NCBI RefSeq assembly: GCF_024330105.1
Contig: NZ_JANDHW010000002.1
Location: 310,001 to 374,000 of the forward strand
DNA from: Coprobacter tertius
GTDB taxonomy: Bacteria > Bacteroidota > Bacteroidia > Bacteroidales > Coprobacteraceae
Length of the DNA stretch: 64,000 nucleotides
Direction of reading: 5' to 3'
The notes under the pieces: generated by a model
Databases searched by the model: none
The model's input: only the letters and a program-made list of their open reading frames with translations
What the model was told of the DNA's origin: nothing
Program-made: the position numbers and the translations under genes
In this document: positions 1 to 64,000 of the stretch, in pieces
How the letters are laid out: each line of letters opens with the position of its first letter
Position numbering within the stretch: the first letter of the stretch is position 1

Positions 1-196
1 ATCTGATGTTGAAGCTGTCGATTTTTTTGTCTTTTTCAGATAATTTCATCGGTATTCGGTCAGTCTGATGGGATACCGGTATATTCAGATATTTTTTTGT
101 GATTTTTACCGATATATCTCCGGCATGTACGGGTGAAATAAAAAAGAGACCGGGACAGAATAGGGCGTACAATACACCTTTTTGTATATGTTTCAT
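1..196 (-). CDS. Exported protein, N-terminal part only; possibly GH32-family glycosidase
   Basis: Only the first 65 residues are inside the window; the gene runs off the left edge. It opens with a classical signal peptide (MKHIQKG, a hydrophobic core, then SPVHAGD), so the product is exported. The mature start reads KITKKYLNIPVSHQTDRIP. I associate this pattern with the N-terminal domain (DUF4980-type) found before the catalytic domain in Bacteroides GH32 fructan hydrolases. That family call rests on this short stretch from memory and could be wrong; the existence of a secreted protein is much surer. No catalytic residues are visible. Confidence 0.55.
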   Translation of the reverse strand, partial: MKHIQKGVLYALFCPGLFFISPVHAGDISVKITKKYLNIPVSHQTDRIPMKLSEKDKKIDSFNIR

Positions 197-278
197 GATA
201 TAGAAATAAATAATAAGTGATGAATATAAGATAATAAGATGCAATATACGTTTTTTTTACTTTGCTTGTTTTTTATTT

Positions 279-938
279 TTAGAAAATCTGCATTCTCAAT
301 CCGAGAGAGAGACTGAAAATATCATGTATTTTCAGTGTTTTATTTTGTACGAGGCAGAGAATATACAGGTCATTGGTGCCTACCTCATAAAAAAATCCGA
401 TTGCTTTATTAAATTTAGGATTGCGCATTTTCACATTGATCCGCTGGCCGAATGCGATGTTGATTCTCATATTGGTAGCCATATAATAATAACCATCAGG
501 ATATCTTTGGGGAGGGGTACGCCAGAAGTTCTCACCGAATATCTTATTTATATAGAGAGAAACAGTAAAAGGTTCCAGATTCCAGTCATAAAATTTAGGG
601 GTATGGTTCAGCTTTATATTCCAGGGAATATAGTTTTCTTTTAGAGTGATGGTAGCGTATCCGCTTTCGCCCGAAAATTCGGGTACGAATCCGATGAGTA
701 AGTCCGTTTCCCAGTGTTTTTTTCCGTATACCCAGCCGATGCCGCCTGATAGCATTCCCATTCCTCCGGCAAATTGTAATTTTGTATATTTAGGAATAAA
801 GTGTGACCAACGTCTTTGATATTTGAGAATACGTTTTTCATATTTCGACAGGCTGTCTTTTCCCCCTTCACACTGGCCGTAAACAGCGGCCGGTAATAAT
901 ATGATGAGGAAGAATAGTATCTTTTTTCTCATATACAT
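279..938 (-). CDS. Exported, probably outer-membrane beta-barrel protein of unknown function
   Basis: 219 aa. A signal peptide (MRKKILFFLIILLPAAVYGQ) precedes a mature part rich in alternating aromatic/polar strands, with glycine-rich turns near residues 58-70 (GGMGMLSGGIGW). It ends in a phenylalanine (LGLRMQIF), as outer-membrane barrels often do. I do not recognise a named family. The first ATG encodes MYMRKK; the second, two codons in, gives the more typical signal-peptide start. It lies 6 bp downstream of the metallophosphoesterase lipoprotein gene on the same strand, so the two are probably cotranscribed. Confidence 0.65.
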   Translation of the reverse strand: MYMRKKILFFLIILLPAAVYGQCEGGKDSLSKYEKRILKYQRRWSHFIPKYTKLQFAGGMGMLSGGIGWVYGKKHWETDLLIGFVPEFSGESGYATITLKENYIPWNIKLNHTPKFYDWNLEPFTVSLYINKIFGENFWRTPPQRYPDGYYYMATNMRINIAFGQRINVKMRNPKFNKAIGFFYEVGTNDLYILCLVQNKTLKIHDIFSLSLGLRMQIF

Positions 939-944
939 GTGATT

Positions 945-1745
945 TCAGAAATGAATGTATTCGTAACTATATCCTTCAGGAGTAATGGTAAAGAGGAGGT
1001 AGCTGCGTTTCATAATGGTATCGCAGGCATAATAAAGTAAGCCGTCGTTAAAATAATCGGTAACTTTAAAAGTATGCGTATGCGCATGCATACAAAAAAG
1101 CAGATTCTGGGCTTGTTTTATTTGCTGTTGGAATGTAAATTTTACATTATTGTTGAATTCGATGTCTCCGGGTGGAACGTGCATTACGAAAACCGTTTTA
1201 TCGTATTCGTCGCTTTGCCGGATCTCCCTCAAAATGAAATCGAAATCGGGGACTGGAGTGGAGTAATCGAATTCGAGGGCATTCGTATTGATACATATAA
1301 ATTTTACCCGTTCGAAAATGAAAGAAAAGTTGAGATCTCCATACATCGATGTGTATATTTCTTCGCCCGTTCCTAAAATATCATGATTTCCGCATAAGGT
1401 AATATAAGGTACTTTCAGCTTTTTCATCCGATCTTCACACCAAATGAATTCTTTTTTGAGGCCGAAGTCAGACATGTCTCCGCCATGTATGACAAAGTCT
1501 ATGTCGTTGCGACCGTTTATATGAGCTACGAAATCTTCGGTTTCGTCATAAAAACGTTGGGTATCGCCCATAAATGCAAATCGCAATGTTCCTTTGCCCG
1601 TATTTTTTTCTTTTAATGCGGCAATTTGTGTGGCGTTGATATGCCGATATTCTTTTCCTAGTTTGACATCGTATGGATGATATTCGAATACATCACAGGC
1701 CGTAAACAGAAAAAAAATCAGGGTCGATAATGTCGTGTGTTTCAT
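945..1745 (-). CDS. Metallophosphoesterase lipoprotein (calcineurin-like)
   Basis: Predicted cell-envelope lipoprotein with a calcineurin-like phosphoesterase domain. From the ATG at 1745 the leader is MKHTTLSTLIFFLFTAC with Cys as the lipidation residue; an ATG three codons upstream (1754) is also possible. The metal-binding blocks appear in order: FMGDTQR (GD-x-Q in place of GD-x-H), HGGDMSD, CGNHD, VMHVPPGD and MHAHTHTF. These imply a binuclear metal centre that hydrolyses phosphoesters; the substrate cannot be read from sequence. The Gln in the first motif is shared with a subset of the family and is not by itself evidence of inactivity. Confidence 0.85.
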   Translation of the reverse strand: MKHTTLSTLIFFLFTACDVFEYHPYDVKLGKEYRHINATQIAALKEKNTGKGTLRFAFMGDTQRFYDETEDFVAHINGRNDIDFVIHGGDMSDFGLKKEFIWCEDRMKKLKVPYITLCGNHDILGTGEEIYTSMYGDLNFSFIFERVKFICINTNALEFDYSTPVPDFDFILREIRQSDEYDKTVFVMHVPPGDIEFNNNVKFTFQQQIKQAQNLLFCMHAHTHTFKVTDYFNDGLLYYACDTIMKRSYLLFTITPEGYSYEYIHF

Positions 1746-1857
1746 ATTGAGCATAATGTTTTGAAAAACTATTTTTGTAAATAAAGTTTTCGCTACAAAT
1801 GTATGGAATCTACCGATACAAATGATAATAAAAAGTCGGAAATTATGGTCTATTTCT

Positions 1858-1865
1858 TACCTTTG
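1858..1865 (+). promoter_or_regulatory. TAnnTTTG -7 box that decides the start of the downstream gene
   Basis: TACCTTTG matches the Bacteroidota -7 element. A transcript starting a few bases downstream leaves almost no leader before the TTG at 1873, so the ATG at 1885 is preferred. No clear -33 TTG is seen. Confidence 0.55.
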
Positions 1866-1884
1866 CTCATAATTGATTTTAATC

Positions 1885-2478
1885 ATGGATATGAAAGAAG
1901 AACAGCAGCCCGAATATCATCCTCTCGAATTATTTTTACCGGAGAGAGCTCGATTGTTAATGTTGGGCAGTTTTCCGCCGCAAAAAAAACGTTGGAGTAT
2001 GGATTTTTACTACCCTAATCTTCAGAATGATATGTGGCGTGTTTTCGGTTATATTTTTTTTGCGAATAAAAATTATTTTCTGGAACCGGATAACAAAAAA
2101 TTTAATAAAGAACGTATATGCGAGTTTTTGTTTGAGAAGGGAATTGCTCTGGGAGATACGGCGATGTCTGTCGTACGTTTACAGGATAATGCATCCGATA
2201 AGTTTCTTGAAGTAGTCGATCCGCTCGATTTGTCATCGGTGTTAAAAAAATTACCCTTTTGTACTGCGATTGTAACTACCGGCCAGAAAGCAACCGAAAC
2301 TTTGTTAAAAATGATCGATACTTCTGTACCTAAGGTAGGAGGGTACAGTGAATTTATATGGCAGGATCGGGAAATGCGTCTTTACCGTATGCCTTCTACA
2401 TCGAGAGCATATCCCCGGCCTATCGAGGAAAAAGCCCGGTTCTATGAGCAAATGTTCAAAGAACTGGGCTTGTTATGA
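1885..2478 (+). CDS. Uracil-DNA glycosylase superfamily protein
   Basis: 197 aa from the ATG at 1885 (MDMKEEQQPEYHP); an in-frame TTG four codons earlier is too close to the promoter. The segment LLMLGSFPPQKKRWSMDFYY occupies the place of the GxNPG-type active-site motif of the MUG/TDG branch, followed by PNLQNDMWRVFG, which suits the aromatic base-stacking region. The C-terminal MPSTSRAYPRP corresponds to the second catalytic-loop motif (usually S/H-P-S). It likely removes uracil or damaged bases from DNA. Substrate range is unknown. Convergent with the MBL-fold gene, with only 3 bp between the stop codons. Confidence 0.7.
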   Translation: MDMKEEQQPEYHPLELFLPERARLLMLGSFPPQKKRWSMDFYYPNLQNDMWRVFGYIFFANKNYFLEPDNKKFNKERICEFLFEKGIALGDTAMSVVRLQDNASDKFLEVVDPLDLSSVLKKLPFCTAIVTTGQKATETLLKMIDTSVPKVGGYSEFIWQDREMRLYRMPSTSRAYPRPIEEKARFYEQMFKELGLL

Positions 2479-2481
2479 TTT

Positions 2482-3120
2482 TCAGAAATAAGGGTTGTTT
2501 TCTTTTTCGTACCCGATTGTGGTTTTAGGACCATGCCCCGGGTATATAATTGTATCGTCTGGTAAAACCAGTAATTTTTGTTTGATACCGTTTACAAGTT
2601 GTACGTAACTTCCGCCGGGAAGATCGGTGCGCCCGATGCTGCCTCTGAAAAGAACGTCGCCTGCAAAGGCTACACGTTCATCGGGTTCATAAAATACCAG
2701 GCTTCCGGGAGAATGACCCGGGACAGAAATAGCGTGTAGGGTGTGTTTACCGAAGGTAAAAGTATCTTTGTTTTTTATATATCGTCCGATGGAAACCGGG
2801 GAGTCGGGTAATTCCATCCCGAACATTGCCGCTTGTTCTCTCATCCCGGCCAGCAAAAATTCGTCGGCTTTATCCGCTTCGAGCGGTATTCCAAATTCGT
2901 GAGAGGCGAATGTATTTCCGAAATTGTGGTCGAGGTGAAGATGTGTCGCTAACAGGTGTTTTACGGTGAGTGCGTTGTCTCTGATATATTCGCTAAGCGT
3001 TTCTTTCTCTTTCGGATAATAACATCCTGCGTCTATAACAATGCATTCGTGCGTATCTTCATCCCATACGATATATGTATTTACGGGAAAAGGATTGAAT
3101 TCGAATTTCTTTATTTTCAT
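2482..3120 (-). CDS. MBL-fold metallo-hydrolase (glyoxalase II-like)
   Basis: 212 aa, cytosolic, no leader. The zinc-binding motif THLHLDHNFG (HxHxDH) is near residue 60. It is followed by the third metal His in SVPGHSPGS, the bridging Asp in FAGDVLFRGSIGRTDLPGG and the last His in YPGHGPKTTIG. This order and the short length match the YcbL/glyoxalase-II-like class of hydroxyacylglutathione hydrolase homologues, which cleave thioesters. Bacteroidales largely lack glutathione, so the real substrate is probably another thiol ester. It sits 29 bp downstream of rsmG, same strand, likely in one transcript. Confidence 0.85.
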   Translation of the reverse strand: MKIKKFEFNPFPVNTYIVWDEDTHECIVIDAGCYYPKEKETLSEYIRDNALTVKHLLATHLHLDHNFGNTFASHEFGIPLEADKADEFLLAGMREQAAMFGMELPDSPVSIGRYIKNKDTFTFGKHTLHAISVPGHSPGSLVFYEPDERVAFAGDVLFRGSIGRTDLPGGSYVQLVNGIKQKLLVLPDDTIIYPGHGPKTTIGYEKENNPYF

Positions 3121-3149
3121 TACTAAATAGCTTAAAGAGTATATTCCGG

Positions 3150-3770
3150 TTATATTTGCACGTATACCGCTTTTTTCGTATCGAAAAAGTCTTCACTGAA
3201 ATAATCTTTCAGATTATATACCAATGCACGTTTTTTTACCGGTTTTATTTCGTTTTCGAGTTCTCCGCCTTTTAAACAAATGAGACCGTTGGGCAGAGCG
3301 TTTTTTTGATCGGTTTTGATATTTTTTGTAATGATTCTGATCAGGTCGTTTAATGGCATAACTGCCCGGCTGACGACAAAATCGAATTTTTGTTTTTCTT
3401 CCTCAGCGCCTGCATGTCTGAAAGTTACGTTATTCAGCCCGATTGCGGCGGAGACTTCGGTCGCTACTTTTATTTTTTTTCCGATACGGTCTACCAAATG
3501 AAATTTGCATTCGGGGAAAAGTATAGCAAGGGGAATTCCGGGAAATCCGCCTCCGGTACCGACGTCCATGATCGTACTACCGGATGTAAAGTTCAGCATT
3601 TTGGCAATACCGAGCGAGTGTAATACATGATGCAGATACAGGTTTTCTATATCTTTACGTGAAATAACATTTATTTTGGCGTTCCAATCGGTATAAAGAT
3701 CATAAAGATCGTCGATTTGTTTTTTTTGCGTGTCGGATAATATCGGAAAATATTTATCGATGATTTGCAT
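3150..3770 (-). CDS. rsmG: 16S rRNA (guanine-527-N7)-methyltransferase RsmG
   Basis: 206 aa, the normal length for RsmG/GidB. It uses SAM to methylate G527 of 16S rRNA in the 530 loop. The family N-terminus (LYDLYTDWNAKINVISRKD) is followed by the SAM-binding loop STIMDVGTGGGFPGIPLAIL. Then come KFHLVDRIGKK, VTFRHAGAEE, the catalytic-region FDFVVSRAVMPL and LICLKGGEL. The start overlaps the end of the DUF3298 lipoprotein gene by 17 bp, implying translational coupling. Confidence 0.95.
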   Translation of the reverse strand: MQIIDKYFPILSDTQKKQIDDLYDLYTDWNAKINVISRKDIENLYLHHVLHSLGIAKMLNFTSGSTIMDVGTGGGFPGIPLAILFPECKFHLVDRIGKKIKVATEVSAAIGLNNVTFRHAGAEEEKQKFDFVVSRAVMPLNDLIRIITKNIKTDQKNALPNGLICLKGGELENEIKPVKKRALVYNLKDYFSEDFFDTKKAVYVQI

Positions 3771-4683
3771 CTGTGTCTGGATTAATAATTCGTAAAATGG
3801 GACTTTGTTTTTTTATCATCGGTTTCAGTTTGTCGAAACTTAATGTTATTTCTGTTGATCCCATAGAATAGGGAGCTATATCATACGGATTAAATATCCA
3901 GGTAATCCCTTTCCCGGTAACAAAGAAATTATCGTCGGGAGTTATATTATCGGTCCAAAATCCCAGTTGCTTCAGGGCTTGTTCGTTTTTAACATTTTGA
4001 TCGGTGGCCAATTGTTCCTTCAGCATGACTTTCAAACGGGCAGTATCCTGTGTTGTAAATATATCGGCAAAATCGATTCTTTTCTGATTTTCGATATCGA
4101 TTATATAAGCCGCTGTTCCGTAAATACCATGAGCTCCCCCCGTATAAGAGTATGTGTATACGTTGAAACTATATATTTTATTTTTATTATAAGTTGTGGC
4201 TGTAGAATCGTACGATGCATAATTCATCCATGCATCGGCCCCCTGCGCTTCTTTGTCTTCTTTGGTCATCGATTTTATATACTCCGTCATTTCAGACTGA
4301 TAATTGTCTATATAATCTTTCATATTCTGAGCGGCAGCTTCATTGGGCGTAAGATCGGCATATTTCGATCCGAACACCGATTCGAGAAATAATTTTTGTA
4401 TTCCCTGTAATGTTTCGGGATCGGTATAACCCGAAGGGTATACTAAATCGAGGTCGTATGTGCATCCCGGGTTTTTGGGATTATTAGCGATGTATGATTT
4501 TTTTTCTATTTTAATAGTCTCGAAAGTGAGTGTATCGGGATTGCCGGTTAGTGCTACGTTCTCCACTTGTGCGCTGTCTTGGTCGGAGGTTTTGCCGTTA
4601 TCTTTCTTTTTATGTGTACAAGAAACTATGGCCAATGTGAGCGTAAAACAAAAAAGGGTAGTAAGAGTCGAATATTTTTTCAT
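3754..4683 (-). CDS. DUF3298/RsiV-type lipoprotein
   Basis: 309 aa lipoprotein: MKKYSTLTTLFCFTLTLAIVSC with a lipobox ending in Cys22, then a Lys/Asp-rich tether. The segment YTYSYTGGAHGIYGTAAYI and the following IDFADIFT are typical of the DUF4163-DUF3298 pair, which also forms the extracytoplasmic part of RsiV anti-sigma factors. Here there is no cytoplasmic anti-sigma domain or adjacent sigma gene, so it is more likely a free envelope lipoprotein, as is common in Bacteroidales. Its exact role is unknown. Upstream of rsmG in the same transcription unit. Confidence 0.8.
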   Translation of the reverse strand: MKKYSTLTTLFCFTLTLAIVSCTHKKKDNGKTSDQDSAQVENVALTGNPDTLTFETIKIEKKSYIANNPKNPGCTYDLDLVYPSGYTDPETLQGIQKLFLESVFGSKYADLTPNEAAAQNMKDYIDNYQSEMTEYIKSMTKEDKEAQGADAWMNYASYDSTATTYNKNKIYSFNVYTYSYTGGAHGIYGTAAYIIDIENQKRIDFADIFTTQDTARLKVMLKEQLATDQNVKNEQALKQLGFWTDNITPDDNFFVTGKGITWIFNPYDIAPYSMGSTEITLSFDKLKPMIKKQSPILRIINPDTDANHR

Positions 4684-4749
4684 GACGATGGAATATTTAT
4701 AATTCTTTATTCATACAAAAATAACATTTCTTTTTGTATTCGGTTTGAT

Positions 4750-5526
4750 TTATTCCGTAATATTTTCGAAATGATAACGCCCTTTTTCTACGGTTATATT
4801 TTTATACTGGATGGCCTGTACCGGGCAATCGTGAATACATGCCAAGCATTGCAAACAATTGTTTCCCCACCGGGGAGTGGGGGAGAGATCGATATTATGA
4901 GAAGGACATACCTTAGAACATAGGCCACAGCGTATGCAATTATCATTTGCATGGAAATGTCGGGATTGTACTTGCAATTTTCTGAAAAGCGGGTTAATTA
5001 TACGGGATTTCAGAAACGCGAATTTTCCTCTGTGGAAGTCGTATAGGTTATTCGTTTTAAGACTTATTTCTTTGTTGACGTATTTTATGCGTTCCGATGC
5101 TTTTTCCAGTTTCCGGGTTTCGAGTGCTTTGCTATCAGTGTCGAATCCCGGTAATAGTATATAATTATTGGGCATCGTCACCGAAAACCCCGCATTGCAA
5201 AACATGTTTTTCCGGTCGAGGAGACGTCGGAAGATAATGTCGGTAAGTCCCGTGTCGTCGCCGCACGTGCAAACCAGGAAAATATAAGGAGGACAGTCGT
5301 AATCGAAGTTTATTGCTTTGATAAAGGATGTGATAAAAGGAGGAATCCCCCAAGAATAAACAGGGAATACAAATCCTATTTTTTCACCGGGAGATACAGC
5401 ATATTTATTTTTATACCGCAGCGACTCGATTTCATCGGGAATGAAAAATAATTTTTCATTTTGCACCTCGGCGAGTTCCCCAGCTACCCATCGCGAGTTT
5501 CCGGTACCGGAAAAATAAAATATCAT
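4750..5526 (-). CDS. EFR1-type ferrodoxin: flavodoxin-like domain plus two 4Fe-4S clusters
   Basis: 258 aa from the ATG at 5526. The N-terminus MIFYFSGTGNSRWVA is the FMN-phosphate loop of flavodoxin-like proteins. The C-terminal third carries two Cys motifs for [4Fe-4S] clusters: CIRCGLCSKVCP and CLQCLACIHDCP. This two-part layout is the EFR1 family, presumed to move electrons in anaerobic metabolism; partners are unknown. A longer reading starting at 5595 would add 23 residues, but a -7 box lies inside that extension, so I chose 5526. Confidence 0.85.
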   Translation of the reverse strand: MIFYFSGTGNSRWVAGELAEVQNEKLFFIPDEIESLRYKNKYAVSPGEKIGFVFPVYSWGIPPFITSFIKAINFDYDCPPYIFLVCTCGDDTGLTDIIFRRLLDRKNMFCNAGFSVTMPNNYILLPGFDTDSKALETRKLEKASERIKYVNKEISLKTNNLYDFHRGKFAFLKSRIINPLFRKLQVQSRHFHANDNCIRCGLCSKVCPSHNIDLSPTPRWGNNCLQCLACIHDCPVQAIQYKNITVEKGRYHFENITE

Positions 5527-5543
5527 AAGAATTGATTTTACTT

Positions 5544-5551
5544 CAAAGATA
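5544..5551 (-). promoter_or_regulatory. TAnnTTTG -7 box for the EFR1 gene
   Basis: On the minus strand this reads TATCTTTG, a full match to the Bacteroidota -7 element, 17 bp before the ATG at 5526. It lies inside the longer possible reading frame and so argues for the shorter start. Confidence 0.6.
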
Positions 5552-5716
5552 AAAAATATTTCCGAGACATAAGGCGTAAGAGTTTTTATATTCATAAAAT
5601 AGAATAAAATTTTATATGGATATTTAAAATTATATCATAGGTATTGTAAATGTGGATAAAAAAAATTTCATTTGTTTCTGTTGATAATGTTTTGCTTAAT
5701 TTATATATTTTATAAA

Positions 5717-5836
5717 ATGAAATATTCAGTCATTCTATTGTTATTTTTTCCGCTAATAACTTTGAGGCAAAAATACGATACAATCCCCCCTGTGAATCTA
5801 CTGACAAATATTGATTGGAGGGGTTACCTGTTTTGA
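5717..5836 (+). pseudogene. Short open frame with signal-peptide-like start; probable gene remnant
   Basis: 39 codons starting MKYSVILLLFFPLITL and ending IDWRGYLF. The first 16 residues look like an export signal, but the frame stops before any domain could form. Given the surrounding decayed paralogues I take it as the stump of a secreted protein gene. It could instead be a genuine small secreted peptide; nothing in the sequence decides this. Confidence 0.3.
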
Positions 5837-5995
5837 AATTATGCAGAAGGACGAAAATACTGTCACCAAAATTACTTATGCGGCTGATTAGATAACTTAA
5901 TTAGATGACTATAATATTAGCAGAAGAGGTACAGATAGGGCAAATAGATATCGAAAAATGAGTGATAATAATTTTTATTAAAAATAAATAGTAGT

Positions 5996-6508
5996 ATGAA
6001 AGTAAATATGTTGTTTGTAGCAATTGCATTAGGTTTGGCTATTCATTGTTTTGGAGGTAGTAAAATTTCTTCAGATATACCACCTCAAAAATCAGTAACA
6101 CAGTCAAAAGATACGGTTATTAATGTTTCCGAACGTTTTGCCATTTTGTACAAAAAATATGATAATCGTCTTAAGTTATGGTATAATCCATATATCATAC
6201 GTCTTAAAGAGAGAGACACGGTTAAAATAGCAAAATTTCCGTATGAAAATGGAAGTGAATTGGGTCTGTATCCCTCTCCAAGTAAAAGATTTGTTCTGTT
6301 GGATAATATTATAAGATACTATGTAGAGGATGAAGATAAAAAAATATTCTATGAAAATTATCTGTGTTGTATAATAGACCTTGAACAAAGTATTGTCGTT
6401 GTTGACAGTATGCAAATGCATAGTGAAGGAGGAGATTGGGATAAAGATGACAGGTGGGTTGATGGAAGTGAAATTATCTTTGATGGTAGTTTATTGAAGA
6501 AGAAATAG
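5996..6508 (+). CDS. Exported protein of unknown function, possibly cut short by a frameshift
   Basis: 170 aa. The N-terminus MKVNMLFVAIALGLAIHCFGG is an export signal; Cys18 could make it a lipoprotein, but the lipobox is poor. The mature part alternates short hydrophobic strands with charged turns (LKLWYNPYIIRLKERD, IARYYVED-like, CIIDLEQSIVVVDS) and ends WVDGSEIIFDG, like the last strands of beta-propeller or immunity-type proteins. I recognise no family. Just before its stop another frame opens (6490-6624) and runs to the next gene, so the original C-terminus may have been longer. First intact gene of the AT-rich island. Confidence 0.5.
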   Translation: MKVNMLFVAIALGLAIHCFGGSKISSDIPPQKSVTQSKDTVINVSERFAILYKKYDNRLKLWYNPYIIRLKERDTVKIAKFPYENGSELGLYPSPSKRFVLLDNIIRYYVEDEDKKIFYENYLCCIIDLEQSIVVVDSMQMHSEGGDWDKDDRWVDGSEIIFDGSLLKKK

Positions 6509-6624
6509 ATAAACTTCCCGGAAGTACATCGATGTTAGATGTTAAGCATCTGAACGGACATGCTGATCATTTGCACAGTCAGGGCTTCCATAAAACAACA
6601 ATCCCAATAAAAAAAACGTTATGA
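6490..6624 (+). pseudogene. Out-of-frame C-terminal remnant joining the 5996 gene to the 209-aa gene
   Basis: A 44-codon open stretch in the -1 frame relative to the preceding gene, running from just after an in-frame stop at 6487 to a TGA that overlaps the next ATG (ATGA). It reads EEEIDKLPGSTSML, then LNGHADHLHSQGF, and ends IPIKKTL. The tight overlap with the following start suggests it was once the real end of an upstream gene, either the 5996 gene before a one-base loss or a deleted one. It has no start codon or ribosome site of its own. I do not recognise the sequence. Confidence 0.4.
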
Positions 6625-7250
6625 AAAGAACTATTTTATTCAGTGTTATCGTGTTGCTTTACACAACCGCAAGCTATTGCAATCCGGTAAGTTTTTCCAA
6701 ACTTATTGAAGCTGTCCCCATCGACAGTACGATGGTCGGAGCACCAAATCTATGCGAATTAGATTCGTTCCGCTGTGATTATAATGATCCGACTTTTTTG
6801 TTCTGGGACACGGATAAAGACATTGAAAACAGGTATCGGTTAAACGACTATTTTGATTACGATACCCTTAAGGACCAACTTAAAAATGAATATTCATTGT
6901 TGCGTGAACCAGGAGCTTTCATTTTTGCCAAGCGTCTTCCCAAAGCGGGAAACCATGAGCTGCTGCTTTATTACATCAAGCGTTTTACTTCAGCCTTTCC
7001 CAACGAAGAATTTCCTCAATGGGTATTGCTCAGTGTAGATAGCGAGGGGAACGTAATAAAAGCATTTGTAGTGGCAGAAGTAGATTGTCAGGACAATGAC
7101 AGAATTACTCAAATATTATTCCAGATACGGGATGATGGTTTCTTGATTAAATTTTTTGTAGGAGTGTTAGAAGATGATCCCGAGTGGTATAATGAAGACT
7201 ATATGTATTGTCGGGATACCAAAATCGTACCTTTTACCGATTTGGAATAA
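6621..7250 (+). CDS. Exported 209-aa protein, copy 1 of a duplicated pair
   Basis: Signal peptide MKRTILFSVIVLLYTTASYC, then a mature domain of about 190 aa. It is clearly homologous over its full length to the 209-aa protein at 12286. Shared blocks are FSKLIEAVPIDSTM, LNDYFDYDTLKDQ, FAKRLPKAGN, LLLYYIKRF, FPQWVLLSV, VVAEVDCQ, DDPEWYNEDYMYCRDT and FTDLE. Paired Cys residues in the mature part suit a periplasmic disulfide protein. No named family is recognised. It is followed 18 bp later by a small membrane-protein gene, the same order as in copy 2, so the two products probably act together. Confidence 0.65.
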   Translation: MKRTILFSVIVLLYTTASYCNPVSFSKLIEAVPIDSTMVGAPNLCELDSFRCDYNDPTFLFWDTDKDIENRYRLNDYFDYDTLKDQLKNEYSLLREPGAFIFAKRLPKAGNHELLLYYIKRFTSAFPNEEFPQWVLLSVDSEGNVIKAFVVAEVDCQDNDRITQILFQIRDDGFLIKFFVGVLEDDPEWYNEDYMYCRDTKIVPFTDLE

Positions 7251-7268
7251 GATGAGAAGATATTAGAT

Positions 7269-7575
7269 ATGAAGATACTGAAAATATATACCGGTTGTTT
7301 TGGGCATATTGTGGGGGGCAGCCTTTGCAGTGTTGGAGGGATTGGAACCTTGCTTAGATGAAAATTTTCGCTCTTCGTTTTTCATACCCGATAAAAGTTT
7401 TTTCATACAATTACTGATGATTTATACTTTTATAGGAGCCTTTTGGGGTTGGTGCATTGGGTTTGGTGTTGCAGGAATATGCCGGAAAATGTTTAAGAAA
7501 AATATTTCTAATGAACTTAATTCTAAAAGTGATATAATAACTCCTGTTGGGAAATTAGTACAATATGAAAAATAA
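7269..7575 (+). pseudogene. Small membrane protein, copy 1, with one-base frameshift
   Basis: The ATG at 7269 begins MKILKIYTG, but after about 11 codons the frame that matches the paralogue at 12937 is the +1 frame: WGAAFAVLEGLEPCLDENF, then FIPDKSFFIQLLMIYTFIGA, a second hydrophobic segment, and a polar tail KNISNELNSKSDIITPVGKL. Removing one base in the run around 7296-7302 (TTTTGGG) would join the two. The intact part has two membrane segments around the conserved EPCLDEN motif. It may be inactive, or start internally at a non-ATG codon. Its last codons overlap the start of the next gene by 11 bp. A sequencing error cannot be excluded. Confidence 0.6.
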
Positions 7576-8350
7576 AAAAATATTTATTGCTTTTATATTT
7601 CTATTATGGCTCGACGCGAATATATTTGCACAGAGCTTGAAGTATCAAAATCTAGATACATTCAACTGCATGGAACTCAATTGTGTGGTAAATAAATTAT
7701 TTGATATATCACACGTAGATATTGTTAATCAACCTGTTTTTATTTGGAGCCCGAATTATTCGGAAAAACATATATTCAACATCTCCTTTGACGAGAAATG
7801 TCACACTTCGCTAGACACTATTCTATTATTCAAAAATAACTCGAATCGAGATAGTCGGATATTAATATTTAAAACACAAAGCTATGAAAGGGTGAATGCT
7901 TACCAAACAAGGGTCGTTGGCTCTCATTTTAGCACGGCCACGATAAGTGTGGCTATCTTCTCGAAAGTTGACGACGGTTGGCAGCTTAACGCTTTTCAGA
8001 AATACTTTACCGATTCTGGATTGTTTGGCGGGGAGGGTAAAGAGGGGATTGGAAAATTTTCAGTTTTAAAGATAGACGGTCAGATATATCTCTCTTTTAA
8101 AAGACCTGTTGCCGGAAATAATGGCTTTAACGAGGGGATAGAAGAACTCTATTATGTAGACGGAGATTTGCCATGCAAAATACTTCAAAATGTATTTAAA
8201 CATATTTATTATCAAGAAAATGGAGAAAAGACAACTACTCAAAAGATAGATACCATAAAATCGACAAAAGAGTTTATATGGACTACAAACAACCTTAATA
8301 ACGATAAAAAATATATTTTTAATCGTAGTTATTGTCAATATAATATGTGA
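7565..8350 (+). CDS. Exported protein of unknown function
   Basis: 261 aa. Signal peptide MKNKKIFIAFIFLLWLDANIFAQ with an AxA-like cleavage region, then a beta-rich mature domain: INQPVFIWSPNYSEK-like strands, RILIFKTQSY, ISVAIFSKVDDGWQLNAFQKYF, FSVLKIDGQIYLSF. The central stretch with GWQLNAFQKYFTDSGLFGG followed by GNNGFNEGIEELYY resembles the all-beta fold of small envelope proteins in Bacteroidales immunity loci, but I cannot name a family. The start overlaps the preceding small membrane-protein gene by 11 bp, so translation is probably coupled. AT-rich like its neighbours. Confidence 0.55.
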   Translation: MKNKKIFIAFIFLLWLDANIFAQSLKYQNLDTFNCMELNCVVNKLFDISHVDIVNQPVFIWSPNYSEKHIFNISFDEKCHTSLDTILLFKNNSNRDSRILIFKTQSYERVNAYQTRVVGSHFSTATISVAIFSKVDDGWQLNAFQKYFTDSGLFGGEGKEGIGKFSVLKIDGQIYLSFKRPVAGNNGFNEGIEELYYVDGDLPCKILQNVFKHIYYQENGEKTTTQKIDTIKSTKEFIWTTNNLNNDKKYIFNRSYCQYNM

Positions 8351-8424
8351 CGATGATATGGTTTCGTTAATTAACTTATTGTATCAGTGGGCAAATTTAA
8401 GTACTTGCCTACTTGGCACTGAAA

Positions 8425-8497
8425 GAAAATATATCAAAAGAACTAAATAGCCACTCATCGATAAAAACGCCGAAAGGTGAGTTATTACAAAATTAAC
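8425..8497 (+). pseudogene. C-terminal remnant of a third copy of the small membrane protein
   Basis: The frame reads LKENISKELNSHSSIKTPKG and ends LLQN before a TAA. It aligns with the tail of the copy at 7269 (KKNISNELNSKSDIITPVGK): same length, same NISxELNSxSxIxTPxG pattern. Upstream, the frame hits a stop within about 10 codons and the membrane segments are absent. This is therefore a truncated copy left by deletion or recombination, lying between the 7565 and 8510 genes. Confidence 0.6.
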
Positions 8498-8509
8498 ATA
8501 GAATATTAT

Positions 8510-9397
8510 ATGAAAAATTGCTTCTGGGTCCTTTTTAGTTTACATATATTGCTAATATCCTGTTCAGGATCTTACAAATCAAAGAAAGATATAAACTTTA
8601 TCAAAAAGAATGCTATTTTGGATGTTAATAATGGTTGTACTGAAGATGAAATCACAGACAGAAATAGTGTAACTATAGCCTATCGAGATAGTTTACTCTC
8701 TCGATACGACGGCTTAAAATATTTTAGTTATACAAAAAGCGTTGGAGATGATTCGTATTCTATGGAAATCGAAACATTTCCAGATACAATAAGTGTAAGT
8801 GAAGAAAACGGGATTCGTTATACGGTAATAAAAAGAAACGGATTGGTTTTGGATGTCCGACAAAAAGGAGATCTGTTTTCTAATGGTCGAATTTATTGCA
8901 AACATTCCGAATATAATGACAGTTGTTTGTCTACAAAAGTCACATGGTTTCTTGATGATACGATAAAGTTATTGAGCTATGAAGAGACGGCAGCCTTTAT
9001 AAAAGATTCTATTTATGACATCAATTATGATGGAGTCAATGATTTAGTTCTAACTTACTCTATAGGTTCATCTACAAATAGCGATATATACTTATTCGGC
9101 CATAATGGAATGGTGTTGAGAGAGAAAGTGCTCAGGAACTATTTTCCCCTTTTGGATGGAGAATTTATACAGTCTGATAGTTATAGGTCAGGGATTGTGT
9201 TTTTTCAAAAGTTAAAATGGAATGAGCTGCAAATAGATACATTAGAGCAGATTTATTACGACGTTGCTGATAAACGATCGTATATAGTACCTCCTTTGGA
9301 AATAGATGAAAATGGCACTTATGTTAAAAATAAAGAAGCGATGCCCATTAATAAAATGTTAGATAAATGCTACTTAAATGCTTTAAGCAAATATTAG
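8510..9397 (+). CDS. Lipoprotein of unknown function with an FG-GAP-like calcium motif
   Basis: 295 aa from the ATG at 8510. The leader MKNCFWVLFSLHILLISC gives Cys18 as the lipidation site; an in-frame upstream start (8477) would bury the signal peptide. The mature part is beta-rich. Near residue 170 is YDINYDGVNDLVLTY, a DxNxDGxxDL loop as in FG-GAP/VCBS repeats and calcium-binding loops, followed by SDIYLFGHNG. A single such motif is not enough for a full propeller. The function is not recognised; in this setting an envelope-anchored immunity or binding role is a guess. Low GC like the rest of the island. Confidence 0.55.
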   Translation: MKNCFWVLFSLHILLISCSGSYKSKKDINFIKKNAILDVNNGCTEDEITDRNSVTIAYRDSLLSRYDGLKYFSYTKSVGDDSYSMEIETFPDTISVSEENGIRYTVIKRNGLVLDVRQKGDLFSNGRIYCKHSEYNDSCLSTKVTWFLDDTIKLLSYEETAAFIKDSIYDINYDGVNDLVLTYSIGSSTNSDIYLFGHNGMVLREKVLRNYFPLLDGEFIQSDSYRSGIVFFQKLKWNELQIDTLEQIYYDVADKRSYIVPPLEIDENGTYVKNKEAMPINKMLDKCYLNALSKY

Positions 9398-9426
9398 TTT
9401 GACCGAAATATAAAACTGTTAATATT

Positions 9427-10856
9427 ATGACCTTAAAAACAAAAATCGAAAGATCGGGTAGTACTGTTGAATTATGTGCAATGATGAATTATCGACAGAG
9501 TGATCCCGTTACATGGAAGAAGGTGACATACACTCCCGAGGAGGTGAAAGCCAGAAAACACATGACGTTAGCGGACAACAGTGAAACTATTGCCACCGGC
9601 TTGTCATGCCAATACACCTTTACCAAAAAAGACGAAGGCAAGTATGTAAGATTCCATGCTTATGTCAATGCAATACAAACATGCGAGCAAATCGTTGTCT
9701 ACTATGTTGGGCCCGTTTGTAAAACAGAAATTCGTATAGCGGCGTAGATGCTGATATAAAAGAGGCTGTGGCAGGAGATGTCATTAAATTATCGGTAGAA
9801 TACTGTCGGCAGGCGAAACCAGAAGTAGTTATACCTGAAGAAAAAGTGACTCAGGCTACAAAAGACAGCGTAAAATGGATGGTGAAGATTGACAATCAGG
9901 AGGAGCGTCTTGTCATTAACGATGAGGTGATCAAAGGTGGTCGTATTTCATTGGAAGTGCTGGAAAAGTGGGCTGGTAAAGAGATTACTATAATGCCATA
10001 CTTGGTGACAGTGTCAAAAAAGAAAGCTGTCACTATCATAGTAAAAAAAGTTTTTCCTATGTTGATATTGCAGGGAAAACGCAGAAAAGGGATGAATCGT
10101 AGCAATTCTGAAACTGCTGCTGATTTACTCTATGGCGATTATACAATGGATGAATCCGGATTTAATAAATTGAAACAACAATTGATTTCCATCTTTGTCA
10201 GTGAAAAGAAGAAAAAACAGGAAGACGCTGAAAAATATGCTGACCAAAGAATTAATAAAGTGAGATCTTTTGCACGTAAATCAGATGACAATCTATTTAA
10301 AATATTCAACAACGAGATTGAATGGTATTCTATGGGAAAATTAGAAGATGTAGCACACAAAATGGTTGCAAAGATGAAAGCTAATAAAGGTGGGGAGTTT
10401 TCAGATGCAGTTTTAACAGGAAAAGTGAAAGAACATGACAGTTCAAAGTCGTTTATAAATCATGTTAAAAAAGCTATAATCGAATATCTGAGCAAAAACA
10501 AAGGTCGGTTTGAAAACTTAAATATAACAGATGGCTCGACAGGTGTTCTTTATCAATATTTATTAGATCATGGCGTTCAAACTCCAACATTCAATGATAA
10601 AATAAGTGGTTTAGGAATTACGATACATGATGTATGGGCATATCAGGTTTTTATTACGGATTATGCTATAAACGGAAATAACTTTACGGCTAAATTGGAA
10701 TTTATTTATTGGGATCATTTTGGACTTGATTATCCTGACATTGTAAATTATGATAATGACATTTTTTATAGTTGGTTTGTTTTACAGCATTTTAAAAATT
10801 ACCAGCCATTTATCACAAAAATAATAATAAATGAAACTTGCAATGGAACTTTTTAA
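9427..10856 (+). pseudogene. DUF3289-type toxin-like protein split by a one-base frameshift
   Basis: Two adjacent frames form one protein of about 476 aa. Part one (9427-9747, from ATG) has an Ig-like module: RSGSTVELCAMMNY, PVTWKKVTYTPEEVKARKHM, then KYVRFHAYVNA. At 9721-9724 the A4 run appears one base short; adding one A continues NRNSYSGVDADIKEAVAGDV into part two. Part two has a second module (DSVKWMVKIDNQEER, WAGKEITIMPYL) and a C-terminal region of about 230 aa: EFSDAVLTGKVKEHDSSKSF, IHDVWAYQVFITDY, WDHFGLDYPDI and WFVLQHFKNYQPFI. I recognise the last region as DUF3289, a family of unknown function seen at the C-terminus of polymorphic-toxin or secretion-effector-like proteins. No signal peptide. 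It may be dead, or read by frameshifting. Confidence 0.6.
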
Positions 10857-10860
10857 ACGG

Positions 10861-11478
10861 ATGATCACAAAAATCATTTTATTATTGTTACTTCCTGCCA
10901 TTTGTCATGGATGCAGCGATGAAAATGTAAGTATAGAACCGATTGGTGATTCAGGCCGGTACAAAATGGGGAATGACGAATTTCAATACTATACCGTAGC
11001 TAATTATAAGAATTGTTCACCGGATTCTTTACTGAAAATACTATGCAATTTTTGCCGACAAAAACACTTGACAAAGTCTGTTGCGCAAAATGATTTTGTA
11101 TCTATTTTCTTTTACGAAAAAACATTATTCGCAGATTATCAGGAACACATAAGTGATGCTATACGCAGTGAAACGGGAAGTATTGATAAATACAGCCGTA
11201 ATCTAATTGCCAAAATCTATTATTTAAAAATAGCCCATGATAAAAACGTAGTTTTAACAAAAATCATATACAATAAAGATTCAATAATCTTACTAAAAAG
11301 AGATACTTTAGAAATGTTTCGAGATGATGACAGAGCATTAGAGAATAAATGGGATGAAGCATTGTGGAATGAAAATGGAGCTTATGCACCACCTGTATCT
11401 GGAAATACTCCTGGTGGAGAGCTACCTGCTAATTTATATATTTTCGAAAAAGGTAAAACACCCATTCCGACAAGATAA
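10861..11478 (+). CDS. Lipoprotein directly behind the DUF3289 gene; candidate immunity protein
   Basis: 205 aa from the ATG at 10861, 4 bp after the DUF3289 stop; in-frame ATGs at 10831 and 10843 would overlap it. The leader MITKIILLLLLPAICHGC ends in Cys followed by SDEN, a reasonable lipidation site in Bacteroidota although the -3 residue is unusual. The mature part has FQYYTVANYKNCSPDSLLKI, FVSIFFYEKTLFADYQEHI and KIYYLKIAHDKNVVLTKIIY, and a Gly/Pro-rich tail. No family recognised. An envelope lipoprotein encoded immediately after a toxin-like gene is the usual place for an immunity gene, but this is inference from position only. Confidence 0.55.
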   Translation: MITKIILLLLLPAICHGCSDENVSIEPIGDSGRYKMGNDEFQYYTVANYKNCSPDSLLKILCNFCRQKHLTKSVAQNDFVSIFFYEKTLFADYQEHISDAIRSETGSIDKYSRNLIAKIYYLKIAHDKNVVLTKIIYNKDSIILLKRDTLEMFRDDDRALENKWDEALWNENGAYAPPVSGNTPGGELPANLYIFEKGKTPIPTR

Positions 11479-11480
11479 AA

Positions 11481-11567
11481 ATGAAAATACTGTATAAAAT
11501 GAAAGTTATAAAGATATATATAGCCGGATGTATTTTATGTGCCTTACAATCGATGGAACCGAGATAA
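11481..11567 (+). pseudogene. N-terminal remnant, probably of the small membrane protein
   Basis: 28 codons: MKILYKMKVIKIYIAGCI then LCALQSMEPR and stop. From the second ATG (11499) it resembles the start of the 7269 copy (MKILKIYTGC, then WGAAFAVLEGLEP) both in protein and in DNA (ATATATA-CCGG-TGT-TTT). The conserved CLDEN half is missing. I read it as a deletion remnant; it could be chance similarity in AT-rich DNA. Confidence 0.35.
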
Positions 11568-11568
11568 A

Positions 11569-11970
11569 ATGAAAAAGTTAATTATAAATTCAGGGATTAC
11601 AGTTGGGGTAACTTTACTCCAATTCATGTTACTGTTAAGTCTGATGCATCTATTATATTTAGTACGCGACGCATATGTTCATTCCGTAAATATTGATTTG
11701 TATTGGGGACGTAATCTATGGTTCGGTTCAAGGTATCTCTTTTTACCTTCATTTACGCTTGCGAATATCGCTGTTTTATTCATAAATCGTCTTAAGATAG
11801 TACTTTTGATTAATGCATTATTACTGGTATATGTATCGTATATGTGGTTAGGAACCCATGCGTCTTACCCCTACAGGAGTTTAGCGATATATGTAATATT
11901 TATTGTATTATTTTGTATTGGTGCCTGTTTCATATATCAAATAAAAATTAAGACACGCCCGCCTGAATAA
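11569..11970 (+). CDS. Integral membrane protein of unknown function
   Basis: 133 aa from the ATG at 11569 (MKKLIINSGITVGV), 1 bp after the preceding remnant's stop; a longer start at 11539 would put charged residues before the first membrane segment. Four hydrophobic helices can be drawn: residues 6-32, about 55-75 (around FLPSFTLANIAVLFI), 77-95 (KIVLLINALLLVYVSYMW) and 103-125 (LAIYVIFIVLFCIGACFIY), with a basic C-terminal tail. No family is recognised. As part of the island it may be a membrane immunity protein, which is speculation. Confidence 0.55.
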   Translation: MKKLIINSGITVGVTLLQFMLLLSLMHLLYLVRDAYVHSVNIDLYWGRNLWFGSRYLFLPSFTLANIAVLFINRLKIVLLINALLLVYVSYMWLGTHASYPYRSLAIYVIFIVLFCIGACFIYQIKIKTRPPE

Positions 11971-12285
11971 TAAGTAACAAAAATGAAAAGCCTTTTTAGT
12001 ATCAAAAAAACAAATATTTCAGAGACGAATAGCGGAACCTGCATAGAAGTGTTTATGTATTTTTATATCTAGAATCAGATTATTTATTAATATTTAAAAA
12101 TAATATTGTTGTAAATGTAAATAAAAAAGATTTTTTTTGTTATAATATATATTAATAATATTATATAAAAAGAGGCAGAATCGAAGGCTAATTTACAATA
12201 AACCGCTTATCTTGATTATCTTGTATTATTTACATTTAACGGGAAAATGATTTTAAAATTTTATAATTGAATAAATTAATCCGTA
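11971..12285. other. AT-rich spacer before copy 2 of the duplicated pair
   Basis: About 315 bp. It contains a 29-codon frame at 11983-12072 (MKSLFSIKKTNISETN...), most likely a remnant. An AT-rich leader at 12091-12133 matches 5621-5668 in 22 of 25 positions over its best stretch (12109-12133 with 5644-5668). No RNA gene, terminator or full promoter was recognised. Confidence 0.4.
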
Positions 12286-12915
12286 ATGAAACGATCGGTT
12301 GTAATTATCGTCGCCCAAGTGTTTTTTATGACAGTAAGTTATTCTCAATCGATAAGTTTTCAAAAACTTATCGAATCGGTTCCTATCGATAGTTCTACTA
12401 TAGGAAGGTATGATTTATATGAGTTGGATTCATTGCAATACGACTTTAATTTTAATTGGAATGCTTTGGCTTGGGATATAAATAAAGATATTAAAAACGA
12501 ATATGGATTAAATGACTATTTTGATTACGACGCATTCAAGGATCAGATTAAACATCAGTATTCATTATTGCATAGGCAGGGGAGGTTTATTTTTGCCAGG
12601 CGTCTTCCTAAAGTGAGAAACCGTGAACTGTTGCTTTATTATATAGAACGTTTTCATTCTTTTAAAGATAAAGATAAATTTCCCCAATGGGTGTTGCTCT
12701 GTGTAAATAATGAGGGTAAGATTAAGAAAGTATTAGTTGTGGCGGAGGTCGATTGCCGGGAGCTCGACCAGATTTGCCAAACTTTATTTCTGACGCAAGA
12801 AGATGGTATTTTGATTAAAGATTTTTTGGGACCGTGGGAAGGCGATCCCGAGTGGTATAGTCCGGAATATTTGTACTGTCGGGATACAAGATTTGTTTCT
12901 TTTACCGATTTGTAA
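12286..12915 (+). CDS. Exported 209-aa protein, copy 2 of a duplicated pair
   Basis: Full-length paralogue of the gene at 6621, same length. Signal peptide MKRSVVIIVAQVFFMTVSYS, then FQKLIESVPIDSSTIG, YGLNDYFDYDAFKDQ, FIFARRLPKVRN, LLLYYIERF, FPQWVLLCV, VVAEVDCREL, GDPEWYSPEYLYCRDT and FTDL. Divergence is spread along the whole protein, so the duplication is not recent. The spacer to the next gene (12919-12936) matches that of copy 1 in 16 of 18 bases, showing that the pair was duplicated as a unit. Family and role unknown; probably periplasmic. Confidence 0.65.
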   Translation: MKRSVVIIVAQVFFMTVSYSQSISFQKLIESVPIDSSTIGRYDLYELDSLQYDFNFNWNALAWDINKDIKNEYGLNDYFDYDAFKDQIKHQYSLLHRQGRFIFARRLPKVRNRELLLYYIERFHSFKDKDKFPQWVLLCVNNEGKIKKVLVVAEVDCRELDQICQTLFLTQEDGILIKDFLGPWEGDPEWYSPEYLYCRDTRFVSFTDL

Positions 12916-12936
12916 TGAGATGAGAAGATATTGAAT

Positions 12937-13167
12937 ATGAAGTTTCTGAAATATATATTGATTATTTTAGGTACATTATCAGGTGCAGCACTTGCTGTAA
13001 TGGAGGGAACCGAACCTTGTTTAGACGAGAATCTTATTTCGTCGGCTTTCATCCCTGATATGAGTTTTTTTATACAAATATTGATTATTTATATTTTTAT
13101 AGGAACGATTTCGGGATGGGCTATTTGGTTTTGTATTTCGGGAATATATCGAAATTTTTTTCGGTAA
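12937..13167 (+). CDS. Small membrane protein, copy 2
   Basis: 76 aa from the ATG at 12937; a TTG two codons earlier is unlikely. Two hydrophobic segments, roughly residues 5-22 (YILIILGTLSGAALAVM) and 44-66 (FFIQILIIYIFIGTISGWAI), bracket the loop EGTEPCLDENLISSAFIPDM that is conserved in copy 1. Unlike copy 1 it lacks the polar NISxELNS tail and ends NFFR. Both termini are predicted on the same side of the inner membrane. The function is not recognised; its fixed position behind the 209-aa exported protein suggests a partner. Confidence 0.55.
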   Translation: MKFLKYILIILGTLSGAALAVMEGTEPCLDENLISSAFIPDMSFFIQILIIYIFIGTISGWAIWFCISGIYRNFFR

Positions 13168-13401
13168 CGATAATAGAGCGGGATTTTTTAATTTCAATGT
13201 AGAATTTAATCATCGATAGTAGAGCAATGGATCGATACTATATATTCCATTGAGGGTATACTTACAACTAAACTTAAAAATTATCCTTGTTCTATTTTTT
13301 TTATTATTGATAATGAGGAATTTAACTATTATTGTTTTATAAAAAACATAAACTATAACAATAGATAACTCCCGGGTTACTAAAATTTTTCATTCATTAT
13401 A

Positions 13402-13431
13402 TTGCCTGTTATCGGAAAATCTTTACTTTTG
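13402..13431 (+). promoter_or_regulatory. Promoter of the tetR-fabH-fabG unit
   Basis: TTG at 13402-13404, 19 bp spacer, then TACTTTTG at 13424-13431: both halves of the Bacteroidota -33/-7 promoter with standard spacing. The tetR ATG follows 35 bp downstream. The leader is a natural place for an autoregulatory operator, but I saw no strong palindrome there. Confidence 0.7.
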
Positions 13432-13466
13432 CACAGTTTTTTGGTAAATGTGCAATAAGATATCAT

Positions 13467-14045
13467 ATGGTAAAAACAAGAGAAAAGCTTGTTGATGTAG
13501 CTCGTCAATTGTTCGCTCGGGTAGGGATAGAAAATACGACGATGAATGATATTGCCATAGCATCGAATAAGGGACGCCGCACATTATATACCTATTTTAA
13601 AAACAAGAACGAGATATACCGGGCGGTTGTCGAATCGGAGTTGAAACATCTTTATCAGCGTCTTTGTAATGTCGTAAATCGGGATCTTCCCCCTGAAGAA
13701 AAACTGGTGACATATATTTCTACTCGTTTCGAGGCGATGAAAGAAACTGTTTCCCGGAACGGTTCTTTGAGGGCGGAGTTTTTCAGGGATATTTGGAAAG
13801 TGGAGCAGGCCCGGAAAAATATCGATGCGCAGGAAGTAGAATTATTGAAGAGGATTTTACAAGAGGGAGTAGCAGGCGGAGTATTTCAGATGCCGAACGT
13901 TGCCGTTACGGCAACCATATTGCATTATTCATTGAAAGGTCTGGATGTTCCTTATATCCGTGACAATTTTTCTGATTTGAGTGTAGAACGGTTTCGTTTG
14001 AAAGAATACATAACCGATTTTATATTGTACGGAATAAAAAAATAA
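13467..14045 (+). CDS. TetR/AcrR-family transcriptional regulator
   Basis: 192 aa. The N-terminal helix-turn-helix is canonical: REKLVDVARQLFARVGIENT, TMNDIAIASNKGRRTLYTYF, KNKNEIYRAVVESEL. The C-terminal ligand domain (residues 60-190) is divergent, as usual. It lies 18 bp before a FabH-type synthase and FabG, so it probably senses an acyl-CoA or acyl-ACP and controls this small fatty-acid unit, by analogy with FabR/FadR-type TetR proteins. The ligand is unknown. Confidence 0.9.
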   Translation: MVKTREKLVDVARQLFARVGIENTTMNDIAIASNKGRRTLYTYFKNKNEIYRAVVESELKHLYQRLCNVVNRDLPPEEKLVTYISTRFEAMKETVSRNGSLRAEFFRDIWKVEQARKNIDAQEVELLKRILQEGVAGGVFQMPNVAVTATILHYSLKGLDVPYIRDNFSDLSVERFRLKEYITDFILYGIKK

Positions 14046-14063
14046 TAACTTTAAACAGACTTT

Positions 14064-15008
14064 ATGTTTATTAATGCGACTGGATTTTATATCCCGGAGG
14101 GCCGGGTATCCAATGATCATTTTCTTGAGGTGAATGGTCTTACGAGTGACTGGATCTTGCAACGCACCGGAATAAAAACACGTTCGAAAGCCGGTGAAGG
14201 TGAGAATACGCAGACAATGGGTTTCGCTGCTATCAGGTCGGCAATCCCTGCTTTACCTTATCCTATAGAGGACGTCGATTTAGTAGTATCGGCCTGTTAT
14301 TCTCCTTATGATACGGTAGCGACATTAGCGCATTGGGCTCAAAAAGAATTTAATATAGAGAAGGCTAAGGCCCTTTATCTTTCTTCAGCTTGCTCTTCTT
14401 TTGCCAATGGTCTTGAAGTAGTAGAAGGATATTTTGCGATGAATAAGGCTTCTAAAGCCCTTATAATCTGTTCGGAACACAATACGTATTACAGTAATGA
14501 ATCGGACCCGAAGTGCGGGCATTTATGGGGCGATGCGGCCGTTGCGTTGTTTGTTTCCAAAGAGCCGCAGAAGGAAGAAGAAGCCGAGATACTCGATATT
14601 TTTACCAAAGGTCTCGGACATATCGGGAAAGGTCCCGAGGCGGTACACCTTAAACCGAAAGAAGAGGGTATTTCAATGCCTGAGGGGAGAGACGTATTTA
14701 TGCATGCATGTAAATACATGATCGATGTACTCGAGAATATTACTTCGAAACAAAATATAACGATTGCCGATCTCGATTACATCATTTGTCATCAGGCTAA
14801 TATGCGTATCGTGGCTAATATCGCCCATTTGTTGAATCTCGACGAATCGCGTTTTCTCAATAATATTCAGGAACTCGGTAATACAGGTTCGGCAAGTGCA
14901 ATGTTGGTACTGGCTCAAAATATTGCTAAAATGAAAAAAGGTACTAAAGTAGGACTTACTGTATTTGGAGGAGGATATTCCAGCGGTGGTTTTCTGGTGC
15001 GTATCTGA
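14064..15008 (+). CDS. fabH: 3-oxoacyl-ACP synthase III (FabH-like)
   Basis: 314 aa. Condenses an acyl-CoA primer with malonyl-ACP in type II fatty-acid synthesis. The thiolase-fold catalytic triad is present: Cys110 in YLSSACSSF, His243 in ICHQANMRI and Asn273 in QELGNTGSAS; the C-terminal VFGGGYSSGG loop completes the fold. The sequence belongs to the FabH-like group found behind TetR regulators in Bacteroidales, so it may be a specialised paralogue rather than the housekeeping FabH; acyl specificity cannot be read. fabG follows 39 bp later. Confidence 0.85.
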   Translation: MFINATGFYIPEGRVSNDHFLEVNGLTSDWILQRTGIKTRSKAGEGENTQTMGFAAIRSAIPALPYPIEDVDLVVSACYSPYDTVATLAHWAQKEFNIEKAKALYLSSACSSFANGLEVVEGYFAMNKASKALIICSEHNTYYSNESDPKCGHLWGDAAVALFVSKEPQKEEEAEILDIFTKGLGHIGKGPEAVHLKPKEEGISMPEGRDVFMHACKYMIDVLENITSKQNITIADLDYIICHQANMRIVANIAHLLNLDESRFLNNIQELGNTGSASAMLVLAQNIAKMKKGTKVGLTVFGGGYSSGGFLVRI

Positions 15009-15047
15009 GCTAGAATAGTAAATATTATTTTATTAAATATTTTAATT

Positions 15048-15794
15048 ATGAAATTACTCGAAGGAAAAGTGGCTGTTATTACCGGTGCAGCCCGTGGTAT
15101 TGGTAAAGCTATTGCTATTAAATTTGCTCAGGAAGGAGCCGATATCGCTTTTACCGATCTGGCGATCGATGATAATGCAAAAGCTACCGAAGTTGAAATT
15201 GCGGCTTTGGGAGTTAAGGTAAAAGGCTATGCTTCGAATGCCGCTAATTTTGAAGATACCCACAAAGTGGTCGAAGATATCGTAAAAGATTTTGGTCGTA
15301 TAGATATTCTGGTGAATAATGCAGGTATTACTCGTGATGGACTGATGATGCGTATGACCGAGTCTCAATGGGATATGGTGATTAATGTAAACCTGAAGTC
15401 GGCATTTAACTTTATACATGCCGTAACACCGTTTATGATGAAACAGCGTTCGGGCAGTATTATTAATATGGCTTCGGTTGTCGGTGTATCGGGTAATGCC
15501 GGTCAGAGTAATTATTCGGCATCGAAAGCTGGTATGATAGGTCTTGCAAAATCCGTTGCCAAAGAGCTGGGTTCTCGAGGTATACGTGCCAATGCAATCG
15601 CTCCGGGATTTATTATTACCGATATGACGGCTGTGCTTTCGGATGAGGTGAAGGCCGAATGGGCTAAACAAATACCTCTGCGTCGTGGAGGTACTCCCGA
15701 GGATGTAGCTAACGTATGTACTTTCCTCGCATCCGATCTTTCTTCGTATGTTACGGGACAGGTCGTTCATTGTTGTGGAGGAATGAATATGTAA
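15048..15794 (+). CDS. fabG: 3-oxoacyl-ACP reductase FabG
   Basis: 248 aa short-chain dehydrogenase. It reduces 3-oxoacyl-ACP with NADPH in fatty-acid elongation. The Rossmann motif TGAARGIGKAIA is at residues 12-23, NNAG at 90-93, and the catalytic Ser143, Tyr156 and Lys160 lie in NMASVVGVSGNAGQSNYSAS. The C-terminal PLRRGGTPEDVANVCTFLAS and YVTGQVVHCCGGMNM are FabG-like. Last gene of the tetR-fabH-fabG unit, ended by a strong terminator. Confidence 0.92.
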   Translation: MKLLEGKVAVITGAARGIGKAIAIKFAQEGADIAFTDLAIDDNAKATEVEIAALGVKVKGYASNAANFEDTHKVVEDIVKDFGRIDILVNNAGITRDGLMMRMTESQWDMVINVNLKSAFNFIHAVTPFMMKQRSGSIINMASVVGVSGNAGQSNYSASKAGMIGLAKSVAKELGSRGIRANAIAPGFIITDMTAVLSDEVKAEWAKQIPLRRGGTPEDVANVCTFLASDLSSYVTGQVVHCCGGMNM

Positions 15795-15810
15795 TCATTC
15801 GGAATGATAT

Positions 15811-15856
15811 AAATAAGGGGGTCGGGAAACTTTTATGTTTTCCGACCCCCTTATTT
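15811..15856 (+). terminator. Rho-independent terminator after fabG
   Basis: A long stem (AATAAGGGGGTCGG paired with CCGACCCCCTTATT, extended by A-T pairs) around a short loop, ending in a run of T. Strong and unambiguous. Confidence 0.9.
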
Positions 15857-16045
15857 TTTAGGATATGTAATTTTTTTTTGAATAAAAATATTTTACTAAT
15901 TCATTGTTATATATGTTGTTAAATAAATATCTGTATATATATTCAATAGAAAGTGTGAAATAATTATAAATAAATCGAACCGGTCATTAGGATATTGCGT
16001 TAGCGGAATAAAGAGGATCATCACACATTCGTTAATTTGATATCT

Positions 16046-16534
16046 ATGAACAACTCAGATTTTGAAACCGAACTGGAAAAGTGCCGGAAGAAATTGTATT
16101 CATACGCATTATGGCTTACTAATGATGTATATCTTGCCGAAGATCTGGTACAGGAAACAATGATTAAGGCATATCTGAATAAAGAAAGTTTTGTATGCGG
16201 TAATTTTATGGCATGGTTACGCAAAATAATGCGTAATCATTTTGTGAATGATTATCGTAAGGCGCATCGCATCGAATTTATTGATTATAGCGATGTTAAA
16301 ACCGAGTTTTTCTCTACCGAGTGTCATGTCGAAGATGAATATGATTTGGAATATATCAATAAGGCTTTAGCCTCTCATGATGAAAATTACGGATATATGC
16401 TCGGCTTTTATTATATGGGATATTCTTATAAAGAAATATCAGAAATGTTTTCTTTGAATATCGGAACAGTAAAGAGCAGGATGCATACGTTGAGAGAAGA
16501 ATTGAAGATCGATCTGGATGAATTTCGGGATTGA
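16046..16534 (+). CDS. ECF-type RNA polymerase sigma factor
   Basis: 162 aa from the ATG at 16046; the TTG three codons upstream is less likely. Region 2 is seen in KKLYSYALWLTNDVYLAEDLVQETMIKAYLN and the following MAWLRKIMRNHFVNDYRKAHR. Region 4 is the helix-turn-helix YYMGYSYKEISEMFSLNIGT-VKSRMHTLREEL. Together these direct RNA polymerase to alternative promoters. No anti-sigma gene or SusCD pair adjoins it, so it is an orphan and its regulon is unknown. It stands alone between fabG and a convergent gene. Confidence 0.92.
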   Translation: MNNSDFETELEKCRKKLYSYALWLTNDVYLAEDLVQETMIKAYLNKESFVCGNFMAWLRKIMRNHFVNDYRKAHRIEFIDYSDVKTEFFSTECHVEDEYDLEYINKALASHDENYGYMLGFYYMGYSYKEISEMFSLNIGTVKSRMHTLREELKIDLDEFRD

Positions 16535-16642
16535 TCGAAAACTTTTTATAATAAAAATATAAATAATTCGACAGATACCGTGTTTTATGGCATCTTGATA
16601 ACTTGCATGCCCGATTTTAGACTCGAAAGCAGGTGATGACAG

Positions 16643-16681
16643 AAAAATACAGTGCCGAGAATTTTACGACACTGTATTTTT
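16643..16681. terminator. Bidirectional terminator between sigma factor and pRiA4b-type gene
   Basis: AAAAATACAGTG pairs with CACTGTATTTTT around a 15-nt loop. T-runs exist in both directions, suiting the two convergent genes. Confidence 0.75.
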
Positions 16682-16686
16682 AAATA

Positions 16687-17253
16687 TTAAAAGCGGTTAT
16701 CTTCTCCGAAAGAGGCACCTTCACTCATGTCGAGATCGTTGAAACCCTCTTCATCCAACTCGGACGGATCGAAAGTTTCGTCGCCGTAAAAATCTTCTCC
16801 AAACCCCGTATCTCCTGCTGCGGCAGGTTTATCGAAATCTTCCGGAACCGTTATTTGCTGGGGTGGATTTCCGATAGACTTGGTACAAACTGGCTTTTCG
16901 AGGTTTTTCCCCGGGATTATTTCTCTTAATTCCATAAAGAAAGCGCGTTCGTTCATGTTATCGAAGATGTATAACAATCGTTGTTTCTCATCTTCGAGAA
17001 GTTCGTTCAGTCGGGTGTCTTCCATCACCCACGAATCGTCTTCATAGCTTGTATCCATTTCCATCAGTGTAATTTCTGTCTTTTTTTCCCAATCATCTTC
17101 ACAAATAAAGAAAGAGGTTATCTGGTCTTTAGTGAAATTTACCGAGTCGAGGATTGCATTATGTAAATCGAGAAATGTTGCCTCAGAATCGATGCTGATC
17201 TCACGGGCGAAATTATCGACCTCATCGGATATAAGCAAAAATTTATAAATCAT
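16687..17253 (-). CDS. Plasmid pRiA4b ORF-3-like / IS1096 passenger-type protein
   Basis: 188 aa, cytosolic. The N-terminal 110 residues (MIYKFLLISDEVDNFAREIS, TFLDLHNAILDSV, SFFICEDDWEKKTEITL, LNELLEDEKQRLLYIFD) match the pRiA4b ORF-3-like family, which is annotated in Bacteroidales as IS1096-passenger TnpR-like. In this phylum it is a stable chromosomal gene, and I see no transposase or terminal repeats around it. The C-terminal 60 residues are acidic and low-complexity (DETFDPSELDEEGFNDLDMS). Biochemical role unknown. Confidence 0.75.
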   Translation of the reverse strand: MIYKFLLISDEVDNFAREISIDSEATFLDLHNAILDSVNFTKDQITSFFICEDDWEKKTEITLMEMDTSYEDDSWVMEDTRLNELLEDEKQRLLYIFDNMNERAFFMELREIIPGKNLEKPVCTKSIGNPPQQITVPEDFDKPAAAGDTGFGEDFYGDETFDPSELDEEGFNDLDMSEGASFGEDNRF

Positions 17254-17423
17254 AGTTCTTAGTTAATAGGATACTTTTTTTGTTTTATACGGTAAAAATA
17301 ATAAAAATATCTCTTTCCCAAAAGTAAAAGAGGAAAAGTTGATCTTAGTCACATATGGAACATTTGAATTACCGGAATGTTGTGCCACAACACGTAATAT
17401 GATGATTTTCGAGCGATGCATTT

Positions 17424-17454
17424 TTGTTTAACATCGATACTTGTATTACCTTTA
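17424..17454 (+). promoter_or_regulatory. Promoter of the RluA-type gene
   Basis: TTG at 17424-17426, a 20-bp spacer and TACCTTTA at 17447-17454, one mismatch to TAnnTTTG. It lies inside the longer possible frame, so translation must start at the ATG at 17481. Confidence 0.6.
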
Positions 17455-17480
17455 CAACCTTAATCTGTAAAAAGAGAGTA

Positions 17481-18161
17481 ATGGAAGTCGTATATGAAGA
17501 CAATCATATTATTATTGTAAATAAAACCGGTTCGGAAATTGTGCAGGGAGATAAAACGGGAGATACACCTTTGTCGGAATTGCTGAAATCCTGGTTGAAG
17601 GAAAAATATGCTAAACCCGGCAATGTTTTTGTAGGAGTAACGCATCGTCTCGATCGTCCTGTCAGCGGATTGGTGGTATTTGCTAAAACAAGTAAAGCGC
17701 TTACCCGTCTCAATGATATGTTTCGTAACGGAGAAATAAAAAAAACTTATTGGGCGATTGTAAAAAATAGGCCCTCTCAGGAAACCGGTGAATTGAGGCA
17801 TTATCTGGTACGGAACGAAAAACAAAACAAGTCGGTTGCTTATGATGTAATGAAACCGAATGCCAAAGAAGCTATGTTGACATATCGGGTAATCGCTCAT
17901 AGCGATAAGTACCATTTATTGGAAATCGATTTGAAAACGGGACGGCATCATCAAATCAGATGTCAGTTGGCTAAAATGGGATGTCCTATAAAGGGAGATT
18001 TGAAGTACGGAGCCGAACGTTCTAATCCCGATGGCGGAATTAGTCTGCATGCCAGATATATTTCTTTTATACATCCGGTTTCTAAAAAACAAATCGAGAT
18101 TACGGCGCCCGTTCCGGGAGATAATTTATGGCAGGCTTTTGAAAAGCAGGTATCGGAATGA
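17481..18161 (+). CDS. RluA-family RNA pseudouridine synthase
   Basis: 226 aa from the ATG at 17481 (MEVVYEDNHIIIVNK). It isomerises uridine to pseudouridine in RNA. The catalytic Asp lies in THRLDRPVSGLVVFAKT (HRLDxxxSG). The other family blocks are KKTYWAIV, HYLVRNEK, LLEIDLKTGRHHQIRCQLA and GDLKYGA. There is no N-terminal S4 domain, so it belongs to the short single-domain class. The target site in rRNA or tRNA is not evident. Confidence 0.9.
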   Translation: MEVVYEDNHIIIVNKTGSEIVQGDKTGDTPLSELLKSWLKEKYAKPGNVFVGVTHRLDRPVSGLVVFAKTSKALTRLNDMFRNGEIKKTYWAIVKNRPSQETGELRHYLVRNEKQNKSVAYDVMKPNAKEAMLTYRVIAHSDKYHLLEIDLKTGRHHQIRCQLAKMGCPIKGDLKYGAERSNPDGGISLHARYISFIHPVSKKQIEITAPVPGDNLWQAFEKQVSE

Positions 18162-18172
18162 TAAAGTTTTAA

Positions 18173-18204
18173 AAATAAACCCCGGCAATACCGGGGTTTA
18201 TTTT
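18173..18204. terminator. Bidirectional terminator between RluA-type and GH78 genes
   Basis: AAATAAACCCCGG pairs with CCGGGGTTTATTT around a 5-nt loop, with T/A tracts on both sides; it serves both convergent genes. Confidence 0.88.
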
Positions 18205-18216
18205 GGGGTTTTATAT

Positions 18217-20847
18217 TTATTTGTTTTTTATTGTGACAGAATGTTTTCCCGAATTTAAAATGCGCGGTGATTCGTCATTCGGTAATAGGAGGGTCGCAGT
18301 ACAATTGGCTGGAATTTCTACCGTATAATTTATTTTGTTTTTCTTGCGTGTCCATTTCGAAACGATCAGTCCGTAGGGTGTCCGATGTTCCGAATAGAAA
18401 GAGGGCAAATCTTTTATAAAGTTTGGTTGCAGAATAATATTTTTGAATCCGGGATTTTCAGGGTCCGGTTTTATTCCGCCTAATCCTTTGAAGAACCAGC
18501 CTCCGATTTCTCCGAACATCATGTGGTTATCAGAGATATCTCGAGTGGCATTCAAATCCCAATTTTCCAATAAGGTAGTCGCTCCGTTTACGACCCACCA
18601 TCCCCACGACGGATATGTATTCTGTACGGCTATTTTATAGGCGGTTTCGGCTTGTCCGTTATCACTCAGGGCACTCAGGATGGCTTTTGCTCCTAATACA
18701 CCCACATCGAGGTGGAAATCGCTTTCACATACTTTTTTTGCTAAATTTTCGGCGACTTTCTCTTTAAGATTTTCAGGTACGACACCCCAGAATAAGGGAA
18801 CGCTTAATTCGGTTTGTGTTCCGTTGGCATATATGCCTGTTTCCTCGTTCAGATATTTGTGGTTGATGGCTCTGCGTATTTTTTCGGCTAAAGTTTTATA
18901 ATGGGCTTCATCTTCCGGTTTTCCGAACATAGCGGCGGCTTTGGCAAGAATGGTAGCATCTATGAAGTAATATACCGAAGAGGTGAGTTCCAATGAAGAA
19001 TGCGATTTTACAGGTACCCAGTCTCCGCGTCCCCAAGACGTTAAGCCTGAAGGATAAGTGTTGTCGATATAATCGACATAACGTTTTATATTGTCGTAGC
19101 ATTCTTTCAGAAGCCGGTCGTCACCGTAAAAAAGATATATATTCCAAGGAATAATTGCTATTGTGCTTGTCCAGTCTACACCGTTCGATGTTCCGTATCC
19201 CCAGCCTCCGGTAGGTATAATGTCGGGTAATACACCGTTAGGTTGCTGTTCGTCGCGGTGGTCGGCTAACCATTTTTCATATACTGTAATACCGTCGTAA
19301 TTATACAGGGCGGTTTCTATTGCGAAATGTCCGTCACCTGTCCAGCCGTTTTTTTCACGTTGCGGGCAATCGGTAGGGTACCCCATCAGATTCGAGCAAT
19401 ACGCATTGTTCGTCGCCTGCCACAGCTGTTCGATAATCGGGTTCGAACCATATACTCTACCCATTGGAGATACGTCGCTATGCATGAAATAAGCTTTCAG
19501 GCTTGCTGTGTCGAGTTGCAACGGTTCGGTTCCGACAACTTCAACATAGCGGAAACCTTTGTAGTTAAAACGCGGCATGAATTCATCAGTGCCGTTTCCG
19601 CTTAGGATTACAATATCGGTTTGGAAAGGATCGGTTTTGTCTTTCGGGCGGTGGTAAACGTCGATATTCGACAAATCTACATGACCGTTTTTTCCTAATC
19701 TTTCACCGTGGATAAGTCTTATTTCAGTACCTGCTTTTCCTGCGGTCCGTAAACGGGTTACGCCTGCCATGTTTTGTCCGAAGTCATACAGATAAGTAGT
19801 ATCATTCAGTTTCTTAATATTTTTCGCTGTGTACTCTTTAACGTTTCGTATCGGTTGCACCTGTTGGGAAACGATTCGGGGAGAAGGGGCTCCTCTGTAA
19901 CCTACATGATGCCATTTCGAGTCGTCGAATCCCGGTTTATCCCATCCTTTTTGTTCGAGGCGGGCATCGTAATGTTCGGCTGTATAAATGCTGTTGAAAA
20001 TAAGTGCTCCCGAAGAGGTTTTCCAATCTAATCCCGATGCGATAACTTCAGTCGTTCCGTCGGTATAAGTAATTCGCAGATCGAGGCAAAACGCGGGTCT
20101 ATTTCTCCAGGGGGCTTTGTCGAAATTCCACACGGCCATAGACTGGTGATTGTACCAACCGTTGCCCAATAATACACCAATCACATTTTCTCCTTTTGAA
20201 AGTTGTGGGGTTACATCGTAGGTAATATAAAAGTTTTTCCGGTCGAAACGAGTATATAAAGGGTCGAGTCGGTGATCGCCTACTTTTTCTCCGTTGAGGG
20301 ATAATTCATAAAGTCCTGCTACGGCGATGTAAGCTCGGGCCGATTTTATTTCTTTATTAATATTAAAAGCTTTACGAAAATAGGGAGCGGGTTTAAAATC
20401 GATCGATCGGTTATCTGATATCCAATTTCCTCTCCACGATGTGTTTTTTAAACCGGTTTCGAAATAGCTGGTTTCAGAAGATTCCGATTTTGTTCCGTTT
20501 TCATCCCAGTAGGTTATGTTCCAATAATAACGGGTACAAGGCTGAAGTTTTTTTCCGTTGTATTCTATTCGCTGTTTGTCCGATTTTATAATTCCGCTGT
20601 CATAAAAAGTACCGGTACCTTTTTCGATATTTAGAGGATCGGTGTCGATAATCAGGCGGTAAGCGGTTTGTGAGGTACCGTCCTTTTCCGAACGTATTTC
20701 CCAGGTGAGGCGAGGAGAATCTGTATCGATACCGATCGGCTCGGTCAAATATTCGCATCGTAAATTTACAGGAATGCCCGCATAAGCGGATAGTGAAAAT
20801 GTAAGGCATAAAATTATCCCGGTTAGGGACAATAGGGTTCTTTTCAT
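18217..20847 (-). CDS. Secreted alpha-L-rhamnosidase, GH78
   Basis: 876 aa with a signal peptide (MKRTLLSLTGIILCLTFSLSAYA). Inverting hydrolase that releases alpha-L-rhamnose from plant or bacterial glycans. N-terminal Ig-like domain (VNLRCEYLTEPIGIDTDSPR), then the carbohydrate-binding rhamnosidase-N domain (ARAYIAVAGLYELSLNGEKV). The (alpha/alpha)6 barrel begins near residue 470 with MGYPTDCPQREKNGWTGDGH; the acidic residues there and the downstream NGVDWTS and WGRGDWVP motifs are the expected catalytic surroundings. A beta domain (ENPGFKNIILQP) closes it. No SusCD pair adjoins it. Confidence 0.93.
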   Translation of the reverse strand: MKRTLLSLTGIILCLTFSLSAYAGIPVNLRCEYLTEPIGIDTDSPRLTWEIRSEKDGTSQTAYRLIIDTDPLNIEKGTGTFYDSGIIKSDKQRIEYNGKKLQPCTRYYWNITYWDENGTKSESSETSYFETGLKNTSWRGNWISDNRSIDFKPAPYFRKAFNINKEIKSARAYIAVAGLYELSLNGEKVGDHRLDPLYTRFDRKNFYITYDVTPQLSKGENVIGVLLGNGWYNHQSMAVWNFDKAPWRNRPAFCLDLRITYTDGTTEVIASGLDWKTSSGALIFNSIYTAEHYDARLEQKGWDKPGFDDSKWHHVGYRGAPSPRIVSQQVQPIRNVKEYTAKNIKKLNDTTYLYDFGQNMAGVTRLRTAGKAGTEIRLIHGERLGKNGHVDLSNIDVYHRPKDKTDPFQTDIVILSGNGTDEFMPRFNYKGFRYVEVVGTEPLQLDTASLKAYFMHSDVSPMGRVYGSNPIIEQLWQATNNAYCSNLMGYPTDCPQREKNGWTGDGHFAIETALYNYDGITVYEKWLADHRDEQQPNGVLPDIIPTGGWGYGTSNGVDWTSTIAIIPWNIYLFYGDDRLLKECYDNIKRYVDYIDNTYPSGLTSWGRGDWVPVKSHSSLELTSSVYYFIDATILAKAAAMFGKPEDEAHYKTLAEKIRRAINHKYLNEETGIYANGTQTELSVPLFWGVVPENLKEKVAENLAKKVCESDFHLDVGVLGAKAILSALSDNGQAETAYKIAVQNTYPSWGWWVVNGATTLLENWDLNATRDISDNHMMFGEIGGWFFKGLGGIKPDPENPGFKNIILQPNFIKDLPSFYSEHRTPYGLIVSKWTRKKNKINYTVEIPANCTATLLLPNDESPRILNSGKHSVTIKNK

Positions 20848-20883
20848 AGTAACGTGTAATTTGAATTATGTGATGATTTAGTA

Positions 20884-20914
20884 CAAAGATAGTGCAATCC
20901 GGTTGCAAATTCAA
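20884..20914 (-). promoter_or_regulatory. Promoter of the rhamnosidase gene
   Basis: On the minus strand: TTG (20914-20912), 20-bp spacer, TATCTTTG (20891-20884). The start codon is 37 bp downstream. Good match to the Bacteroidota consensus. Confidence 0.6.
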
Positions 20915-21166
20915 ATTTATTTATATTTTGCTGAAGTTTGTTTTATCTCCCGGTAAAGAAAAGATGATTTTCGATGCAAACATACAGTTCGTTCCGTCGG
21001 ATTTGTGATCCGACGGGACATAATACATAATCTTGTAATCGCGATGTCGCCAGGTATTATTTCCTCTTACACAGGATGTGGTAAATAACCGGTGAAGATT
21101 TTATGTTAAAAACCGGGATGTGTAATCATATCATCCCAGTTTTATTTTCATTGCTAAAATATTGTT
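20915..21166. other. Intergenic region with one hairpin
   Basis: Between the rhamnosidase promoter and the DUF4301 stop. The only structure I see is a perfect 9-bp stem at 20994-21016 (CCGTCGGAT / ATCCGACGG, loop TTGTG) without a T-run. No gene or further motif recognised. Confidence 0.45.
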
Positions 21167-22687
21167 TTATCCTTGATGTTGCTCTCTCAGCAGATCGTTT
21201 ACAGTTTTTACCGGATTGAACGTTTCGATGGGAACCTCTACGAAGAGGGTGTTCCAGTCGGACATGGCGCCATTCCATAATCCCGGTAACTCGAGTGCTT
21301 TAAGTTCTTTTCCGTTTTTGGATTTCATTGAAATGAAACCGGTGTTTTTGTCGACGAATTTACGCAGATCGTATTTGTCTCCTTTGGCATTTTTTACGGC
21401 GCAAACCAGATCTACCGGATTGAAATGAGTAGAAGTCTCGAACATTTTTTTCGATTCGGGATCGTTCATGTCGATTTGCGAACTTTCGAGAATTTGTGGT
21501 GAATAAGTCGCGTCTTGGTTGCGGGCGAGGAAAGGGCCGCCGCCCGGTTCGCCGATATTTTTTACCATGCCGCAAACCCGTATGGGACGTTTTAGTTTCT
21601 TTAGCAGATATATTGCCAGCTCCCCGTCTTCAAGCAGCTTTGTTTCGGGATTTCGGATGAATAATTTGTGTTGCAGAAAATCGATCACTTCGCGTAAGTC
21701 TTCGATCGTATATTTACCGCTTTCTAAAAGAGAGGTATATTCGTCGATCTGCTGTTGCAAAGAAATAAGTATCCCGCCGATCACTTTTTTATATTGTACG
21801 GTAATATCCTTTAGCCTGTCGGGTACGACGTTATCTATGTTTTTTATAAAAATGACGTCGGCGTCTATGTCGTTCAGGTTTTCGATGAGGGCTCCGTGGC
21901 CGCCGGGGCGGAAAAGAAGGGTTCCGTTATCCCGGAAAGGATGGTTTTCGGAATCGGCGGCTATCGTGTCGGTCGACGATTTTTGTTCGGAAAAACTGAT
22001 GTCGTAACGTACTCCGTATTTCTTCTCGTATTCTGGTTGTTTTTGGGTTACTCGTTCTTTAAAAAGAGGAAGATGCTCGTGAGAGACGGTGAAATGTACG
22101 CTAACTTCTCCGCCGGTGTTGCCGGCATACAAGGCCCCTTCTACCAGGTGTTCTTCCATTGCTGTGCGAGAGGCTTGCGCATATCGGTGAAACTTCAGCA
22201 TTCCTTTCGGAAGAGAGCCGTAATCGAGTCCTTCCGGTAACAAAAGATTTGAAACGATCGCTTTGAATTTGCCGACCGACAGAAGTTCATCTATATTTTT
22301 TCCTTCGTTTTTTAGACATACTTTATTCAGGTCGTCGTAAAACGCAAAGTAGGAGATATTCTCGAAAAAGGTTTTTTCGGCATCGGTCTCCGGCGATGTA
22401 TATTTTGCTCCGAGGAACTCGAAAAGGGCTTTAAACATGCGGCTAGCAGCACCCGATGCCGGTACGAATTTTACGATTTTCCGGTTTTTTTTCAGATATT
22501 CATCCCAGATACCGAGGTATTTTTCGATTTCGTTTTTATTCAGGGCTAATATTCCGTTTCCTGTTGTGGCAGGTGCATAAAGCGTAAGAAATGGAAATCC
22601 TTTTTTGAAAGATTCGAGTTGTGATTCGATTTGGGCTTCCGAAATTCCTTTACGGAATATAACTTCCTTGTCTTGTTGTGTTAACAT
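21167..22687 (-). CDS. DUF4301 family protein
   Basis: 506 aa from the ATG at 22687 (MLTQQDKEVIFRKGISE); 15 more upstream codons are open, but the start there is untypical. The whole length matches DUF4301, a Bacteroidota family resembling nucleotidyltransferase-type folds: FVPASGAASRMFKALFEFL near residue 75, HFTVSHEHL, LLFRPGGHGALIENLNDIDA and GGGPFLARN. The GxAxRM and RPGGHGALI segments recall NTP-sugar pyrophosphorylases, but no activity is established to my knowledge. Divergent from the rel gene, with short upstream regions. Confidence 0.85.
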   Translation of the reverse strand: MLTQQDKEVIFRKGISEAQIESQLESFKKGFPFLTLYAPATTGNGILALNKNEIEKYLGIWDEYLKKNRKIVKFVPASGAASRMFKALFEFLGAKYTSPETDAEKTFFENISYFAFYDDLNKVCLKNEGKNIDELLSVGKFKAIVSNLLLPEGLDYGSLPKGMLKFHRYAQASRTAMEEHLVEGALYAGNTGGEVSVHFTVSHEHLPLFKERVTQKQPEYEKKYGVRYDISFSEQKSSTDTIAADSENHPFRDNGTLLFRPGGHGALIENLNDIDADVIFIKNIDNVVPDRLKDITVQYKKVIGGILISLQQQIDEYTSLLESGKYTIEDLREVIDFLQHKLFIRNPETKLLEDGELAIYLLKKLKRPIRVCGMVKNIGEPGGGPFLARNQDATYSPQILESSQIDMNDPESKKMFETSTHFNPVDLVCAVKNAKGDKYDLRKFVDKNTGFISMKSKNGKELKALELPGLWNGAMSDWNTLFVEVPIETFNPVKTVNDLLREQHQG

Positions 22688-22790
22688 AGTAATTAATTGA
22701 TTATATAGTGAAAAAGTTATCATTTGATACAAATCCTTTCAAATTTACAAAAAGCTTATTAAAATCGGAATGAGTAAGGCTAAAAAAATA

Positions 22791-22798
22791 TATATTTG
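22791..22798 (+). promoter_or_regulatory. TAnnTTTG -7 box of rel
   Basis: TATATTTG matches the -7 element. It contains the TTG that could otherwise be read as a start codon, which therefore cannot be in the mRNA; the ATG at 22826 is the start. Confidence 0.55.
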
Positions 22799-22825
22799 AA
22801 TCGTATTTTTGAAATTTACGGGCTT

Positions 22826-25039
22826 ATGGTGAAGAATACTTATTTTACTCCGGCCGAACGTTCTGATTTTTTGGAATCTTATCGTTCTTTGTCTCGCTCG
22901 TCCCGTTCGCTAATAGGAGAGAAGGATTTTCTGCGTATTCGGAAATTGATAGCCCATGCGATCGAGTCGGGTAATTATCTGCATGATAAAAATGGAATAA
23001 ACGTATTGTTGCGGAATATGAACACGGCTCTGATTTTGTCTAAGGAAGTCGGCTTGGAGCGCAGTACGCTTATTGCGGTTTTGCTTTATCATGTAGTGCA
23101 ATGCGATTCTTTATCTCTCGAAGATATCAAAAAAGAATTCGGTACCGATATCACTAAAATTATTAACGGGCTGATAAAGGCTAATAGTCTTTATGCCAAA
23201 CAGGAAATTGTGGAAAGTGAAAACTTTCGGAAGTTACTGCTGACGTTTGCAGAAGATGTGAGGGTAATTATTATTATGATTGCCGACCGCTTGTGTCTTA
23301 TGCGTATGATTAACCATCATCCGAACGAAAGATACCGTATGGATGTGGCTTCTGAGGCCTCGTACCTGTATGCTCCGCTGGCGCATCGCCTGGGGTTGTA
23401 TCGTATAAAATCGGAACTCGAAGACCTTTCTCTGAAATATACCAACCGGGAGGTTTTTACACAGATCGCTCATAAATTAAAAGAGACCAAAAGGGCTCGA
23501 GACAAGTATATAGAAGAATTTATCGCTCCTGTAAAGAAAAAACTCGAAGAAGCCGGTTTGACTTTTGAAATTAAAGGACGGACGAAATCGATTTTTTCGA
23601 TCTGGAATAAGATGAAGAAGCAAAAGGCCGATTTGGAAGATATTTACGATTTGTTCGCCATTCGGGTAGTACTGGATACTCCCGAAGAGCAGGAGAAGGC
23701 CGATTGCTGGAAAGTGTATTCGATAGTTACGGATATGTATCAACCTAATCCGCAAAGGCTTAAAGACTGGCTTTCGATACCGAAAAGCAATGGGTACGAA
23801 TCGTTGCATATCACTGTTTTCGGGCCCGGTAACAGGTGGGTAGAAGTGCAGATACGCAGTAAGCGTATGGATGAAATTGCCGAACGAGGACTTGCGGCGC
23901 ATTGGAAATACAAAGGATTGAAAGGCGAGAGCGGCCTCGACGATTGGTTGAATAACGTGCGTGATATTCTCGAATCGGCAAATAACGGTCCTATGGAACT
24001 TATGAAAGAGTTTAAAATGGACCTTTACGATAAAGAGGTATTTGTATTTACTCCTAAAGGTGACTTGTATAAATTACCGAAAGGAGCTACGGTTCTCGAC
24101 TTTGCCTTTTTGATACATACCGGTCTCGGTAGTAAATGTGTAGGAGCTCGTGTGAACGGCAAAAACCAGACTATAAAATACGAATTACGTAGCGGAGATA
24201 CGATCGAGGTGCTGACTGCGCCTTCACAGTCGCCCAAACAAGACTGGCTGAATATCGTAACGACTTCTAAAGCACGGGTAAAAATAAAACAGGCTTTGAA
24301 CGAGGCTCAGTTCAAAGAAGCCGAATTCGGAAAAGAATTGTTGCAGCGGCGGTTTAAAAATCGAAAAATCGAGGTGGATGAATCGATCCTGATGCGTTTG
24401 ATAAAGAAAATGGGATATAAGACTGTAACCGATTTTTATTATGCGTTGGCGCAGGAGAATCTCGACGTAAATACCGTTTTGGATAATTATCTCGATCTCG
24501 ACCGGAAGGAAAAAGAAAATGAAGATTTCTCGGAATTACGTACCGCCGAGAATTTTGTGCCTCAATTATATGACGAGGATGCTTCGAAAGAAGATGTATT
24601 GGTAATCGACCAAAATCTGAAAGGGGTCGAATATAAACTGTCGAAATGTTGTAATCCTATTTATGGGGACGAAATTTTCGGATTCGTATCTACTCAGGGG
24701 AGTATAAAGATACACCGCATAGATTGTCCCAACGCTTTTTCTATGCGATCCCGTTTTGGTTACAGGGTCGTTAAAGCACGCTGGTCAGGTAAGCAGGGGT
24801 CTCAATATGCTACCGTATTACGGGTTGTCGGTCATGACGACATCGGAATCGTAACCAATATTACTTCGATTATTTCAAAAGAGAAGAATGTGAGCATGAG
24901 AAATATTTCAATCGAGTCGGATGATGGACTTTTCCAGGGACATATTACGGTAATGGTCGATGATCTTTCGTCTCTGAACAGCCTGATAAAAAAACTGAAA
25001 ACGGTAAAAGGGGTAAAGAATGTAGAGCGTACCCAATAA
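22826..25039 (+). CDS. rel: Rel/SpoT-family (p)ppGpp synthetase with degenerate hydrolase domain
   Basis: 737 aa. Domains: HD hydrolase (about 35-190), synthetase (about 235-350), TGS (about 390-450, VFVFTPKGDLYKLPKGATVL), a Zn-finger region (KCCNPIYGDEIFGFVSTQGS) and a C-terminal ACT (about 660-737). The synthetase looks intact: GRTKSIFSIWNKMK, LEDIYDLFAIRVVLD, GYESLHITVFGP, VEVQIRSKRMDEIAERGLAA. In the HD domain the HDxxED motif is replaced: positions 88-89 are YH and 92-93 are QC, and ADRLHNMR is ADRLCLMR (153-160). I infer a synthetase-only enzyme, so the cell should have another (p)ppGpp hydrolase. It makes the stringent-response alarmone from ATP and GDP/GTP. Confidence 0.9.
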   Translation: MVKNTYFTPAERSDFLESYRSLSRSSRSLIGEKDFLRIRKLIAHAIESGNYLHDKNGINVLLRNMNTALILSKEVGLERSTLIAVLLYHVVQCDSLSLEDIKKEFGTDITKIINGLIKANSLYAKQEIVESENFRKLLLTFAEDVRVIIIMIADRLCLMRMINHHPNERYRMDVASEASYLYAPLAHRLGLYRIKSELEDLSLKYTNREVFTQIAHKLKETKRARDKYIEEFIAPVKKKLEEAGLTFEIKGRTKSIFSIWNKMKKQKADLEDIYDLFAIRVVLDTPEEQEKADCWKVYSIVTDMYQPNPQRLKDWLSIPKSNGYESLHITVFGPGNRWVEVQIRSKRMDEIAERGLAAHWKYKGLKGESGLDDWLNNVRDILESANNGPMELMKEFKMDLYDKEVFVFTPKGDLYKLPKGATVLDFAFLIHTGLGSKCVGARVNGKNQTIKYELRSGDTIEVLTAPSQSPKQDWLNIVTTSKARVKIKQALNEAQFKEAEFGKELLQRRFKNRKIEVDESILMRLIKKMGYKTVTDFYYALAQENLDVNTVLDNYLDLDRKEKENEDFSELRTAENFVPQLYDEDASKEDVLVIDQNLKGVEYKLSKCCNPIYGDEIFGFVSTQGSIKIHRIDCPNAFSMRSRFGYRVVKARWSGKQGSQYATVLRVVGHDDIGIVTNITSIISKEKNVSMRNISIESDDGLFQGHITVMVDDLSSLNSLIKKLKTVKGVKNVERTQ

Positions 25040-25220
25040 TTAGAATTTAGACGGGATGTTTATCCCGATCGGTTTCTCTGATTATATGGCAGATATAAAC
25101 GGAAAATGAAAATTGTCGTTGCAAATGGTTTCATGTCGTTCGAACTTTTATAGGAATGAAGGTTGTAATTGGAGTAGGGATAAACAGGAAAACACGACGG
25201 CCGTTTTGAAAGAAAATTGT

Positions 25221-25228
25221 TACTTTTG
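25221..25228 (+). promoter_or_regulatory. TAnnTTTG -7 box before the 25271 lipoprotein gene
   Basis: TACTTTTG, 42 bp before the chosen ATG. No convincing -33 TTG at 19-20 bp. It supports the start at 25271 over an upstream one at 25217. Confidence 0.5.
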
Positions 25229-25270
25229 TATGCAGAAATATATTACGTCGAATATTTGAAAAGTAAATCT

Positions 25271-26110
25271 ATGAAAAAATTGTTATGGGCAGTCGTTCTG
25301 TCTTTTAGTATAATTTCTTGCGGAAAAACCGATAAAAAGGCGGAGGCTCAATATAAAAAGGCCGAAGCGCTTTACGAACAGGGAGATTATAACCAGGCGA
25401 AACAACAGATCGATAGTATTAAGGTATTGTATCCTAAAGCTTTCGACCAGATAAAAAAAGGAATGATACTGATGTGCCGAGTAAATTTGAAAGAGTCTGA
25501 ACGTAATCTTGTTTATATCGATAGTTTGCTTCCTTTGAAGAAAGCGGAGGTGGACCGTTTGAAAAAAGATTTTTTCTTGAGTAAAGATGAGAAGTATGAA
25601 GAAACCGGCCATTATGTTTATAAGTCGGAGAAGAATAACCCGGTTGTGAATCGGAGTTATGTGCGTGCTCAGGTAAGTGAAGACGGCATTATGGAAATCG
25701 CAAGTGTATATTTCGGTCCTGCTGCATTGCATCATGAGTCGATGAGGGTGGAGGCCCCTGATGGCTCTTATGCCATGACCAAAGTAGTGCCTTATGATGG
25801 CGCCCGTAATTTCCGTTTCGTTAATGACGGAAATACGACCGAAGTCGTAACGTATAAAGGGGAACAAATGATTGCCGTGGCTGAATTGATTTATAATACT
25901 CCCGGTAAAATAAAGGTAAGTTACGAGGGGAAGAGGCCTTATTCGTTTACGCTGGACGATCGTTCCCGTAAGATGATAAATGCTTCGTATGAACTCGCTA
26001 TGGCGATGAAGTCTGTAAAAGAGCTTACTCGCGAGCAGGCGATCAACAATAAAGGATGTGAAATTCTCCGGCGTCAGATTTCTGATCTGGAGAGTGGAAA
26101 AGAACAATAA
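25271..26110 (+). CDS. Lipoprotein with TPR-like N-terminal region
   Basis: 279 aa from the ATG at 25271. Leader MKKLLWAVVLSFSIISC with Cys17 as the lipidation site. Residues 25-60 (QYKKAEALYEQGDYNQAKQQ, then IDSIKVLYPKAFDQ) fit one tetratricopeptide-like hairpin, as in many Bacteroidales envelope lipoproteins. The middle and C-terminal parts are beta-rich (SYVRAQVSEDGIMEIASVYF, KIKVSYEGKRPYSFTLDD) with a terminal helix. I do not recognise a named family. It stands alone and is closed by a strong terminator. Confidence 0.7.
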   Translation: MKKLLWAVVLSFSIISCGKTDKKAEAQYKKAEALYEQGDYNQAKQQIDSIKVLYPKAFDQIKKGMILMCRVNLKESERNLVYIDSLLPLKKAEVDRLKKDFFLSKDEKYEETGHYVYKSEKNNPVVNRSYVRAQVSEDGIMEIASVYFGPAALHHESMRVEAPDGSYAMTKVVPYDGARNFRFVNDGNTTEVVTYKGEQMIAVAELIYNTPGKIKVSYEGKRPYSFTLDDRSRKMINASYELAMAMKSVKELTREQAINNKGCEILRRQISDLESGKEQ

Positions 26111-26173
26111 TTGTTCTCACCGCAAAAGAGCCGGATTTTATCAGAGAATATTTTTTTGATTACATCCGGATAT

Positions 26174-26225
26174 AAAACGATTAGCCCGTAAACCGATACT
26201 TTAGGTTTACGGGCTAATCGTTTTT
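26174..26225. terminator. Bidirectional terminator between lipoprotein and alpha/beta hydrolase genes
   Basis: AAAACGATTAGCCCGTAAACC pairs almost perfectly with the complementary arm ending in ATCGTTTTT around a 9-nt loop (arms about 26174-26194 and 26204-26225). It serves convergent genes. Confidence 0.92.
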
Positions 26226-26237
26226 ATTCTGTACATT

Positions 26238-27245
26238 TTAGTCGAGTCCGGTTTTATCGAGCCATTGAAATATAGCATTATAAGTTGCCTCTCGAGCCGA
26301 TTTTTTGGAAAGGATAAGATCGTGCATTCCGTCCTTTATTGCTACTTCGGTGACACTTTTCCCTAAATTGATTCCGTATTTTTTGATATCTTTTACATCG
26401 AGTACTGCATCGCCATTTTGGTGTTCGGGAGTCCACTTGTCTCCATATACCGAATGGTCTGAGAAAAGTACGAGTATGGGGCAGGGAATGTCGAGACCCC
26501 GGTGTATTTTTTTCTGTCCCCGGTGTATGGCACGTATCCATCCGGTCGTAAGCGGTCTCGATTGCAGAAATTTTTTGTTGGTATCGTATATCCATTCACC
26601 GTGTTTGTCTGCCAACAGACTTTCGCCGTAAGCGGTCGATTTACCTTGCTTTATTTTCATATTCTTAGTAAAAATGCCGGTGAAAGATACGATGGGAATT
26701 AAAATTTTTTCTTGGAATTTATTTAGGTTCATATCCAGAAACGGACTGTTGAGTATAAGCCCTTTTACCGGTAAGTCGTTACGATATTCTTCGCAATACA
26801 GGGCAGAAATGAGACCGCCGGTAGAATGCCCCATCAAAATTATTTCTTTGTTACCTTCTTCTTTCATAATGTGCAAGGCAGTATCTATATCGGCGAAATA
26901 TTCTTTGAGGTCGTGCACTTGAAACGGAGTTTGCGATGCGAGTAACGATCGTCCATATTTGCGTAAATCTACGGCATAAAAATTGAAACAAGAATCATTG
27001 AACGTTTTGGCCAGAGAACTCTGAAAAAAATAATCGTTGTAGCCATGAATATAAAGTATCGCCTTATCAGAGGGTTTATTGGCTTCCCGTCTGATGAGGG
27101 TGGTAATTACTTTTCCGTCGTAATCGTCGGGCATATCGAGGGTACGCATTTCGAACCTTCCACCCAAAACATCCATCGAATATTGAGCATGCAACGATCC
27201 CGATGCCAGCAGTGTAAAAATTAAGAGGAATAATATACGTTTCAT
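26238..27245 (-). CDS. Exported alpha/beta hydrolase (lysophospholipase-like)
   Basis: 335 aa with a signal peptide (MKRILFLLIFTLLASGSLHAQ). Alpha/beta-hydrolase fold of the serine aminopeptidase/monoglyceride-lipase type. The oxyanion segment is AILYIHGYNDYF and the nucleophile elbow is LMGHSTGGLISAL (GHSTG). The acid is probably the Asp in LVLFSDHSVYGD and the catalytic His lies in IKDGMHDLILS. A periplasmic or surface esterase/lipase is expected; the substrate is unknown. It follows the marR gene by 46 bp on the same strand and may be controlled by it. Confidence 0.88.
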   Translation of the reverse strand: MKRILFLLIFTLLASGSLHAQYSMDVLGGRFEMRTLDMPDDYDGKVITTLIRREANKPSDKAILYIHGYNDYFFQSSLAKTFNDSCFNFYAVDLRKYGRSLLASQTPFQVHDLKEYFADIDTALHIMKEEGNKEIILMGHSTGGLISALYCEEYRNDLPVKGLILNSPFLDMNLNKFQEKILIPIVSFTGIFTKNMKIKQGKSTAYGESLLADKHGEWIYDTNKKFLQSRPLTTGWIRAIHRGQKKIHRGLDIPCPILVLFSDHSVYGDKWTPEHQNGDAVLDVKDIKKYGINLGKSVTEVAIKDGMHDLILSKKSAREATYNAIFQWLDKTGLD

Positions 27246-27291
27246 TTAAATTTAAAGGTTTTGGATATGACGATAAACAGCCGGCAGGCAA

Positions 27292-27753
27292 TTATATCTT
27301 TTCCCCGAGTGAATTTTTTACATTATTAAACACCTTATTCAGTAAATATTGGGCGGTTTCGATCTCTTCGTCGGAAAGATCTTTAAGAGCAGCTTCTTTG
27401 GTCTCTAAAACGACTGGTTGAGCTTCTATTTCGAGTTTACGCCCCTTTTCTGTGAGAGTAATAATATTGGTACGACGGTCTTTCCGGCTTGCCGAACGTT
27501 GTACGAGTCCTTGTTTTTCGAGGTTATCGATAAGCCGGGTCATACTCGGTTTATCTTTAAAAGTCGCGTTGCAGAGTTCTTGTTGGCTTACTCCGTCTTT
27601 CGACCATAGATAATAAAGAACGGTCCACTGTTCGGGAGTAATGTCGATATTCATTTTACGAAAACTCCGGTATATTTTGCGATTGATAGCCGCAGAAAGT
27701 TTTCCGCTTAAAACGACGAATACGAGTTCGATATCGAGAGCTGAATGGTTCAT
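27292..27753 (-). CDS. MarR-family transcriptional regulator
   Basis: 153 aa. Winged helix-turn-helix: ITPEQWTVLYYLWSKDGVSQ, QELCNATFKDKPSMTRLID, NLEKQGLVQRSASRKDRRTN, IITLTEKGRKLE. MarR dimers repress genes and respond to small phenolic or oxidative signals. A TATCTTTG -7 box lies on its strand at 27783-27776, 23 bp before the start codon. The adjacent downstream exported hydrolase is its likely target. Confidence 0.9.
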   Translation of the reverse strand: MNHSALDIELVFVVLSGKLSAAINRKIYRSFRKMNIDITPEQWTVLYYLWSKDGVSQQELCNATFKDKPSMTRLIDNLEKQGLVQRSASRKDRRTNIITLTEKGRKLEIEAQPVVLETKEAALKDLSDEEIETAQYLLNKVFNNVKNSLGEKI

Positions 27754-27877
27754 AAAATAATTATTGTTTAAGCAACAAAGATACTATTTTTTTAGATACA
27801 GATATATAACAGAGGGTGTAAATATTCTAATCATCAATTTAGCCGGTTTATTATAAAGTAAAAAAACGATATAAAAG

Positions 27878-27907
27878 TTGCAGGTATGTAAAAAATGACT
27901 ACCTTTG
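27878..27907 (+). promoter_or_regulatory. Promoter of the rpsF-rpsR-rplI operon
   Basis: TTG at 27878-27880, exactly 19 bp, TACCTTTG at 27900-27907: a textbook Bacteroidota promoter. The leader of about 35 nt to the first ATG is a possible place for S6:S18 autoregulation, which is known in several bacteria; I did not identify the structure. Confidence 0.8.
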
Positions 27908-27945
27908 CACCGCAATGAAAAAATTTAAATAACAAGTTAATTTAA

Positions 27946-28299
27946 ATGAGTATGAATCATTATGAAACCGTTTTCATTTTAACTCCCGTTTTATCTGACG
28001 TACAGATGAAGGAAGCGGTAGACAAGTTCAAAGATATTTTGGTTGCCGAAGGCGCCGAAATAATCAATGAAGAAAACTGGGGATTGCGCAAGCTGGCTTA
28101 TCCTATCCAGAAAAAATCGACAGGCTTTTATCAGCTGTTGGAGTTTAACGCAGATCCGACTGTTATCGCTAAACTGGAAGTTAACTTTCGTCGGGATGAA
28201 CGTGTTATCCGTTTCTTAACCTTTAGAATGGATAAATACGCTGCAGAATATGCTGCAAAAAGAAGAAGTGTTAAATCTAAAGAAGTAAAGGAGAACTAA
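27946..28299 (+). CDS. rpsF: 30S ribosomal protein S6
   Basis: 117 aa. Core [20 protein letters not shown] with a central [20 protein letters not shown] and [17 protein letters not shown], all characteristic of S6, which binds the central domain of 16S rRNA together with S18. Start is the ATG at 27946 or two codons later (27952). It is followed 3 bp later by rpsR. No ssb gene lies between S6 and S18, the usual arrangement in Bacteroidota. Confidence 0.97.
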
Positions 28300-28302
28300 G
28301 TC

Positions 28303-28575
28303 ATGGCACAACAAAATCAATCTGAAATCAGATATTTGACTCCTCCCTCAGTGGACATCAAAAAGAAAAAATACTGTCGTTTCAAAAAAAGCGGTATTAA
28401 GTATATCGACTACAAGGATCCCGAATTCCTGAAAAAATTTCTGAACGAACAAGGTAAAATTTTACCCCGTCGTATTACCGGTACATCATTGAAGTTCCAA
28501 CGTCGTATCGCACAAGCTGTAAAGAGAGCTCGTCATTTGGCGTTACTTCCTTATGTAACAGATATGATGAAATAA
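28303..28575 (+). CDS. rpsR: 30S ribosomal protein S18
   Basis: 90 aa. [40 protein letters not shown] and [19 protein letters not shown] are the diagnostic blocks of S18, which pairs with S6 on the platform of the 30S subunit. Only one Cys is left, so this is the C-minus paralogue form without a zinc site. A GGAGGA ribosome-binding site precedes the next gene. Confidence 0.97.
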
Positions 28576-28598
28576 TTTAAAAGAAGGAGGAATTAAGA

Positions 28599-29042
28599 AT
28601 GCAAGTAATATTAAAAGAAGATGTACTGAATCTTGGGTATAAAGATGATGTTGTAACCGTGAAAAGCGGCTACGGTCGTAATTATCTTATCCCCCAGGGT
28701 AAAGCTGTTATCGCTACTCCTTCTGCATTGAAGATGTTAGCCGAAAACATGAAGCAACGTGCGCACAAACTCGAAAAGATTAAAAACGACGCTATAGAAC
28801 TCGCTGCCAAATTGGAGGGTGTTTCCCTGACTATCGGCGCTAAAACAAGCTCTACCGGAAAGATTTTCGGTTCGGTAAATAATATCCAAATCGCTGAAGC
28901 TCTCGAAAAAGCCGGATATGAGATCGATCGCAAAGTGATCTATATCAAAGAAGCTGTTAAAGAAGTAGGTGCTTATAAAGCTACTTTACGTCTGCACAAA
29001 GAAGTTAGCGTAGAGATTCCTTTCGAAGTGGTTGCCGAATAA
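28599..29042 (+). CDS. rplI: 50S ribosomal protein L9
   Basis: 147 aa. N-terminal RNA-binding domain [20 protein letters not shown] and [16 protein letters not shown], a long connecting helix, and a C-terminal domain with [17 protein letters not shown]9 reaches between ribosomes and limits frameshifting. Last gene of the operon, ended by a clear terminator. Confidence 0.97.
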
Positions 29043-29067
29043 TAAGAAGTACAACCATATCCGATAT

Positions 29068-29100
29068 AAAAAACAGACTCTTGTAAAAGAGTCTGTTTTT
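29068..29100 (+). terminator. Terminator after rplI
   Basis: AAAAACAGACTC pairs with GAGTCTGTTTTT around an 8-nt loop, followed by more T. Strong. Confidence 0.92.
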
Positions 29101-29161
29101 ATTTTATAATGAACAGTCTATCTGTTTATGGTCATATAGATATAATGTATGGCAGGTATTT

Positions 29162-29506
29162 TTATTTTTCGTTCTCTTTTTTCTCTATTCCGGGAATCAA
29201 TATCGCCGTATAAAGCTGGAGTACGGCGGCTATGGTCAGTAAAAGGAACCACTCGTTCTGTTTTCTGAACATAAAATAAGAGGCTGCGACGATAAGTAAA
29301 GAAGATAACGTTTCCATACGATATAGTCGTTTAAGCCGCAGATTATTTCCATTATAAATGCGAGTAAGCCTTGTAACAGCCATACCGGCAGCACCTACCG
29401 CAAAAACGTAGGGCGATAAAAACCAACCTGTAATAAAAAGGGCTGCTGAGCATAAAACGCATAAAGCGGAAAGGTTGAAAATAAGATTTCGGGTTTTATT
29501 ATTCAT
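29162..29506 (-). CDS. Small integral membrane protein
   Basis: 114 aa. Four hydrophobic segments: residues 9-26 (LIFNLSALCVLCSAALFI), 32-45 (YVFAVGAAGMAVT), about 66-82 (LSSLLIVAASYFMF) and 87-104 (WFLLLTIAAVLQLYTAIL), with a lysine-rich end. Co-occurs with the DivIC/FtsB-like gene, overlapping its end by 8 bp, so probably coupled. I do not recognise a named family. Confidence 0.7.
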   Translation of the reverse strand: MNNKTRNLIFNLSALCVLCSAALFITGWFLSPYVFAVGAAGMAVTRLTRIYNGNNLRLKRLYRMETLSSLLIVAASYFMFRKQNEWFLLLTIAAVLQLYTAILIPGIEKKENEK

Positions 29507-29816
29507 TTTTGGAATCTTCTATGATATAGATATCTTCATTGGATTTTTTCATCAGGTATTGCTCCCGGGCAAATTTTTCGAGATTCTCACTATTTGAGCG
29601 CAATTCGTTCAATTGTTGTTGGCTGTTCTCTATAACGCCTTGATAATGTTCTATCTCTTTTTTTAATTCTCTGATTTTGCGGTCGTAAAGAAAACTTTGT
29701 AAAAAGCTGTTATCGTCGACAAATAGCATGATGACGATAAATGAAACGGCGAAAATCCGTATGATCGACAGGTGTTTCCGCAAAAAAGTCCAGCTGTGTA
29801 AAAGTTTTTTCTTCAT
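29499..29816 (-). CDS. DivIC/FtsB-type septum formation protein
   Basis: 105 aa. One membrane helix near residues 18-35 (IIRIFAVSFIVIMLFV), then a coiled coil (about 45-78: REIKELKKEIEHYQGVIENS-like heptads) and LEKFAREQYLMKKSNEDIYI. This bitopic layout and the YLMKK segment are typical of FtsB/DivIC, which recruits the late division proteins through its periplasmic coiled coil. Divergent from coaX. Confidence 0.85.
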   Translation of the reverse strand: MKKKLLHSWTFLRKHLSIIRIFAVSFIVIMLFVDDNSFLQSFLYDRKIRELKKEIEHYQGVIENSQQQLNELRSNSENLEKFAREQYLMKKSNEDIYIIEDSKNE

Positions 29817-29903
29817 ACATCCGAAAATTTATACAAACGTACATAATCTTTTTTGTTTGCGAAAGAATTATATCCACTTTAAGAATATTCTATTGTTTCT
29901 TTG

Positions 29904-29911
29904 TACATTTG
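29904..29911 (+). promoter_or_regulatory. TAnnTTTG -7 box of coaX
   Basis: TACATTTG, 12-15 bp before the two tandem ATGs at 29923 and 29926. It shows that the much longer upstream open frame is not used. Confidence 0.55.
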
Positions 29912-29925
29912 TGCAAAATTTCATG

Positions 29926-30654
29926 ATGGCAAATTTAATTATCGACCAGGGAAATACTACTTTAAAACTCGCTGTTTTTGATAAAAACGAGCCTGTCGCC
30001 TTTACACAACTCAGAAAGTGGGATGAGGGGATTGTTTCCGGTTTACTGGAAGATTATTCTATCGAAGCTTGTATATATGCTTCGGTGGCGGCTCCTTCCG
30101 AAAAGGAAATAATCTGGCTCGGAGACAATATCGAGCGATTTATCGAGTTTAATCATAAGACGTTGTTGCCGATAAACATCGATTATCGTACTCCCGATAC
30201 ACTCGGTCTCGATCGTATAGCCGGAGTCGTGGGGGCATTTTATGAAAAAAAAGGGCATGATATATTGGTAATAGATGCCGGGACGGCGATAACGTATGAT
30301 GTGTTAACGGCGGATGGTCGTTTTATAGGAGGAAATATTTCTCCGGGTATAAAAATGCGTTTAAAGTCATTACATGCGTTTACCGGTCGTTTGCCGATGG
30401 TGCCTAAAGAGGGTGATATACCGGCAATCGGTTATGATACCGATACGGCTATACGTTCGGGAGTAATGGAAGGTATCCGTTTCGAAATGGAGGGATATAT
30501 TGAAGAAGTGAAAAGCAAATGCCCTGAAGTTTTAATTTTTTTAACGGGGGGTGACGCTTTTTTATTTGCCGAACGAGTAAAAAGCACCATCTTTGCAGAT
30601 AAAAATATTGTATTAAAAGGATTAAACAGAATACTGGACTATAATGTTAAATAA
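29926..30654 (+). CDS. coaX: Type III pantothenate kinase
   Basis: 242 aa from the ATG at 29926 (another ATG directly before it). Phosphorylates pantothenate in the first step of coenzyme A synthesis. ASKHA-fold motifs: phosphate-1 LIIDQGNTTLKLAVF, the pantothenate-site DYRTPDTLGLDRIAGVVGAF, catalytic IDAGTAITYDVL, GGNISPGIKMRLKSL, and adenine-site FLTGGDAFLFAE. The end overlaps the next gene by 11 bp. Confidence 0.95.
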   Translation: MANLIIDQGNTTLKLAVFDKNEPVAFTQLRKWDEGIVSGLLEDYSIEACIYASVAAPSEKEIIWLGDNIERFIEFNHKTLLPINIDYRTPDTLGLDRIAGVVGAFYEKKGHDILVIDAGTAITYDVLTADGRFIGGNISPGIKMRLKSLHAFTGRLPMVPKEGDIPAIGYDTDTAIRSGVMEGIRFEMEGYIEEVKSKCPEVLIFLTGGDAFLFAERVKSTIFADKNIVLKGLNRILDYNVK

Positions 30655-31933
30655 AAAGATTTCTATTTGGGTGCTCATCGCGGCATGTGCGGGGGCTGTG
30701 AGTGCCAATGCGCAAAATAATACGAATTCTCCTTACTCGCGTTATGGGTATGGTATTCTTGATGATAATTCTTTTGGCATGGATCGTGCCATGGGAGGTA
30801 TAGGTTACGGCTTGCAATCTTCGGGACAGATAAATGTAAAAAACCCGGCGTCGTACGCTTCGATGGATTCTCTTACTTTTCTTTTTGATTTTGGAGTAAA
30901 TCTGCAGAATGTATGGATGAAAGAAAGCCCGACGAGTAAATATCCTGCCGGGCTGAAACAGAAAAATATAAACGGTAATCTCGAATATATCGTCATGCAG
31001 TTTCCGCTGAGTAAGAAAATGGCGGCAAGTGTGGGGCTGGTTCCTTATTCGTATGTAGGGTACAGTTATGGCGGAACACTTCCCAATGGAGACGATACGA
31101 AAGTTGGGGAAGGCGGTATCAACCAAGCGTATGCCGGTATCGGTTATCGTCCGGTTGATGCGTTTTCGATCGGTTTTAATATGGGATATCTTTTCGGAAA
31201 TGTTACCCACAGTAATTATATTATTCCTTCTTCGGGAAACACGGTCGGTAGTTTGCTTGAAAATAAAATGCATGTTTCCGATTTTCATATCGAATTCGGA
31301 GCGCAGTACGCATATCAGATTAAAAATAAGTATAAAGACAAATTGATCTTCGGTGTCGTATATTCTCCCAAAAAGAGTTTGTTAGGGTCGATGACCAATA
31401 CGGTAAGTGATTATACATCATCTTCGGAGTCGGTGGTAAGTACGACATCCGAAAGTCTGAAAAATCGGTACCAATTACCTAATTCTTATGGTGGAGGTTT
31501 TACGTATATGCGTAAAAATAATTTTATTGTAGGAGCCGATTTTACTTATCAAGCTTGGGCAAAAGCAAAATATGCCGGAGTGCTCGGTAATCAGAATAAT
31601 CGGATGAGAGTTTCTCTCGGAGGCGAATATATCCCAGATGCCATGTCGAAAAATTTCGGAAAACAGATGCATTATCGGGCCGGATTGTTTTATAACAAGG
31701 CTTATCAGAAAATAGACGATATGGAGACGGGAAAGCAGTGTGATATGAGAGAAATAGGAGTGAGTTGCGGATTTGGTATCCCTGTGTTGAACAGCCGGTC
31801 TTTGATTAATATTGCGCTCGAATATGTGAATCGTCAGACTACTCCTAAAAAACTGATTACCGAAAATTATCTCAGACTGTCGATAAGCCTTACATTTAAT
31901 GAAAAATGGTTTTATAAAGAAAAAATCAATTGA
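30644..31933 (+). CDS. Outer-membrane beta-barrel protein (FadL/PorV-like)
   Basis: 429 aa with a signal peptide (MLNKKISIWVLIAACAGAVSANAQ). The mature start NNTNSPYSRYGYGILDDNSF and GMDRAMGGIGYGLQ, then NPASYASMDSLTFLFDFGV, match a Bacteroidota outer-membrane protein group related in layout to FadL/UPF0164-type barrels. Repeated amphipathic strands cover the rest, ending RLSISLTFNEKWFYKEKIN. Cargo or role unknown. Translationally coupled to coaX and just upstream of lptC, as in other Bacteroidales. Confidence 0.8.
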   Translation: MLNKKISIWVLIAACAGAVSANAQNNTNSPYSRYGYGILDDNSFGMDRAMGGIGYGLQSSGQINVKNPASYASMDSLTFLFDFGVNLQNVWMKESPTSKYPAGLKQKNINGNLEYIVMQFPLSKKMAASVGLVPYSYVGYSYGGTLPNGDDTKVGEGGINQAYAGIGYRPVDAFSIGFNMGYLFGNVTHSNYIIPSSGNTVGSLLENKMHVSDFHIEFGAQYAYQIKNKYKDKLIFGVVYSPKKSLLGSMTNTVSDYTSSSESVVSTTSESLKNRYQLPNSYGGGFTYMRKNNFIVGADFTYQAWAKAKYAGVLGNQNNRMRVSLGGEYIPDAMSKNFGKQMHYRAGLFYNKAYQKIDDMETGKQCDMREIGVSCGFGIPVLNSRSLINIALEYVNRQTTPKKLITENYLRLSISLTFNEKWFYKEKIN

Positions 31934-31943
31934 TAATTTGTGG

Positions 31944-31997
31944 ATTTCGATATAACGGGAAAGGGGGCAATTGCCCCCTTTCCCGTTATATCGAAAT
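31944..31997. terminator. Perfect 54-bp palindrome acting as terminator
   Basis: Two exactly complementary 27-base arms (31944-31970 and 31971-31997) meet with no spacer at CAATTG; the arms carry GGGAAAGGGGG / CCCCCTTTCCC. In RNA this makes an extremely stable hairpin, ending in TTTT on the plus strand, between the outer-membrane gene and lptC. Perfect symmetry over this length is unusual for a terminator. Confidence 0.85.
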
Positions 31998-32035
31998 TTT
32001 GAAACAAAAGATTAGATTATATATTCCTAATTCGT

Positions 32036-32043
32036 TATTTTTG
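32036..32043 (+). promoter_or_regulatory. TAnnTTTG -7 box before lptC
   Basis: TATTTTTG, 50 bp before the lptC ATG and directly after the palindromic terminator. No clear -33 element, so moderate confidence. Confidence 0.5.
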
Positions 32044-32093
32044 CAGTTTGAATATACAATAATCGTATATTAATCGCACATGATAATTTAAAA

Positions 32094-32792
32094 ATGGCAA
32101 TACCTGATACTTCTTTTTGGAGGAAAAATGATACTCTGATGCGTCTTATGCCGCTTTTGCTGGCAATCGTGTCGGGGTTTATCTTTATTTTTTCTTCATG
32201 TACATCTAAAACAAAAACTGAAGTCGCAGGAGAAATAACGGATGCTAAGCTGCTGCCAACGTTATACACTTACGATGTAGAGACGCTTATATCCGACTCG
32301 GGTATTACGCGGTATCGGGTGAAAGCTAAGGAATGGCTGATGTTTGAAGCGGCAGCGGAGCCGTATTGGTATTTTCCGAAGGGACTTTATGTAGAACAAT
32401 TCGATTCTACCTATCATACCGAATCATTTATAGTAGGAGATACCGCCTATTATTATAAAGATAAAAAGTTGTGGAAACTGGTGGGAAACGTCAGAATGGA
32501 AAATATTAAAAACGAAATATTCGAAACGCAGCTACTTTTCTGGGATCAGAACCGGAGAGAAATGTATACCGATAGCAATGTATATATACAGCGGGATGAT
32601 AAAATTATACGAGCCCGTAATTTCGTTTCAAACGAGTCGATGACACGTTACCTTTTTAAAGGCGCTTATGATTCCAGTTTCCCGATAAAGCAGGAGTCTC
32701 GTACTTCGGATAGCACTAACGTCGCTATTTCTGCCGATGAACGGTCTAATGCTCAACGTTACGCCCCTCGTCGGAAAGGAGGTGGAGAATGA
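32094..32792 (+). CDS. lptC: LptC-type LPS export protein (lipoprotein form)
   Basis: 232 aa. An N-terminal hydrophobic segment (LMRLMPLLLAIVSGFIFIFS) ends in SCTSK, so it is probably a lipoprotein. The mature domain has the LptC beta-jellyroll pattern: TYDVETLISDSGITRYRVKA, EPYWYFPKGLYVEQFD, ADTAYYYKDKKLWKLVGNVR-type strands, FETQLLFWDQNRREMYTDSN. LptC passes lipopolysaccharide from LptB2FG to LptA across the periplasm. The stop overlaps the next start (ATGA). Confidence 0.88.
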   Translation: MAIPDTSFWRKNDTLMRLMPLLLAIVSGFIFIFSSCTSKTKTEVAGEITDAKLLPTLYTYDVETLISDSGITRYRVKAKEWLMFEAAAEPYWYFPKGLYVEQFDSTYHTESFIVGDTAYYYKDKKLWKLVGNVRMENIKNEIFETQLLFWDQNRREMYTDSNVYIQRDDKIIRARNFVSNESMTRYLFKGAYDSSFPIKQESRTSDSTNVAISADERSNAQRYAPRRKGGGE

Positions 32793-34051
32793 GTCTATTG
32801 ATATGGACCATTATAGTGTCACTGCTTTTTTCTGCCTTTTTTTCAGGGATGGAGATTGCTTTTGTTTCTTCTAACAAGGTGAGATTTGAAATCGATATGA
32901 AGAAATCGACACTTCTGGGGCGTGCGCTTAATGTTTTTTATCGTCATCAGGAACAATTTATTTCTACCATGTTGGTAGGGAATAATATCGCATTGGTAAT
33001 ATATGGTATCGGTATGGCTCAGGTACTCGAGCCGTTGCTTGCCGGTATATTTAATAATGAAATATTCGTGGTATTGGGGCAAACCCTTTTATCGACATTG
33101 TTGATATTGCTTACGGCTGAATTTTTACCCAAAACGCTTTTTCGCATAAACCCTAATTCGGTAATGCGGGTATTTGCATTACCGGCTTATCTTTTTTATA
33201 TCATACTATATCCGGTTTCGAAGCTGACGGCAGTACTTTCTAAAGGAGTCTTGTGGTTAGGCGGTGTAAAGATTTCGAAAGATCGGGATGGGAGCCTGAT
33301 GAGCAAAGTCGATCTCGATTATTTTATACAACAGAGTATCGAAGATGCCGATGATGAAAACGAAGTGGAAACAGAGGTGAAGATTTTTCAGAACGCACTT
33401 GATTTTTCGAATCTGAAATTAAGGGATTGTATGATTCCCCGTAATGAGGTTGTCGCTGTAGATATAGATTCGACAACGGCCGACGGCCTTATTTCGGAAT
33501 TTATAGAAACGGGACTATCTAAAATATTAGTATATCGAGATAACATAGATAATGTAATCGGTTATATACATTCTTCTGAAATGTTTAAAAAATCGGACAA
33601 CTGGAGAATTAAAATAAAACCTATTTTACAGGTACCCGAAACCATGCCTGCTAAGAACTTGATGAAGATGCTTATGCAGCAGAAGAAAAGTATCGCTGTG
33701 GTAATCGATGAATTTGGTGGAACCGGAGGTGTTGTTACTTTGGAAGATTTGGTAGAAGAAATATTTGGAGATATAGAAGATGAGCATGATGTGCGTAATT
33801 ATGTGTTGCAAAAAGTGAGTGACACGGAATATATTTTTTCGGGGCGTCTCGAAATTGAGAAAATAAATGAAAAATACGATATAGAATTACCGGAATCGGA
33901 TGATTATATGACTATTGCCGGCTTTATTCTTTGGTATGTGAAAACAATTCCCCAACAGGGCGAAACTGTTGAAATACCCCCTTTTAAATTTAAAATATTA
34001 AAAAGAAATGCAACAAAAATAGAACTCGTAAGAATGAAAATAGAGAAATAA
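32789..34051 (+). CDS. CNNM/CorC (hemolysin-like) membrane protein with CBS domains
   Basis: 420 aa. N-terminal DUF21/CNNM transmembrane domain (about 1-175: LIWTIIVSLLFSAFFSGMEI, with the GMEIAFVSSN signature, and LLILLTAEFLPKTLFRINPN). Then paired CBS domains (about 195-320, with LRDCMIPRNEVVAVD and AVVIDEFGGTGGVVTLEDLV), then the CorC/HlyC C-terminal domain. The family is implicated in magnesium/cobalt efflux or transport; the older name hemolysin is misleading. In operon with lptC (4-bp overlap). Confidence 0.92.
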   Translation: MSLLIWTIIVSLLFSAFFSGMEIAFVSSNKVRFEIDMKKSTLLGRALNVFYRHQEQFISTMLVGNNIALVIYGIGMAQVLEPLLAGIFNNEIFVVLGQTLLSTLLILLTAEFLPKTLFRINPNSVMRVFALPAYLFYIILYPVSKLTAVLSKGVLWLGGVKISKDRDGSLMSKVDLDYFIQQSIEDADDENEVETEVKIFQNALDFSNLKLRDCMIPRNEVVAVDIDSTTADGLISEFIETGLSKILVYRDNIDNVIGYIHSSEMFKKSDNWRIKIKPILQVPETMPAKNLMKMLMQQKKSIAVVIDEFGGTGGVVTLEDLVEEIFGDIEDEHDVRNYVLQKVSDTEYIFSGRLEIEKINEKYDIELPESDDYMTIAGFILWYVKTIPQQGETVEIPPFKFKILKRNATKIELVRMKIEK

Positions 34052-34158
34052 AGCGATTTTTTTGGGTATTCGTCACAGATATAATGGCATTTTTTGTATC
34101 TTCGTGCGCCTACTAAATTTGAAATAAAATTAAAAACTAAATAAACACAAAGTAATAG

Positions 34159-36291
34159 ATGGCTACGTTAGAGAAAATTAGAGGTAAAGCAGGTCTGCTC
34201 GTCACCGTTATCGGTGTGGCATTACTTGCCTTTATCGTGGGAGACCTGTTGAATTCGGGTCATACATTCTTTAGAATGAATCAGGATAAAGTGGCTGTGG
34301 TCAACGGTAAGAGGATTACGGTCGAAGAGTTTCAGAATCGTGTAAATCAGCGTACGGAAGAAATGCAGAATATGTATAAAAGATACGGTATGTCTCTTCC
34401 CGAAGGTGCTGCTGCAAGCATAAATAAGGAGGTTTTCGACCAGATGATAAATGAATTGCTATTACAGGATGAAACGGCAAAATTGGGGATTACGGTATCC
34501 AAACAGGAACTTGCCGACCTGTTGCAAGGAGATAATATCGTTCCTGAAGTAAAGCAGTTGTTTACCGATCCGAACACAGGAGTATTTGATAAACAATTTT
34601 TGCTTAGTTTTCTGAATATGATTCTGAACGGAACGAATGCGAATATGAGCGAAGAAGAGGCTCGTCAACTCGAACAACAACGTCAGATGTGGATTAACCT
34701 CGAAAAGAATGTAAAACAGCAACGGTTGGTTCAGAAATTCTATACGTTGATGTCTAAATCGGTCGTTCCTAATAAATTAGACATTGAGGCAGCCTATGAG
34801 GACGGAAAAACAAGCGCAGATTTCATATATGCTATGCAACCTTATAGTTCTATTGCCGATTCAACGGTAAAAATCAGCGATTCGGAGTTGAAAGAGCTTT
34901 ATAATAAAGAAAAAGAAAATTTTAAACGCGAAGAGCAACGTGTCGTTAAATATTTTACGGTCGATATCGTTCCCAGTAAAGCTGACTTTAAAGCGACTGA
35001 GGATAGAATCAATAGTCTTAAAGCTAATTTTGCATCTACCAAAGATGTTGCCGGTATGTTGAGTTTCAATACAGATGTGCCTTATGTTGACGCTTATGTT
35101 TCGGAAAGAAGTATGGATGCCGACATGAAAAATTTTGTGACAAAAGCTCAGATTAATGATGTGGAAGGCCCTATCTTCGATAATAATTCATATAAAATGT
35201 ATCGTTTGATGGGTAGAACTGTCGGACCCGATTCGGTTAAAGTTCGTCATATTATGTTCCCTTTACAGAACGATCCTCAGATAACTGCCCGGTACGACAG
35301 CGTATATAAGGTTGCTAAGAACGGCGGTGATTTCGCCGCTTTGGCAAGACAATTTTCAGGTGACCGCAATTCTGCCTCCAATGGAGGAGATATGGGTTGG
35401 ATGACTGAAGTTTCTGCTTCGCAGTTGGGACAGAAATTCGTATCGGCTATATTCAGTGCGGCTAAAGGCTCTGTATTTACGGTAGAAAGTCCCTATGGAA
35501 AACATATCGTAGAGGTAACCGAGCGTACGGCTAATGTTCCGAAGGCTAAGGTTGCACAGTTGGTATTGACGGTACGCCCCAGTTCCGAAACGTACAGTAA
35601 TTTGTATAATGGTATAAGTCAGTATATCGCAACCAATAATAAGGTAGATTCTTTCGAAAAGAATGCATCTGAAAAAGGATATAATATTTCTACTGCAGAC
35701 TTAACGCGTGACGATATAGGTCTGGGTTCGGTAAGAGATGCCCGTAAGGTAATCAAATGGGCATTCAATGCGAAAAAAGGTGATATATCTGAAATCTTTA
35801 ATACTGAAAATAAATTTTTAGTAGGAGTATTGGCCAATATTGTAAAAGAAGGATATGCTTCTCCTAAGGATGTTGAGAATCAGTTGAAAATGCAACTGAT
35901 GGCCGATAAAAAGGCTGATATTATCATGAATGCTTTAAAAGAAAAAGGAGCGTCTTCGATCGATTCTTATGCTCAGGCTATGTCATCTAAAGTGGATACG
36001 GCTAAATTTGTTAGCTTTAATACCAATGCCATTACCGGTATCGGTTTCGAACCTATTTTAACGGCAACAGCACCTTATGCTCCCGAAAATAAAGTGGATG
36101 GCCCGTTAAAAGGTAATAATGGGGTATATGTTATCTCGGTATATAATAAAACGACCAATCCTCAGCCGATGAATAATGATGCAGAGAAACAGAAATATAT
36201 ACAGCTTGTGAATTCGGCTATGTCTAATCAGTTAATAGAGGTAATGAAAAATAAAGCCGATATTGAAGATAACCGTATAAAGTTTTTCTAA
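34159..36291 (+). CDS. PpiD/SurA-type peptidyl-prolyl isomerase chaperone
   Basis: 710 aa. One N-terminal membrane anchor (about residues 11-30, GLLVTVIGVALLAFIVGDLL), a SurA-N/SurA-N-3 chaperone region (VVNGKRITVEEFQNRVNQRT, FDQMINELLLQDE), a parvulin domain near 345-450 (SVKVRHIMFPLQND, FAALARQFSGDRNSASNGGD, VESPYGKHIVEV), and a second degenerate parvulin-like region at the C-terminus. It helps outer-membrane protein folding in the periplasm. No clear promoter match upstream; a TATCTTCG near 34098 is only partial. Confidence 0.92.
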   Translation: MATLEKIRGKAGLLVTVIGVALLAFIVGDLLNSGHTFFRMNQDKVAVVNGKRITVEEFQNRVNQRTEEMQNMYKRYGMSLPEGAAASINKEVFDQMINELLLQDETAKLGITVSKQELADLLQGDNIVPEVKQLFTDPNTGVFDKQFLLSFLNMILNGTNANMSEEEARQLEQQRQMWINLEKNVKQQRLVQKFYTLMSKSVVPNKLDIEAAYEDGKTSADFIYAMQPYSSIADSTVKISDSELKELYNKEKENFKREEQRVVKYFTVDIVPSKADFKATEDRINSLKANFASTKDVAGMLSFNTDVPYVDAYVSERSMDADMKNFVTKAQINDVEGPIFDNNSYKMYRLMGRTVGPDSVKVRHIMFPLQNDPQITARYDSVYKVAKNGGDFAALARQFSGDRNSASNGGDMGWMTEVSASQLGQKFVSAIFSAAKGSVFTVESPYGKHIVEVTERTANVPKAKVAQLVLTVRPSSETYSNLYNGISQYIATNNKVDSFEKNASEKGYNISTADLTRDDIGLGSVRDARKVIKWAFNAKKGDISEIFNTENKFLVGVLANIVKEGYASPKDVENQLKMQLMADKKADIIMNALKEKGASSIDSYAQAMSSKVDTAKFVSFNTNAITGIGFEPILTATAPYAPENKVDGPLKGNNGVYVISVYNKTTNPQPMNNDAEKQKYIQLVNSAMSNQLIEVMKNKADIEDNRIKFF

Positions 36292-36376
36292 AAAATTGAT
36301 TGATGAATTGTTTTTAAGCTGCATATTAAAGGTTACGGTTTAAAAACTGAAGATAAAATTTTTTAGATAGTATTTG

Positions 36377-36524
36377 AACATAGTACATTAATTGGTACAG
36401 TGGTGAGGGTGAATGGTTCGTATTTGCCCGGTTGGTTGGAGAAAACCTATTTTTTGTAGTGTTTCTGGTAGTGTCGAAAAGACCTATGATATACCTTTCC
36501 CGCTGAAAATTAATGTACTATGTT
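36377..36524. repeat. 148-bp segment bounded by perfect 17-bp inverted repeats
   Basis: AACATAGTACATTAATT at 36377-36393 and its exact reverse complement at 36508-36524 enclose 114 bp without coding potential. The ends could be terminal inverted repeats of a small MITE-like element, or the arms of a long-range RNA or DNA structure. I saw no clear target-site duplication and no second copy in this window. It fills most of the space between ppiD and the TonB-C gene. Confidence 0.5.
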
Positions 36525-36586
36525 TTTTATGTTTGTCGATAAGCAGTCGCAAGCTCATATTTTGATCAATAGAAAATCTTTATATC

Positions 36587-37522
36587 ATGCAAATAAAAAC
36601 GATTATTTCACTATGCACTTTTGGATTAATTGCATTTAATGTTGAAGCTCAACGTCCTGCACATTTTTCAGAGTATATCATTATCGAGGGAGATACCATA
36701 AAGCTTCCCGGCCAGTGGAGCGAGTTGGAGAAATTGGGATGGAGGTTCGAAAATGAAAAAGACGCGACTTACGAATTACCTTATTATTTCGAAACCGGAT
36801 ATGGCCAGGAGCAGAGCCTCCTTTCTTATAGTGCGGAAATACTCACCCGGGGTGGGAAACGGTTAAAGGTATCATTTACGAATACTTTCGGAAAACCGAT
36901 GCCGGTTCGAGAATGCCGGGTTTCGAGGATAGGTAGTTATTTTGATTCTCCTGATAAAAAGTCTCCCGATTTTGAGCTAATGGGAGGTATTAAAAAGGGT
37001 ACAAGGTTGGGAAAAGTGTTCGGCAAGTATGGTTATGCGGATATTCCAACGGGGAGACCTCGGTATTTTAGCCGTAAAAATCAAGTTCCGGTGTTGTTGT
37101 ATGAAGATAAGTTAAAGAATAATTCCCTGCATATATATTGGAAAAAGGGTCTGATACGGAAAATAGCTTATTTCGATATTTCGCGAGAGGCAGATATGAT
37201 TAATATGATCTCTGACTCCCTGAAATCTTTTCCTCCCAGTTTTCCCGGGGGACAAAGCGCACTGCTACAATTTATACGGAGTAATCTGAGATATCCTCCT
37301 CAGGCCATGGAGAATGGAATATCGGGGATGGTGGTTTGTACGGTTACCATAAAAGCTGACGGCATGGTGGGTGATGTGGAAGTTACCCGATCTCCGGCCG
37401 ATATATTGTCGGAAGAAGCGGTTCGGGTGATTAAAATTATGCCTCGTTGGACGCCGGGAATAATCGAAAATGTAAAATCATCCTATCAAATTGTGATTCC
37501 CATTATGTTCCGTTTGCAATAA
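36587..37522 (+). CDS. Exported protein with C-terminal TonB domain
   Basis: 311 aa. Signal peptide MQIKTIISLCTFGLIAFNVEAQ. An undefined beta-rich region covers residues 25-215. The C-terminal 90 residues are a TonB-C domain: FPGGQSALLQFIRSNLRYPP, QAMENGISGMVVCTVTIKAD, VEVTRSPADILSEEAVRVIK, PRWTPG. Unlike a true energy transducer it has no Pro-rich spacer and no N-terminal transmembrane anchor beyond the signal, so it is likely one of the soluble or periplasmic TonB-C proteins common in Bacteroidota. Function unknown. Precedes the ankyrin lipoprotein gene by 57 bp. Confidence 0.8.
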   Translation: MQIKTIISLCTFGLIAFNVEAQRPAHFSEYIIIEGDTIKLPGQWSELEKLGWRFENEKDATYELPYYFETGYGQEQSLLSYSAEILTRGGKRLKVSFTNTFGKPMPVRECRVSRIGSYFDSPDKKSPDFELMGGIKKGTRLGKVFGKYGYADIPTGRPRYFSRKNQVPVLLYEDKLKNNSLHIYWKKGLIRKIAYFDISREADMINMISDSLKSFPPSFPGGQSALLQFIRSNLRYPPQAMENGISGMVVCTVTIKADGMVGDVEVTRSPADILSEEAVRVIKIMPRWTPGIIENVKSSYQIVIPIMFRLQ

Positions 37523-37579
37523 TAGATCTGGTGTGGTGTTGAAGAAATAAATTAATTAACATAATTACCCTCTTGAGAT

Positions 37580-39976
37580 ATGAAGTGGATATTAAGCATT
37601 TTTATTTTTTGTCTGCTGAGGGGATCTTGTACTCCCGGGCAACCTGTAAATAACCAGGGTAGACAATTGACCCGAGAGGAATGGCAAAAATTGAGTCCCG
37701 TTTTATCGGAACTTCCTAATCAGGTTTGTGCCGATACCATACGCCGTCTATTAACCCGGGGTATCGACGGCCGGTTGTTTGTCATGTGGGATTATCCGCC
37801 CCGGGAGAATTCGGATGTCATCGAACTGACGTCGGAAGAGCCCGGTCCCTTCGAAAAAATAAGAATGTATGAAGGCTCTACCCCTTTGATGATAGCCGTA
37901 CGTTACGGGTATGCAGACTTATCTAAAATGCTCATCGATATGGGAGCTGATATTAAAGCAAAAAATCAGATGCGCGGTATGGATGTTGTCGCGATGGCAG
38001 AAGAGACACAAGACGAGACGTTTATTATGCAATTTATAGATTGGGCGACTCCTAAAACGGGAGTAAAATATTTTACGGATAACACCGGTATCTTATTTTA
38101 TGCGGCTGTTTTTCATCATTTCAATTTACTTGAAAAAATGATAGAAATGGGGAGCGATATAAATGCTCCCGATAAAATTACCCGATATACAGTATTGAGC
38201 CAAATGGTAATGAAAAGAGATACGGTTGTAATTGGCAAGCTTCTCGGATTGGGTGCCGACCTGAATGCGGGACTTGACGGATTCAGACCGTTCGATGCGG
38301 TCGCAAAACTCCCTTATTTTGAGGACTATATAGTAGAGTACCTTCTTCGGCACGGCATGAAGCCTTATTTTAACGGAGTTACGCAGGTAGGCCCGATTGA
38401 GGTGATGAAAGCTATGTTGGAAAGCGGGACAGATATTAATGCGCAAGATTCCGCCGGGTGTAGTTTCTTGTGGCATGCCGCTGAAAATGATAATTATAAA
38501 TTGGTAAAATATTTGATTGAACAGGGTGCCGATGTTAATTTAGCTAATCATAATAACCGCTTCCCGATAGACGTAGCGGGTTCTTCTTGTTTTGATTTAT
38601 TAATAGCGGGAGGAGCAAAACAGGGCGTTCAAACGGATTATTTTCGCTTATTCGATGCGGTACGAAATGGAGAGATCGATATTGTTGAGGAACTTGTACA
38701 TAAAGGGGTAGATGTAAACCATAGTATTGGAGGTGACTATGCGATCAATACACAGGGGGATGTAAGTACCGAAACGCATCTCGAAATTTTAGATATTTTG
38801 TTAAAAGCCGGCGCTAATATCGGAGTTCGTAACCGGAGCGGATATTCCATTCTTCCCGATAAAGCCGCCGTAAGAGATTCTGTCATCGTAAAATATTTGC
38901 TCGAACGAGGGGCTGACCCGGACATATGGGGATATACCGACCGAACGGCACTTCATCGTTTATCCGCTGTAAATTATTCGGAAAGCCTTCCGGGTGTTTT
39001 GTCGATGATGAAAACTTTGATTGAATACGGAGCTGATGTGAATGCATTGGATAAAGACGGAAATACTCCGTTGCTGACAAATATGGAGGCCCTGTCTGTT
39101 TCCGATTATCAGGAAGAAACGATCCGATTGCTTATTGCGTATGGGGCCTCGTCACGAATCGAAAATTTTGATGCTATGAGCCCACTGGATTTATTGAAAA
39201 GAAAAAAATTCAGTCCCGAAGTAAAGCGATTGCTTGAACGGCAAGATTATACGTTGGGAAATTACCGAGAAAAACTGAAACCGGTATTTGACCTTTATAA
39301 GGGTAAAATAGGGATCGGGGTTGTTATTAATTTATTGGCGTCTGACGATATAGACTATACATTGACGCAGGAGATTGTTCTCGGTGATTCGCTACATACC
39401 CGTTTTAACGAGGGGGCTACATCGTTGTCGGTAGCGGCTGCTCTCGGATTCGACGAGATCGTAATCGGGCTTATCGCTAATGAAGCATCGGTAGATATAC
39501 GAGACGGGCGTGGTTATTCACCTTTGGGGTATGCAGTCGAAAAAAAACGATATAAAACCGCTGAGATATTGTTGAAGTTTAACGCCTCTCCATACTATCC
39601 AGACACGAACAATCCCTTTAAAATTGCGACCCGGCTGAAAAATTATAAAATACTCGATCTGTTGCTTCGTTATCATCCTGATCTTAATATGTACGACGAT
39701 AATCCGCTGATCGATGCTGTGCTTCTCGGAGACGTGCGGCTTGTCAGTTATTTTTTGAATAGAAAAGCCAATCCGGAAGCTCACGACGAGCAAGGTCGTA
39801 CGGTTCTTATGGTAGCTGCCGAAAAAGGGAATGCGGATATTGTGAAAATGTTGTTGATTGCAGGCGCCGACCCATTGGCGACCGATGAGGCCGGCAGTTC
39901 GGTTTGGGATTATGCGGATGGGAATGAAGACGTATTAAAGATTTTGCCTAAGAAGGAACCCTCTGGCGAACGGTAA
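37580..39976 (+). CDS. Large ankyrin-repeat lipoprotein
   Basis: 798 aa. Leader MKWILSIFIFCLLRGSC, Cys17 lipidation. At least ten ankyrin units can be read, e.g. GSTPLMIAVRYGYADLSKML, SCSFLWHAAENDNYKLVKYL-like, GADVNLANHNNRFPIDVA, DRTALHRLSAV, DGNTPLLTNMEAL, GATSLSVAAALGFDEI, GRTVLMVAAEKGNADIVKML. Ankyrin solenoids bind proteins; on a lipoprotein facing the periplasm or surface this suggests an adhesion, scaffold or immunity role, but no target is evident. Likely cotranscribed with the TonB-C gene upstream. Confidence 0.85.
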   Translation: MKWILSIFIFCLLRGSCTPGQPVNNQGRQLTREEWQKLSPVLSELPNQVCADTIRRLLTRGIDGRLFVMWDYPPRENSDVIELTSEEPGPFEKIRMYEGSTPLMIAVRYGYADLSKMLIDMGADIKAKNQMRGMDVVAMAEETQDETFIMQFIDWATPKTGVKYFTDNTGILFYAAVFHHFNLLEKMIEMGSDINAPDKITRYTVLSQMVMKRDTVVIGKLLGLGADLNAGLDGFRPFDAVAKLPYFEDYIVEYLLRHGMKPYFNGVTQVGPIEVMKAMLESGTDINAQDSAGCSFLWHAAENDNYKLVKYLIEQGADVNLANHNNRFPIDVAGSSCFDLLIAGGAKQGVQTDYFRLFDAVRNGEIDIVEELVHKGVDVNHSIGGDYAINTQGDVSTETHLEILDILLKAGANIGVRNRSGYSILPDKAAVRDSVIVKYLLERGADPDIWGYTDRTALHRLSAVNYSESLPGVLSMMKTLIEYGADVNALDKDGNTPLLTNMEALSVSDYQEETIRLLIAYGASSRIENFDAMSPLDLLKRKKFSPEVKRLLERQDYTLGNYREKLKPVFDLYKGKIGIGVVINLLASDDIDYTLTQEIVLGDSLHTRFNEGATSLSVAAALGFDEIVIGLIANEASVDIRDGRGYSPLGYAVEKKRYKTAEILLKFNASPYYPDTNNPFKIATRLKNYKILDLLLRYHPDLNMYDDNPLIDAVLLGDVRLVSYFLNRKANPEAHDEQGRTVLMVAAEKGNADIVKMLLIAGADPLATDEAGSSVWDYADGNEDVLKILPKKEPSGER

Positions 39977-40040
39977 AAAAACGGATATCTTTTTGTAAAT
40001 AGGAAAAAATGGTAACGAACGTAATTATAAAATTAGTATT

Positions 40041-40514
40041 ATGATTGAAAATGTAACTTGCGCGACGGAAAAAAATGCGACGGATGAAATATCTCGAAAA
40101 AGAGTATATACCCCGAATATGATTTATGTGGCTGCCTTCATTGGCGGACCCTTTGCCGGAGCCTACCTGATGGCGGAAAATTTCAGCGTGTTCGGCCGTA
40201 GACGGTTTGCAGGGATTACATGGATTGCCACTTTTATATTTATCACGTTGTTTGCCCTTGAATATTCTTTTATGGAAAAAATTCCTAATTTTCTTATTCC
40301 GGTTACCTATAGCACAATATATATGTTTTTAGCAAAATGTTACCAAGGAGAACAAATCAGGGAATGTCTTGAAACGGGGGGATTGAAATGGTCGATATGG
40401 AAAGTGGCGTTGGTAATAATCGTATCACTTATAGTAACTATTTTGTTATTTTTGCTGGCTTTAATTAACACATGGCCTCCTATGTTAGGGGAATACAGTT
40501 ACATGAACAAATAA
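40041..40514 (+). CDS. Integral membrane protein of unknown function
   Basis: 157 aa. A polar N-terminus of about 25 residues (MIENVTCATEKNATDEISRK) precedes hydrophobic segments at about 30-47 (MIYVAAFIGGPFAGAYLM), 58-75 (FAGITWIATFIFITLFAL), 82-98 and 120-145 (VALVIIVSLIVTILLFLLAL). No domain recognised. It follows the ankyrin gene by 64 bp and may belong to the same unit. Confidence 0.65.
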   Translation: MIENVTCATEKNATDEISRKRVYTPNMIYVAAFIGGPFAGAYLMAENFSVFGRRRFAGITWIATFIFITLFALEYSFMEKIPNFLIPVTYSTIYMFLAKCYQGEQIRECLETGGLKWSIWKVALVIIVSLIVTILLFLLALINTWPPMLGEYSYMNK

Positions 40515-40752
40515 AACAATACTTGATTTTTCCGGTATTTGTTTCGCTGTTAAAATGTGCGATTATATTAAAATACATACATATCGGTAAAAAATTACCG
40601 GTGCATAGTATCTATTGTTTTAGATTATTTGCTTTTGATATTCAGCGATTTATTTTACTACCGGTCGGCTATTTTTCTATACATGTTTTTTTATGATGCG
40701 ATTGTAATGCATAAAAAGGGCGTCGCGAGTTGATATCTTACATTCGTTTACG

Positions 40753-40760
40753 TATTTTTG
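40753..40760 (+). promoter_or_regulatory. TAnnTTTG -7 box of rlmN
   Basis: TATTTTTG lies where an upstream TTG start would be. Transcription therefore begins after 40760. GGAGA at 40771-40775 is the ribosome-binding site for the GTG at 40782, so rlmN uses GTG. Confidence 0.6.
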
Positions 40761-40781
40761 TATAGAAAAAGGAGACAGAAC

Positions 40782-41825
40782 GTGGAAAAAATTCGTTTGG
40801 CCGGGAAAAACCGATCAGAAATTGCCGAGATTGTAGCAGAGTTGGGAATGCCCCGTTTTACAACTTTACAGATTTTGAAGTGGATATATGTAAAACGGGT
40901 GAATCATATCGATGAAATGACCGATTTATCGAAACGTAACCGGTTGTTTCTCGGAGAAAAATATGAGGTCGGATATTTCCCTCCTGTTGACGAAATGAGG
41001 TCGTTAGACGGCACGGTAAAATATCTGTTTGGAAAGTCGGCTCGAGATTCGGTTGAATCGGTTTATATTCCCGATCGGGATCGCGCTACTTTATGTGTAT
41101 CTTCCCAGGTAGGATGTAAAATGAATTGCCTTTTTTGTATGACCGGTAAGCAGGGGTTTTCACGGAATCTGACTGCAAATGAAATATTGAATCAAATAGT
41201 TTCGATCCCCGAAAGCGATACCTTAACCAACGTCGTGTTTATGGGAATGGGAGAACCGCTCGATAATGTCGAAGAATTGATGAAAGTTCTTGAAATCCTT
41301 ACCTCTGATTGGGGATTTGCCTGGAGTCCCAAACGTATTACCATATCTACGATCGGTCATAAAAGCGGTATGATTCGTTTTCTCGAAGGAAGCGAGTGTC
41401 ATCTTGCTGTGAGTTTGCATTCTCCTTATCCGGTCGAACGTTTATCTTTAATGCCCGTAGAAAAAGCGTGGCCTGAATATGAGATTATAGAGTTATTGAG
41501 GAATTATGACTTTTCGAAGCAACGAAGATTATCTTTCGAATACATCATGTTTAATGGATTGAACGACAGTATCGAACATGCTGAAGAACTTTCTAAAATA
41601 CTACGAGGATTGCATTGCCGGGTAAATTTGATACGGTTTCATGCGATCCCGGGTGTAGATTTAAAAAGTTCTGATGAAGATGCAATGATACGGTTTAGAG
41701 ATTGTCTTAATCGTAGAGGGGTAATTTGTACGATTCGTTCGTCGCGTGGTGAAGATATTTTTGCAGCATGCGGCATGCTTTCGACTGTTCGGAAAGGAGG
41801 AACGCGAACCGATATTCTTAAATAA
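40782..41825 (+). CDS. rlmN: Dual-specificity RNA methyltransferase RlmN
   Basis: 347 aa from a GTG start with a good ribosome-binding site (AGGAGA). Radical SAM enzyme that methylates C2 of A2503 in 23S rRNA and A37 of some tRNAs. An N-terminal accessory domain (IAEIVAELGMPRFTTLQILK, WIYVKRVNHIDEM) is followed by the cluster motif CKMNCLFCMTG (CxxxCxxC), VFMGMGEPLDN, RITISTIGHKSGM, SLHSPYPVERLSLMP, and the terminal catalytic Cys in FAACGML. All expected residues are visible. Confidence 0.93.
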   Translation: MEKIRLAGKNRSEIAEIVAELGMPRFTTLQILKWIYVKRVNHIDEMTDLSKRNRLFLGEKYEVGYFPPVDEMRSLDGTVKYLFGKSARDSVESVYIPDRDRATLCVSSQVGCKMNCLFCMTGKQGFSRNLTANEILNQIVSIPESDTLTNVVFMGMGEPLDNVEELMKVLEILTSDWGFAWSPKRITISTIGHKSGMIRFLEGSECHLAVSLHSPYPVERLSLMPVEKAWPEYEIIELLRNYDFSKQRRLSFEYIMFNGLNDSIEHAEELSKILRGLHCRVNLIRFHAIPGVDLKSSDEDAMIRFRDCLNRRGVICTIRSSRGEDIFAACGMLSTVRKGGTRTDILK

Positions 41826-41905
41826 AGGATACATTATTTAAATTAAAAATATCTATATTTCGGAGAATAATAGTAACTTAGAGCTTCAATTACGAAATAG
41901 AATTT

Positions 41906-43009
41906 ATGGAAGAAAATTATAAGGTAAAAGTGGGAATTACCCAGGGAGATATTAATGGAATCGGCTATGAAGTTATTCTGAAAACCCTTTCCGATCCGCG
42001 TATTGTAGAAATGTGTACGCCGATCGTTTATGGTTCGCCCAAAGTTGCGGCTTATCATCGTAAGGCACTCGAGTTGCCTCCGATGAGCTTTAATATTATC
42101 AATGAAGCCGGACAAGCCGAAGACCTTAAACTCAATATTATTAATTGTATCGATGAAGAGGTAAAAGTGGAATTATCAAAACCTACTGCCCAATCGGGGG
42201 AAGCGGCTTATTTTGCACTTGAGGCGGCTTCGACCGATATCGAACGGGGGGCTATCGATGTGATTGTTACGGCTCCGATAAATAAACATGTGATACAATC
42301 CGATAAATTCGATTTTCCCGGACATACCGAATATTTTGAGAAACGTTTGGGGAAAGGTCGAAAATCATTGATGATACTTATGAATGATGTTTTGCGTGTT
42401 GCTTTGGTAACGGGACATGTGCCTTTAGTTCAGGTTCCATCGATGATAACGCAGGCTGATATCGTACAGAAGCTTCGTATTTTTAATTATGCGCTCAGGC
42501 AAGATTTCGGGATCATAAAACCCCGTATCGCTGTATTGTCACTTAATCCTCATGCCGGTGAAGAAGGTTTGTTGGGAAACGAAGAAAATGAAATTATTAT
42601 ACCGGCTTTAAAAGATGCAGAGGAACAAGGAATTTTGTGTTTTGGTCCTTATGCCGCCGATGGATTTTTCGGATCGGGACATTTTTCTCATTTCGATGGA
42701 GTGTTGGCTATGTATCACGATCAGGGATTGGCACCCTTTAAAACTCTGGCTATGGAAGAAGGGGTGAATTATACAGCCGGATTGCCGATTATACGTACAT
42801 CTCCGGCACACGGTACAGGGTATGATATTGCCGGTGAAAACAAGGCTTCGGAAGAGTCGTTTCGCCATGCGATGTATCAGGCAATAGATATATTTAATTG
42901 TCGCAATCGATTTAAAGAAATGAAGTCGAATCCTTTGAGAAAGCAGTATTTCGATAAGAGTGGAGACAACGAAGTTCTTAATCTCGAAGAAGAAGAAAAG
43001 GAAGATTGA
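41906..43009 (+). CDS. pdxA: 4-hydroxythreonine-4-phosphate dehydrogenase PdxA
   Basis: 367 aa. NAD-dependent oxidative decarboxylase of the DXP-dependent pyridoxal-phosphate pathway. VGITQGDINGIGYEVILKTL opens the protein; metal and substrate residues lie in TAPINKHVIQ, FPGHTEYFE, LNPHAGEEGLLGNEE, YHDQGLAPFK and IRTSPAHGTGYDIAG. The acidic C-terminal tail (LNLEEEEKED) is lineage-specific. A weak terminator-like hairpin follows at 43029. Confidence 0.95.
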   Translation: MEENYKVKVGITQGDINGIGYEVILKTLSDPRIVEMCTPIVYGSPKVAAYHRKALELPPMSFNIINEAGQAEDLKLNIINCIDEEVKVELSKPTAQSGEAAYFALEAASTDIERGAIDVIVTAPINKHVIQSDKFDFPGHTEYFEKRLGKGRKSLMILMNDVLRVALVTGHVPLVQVPSMITQADIVQKLRIFNYALRQDFGIIKPRIAVLSLNPHAGEEGLLGNEENEIIIPALKDAEEQGILCFGPYAADGFFGSGHFSHFDGVLAMYHDQGLAPFKTLAMEEGVNYTAGLPIIRTSPAHGTGYDIAGENKASEESFRHAMYQAIDIFNCRNRFKEMKSNPLRKQYFDKSGDNEVLNLEEEEKED

Positions 43010-43322
43010 AAAATAGTAGTAAGGTCGTAATACGGGATAACTGCTTATAGATATTCCGTATTATTAATATTTAACAATCTTTTATTTGTTGTGTTTTTAA
43101 TAATAATTAATCTTTGTAACTGTTAATTTGAAAGCAAAAGAGATGTAATTATATCTTTTTTATAAAAATATGCAGCTATAAATGGTAAACTATTGTAACT
43201 GATAAAGTTTTGTTAGTTTTATTTTATCAATGGGGAAGAATGTTAAAATAAGGCGTTCTTTTTGTTTCGTAACGAATATTACTGACATTTGCATCTTGTG
43301 AAACTGTAATGTAACAGAGTGT
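43010..43322. other. Intergenic region before the inositol-lipid cluster
   Basis: About 310 bp. It holds the hairpin at 43029-43062 (AATACGG paired with CCGTATT) and, near 43105-43120, a near-match to the -7 element with one extra base. It presumably carries the promoter of the inositol cluster. No further motif recognised. Confidence 0.4.
43029..43062 (+). terminator. Weak hairpin after pdxA
   Basis: AATACGG pairs with CCGTATT with additional A-U/G-U pairs around a 12-nt loop. No good T-run, so only a possible terminator. Confidence 0.4.
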
Positions 43323-44018
43323 ATGAAGTACGCTGTAATAGCGGCGGGAGAGGGGTCCCGACTGGTAGGGGAAGGAGTAAAAGATCCGAAGCCTTTGGTA
43401 AAAATTAATGGAGAAGCGATGATCGATCGTCTTATACGTATTTTTATCGAAAACAAGGCTGAATCGATAAATATCATTATTAATTCGGAAATGCAGGAAG
43501 TGAGACGACATCTTGATTCGTTGCAGCTTCCGGTGCCCTTGCATGTAGAAGTGAAATCCACTCCCAGTTCGATGCATAGTTTTTTTGAATTACGGGAGTG
43601 GTTGCGTGGCGGAAGGTTTTGTCTTACGACTGTTGATACGATGTTTCGTGAAGATGAATTTTCATCCTATATATCCCGGTTCGAAGAGAGTGCCGGAATC
43701 GGAGGTCTAATGGCTGTTACCGATTTTATCGATGATGAGAAGCCGTTATATGTTGAAACAGATAAAGATTTGAATATAAAGGGTTTCAGAGATAATGTCT
43801 ATGATAATGCCCGATATATTTCTGGAGGAGTTTATGGCCTAACCGAACCGGCAATTGATATTTTGGAAAGGGCTATGCGGGACAATGTTTCCCGTATGCG
43901 GAATTATCAGCGTCGTCTGGTTTCGGAAGGTATGCAATTAAAAGCATATCCTTTTACAAAAATTATCGATGTAGATCATGCCGGAGATATCGAAAAAGCA
44001 GCCCGGTTCGTTAAATGA
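43323..44018 (+). CDS. Nucleotidyltransferase (NTP_transferase-like)
   Basis: 231 aa. The N-terminus MKYAVIAAGEGSRLVGEGVK with DPKPLVKINGEAMIDRLIRI is the nucleotide-binding signature of sugar-phosphate or polyol nucleotidyltransferases; the Asp in CLTTVDTMFRED fits the metal site. Such enzymes make CDP- or other NDP-activated small alcohols. First gene of the inositol-lipid cluster; I infer that it supplies or modifies an activated headgroup, but this step is not established from sequence. Confidence 0.85.
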   Translation: MKYAVIAAGEGSRLVGEGVKDPKPLVKINGEAMIDRLIRIFIENKAESINIIINSEMQEVRRHLDSLQLPVPLHVEVKSTPSSMHSFFELREWLRGGRFCLTTVDTMFREDEFSSYISRFEESAGIGGLMAVTDFIDDEKPLYVETDKDLNIKGFRDNVYDNARYISGGVYGLTEPAIDILERAMRDNVSRMRNYQRRLVSEGMQLKAYPFTKIIDVDHAGDIEKAARFVK

Positions 44019-44028
44019 AATTGAAAAT

Positions 44029-44922
44029 ATGGAAGATCATATAAGGATAGCCGCAGTACGCAGAGCAGGTGCATACTCACCCAATCATATTGGGAACGAT
44101 GCCGCCATATTCAGTCAGACGTTGCAATGTTTGCATAATGAAGGATATACGATTACCGAATACAGCGAAGAAGAGTTTCAGGTAGCAGATATTGCGGAAG
44201 ATGTCGTGATAAATATGTGCCGTGAAATGGCTTCTATTTCGAAACTCCAACGGCTTGAAAAAGAAGGTAAGATCGTTTTGAATTCCGGTTTCGGGATTGA
44301 GAATTGTACCCGTGAAAAAATGACTCGTCTGTTATTGGAAGCTAAAGTACCTTCACCCGAAAGTATTATAGTATCTACAGATGAGGATGTCCTCCCGTTG
44401 CTTCATGCCGAACGATTTGTGAACTGTTGGATCAAACGAGGAGATTTTCATGCCATGCATAAAGAAGATGTCAGTTATGTACGTCATCCTGAAGAAGCGA
44501 TTGAAATATTGCGGGAATATGCATTGCGTGGGATCAGCCGGGCTGTTATAAATCGTCATCTCGAAGGCGATTTGGTAAAATTTTATGGGATCGCCGATAG
44601 CGATTTCTTTTATTGGTTTTACCCGTTTGATATGAATCATAGTAAATTCGGCTATGAACAGATTAATGGGAAAGCGGTAGGAATCCCGTTCTCGATCGAT
44701 GAAATGCAATCGATTTGCCGAAAAGCGTCGGAAGTATTGAATGTACAGGTGTACGGAGGTGATTGTATTATATCTCCCGAAGGTGATATATGTATTATCG
44801 ATTTCAACGATTGGCCGAGTTTTGCTCCTTGTCGGGATATCGCTTCGATACATATTGCACGCAGCCTCGATTTGGCGATAAAGAAAAAACGGGTACGGCA
44901 TATGACTGAAGCCAGAAAATGA
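44029..44922 (+). CDS. ATP-grasp-like protein of the inositol-lipid cluster
   Basis: 297 aa from the ATG at 44029 (MEDHIRIAAVRRAGAYSPNH); an earlier in-frame start would overlap the preceding gene by 41 bp. ATP-grasp-type features: RLLLEAKVPSPESIIVSTDE, CWIKRGDFHAMHKEDVSYVR, SRAVINRHLEGDLVKFYGIA, and the metal-binding end GGDCIISPEGDICIIDFNDW. ATP-grasp enzymes join a carboxylate to an amine or thiol through an acyl-phosphate. Its substrate is unknown, but conservation between the nucleotidyltransferase and the phosphatidyltransferase ties it to the lipid pathway. Confidence 0.75.
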   Translation: MEDHIRIAAVRRAGAYSPNHIGNDAAIFSQTLQCLHNEGYTITEYSEEEFQVADIAEDVVINMCREMASISKLQRLEKEGKIVLNSGFGIENCTREKMTRLLLEAKVPSPESIIVSTDEDVLPLLHAERFVNCWIKRGDFHAMHKEDVSYVRHPEEAIEILREYALRGISRAVINRHLEGDLVKFYGIADSDFFYWFYPFDMNHSKFGYEQINGKAVGIPFSIDEMQSICRKASEVLNVQVYGGDCIISPEGDICIIDFNDWPSFAPCRDIASIHIARSLDLAIKKKRVRHMTEARK

Positions 44923-44926
44923 TTTT

Positions 44927-45844
44927 ATGGAAAACGGGAAAGAGAAGATAACATTACGTTCGACATTAAAGTCGATGGATACCGAAGAGACGATCGATTT
45001 ATGGTTTTATCGTCCTATCGGATATGTGTGGGCTTTGTTGTTCAGGCGTTTGGGTATATCCCCGAATGCGGTTACCATTGCGTCTATTTTTATCGGGATA
45101 GCTGCCGGTATTCTGTTCTATTTCGATAACCTCATGTATAATGTGGCAGGAATGTTATTGCTTATATGGGCGAATTCTTTTGATAGTGCCGACGGCCAGT
45201 TGGCCCGTATGACGGGAAAATATTCTCGGTTGGGGCGTATACTCGATGGTTTGAGCGGAGACCTTTGGTTTATCACTATTTATATCGCTTTATGTTTGCG
45301 ATTGATGAATGAAGGATGGAATGTTTCGGTATTTGCGTTAGGGGCTATAGCCGGATATTTCCATGCACAACAAGCGTCTATGGCCGATTATTATCGCAAT
45401 TTTCACCTGTTTTTTGTAAAGGGAAAGAGCGGATCGGAATTAGAAGATATGTCACAACTCGAACAAAATTTCAAAAAGCTAACGTGGAAGAAAGATTTTA
45501 TGACAAAACTCGTACAATTTTTTTACATCGGTTATACGAGAACTCAGGAACGTCTTACTCCTAATATGCAGGAATTACGTTCGATCATCAGAAGCAAATA
45601 CGGTGACAATGTTCCCGAATGGCTGAGGGTACAATTCAGAGCTAAAAGTTTACCATTGATGAAGTATACCAACATGCTTTCGTTCAATACGCGGGTAATA
45701 GCATTATTTATATCGTTGTTTTTGGATGAAGTATGGCTTTATTTCGTTTTTGAGCTAACGGTATTGAATATTATGTTGATATATATGAGAATGCGTCACG
45801 AAAAGATTTGTGACGATTTTGTAAAAAAACTGACCGCTTTATGA
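44927..45844 (+). CDS. CDP-alcohol phosphatidyltransferase (probable phosphatidylinositol-phosphate synthase)
   Basis: 305 aa membrane enzyme. It carries the family motif with all acidic metal ligands: DSADGQLARMTGKYSRLGRI followed by LDGLSGD (D-x2-DG-x2-AR-x8-G-x3-D-x3-D). Several membrane helices surround it (e.g. VTIASIFIGIAAGILFYF, IALFISLFLDEVWLYFVFEL). In Bacteroides the homologous gene next to inositol-phosphate synthase joins inositol phosphate to CDP-diacylglycerol; that role is likely here. The stop overlaps the next start (ATGA). Confidence 0.88.
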   Translation: MENGKEKITLRSTLKSMDTEETIDLWFYRPIGYVWALLFRRLGISPNAVTIASIFIGIAAGILFYFDNLMYNVAGMLLLIWANSFDSADGQLARMTGKYSRLGRILDGLSGDLWFITIYIALCLRLMNEGWNVSVFALGAIAGYFHAQQASMADYYRNFHLFFVKGKSGSELEDMSQLEQNFKKLTWKKDFMTKLVQFFYIGYTRTQERLTPNMQELRSIIRSKYGDNVPEWLRVQFRAKSLPLMKYTNMLSFNTRVIALFISLFLDEVWLYFVFELTVLNIMLIYMRMRHEKICDDFVKKLTAL

Positions 45845-46542
45845 GGGTGAAAGGTATAATTTTCGATTACGGCGGAACGATCGATAGTGACGGTATACAT
45901 TGGAGTGAGATTTTGTGGGAAGCTTACTACAAATATAAAATACCTGTAAGTAAAGAGATTTTTCGGGAAGCGTATGTGTATGCTGAAAGAGCTCTGGCGC
46001 ATACGGTTTATATACAACCGGAGCATAACTTTTATCACATGTTAAAGATAAAGGTGGAGATTGAGCTTAAATACCTTGTTGAAAATAAGATTCTCGATAT
46101 CGATTATTCGAAATATTGTGAAGATATTTCTCGATTCTGTTATGATCGTGCTCATATGTCGGTTAAAAAAGCTGAAAATATTATATCTCAATTATATGCA
46201 AAATATCCGATGGTACTTGTTTCTAATTTTTATGGAAATATACAAACGGTTTTAAATGATTTCGGAATCGGAAAATATTTCGGTAAAATTATTGAATCGG
46301 CAGTTGTCGGAGTGAGAAAACCCGATCCGCAGATTTTTCGTCTTGGCGTGGAGGCTTTGGGTCTAAAGCCGGAGGAAACGGTCGTCGTTGGCGATAGTTA
46401 TAAGAAAGATATACTTCCCGCAACCTCTATCGGTTGTGCTGCGATATGGTTGAAAGGAAAGGGTTGGACCGATGAAGAGGATAAGATCGCTTATGAACAA
46501 ACAATTGATACTATTGTTAAATTAAAAGAACTTTTGTTGTAA
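45841..46542 (+). CDS. HAD-family phosphatase of the inositol-lipid cluster
   Basis: 233 aa. HAD motif I is FDYGGTIDSDG (nucleophile Asp with the second Asp replaced by Gly, and further acidic residues close by); motif II is MVLVSNFYGN; motif III/IV is RKPDPQIFRLG and VVVGDSYKKDILPA. The second Asp of DxD being Gly is unusual and may reduce or change catalysis. By analogy with Bacteroides it should remove phosphate from phosphatidylinositol phosphate. Overlaps the phosphatidyltransferase gene by 4 bp. Confidence 0.82.
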   Translation: MRVKGIIFDYGGTIDSDGIHWSEILWEAYYKYKIPVSKEIFREAYVYAERALAHTVYIQPEHNFYHMLKIKVEIELKYLVENKILDIDYSKYCEDISRFCYDRAHMSVKKAENIISQLYAKYPMVLVSNFYGNIQTVLNDFGIGKYFGKIIESAVVGVRKPDPQIFRLGVEALGLKPEETVVVGDSYKKDILPATSIGCAAIWLKGKGWTDEEDKIAYEQTIDTIVKLKELLL

Positions 46543-46635
46543 TAAATGGCAATGGGAATAGAGGATATATAAAGGCTTAAATGTTCTTTATCACTTTAAA
46601 AATGGCTGAAAGTTCGTATTTAAAAGTAAATAAAG

Positions 46636-46643
46636 TAACTTTG
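46636..46643 (+). promoter_or_regulatory. TAnnTTTG -7 box upstream of inositol-phosphate synthase
   Basis: TAACTTTG in the 224-bp gap between the HAD phosphatase and the synthase gene. It implies a separate transcript with a leader of about 115 nt. No good -33 match. Confidence 0.5.
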
Positions 46644-46766
46644 TAAATAATTGTTGTGAAAACCTTTTTGGGATAAGAAAAAACAATATATATTTAACTA
46701 AAATTTGATGGAAATCATCATTCAACATTTTATTCAACTTGAAAAGTTGTATTAAATAAAAAGATT

Positions 46767-48068
46767 ATGGAAAAAATTAATGAGGAAAAAGCTGAGGGTA
46801 AATTAGGCGTACTTTGTGTAGGTTTAGGAGCTGTGACTTCAACTTTTATGACAGGGGTTTTAATGGCTCGAAAGGGGTTGGCAAAACCAGTCGGATCTAT
46901 GACTCAATACGATAAAATTCGTGTAGGTAAAGGAGCTGATAAACAGTATAAGCATTATGGAGAAATCGTATCGTTAGCCAAACTTGATGATATCGTATTC
47001 GGAGCTTGGGATGTTTATCCGGCAAATGCATATGAATCGGCGATCAATTGTGAGGTATTAAAAGAAAAAGATATCGAACCCGTAAAAGACGAATTGGAAA
47101 AGATTGTTCCCATGAAGGCTGCTTTTGATCATAATTATGCCAAACGTCTCGATGGCGACAATGTAAAGAAATGCAAAGATCGCTGGGATATGACCGAGCA
47201 GTTGAGAGAAGATATCCGTAAATTCAAAGCTGAAAATAATTGCAATCGTATTGTCGTTATCTGGGCTGCTTCTACCGAAATATACGTACCGGTTTATGAG
47301 CCGGTTCACGGTAGTCTTGCAGCTTTGGAACAAGCGATGAAAAACGATGATAAGGAACATATCGCTCCTTCGATGTGTTATGCTTATGCTGCATTAGCCG
47401 AAGGCGCACCTTTTATTATGGGGGCACCTAATACAACCGTAGATATTCCCGCTATGTGGGAAATGGCTGAAAAAACCAAAATGCCTATTGCCGGAAAAGA
47501 TTTCAAGACCGGTCAGACATTGGTTAAATCGGGATTTGCACCGATCATCGGTACACGTTGTCTCGGCCTTTCGGGATGGTTTTCGACCAATATACTCGGT
47601 AATCGCGATGGCTTGGTATTGGATGAGCCGGCAAACTTCCGTACCAAAGAAGTTAGTAAATTGTCTACATTAGAGTCGATACTCGTACCCGAAGAACAGC
47701 CCGATCTCTATACCGATTATTATCATAAAGTGCGTATCAATTATTATCCTCCCCGTAACGATAATAAGGAAGGCTGGGATAATATCGATATTTTCGGTTG
47801 GATGGGATATCCTATGCAAATAAAGATAAATTTCCTTTGCAGGGATTCAATTTTGGCAGCTCCTCTTTTGCTCGACCTCGTATTATTGAGCGATTTGGCT
47901 GCACGTGCAGGACGTTATGGTATACAACGGTTCTTGAGTTTCTTCTTGAAGAGTCCAATGCATACTGAAAACGAAATTCCTGTAAATCATCTTTTCCAAC
48001 AATATGTTATGCTGAAGAATGCCATTCGTGAAATGGGCGGATATGAAGCCGATGAAGAGATCGATTGA
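46767..48068 (+). CDS. myo-inositol-1-phosphate synthase (MIPS)
   Basis: 433 aa. Converts glucose-6-phosphate to inositol-1-phosphate with NAD. LGVLCVGLGAVTSTFMTGVL is the NAD-binding loop. VFGAWDVYPANAYESA, VIWAASTEIYVPV, GAPNTTVDIPAMWEM, AGKDFKTGQTLVKSGFAPII and the C-terminal GWDNIDIFGWMGYPMQIKI are MIPS blocks, including the catalytic lysines in GKDFKTGQT. It supplies the headgroup for the neighbouring phosphatidyltransferase. Separately promoted but adjacent to the cluster. Confidence 0.94.
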   Translation: MEKINEEKAEGKLGVLCVGLGAVTSTFMTGVLMARKGLAKPVGSMTQYDKIRVGKGADKQYKHYGEIVSLAKLDDIVFGAWDVYPANAYESAINCEVLKEKDIEPVKDELEKIVPMKAAFDHNYAKRLDGDNVKKCKDRWDMTEQLREDIRKFKAENNCNRIVVIWAASTEIYVPVYEPVHGSLAALEQAMKNDDKEHIAPSMCYAYAALAEGAPFIMGAPNTTVDIPAMWEMAEKTKMPIAGKDFKTGQTLVKSGFAPIIGTRCLGLSGWFSTNILGNRDGLVLDEPANFRTKEVSKLSTLESILVPEEQPDLYTDYYHKVRINYYPPRNDNKEGWDNIDIFGWMGYPMQIKINFLCRDSILAAPLLLDLVLLSDLAARAGRYGIQRFLSFFLKSPMHTENEIPVNHLFQQYVMLKNAIREMGGYEADEEID

Positions 48069-48100
48069 TTTATAATTCATATATTTTATTATAAATAGGA

Positions 48101-48136
48101 AAGGTCGGGAAATAAATGTAATTTCTCGGCCTTTTT
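48101..48136 (+). terminator. Terminator after inositol-phosphate synthase
   Basis: AAGGTCG-GAAAT pairs with ATTTC-CGGCCTT around a 7-nt loop, ending in TTTTT. One internal mismatch. Confidence 0.8.
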
Positions 48137-48199
48137 CATATTCTCTGTATGGTATGTGTAAAACTCGTTTAGGGATAAGGAAAATCTCACGATTAATAT

Positions 48200-48207
48200 T
48201 ATCTTTG
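48200..48207 (+). promoter_or_regulatory. TAnnTTTG -7 box before carboxynorspermidine dehydrogenase
   Basis: TATCTTTG, 80 bp before the ATG; no clear -33. Confidence 0.5.
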
Positions 48208-48286
48208 TATGTCGTATGATAGGGTTACCTTTAATTTTTAAATGAGGTAATTCCATTGAACTAATTAAAAAACCTGTATATAAGAA

Positions 48287-49483
48287 ATGGGAAAAGTTTT
48301 AATTATCGGTGCAGGTGGCGTTGGTACCGTGGTGGTCAACAAAGTCGCTCAAAATCCCGATATTTTTACAGAGGTCGTTCTGGCCAGTCGTACAAAATCG
48401 AAATGTGACGCAATTGTTGAAGCGATCGGAGACAAACGTATTAAGACCGCTCAGGTAGATGCCGACAATGTTGATGAACTGGTAAAACTGTTCAACGAGC
48501 ATAAACCGGATATTGTAATCAATGTGGCTTTACCTTATCAGGACCTGACGATTATGGATGCTTGTTTGGCCTGTGGTGTGAATTATCTCGATACTGCTAA
48601 TTATGAACCGGTCGATGAAGCAAAGTTCGAATATAAGTGGCAATGGGCTTATCAGGATCGTTTTCGTGAAGCTGGACTTACGGCCATCCTCGGATGCGGT
48701 TTCGATCCGGGAGTTTCGGGAATATATACGGCATATGCGGCAAAACATCACTTCAAAGAAATGCAGTATCTCGACATTGTCGACTGTAATGCCGGTGATC
48801 ACGGAAAAGCTTTTGCCACTAATTTCAATCCCGAAATAAATATTCGGGAAGTAACGCAGAAAGGCAAGTATTTTGAAAATGGAAAGTGGATTTATACCGA
48901 ACCGCACGAAATACATAAACCGTTGACTTATCCCAATATCGGGGCTAAGGAGTCGTATCTTATTTATCATGAAGAGCTCGAATCTTTGGTTAAAAATTTC
49001 CCGACTCTTAAACGGGCCCGCTTCTGGATGACTTTCGGTCAGGAGTATCTTACTCATCTTCGTGTAATACAAAATATCGGTATGGCACGTATCGATCCGA
49101 TTATATATAACGGAGTGGAGATTGTTCCTATTCAGTTCTTGAAAGCAGTATTGCCGGATCCCGGAGAGCTGGGACAAAATTATACCGGAGAAACGTCTAT
49201 CGGATGCCGTATTCGGGGTATTGGGAAAGATGGGAAAGAACTTACGTATTATATATATAATAATTGCAGTCATCATGAGGCTTTTCTCGAAACAGGTGCG
49301 CAAGGAGTAAGTTATACGACCGGTGTGCCGGCTATGATCGGAGCGATGATGTTCTTGAAAGGACTTTGGAAGAAACCGGGAGTCTTCAATGTCGAGGAAT
49401 TCGATCCCGACCCCTTTATGGAGCAACTCAATAAGCAGGGGCTTCCGTGGCATGAGGTATTTAATCAAGATCTCGAATTGTAA
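48287..49483 (+). CDS. Carboxynorspermidine/carboxyspermidine dehydrogenase
   Basis: 398 aa of the saccharopine-dehydrogenase fold. VLIIGAGGVGTVVVNKVA binds NAD(P). The family blocks ASRTKSKCDAIVEAIG, VINVALPYQDLTIMDACLAC, GVNYLDTANYEP, GCGFDPGVSGIYTAYAAKHH and NCSHHEAFLETGAQGVSYTT identify CASDH. It condenses aspartate semialdehyde with a diamine in the polyamine pathway of Bacteroidota, the route that replaces SAM-based spermidine synthase. The partner decarboxylase (NspC) is not in this window. Confidence 0.9.
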   Translation: MGKVLIIGAGGVGTVVVNKVAQNPDIFTEVVLASRTKSKCDAIVEAIGDKRIKTAQVDADNVDELVKLFNEHKPDIVINVALPYQDLTIMDACLACGVNYLDTANYEPVDEAKFEYKWQWAYQDRFREAGLTAILGCGFDPGVSGIYTAYAAKHHFKEMQYLDIVDCNAGDHGKAFATNFNPEINIREVTQKGKYFENGKWIYTEPHEIHKPLTYPNIGAKESYLIYHEELESLVKNFPTLKRARFWMTFGQEYLTHLRVIQNIGMARIDPIIYNGVEIVPIQFLKAVLPDPGELGQNYTGETSIGCRIRGIGKDGKELTYYIYNNCSHHEAFLETGAQGVSYTTGVPAMIGAMMFLKGLWKKPGVFNVEEFDPDPFMEQLNKQGLPWHEVFNQDLEL

Positions 49484-49502
49484 TAAGAAATTTTTCGAAA
49501 AA

Positions 49503-49529
49503 ATACCCCGACTCACTGAGCCGGGGTAT
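49503..49529 (+). terminator. Terminator after carboxynorspermidine dehydrogenase
   Basis: ATACCCCG pairs with CGGGGTAT around an 11-nt loop, with a T-rich run a few bases later. Confidence 0.7.
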
Positions 49530-49572
49530 CTTCATTTTTTTGTGGTTGATGATTTTGTCATAGCGGTTGATA

Positions 49573-50586
49573 ATGGGAAATATATATTCTCTTTTTAAAG
49601 TAGCTTCTTGTATAAAGAGTCAGCGGTTGAAATTGGCAGGAATAGCGGCATTGCATTTTATGGGAAAGCGATATATCGGGGTTTTTCTCGATCCGGTATT
49701 AGCTTGTAACTTTCGTTGTCGAATGTGCTATTTTAGTGATGAAAAGAAACGCAGAGAGATGCATGGAATCATGTTGCATGAAGATATCGAGGCTGTTGCC
49801 CGTTCACTTTTTCACAGGGCATTGAAGTTGCAGATCGGTTGCGGGGCAGAACCTACATTGTTTAAAGACCTGCCTTTTATCGTTTCCTTAGGGAAAAAAT
49901 ACAGAATACCTTATATCTCGCTGACAACTAACGGAAATCTCTTGAACCGGGATTCGTTAATGGCTCTTGCTTCGGCCGGTCTCGACGAAATAACACTTTC
50001 GGTTCATGGGGTAAAACGGGAAACTTACGAGTATTTAATGGTGAACGGCGATTATGATAAGTTTGTGTCTGTACTCGATAATGTTAAAGATGTGAAAGTG
50101 CTATACCCTCGCTTTAAATTACGTATCAATTATACGATGAATGACGATAATATAAAAGAATTACCGTTATTATTCGAAACTTTCCCAAATCTGCCTGTCG
50201 ATATATTGCAGTTGAGGCCGATACAAAAGATAGGAGAGACCGATTATGATAATTTTTCCCTGAACAAGATCGTGGATAATTATGATGGCATTATTACTCC
50301 CTTGCTTCGGGAATGCCGTCAGCGTAATATTGTATGTCTTGCGCCTTCTCCCCGAAATTTGCTTATATTAGAAGATAATAATACTGGCGAGATGATTTCA
50401 GAAGCTACCTACTGTTATGTGTCTCCTCATATATGTTGGCATTCAGATTATGATTATCGTAACATGACCTTTGAAAATTATTCTCGTAAGGCCCACATCG
50501 GCAAGTCTTTATTGAAGAAAGTTTTTTTACCTCGCCGTAAAAAAAAGGTTCAGGTAACTCGTAAAATAAATTATATAATAAAATGA
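49573..50586 (+). CDS. Radical SAM protein
   Basis: 337 aa from the ATG at 49573 (MGNIYSLFKVASC). The cluster-binding motif is LACNFRCRMCYFSD (CxxxCxxC) near residue 50, followed by LQIGCGAEPTLFKDL, YISLTTNGNLLN and SAGLDEITLSVHGVKRETYE, the usual radical SAM barrel elements. A C-terminal pair CYVSPHICWHSDY may hold an auxiliary cluster or zinc, but it is short of a full SPASM domain. No peptide substrate gene adjoins it. Reaction unknown. Confidence 0.85.
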   Translation: MGNIYSLFKVASCIKSQRLKLAGIAALHFMGKRYIGVFLDPVLACNFRCRMCYFSDEKKRREMHGIMLHEDIEAVARSLFHRALKLQIGCGAEPTLFKDLPFIVSLGKKYRIPYISLTTNGNLLNRDSLMALASAGLDEITLSVHGVKRETYEYLMVNGDYDKFVSVLDNVKDVKVLYPRFKLRINYTMNDDNIKELPLLFETFPNLPVDILQLRPIQKIGETDYDNFSLNKIVDNYDGIITPLLRECRQRNIVCLAPSPRNLLILEDNNTGEMISEATYCYVSPHICWHSDYDYRNMTFENYSRKAHIGKSLLKKVFLPRRKKKVQVTRKINYIIK

Positions 50587-50591
50587 AAAAA

Positions 50592-50623
50592 CAAAGATAT
50601 GCTTCTTTATGGCATATCTTTTG
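50592..50623 (+). terminator. Terminator after the radical SAM gene
   Basis: CAAAGATATGC pairs with GCATATCTTTTG (one extra base) around a 9-nt loop, with T-rich sequence after it. Confidence 0.7.
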
Positions 50624-50731
50624 ATTTCCTTTGTACACAAGAATAGGAGATACGACGGATTAATAAAATGACAGAGAATACTGGAAATTAATAATTTGTG
50701 GTTGTCTGTTGTGGTCTCTGCTTTTATTTAT

Positions 50732-50739
50732 TATCTTTG
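50732..50739 (+). promoter_or_regulatory. TAnnTTTG -7 box before bcp
   Basis: TATCTTTG, 23 bp before the bcp ATG at 50763; it falls inside a longer open frame and so supports the later start. Confidence 0.55.
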
Positions 50740-50762
50740 AAAAAAAGAAAATATATAGGAAT

Positions 50763-51215
50763 ATGGCATTGAAGATAGGAGATAAAATACCGGATATTTT
50801 AGGTATTAACCAGGACGGAAAAGAGTTAAAAGCCAGTGATTTTACCGGTCGTAAAATAGCTCTTTATTTTTATCCTAAAGACAATACTCCCGGTTGCACG
50901 GCAGAAGCATGTAGCTTGAGAGACGGGTATGAAAACCTTAGGTCTGCAGGTTATGAAGTAATAGGGGTAAGTAAAGACAGTGTGGCTTCGCACCGTAAAT
51001 TTGCCGATAAAGAATCTTTACCGTTCGATCTTGTAGCCGATACCGATACGTCGCTGAACCAAATATTCGGTGTATGGGCTTTAAAAAAGATGGCGGGTCG
51101 GGAATATATGGGTACTGTACGTACGACATTTCTGATCGATGAAAACGGTGTAATACAGAATATTATTACCAAAGTCGATACTAAAGATCATGCAAAACAA
51201 ATCTTGAATTTATAA
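50763..51215 (+). CDS. bcp: Thioredoxin-dependent thiol peroxidase (Bcp/PrxQ)
   Basis: 150 aa from the ATG at 50763 ([14 protein letters not shown]). Peroxiredoxin that reduces peroxides. The peroxidatic Cys lies in [19 protein letters not shown] (TPGCT), with the resolving Cys five residues later (EAC), as in the PrxQ subclass; [14 protein letters not shown] and [10 protein letters not shown] complete it. recA follows 14 bp later, so the two are probably cotranscribed. Confidence 0.94.
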
Positions 51216-51229
51216 ATAAAACAAATTAT

Positions 51230-52273
51230 ATGGCGGAAAAAGAAGCAGAAAATAAAATTGAAAAAGGGGGTAAAATTGCTGTGCCGAGTGAGAAATTAAA
51301 GGCTTTACAAGCAGCAATGGACAAAATAGAGAAGAATTACGGTAAGGGTGCCATTATGAAAATGGGAGACGATCATGTTGAGGAAGTGGCCGTAATCTCT
51401 ACCGGATCTATTGGTCTTAATGCAGCTTTGGGAGTCGGTGGTTTGCCCCGCGGACGTGTTATCGAAATATACGGACCGGAATCTTCCGGTAAAACGACTT
51501 TAGCAATACATGCTATAGCCGAAGCACAAAAAGCCGGTGGTATTGCAGCTATTATCGATGCTGAACATGCTTTCGATCGTTTTTATGCCGAAAAATTAGG
51601 AGTAGACGTAGAAAATCTTTGGATCTCTCAACCCGATAGTGGAGAACAGGCTCTTGAAATTGCCGAGCAACTTATACGTTCATCGGCTGTAGATATCGTT
51701 GTAATCGATTCTGTGGCCGCTCTTACTCCAAAGGCAGAGCTGGAAGGTGAAATGGGGGATTCGAAAATGGGATTACAGGCTCGTCTCATGTCTCAGGCTT
51801 TACGTAAATTGACGGCAACGATTAACAAGACGAATACGACTTGTATATTTATAAATCAGTTGCGGGATAAATTGGGTGTAATGTTTGGGAATCCCGAAAC
51901 AACAACCGGTGGAAATGCTTTGAAGTTTTATGCTTCGGTACGTCTCGATATACGCAGAATCAGCCAAATAAAAGACGGTGACGAGGTAATCGGTAACCAG
52001 ACGCGGGTGAAAGTAGTTAAAAATAAAGTAGCACCACCTTTCCGTAAAGCCGAGTTTGATATAATGTTCGGTGAAGGAATTTCTAAATCTGGGGAAATAA
52101 TCGATTTAGGAGTCGAGAAAGGCATTATAAAGAAAAGCGGTTCGTGGTTTAGTTATGGCGAAACAAAACTGGGTCAAGGTCGGGATGCAGCAAAGAAATG
52201 TATTCTCGATAATCCTGAGTTGGCCGACGAACTGGAAGGCCTGATAATGGAAGCGTTGAAGCCTGTAAAATAA
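51230..52273 (+). CDS. recA: Recombinase RecA
   Basis: 347 aa. Strand-exchange ATPase that also triggers SOS cleavage. Walker [10 protein letters not shown], the Walker B region [20 protein letters not shown], the L2/L1 loop segments [20 protein letters not shown] and [12 protein letters not shown], and a normal C-terminal domain. No intein. An extra lysine-rich N-terminal stretch (about 20 residues) is common in Bacteroidota. A terminator follows at 52351. Confidence 0.97.
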
Positions 52274-52350
52274 AGAATTCTTTTGCTTTTATTCTGTGTG
52301 GTTGACGACAGGCGATGCCTTGCATAGATAAGAGTGAAGGGTTGATGTGT

Positions 52351-52380
52351 CCCCCGGTATTTATATTCCGGGGGATTTTT
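52351..52380 (+). terminator. Terminator after recA
   Basis: CCCCCGG pairs with CCGGGGG around a 10-nt AT loop, followed by ATTTTT. Confidence 0.88.
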
Positions 52381-52399
52381 AATAGTCCTCGTCGTTAGT

Positions 52400-52573
52400 T
52401 CATATGGCACTTGCGTGGGTAAACTCCTGAAAACTGAATATACCCAGAATTAGTATGCCGATAATAATTACTGTAAAGAAAATAATTCCTAATACATTTT
52501 CGAGCTTTTCGTTTTCACGGTTAATAAAACCGGCTTCGTTCGTTCTGAAAACCCATTTTTTTAAATCCTTCAT
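52400..52573 (-). CDS. 57-aa single-span membrane protein
   Basis: A short minus-strand gene from the ATG at 52573 to a TGA at 52400. A charged N-terminus (MKDLKKWVFRTNEAGFINRE, then NEKLEN) precedes one hydrophobic helix (VLGIIFFTVIIIGILILGIF) and a short tail. The shape is that of a real single-pass membrane protein rather than random sequence, and it faces the strong recA terminator. No family recognised; possibly a small stress or regulator protein. Confidence 0.55.
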   Translation of the reverse strand: MKDLKKWVFRTNEAGFINRENEKLENVLGIIFFTVIIIGILILGIFSFQEFTHASAI

Positions 52574-52931
52574 AATAACTACTATTTACAATTATTAAAA
52601 CAGATTCTTGTTCGTAATGTTCGTTGATAAAATATTATGTTTGAAAATACTTAGAATAAAAAATACCTTGAAAGTGTATATTGAACAATTTGGAGTGCAA
52701 ATATAAAAGATAATCATATATATTAAATTAAAAAAATCATAAAAATTGCCCTTACAAATATCTGTGCACAAAAATGTAAAAGATGTTATATATTTTCTAC
52801 TTGTATAATCGCATAAAAATTCTTATCTTAAGAAAGATTTTATTCCGAATGGCAATTTTCTGATCATCATTGGTCGATAATGATGCTGTTGCCAGATGTA
52901 TGAATATTAATAATAAGGAGAAGGTTGTTTT
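52574..52931. other. AT-rich intergenic region before the KamA-like gene
   Basis: About 360 bp, very AT-rich. It should contain the divergent promoters of the 57-aa gene and the KamA-like gene. GGAGAAGG at 52918-52925 is a good ribosome-binding site for the latter. No RNA gene or repeat recognised. Confidence 0.45.
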
Positions 52932-55025
52932 ATGAAGAATAGAAGGTTATATAGGTTATCTCTGTCTGGTTTAAAAAAGTTGTTTGCGGCTGATTTTCCC
53001 GAGATCGTGAATATGGCACTGAGCAGTGCCGGAGATGAAGATTTTAAAAAGAAATTGTTGGAATATGTTATCACTTACTCAAAAGCCGATTTAAAACAGA
53101 GAGAACACTTTTCATTGCTTATCGATAACGATGGAAAAAATATTTTCGAGTTATCTACAGGAGAGAATATGCGGGTAAATACAATTTCTGTTTTCAGGAG
53201 AGTGCTCAGGGGGGAACTTGTAGGAGACGGTTATGTCGATTTGTTGCTCGATCTTTATTATCAGTTTCGCTTTTTGCAAAATACCGGAATTTCTGTCGTA
53301 CCGGTAGATACAGAAAAAAGATGGATGTCTCGATGGTCTTCGGGGCTTGATGAAAATGTTATGCAGATTAGAGCTGAAAATAAAGAAAGAATTATGCATT
53401 TGCTTGTACGTAAAATCGAAAATCGGTATAGTGAGAATGCTCGTTATCGGTTTTCTGAAAAGATGGAGTATAATGAAAAATTGGGATTGGTTAAAGAATG
53501 GTGGAGGGATTTTCGTTTTCATTTGTCTATGGCAGTAAAAAGCCCTTCGGAATTGAATCGTTTTTTAGATTTTTCTTTATCGGAGGAGACCCTCGATATT
53601 TTGAATAAAGCTCAGAGAAAAGGTATGCCTTTTTTTGTAACTCCTTATTATTTATCGTTGCTCGATGTGTCGGGAAATCATTACGATGATAAAGCGATAC
53701 GTAGTTATGTACTTTATTCAGAAAAATTAGTTGAGACATATGGTCGTATAAGAGCCTGGGAAAGAGAAGATATTGTACAAGAAGGAAAGCCCAATGCTGC
53801 CGGTTGGTTTGTCCCCGACGGACACAATATACATCGTCGGTATCCGGATGTGGCAATTTTTATTCCTGATTCTATCGGACGGTCATGCGGGGGCTTATGT
53901 GCTTCGTGCCAACGGATGTATGATTTTCAGAATAAAAGGCTCAATTTCGAATTCGAATCCTTAAAACCAAAAGAAACTTGGGATAAAAAATTACGTAAAC
54001 TAATGAAGTATTTCGAAGAAGATACACAAATTCGTGATGTACTCATAACGGGTGGAGATGCTTTGATGAGTCAGAATAAGACACTGCGTAATATATTGGA
54101 TGCTGTGTACAAGATGGCTAAAAGGAAAAAAGAAGCAAATTTAACACGGTCTGAAGGAGAAAAGTTTGCCGAATTGCAACGGGTTCGTTTGGGTTCTCGT
54201 TTGTTGGCTTATCTTCCGATGAGAATCGGGGATGAATTAATTGCTATCTTGTCTGAATTCAGGAAAAAGGCGTCGGAAATAGGAGTTACGCAATTTGTTA
54301 TACAAACTCATTTTCAATCTCCTTTAGAGATAACTCCCGAAGCGGAGCAGGCAATAAATAAAATATTGGCCACCGGTTGGATTATTACCAATCAATTGGT
54401 ATTTACAGTTGCAGCATCGAGAAGAGGACATACCGCTCAGCTAAGACGAAAACTCAATCAGTTGGGGGTAATCTGTTATTATACTTTTACGGTGAAAGGA
54501 TTTGATGAGAATTATACCGTATTTACACCCAATAGCCGTTCTTTACAAGAACAGTATGAAGAAAAACAATGGGGTATGATGACGGCAGAACAACAGACGG
54601 AATTATATACTCTGATTAATGGAGGAAATGTTACGGCAAAAAGTATCCGGCAGTTTATGCGGAAATACAGGCTTCCGTTTTTAGCAACCGATCGCAATGT
54701 ATTGAATTTGCCGGGAATCGGGAAAAGTATGACTTTCGTGACAATAGGAATTACAGCCGACGGTCGTCGAATTCTTCGTTTCGAACATGATAGGGGTAGA
54801 TCTCATAGCCCTATTATCGATAAAATGGGTGATGTGTATATTGTTGAAAATAAGTCGATACGTGCTTATTTACGGCAGTTGGAAGATATGGGTGAAAATC
54901 CTGATAACTATCGTAGTATTTGGTTTTACACGCAAGGAGTGACCGAATCCCGTTTTAAGGGATATGAGTATCCTGAATTTGATTTTAGAGTAACCGAACA
55001 TTTCAGCAATCTGGATGCTTGTTGA
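52932..55025 (+). CDS. KamA-family (lysine 2,3-aminomutase-like) radical SAM protein
   Basis: 697 aa, much longer than the about 420 aa of typical lysine 2,3-aminomutase. An N-terminal helical region of about 290 residues precedes the radical SAM core. The cluster motif is CGGLCASC (Cys319, 323, 326), followed by IRDVLITGGDALM, LGSRLLAYLPMRIGDEL, TQFVIQTHFQSPLEITPEAE and TVAASRRGHTAQLRRKLNQL. The PLP-lysine motif is not obvious to me, so the aminomutase reaction is uncertain. Bacteroidota carry this long form commonly. Confidence 0.85.
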   Translation: MKNRRLYRLSLSGLKKLFAADFPEIVNMALSSAGDEDFKKKLLEYVITYSKADLKQREHFSLLIDNDGKNIFELSTGENMRVNTISVFRRVLRGELVGDGYVDLLLDLYYQFRFLQNTGISVVPVDTEKRWMSRWSSGLDENVMQIRAENKERIMHLLVRKIENRYSENARYRFSEKMEYNEKLGLVKEWWRDFRFHLSMAVKSPSELNRFLDFSLSEETLDILNKAQRKGMPFFVTPYYLSLLDVSGNHYDDKAIRSYVLYSEKLVETYGRIRAWEREDIVQEGKPNAAGWFVPDGHNIHRRYPDVAIFIPDSIGRSCGGLCASCQRMYDFQNKRLNFEFESLKPKETWDKKLRKLMKYFEEDTQIRDVLITGGDALMSQNKTLRNILDAVYKMAKRKKEANLTRSEGEKFAELQRVRLGSRLLAYLPMRIGDELIAILSEFRKKASEIGVTQFVIQTHFQSPLEITPEAEQAINKILATGWIITNQLVFTVAASRRGHTAQLRRKLNQLGVICYYTFTVKGFDENYTVFTPNSRSLQEQYEEKQWGMMTAEQQTELYTLINGGNVTAKSIRQFMRKYRLPFLATDRNVLNLPGIGKSMTFVTIGITADGRRILRFEHDRGRSHSPIIDKMGDVYIVENKSIRAYLRQLEDMGENPDNYRSIWFYTQGVTESRFKGYEYPEFDFRVTEHFSNLDAC

Positions 55026-55066
55026 ATTATATCGTTGAAGATGAGTATTTTAAAAAGAATTTGAAT

Positions 55067-55387
55067 ATGAGTTTATTTGTTTTTTCGGCCATTTTGGGCA
55101 TAATTATTGCGATAATAGACGTTGTACCGATGATTATGAAGAAAATGCCCTGTTATTCTATAATAGCGGCCTTTTTTCATTATTTTTTCGTAACAATTGT
55201 AATTGTAAATACCGATATTCCCGGTTTACCATGGTGGTTGAAAGGGGGTGTTATCGGATTGGCTTTAATGTTGCCAATGCTTATTCATGTAGGACATGAT
55301 GACAAAAGGCCTATACCGGTAATAACGGCGAATGCGATAATATTGGGAACGGTGGTATCAGTAGCCACTCATTATTATTATTTCTGA
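55067..55387 (+). CDS. Small integral membrane protein
   Basis: 106 aa from the ATG at 55067 (MSLFVFSAILGIIIAIIDVV); earlier in-frame starts are non-ATG and overlap the preceding stop. Four hydrophobic stretches: residues 2-20, 29-47 (SIIAAFFHYFFVTIVIV), 57-73 (LKGGVIGLALMLPMLIHV) and 84-103 (VITANAIILGTVVSVATHYY). Not recognised. It follows the KamA-like gene by 41 bp and may be cotranscribed; convergent with mnmA, 2 bp away. Confidence 0.65.
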   Translation: MSLFVFSAILGIIIAIIDVVPMIMKKMPCYSIIAAFFHYFFVTIVIVNTDIPGLPWWLKGGVIGLALMLPMLIHVGHDDKRPIPVITANAIILGTVVSVATHYYYF

Positions 55388-55389
55388 CT

Positions 55390-56460
55390 TTACCGGTTAG
55401 TGATAACGGCGCTTCCATAACATAGTTTTAGGCTTCTGTCGTATAAAACGGCAAATTGCCCGGGAGCAATGCCTTGTATCAGCGTATCCGAGTGCAGGGT
55501 ATATAATCCGGTAGTTGTATCTCGGGAAAGGATTCCTTCCGAAAATTCGGGTGTATGACGATTTTTAAAAGCGACTCGTACGGGTAAATCTGTCTTTTTC
55601 CATGGATTGTCAGTGATAAAATGGAGTCCGTCGAGAAAGAGATCGTATCCGTATTGTTTTTCGGTATCGTATCCGTTCGAAACGAAAATTACATTATCTT
55701 CAATATTTTTTCCTACGACGAACCATGGTCCCCCGCTGAGTCCGAGGCCTTTTCTTTGACCGATAGTATGAAACCAGTATCCCCGATGTTTGCCCAAGAT
55801 TTTCCCGGTTTCGAGTTCGACAATTTTCCCTGGTCGTTCCCCTAACTGTTGTCGTATAAAATCGTTATAGTCAATTCGCCCTAAAAAACAGATGCCCTGG
55901 CTATCTCTTCTGTTTGCATTAGGGAGTTTTGCCGCTAAGGCGATATTACGGACTTCGTTTTTTTGAAGATTACCGATCGGGAACAAAATTTTGGAAACTT
56001 GCCGGTAATTGATTTGCCCTAAAAAGTAGGTTTGATCCTTTCGTTTGTCCGCTGCTGTAGAAAGATACGTGAGGCCGTTTATTTCGGTAGTTGTGGCATA
56101 ATGACCTGTCGCAATTTTATCGAAATCCTTACCCCAGTTTTGTTCGAAATATCCGAATTTGATAATCTTGTTGCACATCATGTCTGGATTAGGGGTAAGA
56201 CCTCGTTTTACCGCATCGAGAGCATATTGCATGACGTGTTCCCAGTATTCTTTATGTAATGAGACTTCTTCGAGCCGACAGCCGTATTTATGGGCCAGCC
56301 AGGTAACGATTTCTATGTCTTCTTCGGCAGAGCAATCCCCTTGGCCGCCTTCCATTCCGATACGTATATAAAATAATACCGGATTCTCCCCGGCTTCTTT
56401 TAACCGGTGTACGACAACGGCACTATCGACACCTCCCGAAACTAATGCGGCTATATTCAT
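55390..56460 (-). CDS. mnmA: tRNA 2-thiouridine(34) synthase MnmA
   Basis: 356 aa. Thiolates U34 of Lys, Glu and Gln tRNAs. The PP-loop is [16 protein letters not shown]. The first catalytic Cys is in [14 protein letters not shown] and the second in [25 protein letters not shown] and [14 protein letters not shown] complete the family pattern. Length is normal. Confidence 0.95.
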
Positions 56461-56520
56461 GATCTTATTCTTATCGGCTGCAAATTTAAAAAAAATGATA
56501 TATGTATATTGTTGGGGAAT

Positions 56521-56554
56521 AAAAAAGGTTGTTATCGATTGATAACAACCTTTT
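56521..56554 (-). terminator. Terminator after the S46 peptidase
   Basis: AAAAGGTTGTTATC pairs with GATAACAACCTTTT around a GATT loop; on the minus strand the T-run is at its low-coordinate end. Confidence 0.88.
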
Positions 56555-56575
56555 AAAGTCTTGGTATATGCTTAT

Positions 56576-58741
56576 TTATTTTACAAGGTTCATCTCTTTG
56601 AGCAGATGTCCGGCGTTAGCATATTTATCGATTATAAATAATATGTAGCGTATATCTACGCTGATTGTACGTTGAAGATCGGGTTCGAAGACGATGTCTC
56701 CACTCATTGCTTCCCAGTTTCCGTCGAAAGCGGCACCGATCAGTTCCCCGTTTGCATTTATAACGGGGCTGCCTGAATTACCTCCGGTGATATCATTATT
56801 AGAGATAAAGCAGCAGGGCATTTCTCCGTTTTTCATTGCATAAGGGCCGAAATCTTTGGTTTCGTACAATTTTTTCAATTTTTCAGGTACTACAAATTCC
56901 CAGTTATTGGGATCTTCTTTTTCCATTACGCCTTTGAGTGTAGTATAATAATTATCGATGATACCGTCGGCAGGAGAGTAAGGCAGTACCTGTCCGTAAG
57001 TAAGACGAATCGAGAAATTGGCGTCGGGATAGGCCGGTTTATCCGCGTTCATTTCGAGTAATCCTTTGATGTATTCTTTGTTGGCCAACGCAAAATCATT
57101 ATTATAAGGAATCAGTTCTTGTGTGAGTTCATATCCTTTTTTCGAAACAGAGCGGGAGAACATAATCATAGGATCGTTCTCGATTGCTTTTACAGTAGGC
57201 TTTTTTAGGAATTTTTCGAAATTTTCATCACTACCGAAAATCGATTTTTTAAAACAATCATCGATAAATTTATCAGTGTTTCCTTTGTACTTTTTATCGA
57301 TATATGCAAAAATGTCGGGACGATCAGCAGGGGGAATATCCTTCATATAAGCCTTCAGCATTGCTTTGGCAACTCGGTTGTCTACTTTGCGGTTATAATC
57401 TTTATTGGCAAATATTTGGTAACTTTCTTTCAGGTTATCGAGTTCTTTGGCGATTATGTCTTTATTTTTACTTTTAATCGCTTTTACTAATTTAGGACTG
57501 ATATAAGGTACTTTTCTGAATTCTATACCTTGATACAATGCTTCGGTAAGTGTCCGTAACTGATATTTTATAGAATCGGTATTTTCTATAGCTACTTTCA
57601 GGCTGTCGAGGGCTCTCAGGTATTCGGGTTTATTGTTATCCAGCGCCCATTTTCGGAATGCCGCTTCTTCTTTTTCTTTCTGACCGATAACATCGAGTTT
57701 ATCGATGCCCCGGTTCATTCCGATAGAGTTTTTCCAGTAATTACTCGAAGCGGCATATTTTGCCGAATATTGAATACGCACTTGCGGATCGGCTAACATT
57801 TCGTCGAGCATTTCCTTTTGGCGTACATCCCTTATTTTTATCATACGGTCGTTGATGATATTTCTCCGTTGTTTTACTTCCCATGAAGTATAGTAACGGT
57901 TTGTTGTTCCCGGAAATCCCATAATCATGGCAAAATCGTTTTCTTCAATACCTTTCAGAGATATATTCAAGAACCGTTTAGGTTTCAGGGGAACGTTTTC
58001 GGGGGAATACTCTGCCGGTTTCCCGTCTTTGCCCATGTATACGCGGAATAGGGAAAAATCGCCGGTATGACGGGGCCACATCCAGTTATCGGTATCGGCT
58101 CCGAATTTACCGATCGACGAAGGGGGGGCTCCTACCATACGTACGTCGTTATATACATTCATTGTAAACATAAAGTAACGGTTTCCGCCATAAAACGGTT
58201 TTATGACTACCTCTACATAAGGATGTTCCTCGAGATATTCTTTACCGATGCGATTAACCGCTATTTCGTGAAGGAATTTAGTATCGAAAGGTTTCATAAT
58301 ATTGCTTGTACTGTCTTTCTCCAATTCTGTCTTCACTATGTCGGTTACTTCTTCGATTTTGTCGATAAAACGTACCTGTAATCCCGGAGTAGGGAGTTCT
58401 TCACTGCGGTTCATCGCCCAAAAACCGTCTTTCAAATAATCGTGTTCTACCGTACTGTGCTGTTGTATCGACCCGTATCCGCAGTGGTGGTTGGTGAGGA
58501 TAAGGCCTTCCGGAGAAATGACCTCACCGGTACAACCGCCGCCGAAAATTACGATAGCGTCTTTTAACGAGGTGCTGTCGGGATTATATATATCGTCGAC
58601 ATCGAGTTTCAGTCCCAGTTCTTTTAGTTTTTCGGCATTTTGTTGTTTCAGTAACGGAAGCAACCACATGCCTTCATCTGCTTTAACAGGTGCGAATAAA
58701 GTCGCGAATGCCAGTGGCAGAATCAGTTTGTTTAGTTTCAT
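56576..58741 (-). CDS. S46 dipeptidyl-peptidase (DPP7/DPP11 family), DPP7-like
   Basis: 721 aa with a signal peptide (MKLNKLILPLAFATLFAPVKA). Chymotrypsin-fold exopeptidase that cuts dipeptides from peptide N-termini in the periplasm. Catalytic His in LILTNHHCGYG, Asp in GADTDNWMWPRHTGD and Ser in DITGGNSGSPVINANG (about residue 656). The position 18 residues after the Ser, Arg in DPP11 and Gly in DPP7, is Gly here (in AAFDGNWEAM), so I infer DPP7-like preference for hydrophobic P1 residues. It stands alone with its own terminator. Confidence 0.9.
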   Translation of the reverse strand: MKLNKLILPLAFATLFAPVKADEGMWLLPLLKQQNAEKLKELGLKLDVDDIYNPDSTSLKDAIVIFGGGCTGEVISPEGLILTNHHCGYGSIQQHSTVEHDYLKDGFWAMNRSEELPTPGLQVRFIDKIEEVTDIVKTELEKDSTSNIMKPFDTKFLHEIAVNRIGKEYLEEHPYVEVVIKPFYGGNRYFMFTMNVYNDVRMVGAPPSSIGKFGADTDNWMWPRHTGDFSLFRVYMGKDGKPAEYSPENVPLKPKRFLNISLKGIEENDFAMIMGFPGTTNRYYTSWEVKQRRNIINDRMIKIRDVRQKEMLDEMLADPQVRIQYSAKYAASSNYWKNSIGMNRGIDKLDVIGQKEKEEAAFRKWALDNNKPEYLRALDSLKVAIENTDSIKYQLRTLTEALYQGIEFRKVPYISPKLVKAIKSKNKDIIAKELDNLKESYQIFANKDYNRKVDNRVAKAMLKAYMKDIPPADRPDIFAYIDKKYKGNTDKFIDDCFKKSIFGSDENFEKFLKKPTVKAIENDPMIMFSRSVSKKGYELTQELIPYNNDFALANKEYIKGLLEMNADKPAYPDANFSIRLTYGQVLPYSPADGIIDNYYTTLKGVMEKEDPNNWEFVVPEKLKKLYETKDFGPYAMKNGEMPCCFISNNDITGGNSGSPVINANGELIGAAFDGNWEAMSGDIVFEPDLQRTISVDIRYILFIIDKYANAGHLLKEMNLVK

Positions 58742-58770
58742 AAGTTTTGGTTTTATGGTTGTATATTAAA

Positions 58771-60873
58771 TTAATTTTTCATGAATAAGTTCCATCCTAT
58801 ATCCAGCCAAACGATACGGTTGTCGCGGCTTTTTACCGTGCGTTTATATAACGATGCCGTATCTACGACCGTAATTTCTCGAGAAGAACCCAGCCAATCG
58901 TCTATGCTCAGATTAACATATCCTTTCCCTTTGCATATAATTTGATTGATACCGGTATCTATCCGGTATCGAGAGCGTATCGTACCTTGTGCTGTGGTAA
59001 CATCGGTAATATATGTTCCATTGCATTGTAAGGTAGTAGATGGTGTCATTCTGAAAGCGAGACCGCCTTTTACTTGTCCGGTCCATCCGTTACGCTTTTT
59101 CCCTTTTTTATCGGCTTGTATTTCATCATGAAATACGCAGCCGTTAATATCTATGCATATCCACTTTAAAGGTTCGAATGCCATTTCGGTTTCTAACCCT
59201 GTAGTTCGGGAATTATACAGATTCGATATGGTGGTCATATCGGGTCCGGTGAGCAAAGATACGATAGAATTTTTCCTGTTACGGTAAAAAACTGAAAATT
59301 TCATTTCTGAGAAGCGGGATATTCTATAATAGTATCCTATATTCAGACTATTGGTAATTTCCGGTTTTAACAGCGGGTTACCCTGTATTTTGTCGGCAGG
59401 ATCGCTTTCATCGATAAAGGGGTTCAGTTCAGCGATGGTCGGTCGGTTGGTACGTTGCGCGTATTGAGCAGAAAATGTATGCTTATCGAAACAGAATTCT
59501 GCTAAAATGTTGGGGTACAGATGCCAGTAATCATAAGCCGTTTTTGCATCCGTATCTATCCGGGATACGACCCGGTGAACATATTCTCCTCTTAATCCTA
59601 TTTCTAATTTCAATATTTCGTCGAAGTTCATTTCTCCCTGTAAATAGAGAGCTTGTATGTTGCGTGTCAATTTTGTTTTCCAGGAAGCGGACGGAACTTC
59701 AGAAAAAATATCGTTAGAAAACATTTCTTTTAAGTTGCGGCTATTATTCTGTAGTATTCTAGACATATAACCCGTATGTAGTTTAAAAATATCGTTTACC
59801 TCGGAACTAAAGTCTATACGGGCATCATATTCGTTAGAATTCTGGTCGATAAAAAGGTTATCTCGTATCAAATTTGGTTTGGGAACGATAATGGTTCTAT
59901 CGTAAGCATTATTTTCGTCATAAAGAGTATGCCGGTAAGAAAAGTCTGTATTTATACGGTTTTTCCCTGATTTGCCTATGCTTTGTATATAAAAGATATT
60001 TGCAGATAAATTGTTGTTTTTGAGATTGTTATTTCTAACAATGCGTAATTCTTTAGGAGGTTCTGTATTATGTATATTCCCGATACGGTCGTAACGGGTT
60101 TGGTAAAAGAATAAAGTTGTTCCCGCTTTTCTGTAATTTTTCTCCGCATTCTCGTATTTAAAACCTAAATCTGCAAATACAGTTTCGGGGCGTGCTTTTG
60201 CCGTATTATCTTGTAACTGGGTTGATTCTTTATCACTGTTTCTGTTTTTTACAATCGTATTGTCGAATGAGCGTGTCCGGTATTCTTTTTTATATTCGGC
60301 ACCAGCATCGAAAGACCAGTGATTTCCAAACGGCATTCCTATTTTTACACCTGCCTGGTAGCGATCGTTGTTTGCTGTTGCCGCATGTACACTTGTTGTA
60401 AAATTTTGAGTATAATTGCGTTTGAGTATAATATCGATGATTCCTCCATCGCCGTCGGGAATATTTTTAGCTCCGGTTCTCGGTATGTTTTCGGTAACGA
60501 TACGATCTATGGCTGCAACAGGTAATTGTATGACGACTTCGTCGCGTTTTTCCCCCATCAATGCGGTCGGTCGTCCATCGATAAGAATACTTATTTTATC
60601 CGATCCCCGTAGTCTGATTATACCGTCGATTTCGCAATCTATCGATGGGATACGGGAAAGTAACGCATTTAGTGAAGCGCTGTTGGGGTGTATAACTTCA
60701 CGGGGAAACGTAGTTGCCAGTGTTCCTCTACCTATTTTATGAGGATAAATGGTAGTTATATCTACTTCGTCGAGTTGACGATGCAGAGGAATTGAATCAT
60801 TTATTGCGAATGTGTTGGAAATGTAAAATAAAGCTGTTATGCAGATTATCGCTGCTAAGGCGCGTTGCATCAT
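58771..60873 (-). CDS. TonB-dependent outer-membrane receptor
   Basis: 700 aa with a signal peptide (MMQRALAAIICITALFYISN). The plug domain is about residues 40-155 (LNALLSRIPSIDCEIDGIIR, LRGSDKISILIDGRPTALM, DGGIIDIILKRN), followed by an outer-membrane barrel (e.g. ERTNRPTIAELNPFIDESDP-like, then LLKPEITNSLNIGYYYRISR, KFSVFYRNRKNS). It lacks the N-terminal carboxypeptidase-like domain of SusC proteins and no SusD follows, so it is an OMP_b-brl_3-type receptor. Ligand unknown. Confidence 0.88.
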   Translation of the reverse strand: MMQRALAAIICITALFYISNTFAINDSIPLHRQLDEVDITTIYPHKIGRGTLATTFPREVIHPNSASLNALLSRIPSIDCEIDGIIRLRGSDKISILIDGRPTALMGEKRDEVVIQLPVAAIDRIVTENIPRTGAKNIPDGDGGIIDIILKRNYTQNFTTSVHAATANNDRYQAGVKIGMPFGNHWSFDAGAEYKKEYRTRSFDNTIVKNRNSDKESTQLQDNTAKARPETVFADLGFKYENAEKNYRKAGTTLFFYQTRYDRIGNIHNTEPPKELRIVRNNNLKNNNLSANIFYIQSIGKSGKNRINTDFSYRHTLYDENNAYDRTIIVPKPNLIRDNLFIDQNSNEYDARIDFSSEVNDIFKLHTGYMSRILQNNSRNLKEMFSNDIFSEVPSASWKTKLTRNIQALYLQGEMNFDEILKLEIGLRGEYVHRVVSRIDTDAKTAYDYWHLYPNILAEFCFDKHTFSAQYAQRTNRPTIAELNPFIDESDPADKIQGNPLLKPEITNSLNIGYYYRISRFSEMKFSVFYRNRKNSIVSLLTGPDMTTISNLYNSRTTGLETEMAFEPLKWICIDINGCVFHDEIQADKKGKKRNGWTGQVKGGLAFRMTPSTTLQCNGTYITDVTTAQGTIRSRYRIDTGINQIICKGKGYVNLSIDDWLGSSREITVVDTASLYKRTVKSRDNRIVWLDIGWNLFMKN

Positions 60874-60902
60874 GTGTAAAACCGTAACCTGATTAATTTT
60901 TG

Positions 60903-60932
60903 CAAAGGTAACGATTTTTGATAAAGCAGCAA
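60903..60932 (-). promoter_or_regulatory. Promoter of the TonB-dependent receptor gene
   Basis: Minus strand: TTG at 60932-60930, 19-bp spacer, TACCTTTG at 60910-60903, 30 bp before the start codon. Textbook Bacteroidota promoter. Confidence 0.75.
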
Positions 60933-60937
60933 GCGTG

Positions 60938-61861
60938 CTATTCGTAATAATCTATTGTCCGGGTAGCCTGAGAGGTGACAATGCCCTTTTCTGTAATCTG
61001 TTTTTGGGTCCAGTTTCCTTGTTTGTCGTAGCGGTATCCTATTAGCGATATAGCGGGTGAAATATTATTTGGGTCGGTTATGGTAATAGATACCGGGTTT
61101 CCGTAACGATCGTACTTTGTAACGGTATCGATTGTTCCCCCTGGTGCGAATTGTTTTGTTTCCGAATTGTTTATATTGCCGACAGAGTCGAGTGATGCGT
61201 TATATGTTTCGGTTATTTCATTATTTTTACCGGTACGGGTATAACTTGTAACATGTCCGGCAGAATCGTATTGTAAAGTTATGGTATATTTGAGTTTGTT
61301 TCTTCCGTCGAAAAATCTTTTCAGAGTATTGTAACCTTTATTGTCGTAAATGAGTTCTTCTTTTTCTACCGGAAAATTAAACGAATTGTATTTTGTTATT
61401 TCGACAGGTGCATTTTGTGCATTGTATTTATATGTAATTTGGGATTTAGGATAAAAAGCACCTCGATAGACATTTACCTGTATGCAGTTACCCGAGTTGT
61501 CATAACTGTATACGACTCTTGTTACTAAGTTGCCGTACATATCGGTGTAGTCGGCTTTTGAAACCAGGCCTTGCGAGTTTAGTTCGAGATTGACAGCACC
61601 GATAAGAGTATTATCGAGGCTGAGCATTTGTTGTTCTATGCGCAGGCCGTTGCGGTTATATTTGTCTATGAGTATATAGCTTGCCGTATCTTGTGAAGCC
61701 CCTGTTTCTGAAAACAAATAAGTCGTATGTACATGAGACACTTTTCCCTTGAGGTCTGATTCAAATTGCTGGGTTTCATAAGATCCTTCTCCATTTTCTT
61801 CCTGGGCCATAATCGTACAGAACTGAAATAAAAATAAAAGTAATAGACCGGTATATTTCAT
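60938..61861 (-). CDS. Exported YD-repeat-like protein
   Basis: 307 aa with a signal peptide (MKYTGLLLLFLFQFCTIMAQ). The mature part has repeating strands of the YD/RHS kind: YSYDNSGNCIQVNVYRG, YKYNAQNAPVEITKYNSF, LIYDNKGYNTLKRFFDG, LQYDSAGHVTSYTRTG, YDRYGNPVSITITDP, YRYDKQGNWTQKQI. Each unit is about 20-40 residues. These make a beta-wrap but lack an RHS-toxin core, so it is a small secreted YD protein. Function unknown. Confidence 0.8.
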   Translation of the reverse strand: MKYTGLLLLFLFQFCTIMAQEENGEGSYETQQFESDLKGKVSHVHTTYLFSETGASQDTASYILIDKYNRNGLRIEQQMLSLDNTLIGAVNLELNSQGLVSKADYTDMYGNLVTRVVYSYDNSGNCIQVNVYRGAFYPKSQITYKYNAQNAPVEITKYNSFNFPVEKEELIYDNKGYNTLKRFFDGRNKLKYTITLQYDSAGHVTSYTRTGKNNEITETYNASLDSVGNINNSETKQFAPGGTIDTVTKYDRYGNPVSITITDPNNISPAISLIGYRYDKQGNWTQKQITEKGIVTSQATRTIDYYE

Positions 61862-61931
61862 TTGATTTATTTTTTAATTATCCAACAACGAGAATGCGAT
61901 GAATGTTTGATTTATATCCGGTAATTTCAGT

Positions 61932-61939
61932 TATCTTTG
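61932..61939 (+). promoter_or_regulatory. TAnnTTTG -7 box of the DUF695 gene
   Basis: TATCTTTG, 49 bp before the ATG; a TTTG at 61906-61909 gives a slightly long spacer of 22 bp. Confidence 0.45.
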
Positions 61940-61988
61940 TCTTTATAGGAAATTTTTTTTATACTCGTTAAAATAATGAAGATAAAAT

Positions 61989-62447
61989 ATGAAACTTACT
62001 GACGATTGGTTTACCGCACTTTCTGAGAATGAAGCGGGCGATATGATGGTTGTATGCGGCAGGGATAATATTACTCCTTTTATCGAATCGGGAAAATTTA
62101 AGGAAAGGGCTGAAGTTTATTGGCGTTACAAGGGGGAAACGAAAGGAATGCCTTCGGATGAGGAGGCCCGCCGGATGGAACCCGTGCAAGAAGCTTTAAA
62201 AAAAGCGATGGAAAAAGATAAACTGGCTATACTTACGGGGGTTTATACCGGAGGAGACGAACGTATTTGGGTATTTTATACGCGAAATGTGCCAGCCTTT
62301 GGCCAAATGCTTAATAAAGCGTTAGAGCCTTTTGAATTACTGCCCATTGAAATTTATACGGAGAAGGATCCCGACTGGACCGAATATCATGAAATGTATG
62401 AATTGAAACCTGAAAACGGCGAAGGCGATACCGAAGAGGATTATTAG
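61989..62447 (+). CDS. DUF695 family protein
   Basis: 152 aa, cytosolic. VYWRYKGETKGMPSDEEARR, LAILTGVYTGGDERIWVFYT and FELLPIEIYTEKDPDWTEYH match DUF695, a small Bacteroidota/Proteobacteria family with no known function. The acidic C-terminus (GEGDTEEDY) overlaps the convergent glycosyltransferase stop by 4 bp. Confidence 0.75.
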   Translation: MKLTDDWFTALSENEAGDMMVVCGRDNITPFIESGKFKERAEVYWRYKGETKGMPSDEEARRMEPVQEALKKAMEKDKLAILTGVYTGGDERIWVFYTRNVPAFGQMLNKALEPFELLPIEIYTEKDPDWTEYHEMYELKPENGEGDTEEDY

Positions 62448-63334
62448 AATTTATGCTGTTTTTTATCGATAATTGAGAGATATCCCAGTTTATATAAAGC
62501 GAAAATTTTCAGATTCGGGTGCTCTCCCGTCAGATTCTTCAACATAAGATTATTGCTTATATGAAAACCGGCTTGTAACAGAAAATGCAATCCGGTTTTT
62601 TTTAGTTTTAAATATAAATTCAGTATCCTGACGTGTTTTATAAGAATGTCTTTATGACGTAATGAATTTTCGAGGCTTTTATGTGTTTTTTCGAGGAATT
62701 CATCGTTAGTGTCTATACCTTCATGATAAATGGGATTGTTTATATGCAGTAATGATATATTCAGAGTTTGTAACTGTTTCCCAAAAAAGGTGTCTTCATG
62801 TCCGTATTGTGTAAAATTTTCATTGAATCGGATTTGTTGAAAAATTTGGCGGTTAATTAAAAAACTGCTGCTAACAAATTGCCCGTATGGATTCTTTTTA
62901 CGTTCGTCCGAATTTTTTTCTTCTGTTTTTATCCCGTAATAATACCGTAAGGTATGCTTTTTGTCTGGTTTTTTTCTTCTGATTTTTAATCCTCCACAAA
63001 CGACATCAGCCGATTTCCCGGCTTCGATATATCGGGCAAGAAAATCTTTTGTAACTGGCATTGTATCGGAATCGAGGAATAAGATATAAGGGTAATGGGC
63101 CTGATCGGCTAAAAAATTACGAATGCGTGCGATGCCTATATTTTGATCCAGCTCGATGTAGCGACATTTCGGCAATAAATTCATTTTCCGGTTTTCCTGT
63201 TTATTTTCCTCTTTCGAATTATCATCTGCAACGATTATTTCTACAGAGATACCCAGTTTTTGTCCTTGCTGATGTAATTCTTCAACGAGCGACAAACAAT
63301 TGTAATTGTATGTAGGGATTAATATCGATAGCAT
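62444..63334 (-). CDS. Glycosyltransferase family 2
   Basis: 296 aa. GT-A fold: MLSILIPTYNYNCLSLVEEL, VEIIVADDNSKEEN (first acidic pair), the DxD-type metal motif YILFLDSDTMPVTKDF, and the acceptor-site FTQYGHEDTFFGKQL (ED). It transfers a sugar from an NDP donor, probably in surface glycan synthesis, and may be membrane-associated by the C-terminal helices. Donor and acceptor cannot be read. A CAAAGATA at 63369-63376 is a possible minus-strand -7 box. Confidence 0.9.
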   Translation of the reverse strand: MLSILIPTYNYNCLSLVEELHQQGQKLGISVEIIVADDNSKEENKQENRKMNLLPKCRYIELDQNIGIARIRNFLADQAHYPYILFLDSDTMPVTKDFLARYIEAGKSADVVCGGLKIRRKKPDKKHTLRYYYGIKTEEKNSDERKKNPYGQFVSSSFLINRQIFQQIRFNENFTQYGHEDTFFGKQLQTLNISLLHINNPIYHEGIDTNDEFLEKTHKSLENSLRHKDILIKHVRILNLYLKLKKTGLHFLLQAGFHISNNLMLKNLTGEHPNLKIFALYKLGYLSIIDKKQHKF

Positions 63335-63486
63335 TGTGTTTTTATTCTGGAGTCGTCTGTTCTATCTTCAAAGATAACAAAAAATGTCGGTTATAAAGGA
63401 ATATATGTGGCTTTTATAATTATCACATAATGTGTAATGTGATTATGTACACTTTTGTCGGTAGTAAAATTATAAATTTTAATTGT

Positions 63487-64000
63487 ATGAAGCTTATTAA
63501 CAAAGATTCTGATTTTACTGCCTTTGTGCAGTTTACCGATGCTGCTGGCTCGAAGATATCCGTACCGGAATATGATTTTATCCTCGAGTATGAAACCGAC
63601 GGTTTTAATAAATATGTGGCAAGTAAAAAAGATGGGGTATATTCTAATTGCCGATTAGACGGAGACCGATTATTGGTCGTTTTTAATGATCATGGTCTCG
63701 ATTGCGGTTTGTTGCGGCAAACCTTATTTATAGGGATACCCAATGAAGTATTTCCCGATGGGTTGCAGCATATACGAGTACCTCAATTACCGGGTATAGA
63801 ACTATGGGGAGGCAAGAGTGATAATACCGAAAGTGCGGAAATAACGGTATTACCAGTCTATCAGAAAGGTGAGAAGGGGGACAAAGGGGATAAAGGCGAT
63901 CCCGGCGTATCGGCCGATCTCGAAGCCACCGAAAAAGCGACGCAAGAAGCGATAGCTGCGGCTGAAGAAATATATCGTCTTAAAGATGAGTGGGATGAGC
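63487..64000 (+). CDS. Partial gene with a collagen-like segment, probably phage tail-associated
   Basis: 171 codons, running off the right edge. MKLINKDSDFTAFVQFTDAA and VPEYDFILEYETDGFNKYVA begin an N-terminal beta domain; near residues 120-135 a Gly-x-y segment KGEKGDKGDKGDPGVSADLE follows and leads into a coiled coil (EKATQEAIAAAEEIYRLKDE). This combination is seen in Bacteroidales prophage tail or baseplate-upper type proteins. It may mark the edge of a prophage, but no other phage gene is inside the window. Confidence 0.6.
   Translation, partial: MKLINKDSDFTAFVQFTDAAGSKISVPEYDFILEYETDGFNKYVASKKDGVYSNCRLDGDRLLVVFNDHGLDCGLLRQTLFIGIPNEVFPDGLQHIRVPQLPGIELWGGKSDNTESAEITVLPVYQKGEKGDKGDKGDPGVSADLEATEKATQEAIAAAEEIYRLKDEWDE

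Follow-up and report, generated by a model that had tools for sequence, protein, structure and literature searches.

What is a decayed array of small exported and membrane genes, grouped around a toxin-like gene, doing in the genome of Coprobacter tertius? The locus lies at 5600–13170 of the 64,000-nucleotide stretch analysed here (the window), and it bears on a wider matter, as the emergence of orphan immunity gene arrays in gut Bacteroidales has been called unsettled (PMC12247911). A sequence-only reading of the window had likened it to a decayed array of immunity genes, an acquired islet around a toxin, and this picture was supported by its G+C content, its absence from sister species and its broken effector. 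In our view, the locus is probably an acquired T6SS effector-immunity islet, now orphan, whose surviving genes shield the envelope from the T6SSs of neighbours. The best explanation of the observations is that envelope-located immunity genes are retained in an orphan islet of Coprobacter tertius while the effectors decay.

The toxin-like gene had been assigned to DUF3289 before any search. The domain was recovered by its profile (PF11692, E = 4.5e-28, 99 bits against a cut-off of 25, profile positions 4–264 of 272), and alignment with four distant members showed that its core, D..GLD..D and W..LQH, is kept. However, the ORF first picked out covers only the 3′ portion of a larger gene (9427–10856, + strand) encoding an N-terminal T6SS module and the DUF3289 toxin domain. 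The ORF at 9427–9747 and the beginning of the DUF3289 ORF (9768–10856) match one continuous protein (L007/L011) at 48% and 51%, respectively, and are thus halves of a single gene that a frame change near 9.74 kb interrupts. A 608-aa homologue of solved structure (PDB 9jg8) contains part of this upstream module. DUF3289 is structurally homologous to colicin M and is a cell-wall-targeting T6SS effector domain; in the E. coli periplasm it is toxic, causing cells to round up, and is neutralized by DUF943 (PMC11148199). A DUF3289 protein of Aeromonas jandaei is a bona fide T6SS effector (PMC12135965). By analogy with these relatives, the colicin M-like domain of the window effector would degrade lipid II and be toxic in the periplasm (PMC11148199). 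In a Treponema succinifaciens plasmid, a 78-aa ORF (L033:3526–3762) corresponds to an isolated C-terminal piece of DUF3289 and is preceded by an entire DUF3289 gene with its putative antidote.

A pattern scan of 84,980 genomes retrieved the N-terminal module from three Bacteroidales MAG contigs. In one of them (L011) it directly follows TssR, in another (L012) a DUF4123 adaptor gene lies upstream of it, and in a Tannerella MAG effector (L013:2595–4148) TssD, the same module and Peptidase_M91 are fused. Given these neighbours and fusions, it is most plausibly an effector module of Bacteroidota T6SSs, and the locus ties a colicin M-like DUF3289 weapon to it. The proposal that the locus as a whole is an undescribed system is therefore not supported, since the toxin has a known T6SS effector domain, the module is tied to T6SS genes and orphan effector-immunity islets are already known as a kind of locus.

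No T6SS apparatus was recovered to serve this effector. Neither TssC nor a Phage_base_V (VgrG-type) spike was found in the window genome (3.31 Mb, 99.97% complete) or in the four sister species, and no tss genes lie around the islet. TssD was likewise not found in the window genome or in the sister genome G002, the two tested, and the same model does match other Bacteroidales. The family consists of a single genus with five genomes, and one genome was searched per species, so other strains may carry a T6SS. This leads to an alternative in which the islet is an orphan effector cluster that is still live, being intact in other strains, where a T6SS on an integrative element serves it. Gut Bacteroidales often carry their T6SSs on ICEs (PMC4714493) and the toxin domain core is intact, yet no apparatus was detected in any of the five species and, as described below, the effectors of two separate islets are broken. 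We consider this alternative very unlikely.

If the locus is instead an orphan islet, the genes around the effector should be antidotes, and each of its effectors would once have had an exported, lipoprotein or membrane antidote close by. All of the genes A–G and the B–C pairs are on the + strand, and every array gene encodes an N-terminal hydrophobic segment or membrane helices, as expected of antidotes to envelope-acting toxins. Directly behind the toxin, four bases past its stop, starts gene F (10861–11478, + strand), which encodes an exported 205-aa protein with an export signal and is the putative DUF3289 immunity gene. The proteins encoded at this position in Pantoea, Treponema and Streptomyces also carry an N-terminal signal or anchor. 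F has no significant similarity to the immunity candidates of these three genera, no DUF943 match was obtained for it in Pfam and the Pantoea DUF943 protein was not among the similar pairs. Gene G (11569–11970, + strand) encodes a polytopic membrane protein homologous to the product of a gene that overlaps the end of the L012 effector, which has the same module (BLASTP 2e-6; z = 10), and is a putative orphan immunity gene to a membrane-acting effector. Gene A (5996–6508, + strand; exported, 170 aa) is another putative orphan immunity gene, discussed below with its paralogue.

The remaining single genes are D (7565–8350, + strand), encoding an exported 261-aa protein of no family, and E (8510–9397, + strand), encoding a 295-aa lipoprotein-like exported protein. 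E showed a faint match to the XAC2610-related domain; at E = 0.02 it falls below the cut-off and serves as a lead only. XAC2610 itself is the inhibitor of a peptidoglycan hydrolase effector (PMC10933484). The predicted structure of E, built from a single sequence (pLDDT 35), was set aside. No relatives of D, E, F or G were found in plasmids, and PDB searches with A, B, D, E and F returned nothing of weight. The lack of a recognized family for D and F, and the faintness of the one for E, weigh against reading the array as antidotes. Nevertheless, A–G are putative antidotes, and they may also confer protection today.

The most conspicuous feature of the array is a two-gene unit that had been noted as repeated at 6621–7575 and 12286–13167. 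The repetition was borne out: B1 (6621–7250, + strand) and B2 (12286–12915, + strand) are exported proteins of 209 aa each with 56% identity, and each is directly followed by C, a small membrane protein of 76–78 aa with two helices. The two C copies are 63% identical over 72 residues and both contain the EPCLDEN loop reported for this gene. At the DNA level, the B–C copies align in register with 73–74% identity over ~690 bases. The second unit is intact, including C2 (12931–13167, + strand), but C1 in the first unit (about 7269–7575, + strand) is not: a single-base length difference near 7283 places its start and body in different frames. Fragments of the second gene had also been described between the copies. 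One (8377–8490, + strand), which derives from the 3′ end of a third C gene and contains an in-frame stop, is certain on sequence comparison (score 77 against C1, with a shuffle maximum of 42 and none of 2000 shuffles reaching the score). The other (11499–11565, + strand), perhaps from the 5′ end of yet another C gene, is weak (DNA score 41 against a shuffle maximum of 36; 12 of 2000 shuffles equal the protein score). The frame changes in the effector and in C1 could be assembly errors.

B is under purifying selection (B1/B2 dN 0.29, dS 1.28; dN/dS about 0.23); the corresponding values for C1/C2 are dN 0.24 and dS 0.88. As the earlier reading had anticipated, the pair matches no family in Pfam, PHROGs, NCBIfam or PADLOC, nor was it found in any other genome searched. 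Relatives of B were not detected in plasmids, IMG/VR, GTDB contigs (pattern search) or the order and phylum samples (393 Bacteroidales and 396 Bacteroidota genomes), and IMG/VR contained none of C. Both B and the N-terminal effector module were absent from all four sister genomes of the genus. A Foldseek match for B (best E 0.02, TM 0.26) was discarded; the model had been built from a two-sequence alignment (pLDDT 43). The islet is not a known anti-phage system, as the PADLOC search retrieved nothing of weight. Since B–C has no relative beside any effector, its role is assigned from its company and its anatomy: it is a candidate two-part antidote, with periplasmic B and membrane C, against an envelope-acting effector. 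With C1 broken, one B–C copy may no longer work, which counts against a fully retained immunity function.

Alternatively, C, alone or with B, could itself be the DUF3289 antidote, kept in multiple copies for dose, an option that does not exclude the islet reading. The immunity protein of the A. jandaei effector, encoded downstream of it, is a 95-aa membrane protein that has three helices and a signal peptide (PMC12135965), and several copies of the 76–78-aa two-helix C lie around the toxin. However, the gene coupled to the toxin is F and not C, and we regard this option as quite unlikely.

The duplication extends upstream of B. A leader of ~200 bases at 5514–5720, comprising the 5′ end of the divergent ferredoxin-type neighbour gene and the intergenic region, recurs in decayed form at 11976–12173 (local alignment score 127, shuffle maximum 93); it is the one duplicated leader that was found. 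Because a leader with the 5′ end of a chromosomal neighbour precedes both B genes, leader-B–C looks older than the rest, and dS between B1 and B2 is far above that between A and its paralogue A′ (0.28). B–C might accordingly be a resident envelope pair unrelated to toxins, with effector cassettes inserted between its copies, which is again compatible with an islet of immunity genes. A resident pair would be expected at this locus in relatives, but it is absent from all relatives searched, sister species and order and phylum samples alike, and it shares the low G+C and the exported or membrane anatomy of the other islet genes. Residence is thus an unlikely origin. Under the orphan-islet reading, the locus would have grown as the leader-B–C segment was duplicated and cassettes were gained between its two copies.

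The surroundings of the locus argue for acquisition. Its G+C was 33.0%, the lowest of any 7.57-kb stretch of the window, against 39.3% elsewhere; a comparison of the composition of 5.6–13.2 kb with that of its flanks had been proposed as a check. To the right, the TetR-type gene (13467–14045, + strand), FabH, FabG and RluD are conserved in all five species of the genus, and the islet is absent beside the TetR-type gene in the other four. In G003, TetR is the neighbour, at a distance of about 0.26 kb, of the gene that lies left of the ferredoxin-type gene, and in G002 an unrelated 321-aa DUF3089 gene (L025:4853–5818) stands between the ferredoxin-type gene and TetR. The 7.5-kb islet is acquired, and the interval between the ferredoxin-type and TetR genes may be a variable insertion spot. 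No tRNA was found near the islet and, as stated in the sequence-only reading, no recombinase was seen, either in a Pfam scan of the ten flanking genes or among the larger ORFs of the window inspected by eye. Elsewhere in the window (43323–48068), ORFs judged by eye only resemble an inositol-lipid synthesis set: a nucleotidyltransferase, a CDP-alcohol phosphatidyltransferase, a HAD phosphatase and an inositol-phosphate synthase-like protein.

The module was also detected at two further sites of the window genome, both at 25–28 kb of another contig (G000:C2; L028). They belong to a second islet (G000:C2:24257–28966; L028:9257–13966) with a G+C content of 34.0%. It contains, in order, the lipoprotein gene lip168, a first effector, an amidase piece, a gene for a 292-aa lipoprotein, a 5′-truncated second effector and A′. 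Both effectors carry the module and both are broken, one split and the other truncated. The first combines the module with a lambda-type lysozyme domain (PDB 1am7, 4.5e-11), and the split-off amidase piece is Tae3-like (2.4e-18 to PDB 4hz9, which we take to be Tae3). A′ starts 82 bases behind the second effector remnant and is 73.5% identical to A (dN 0.15, dS 0.28).

Two stretches of DNA are shared between the islets. In the window, 5817–5898 is 94% identical to L028:9689–9770, the 3′ end of lip168, of which a 3′ remnant (5817–5891, + strand) persists; 5901–6511 is 84% identical to L028:13368–13969, which starts at the end of the second effector and includes A′. The effectors lie between the matched stretches in the second islet, and only two bases separate these stretches in the window. 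On the simplest view, with the flanks shared and the effectors missing between them, the window copy would have lost its effectors by deletion and kept A. This suggests that A was left behind after deletion of its effectors, and the two junctions would set the order of events between the islets. For the origin of orphan immunity arrays, shared DNA flanking effectors that are present in one islet and missing in the other offers a testable deletion model.

Breakage in both islets is also what would be expected of a pure relic, in which the genome once had a T6SS or its cargo region, has since lost the apparatus and is left with two decaying islets that serve no function. The broken effectors, the C fragments, the frame-changed C1 and the truncated lip168 fit this account. 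Against it, A, B1, B2, C2, D, E, F and G are all open, dN/dS of B is about 0.23 at dS >1 and the damage falls on the effectors, with antidote-type genes mostly spared. We therefore find it doubtful that the islet is functionless.

Taken as an orphan islet with retained immunity, the locus would have begun with effectors that joined the shared N-terminal module to a cell-wall-targeting toxin domain. The effector genes would then have broken. The antidote-type genes A, B, D, E, F and G have remained open, and their likeliest function now would be acquired interbacterial defence, protecting the cell from the T6SSs of neighbouring Bacteroidales. More tentatively, and as a possibility that we would not press, B–C may be a new two-part immunity family, and the two islets of one genome may show an orphan immunity gene coming into being, with a donor islet holding effectors between lip168 and A′ and a derived copy keeping A in a lineage with no detected T6SS. 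We offer B, C, F and G, unrecognized envelope proteins, as immunity candidates.

Several known systems invite comparison. The GA1–GA3 T6SS effector-immunity regions (PMC4714493) likewise vary in effector-immunity content, and relatives of the module occur behind TssR, near DUF4123 and fused to TssD; in contrast to those loci, no tss genes surround the window islet or were found in its genome. The DUF3289–DUF943 pair (PMC11148199) and the A. jandaei effector (PMC12135965) share the toxin domain with the window gene, as well as a gene for an exported or membrane protein coupled behind it, but the delivery module in the window is different, F has no DUF943 match and the effector is broken. In the orphan arrays of the V. 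cholerae T6SS large cluster (PMC8189183), immunity genes also outlast lost or replaced effectors and truncated effectors lie among them; a T6SS stands beside the array there, unlike in the window genome, where no apparatus was found. The islet is not classed as an rAID of Bacteroidales (PMC12247911), since no tyrosine recombinase was seen; as for conserved intergenic motifs, one duplicated leader is all that was found. It also differs in still holding broken effectors and in encoding exported, lipoprotein or membrane proteins. B–C is a family with no detected relatives, and the islet as a whole would operate in the manner of Bacteroidales AID/rAID arrays and of the V. cholerae arrays. With rAIDs it shares co-oriented, short, low-G+C immunity-type genes away from a T6SS and divergent copies of one immunity gene within a single array (PMC12247911).
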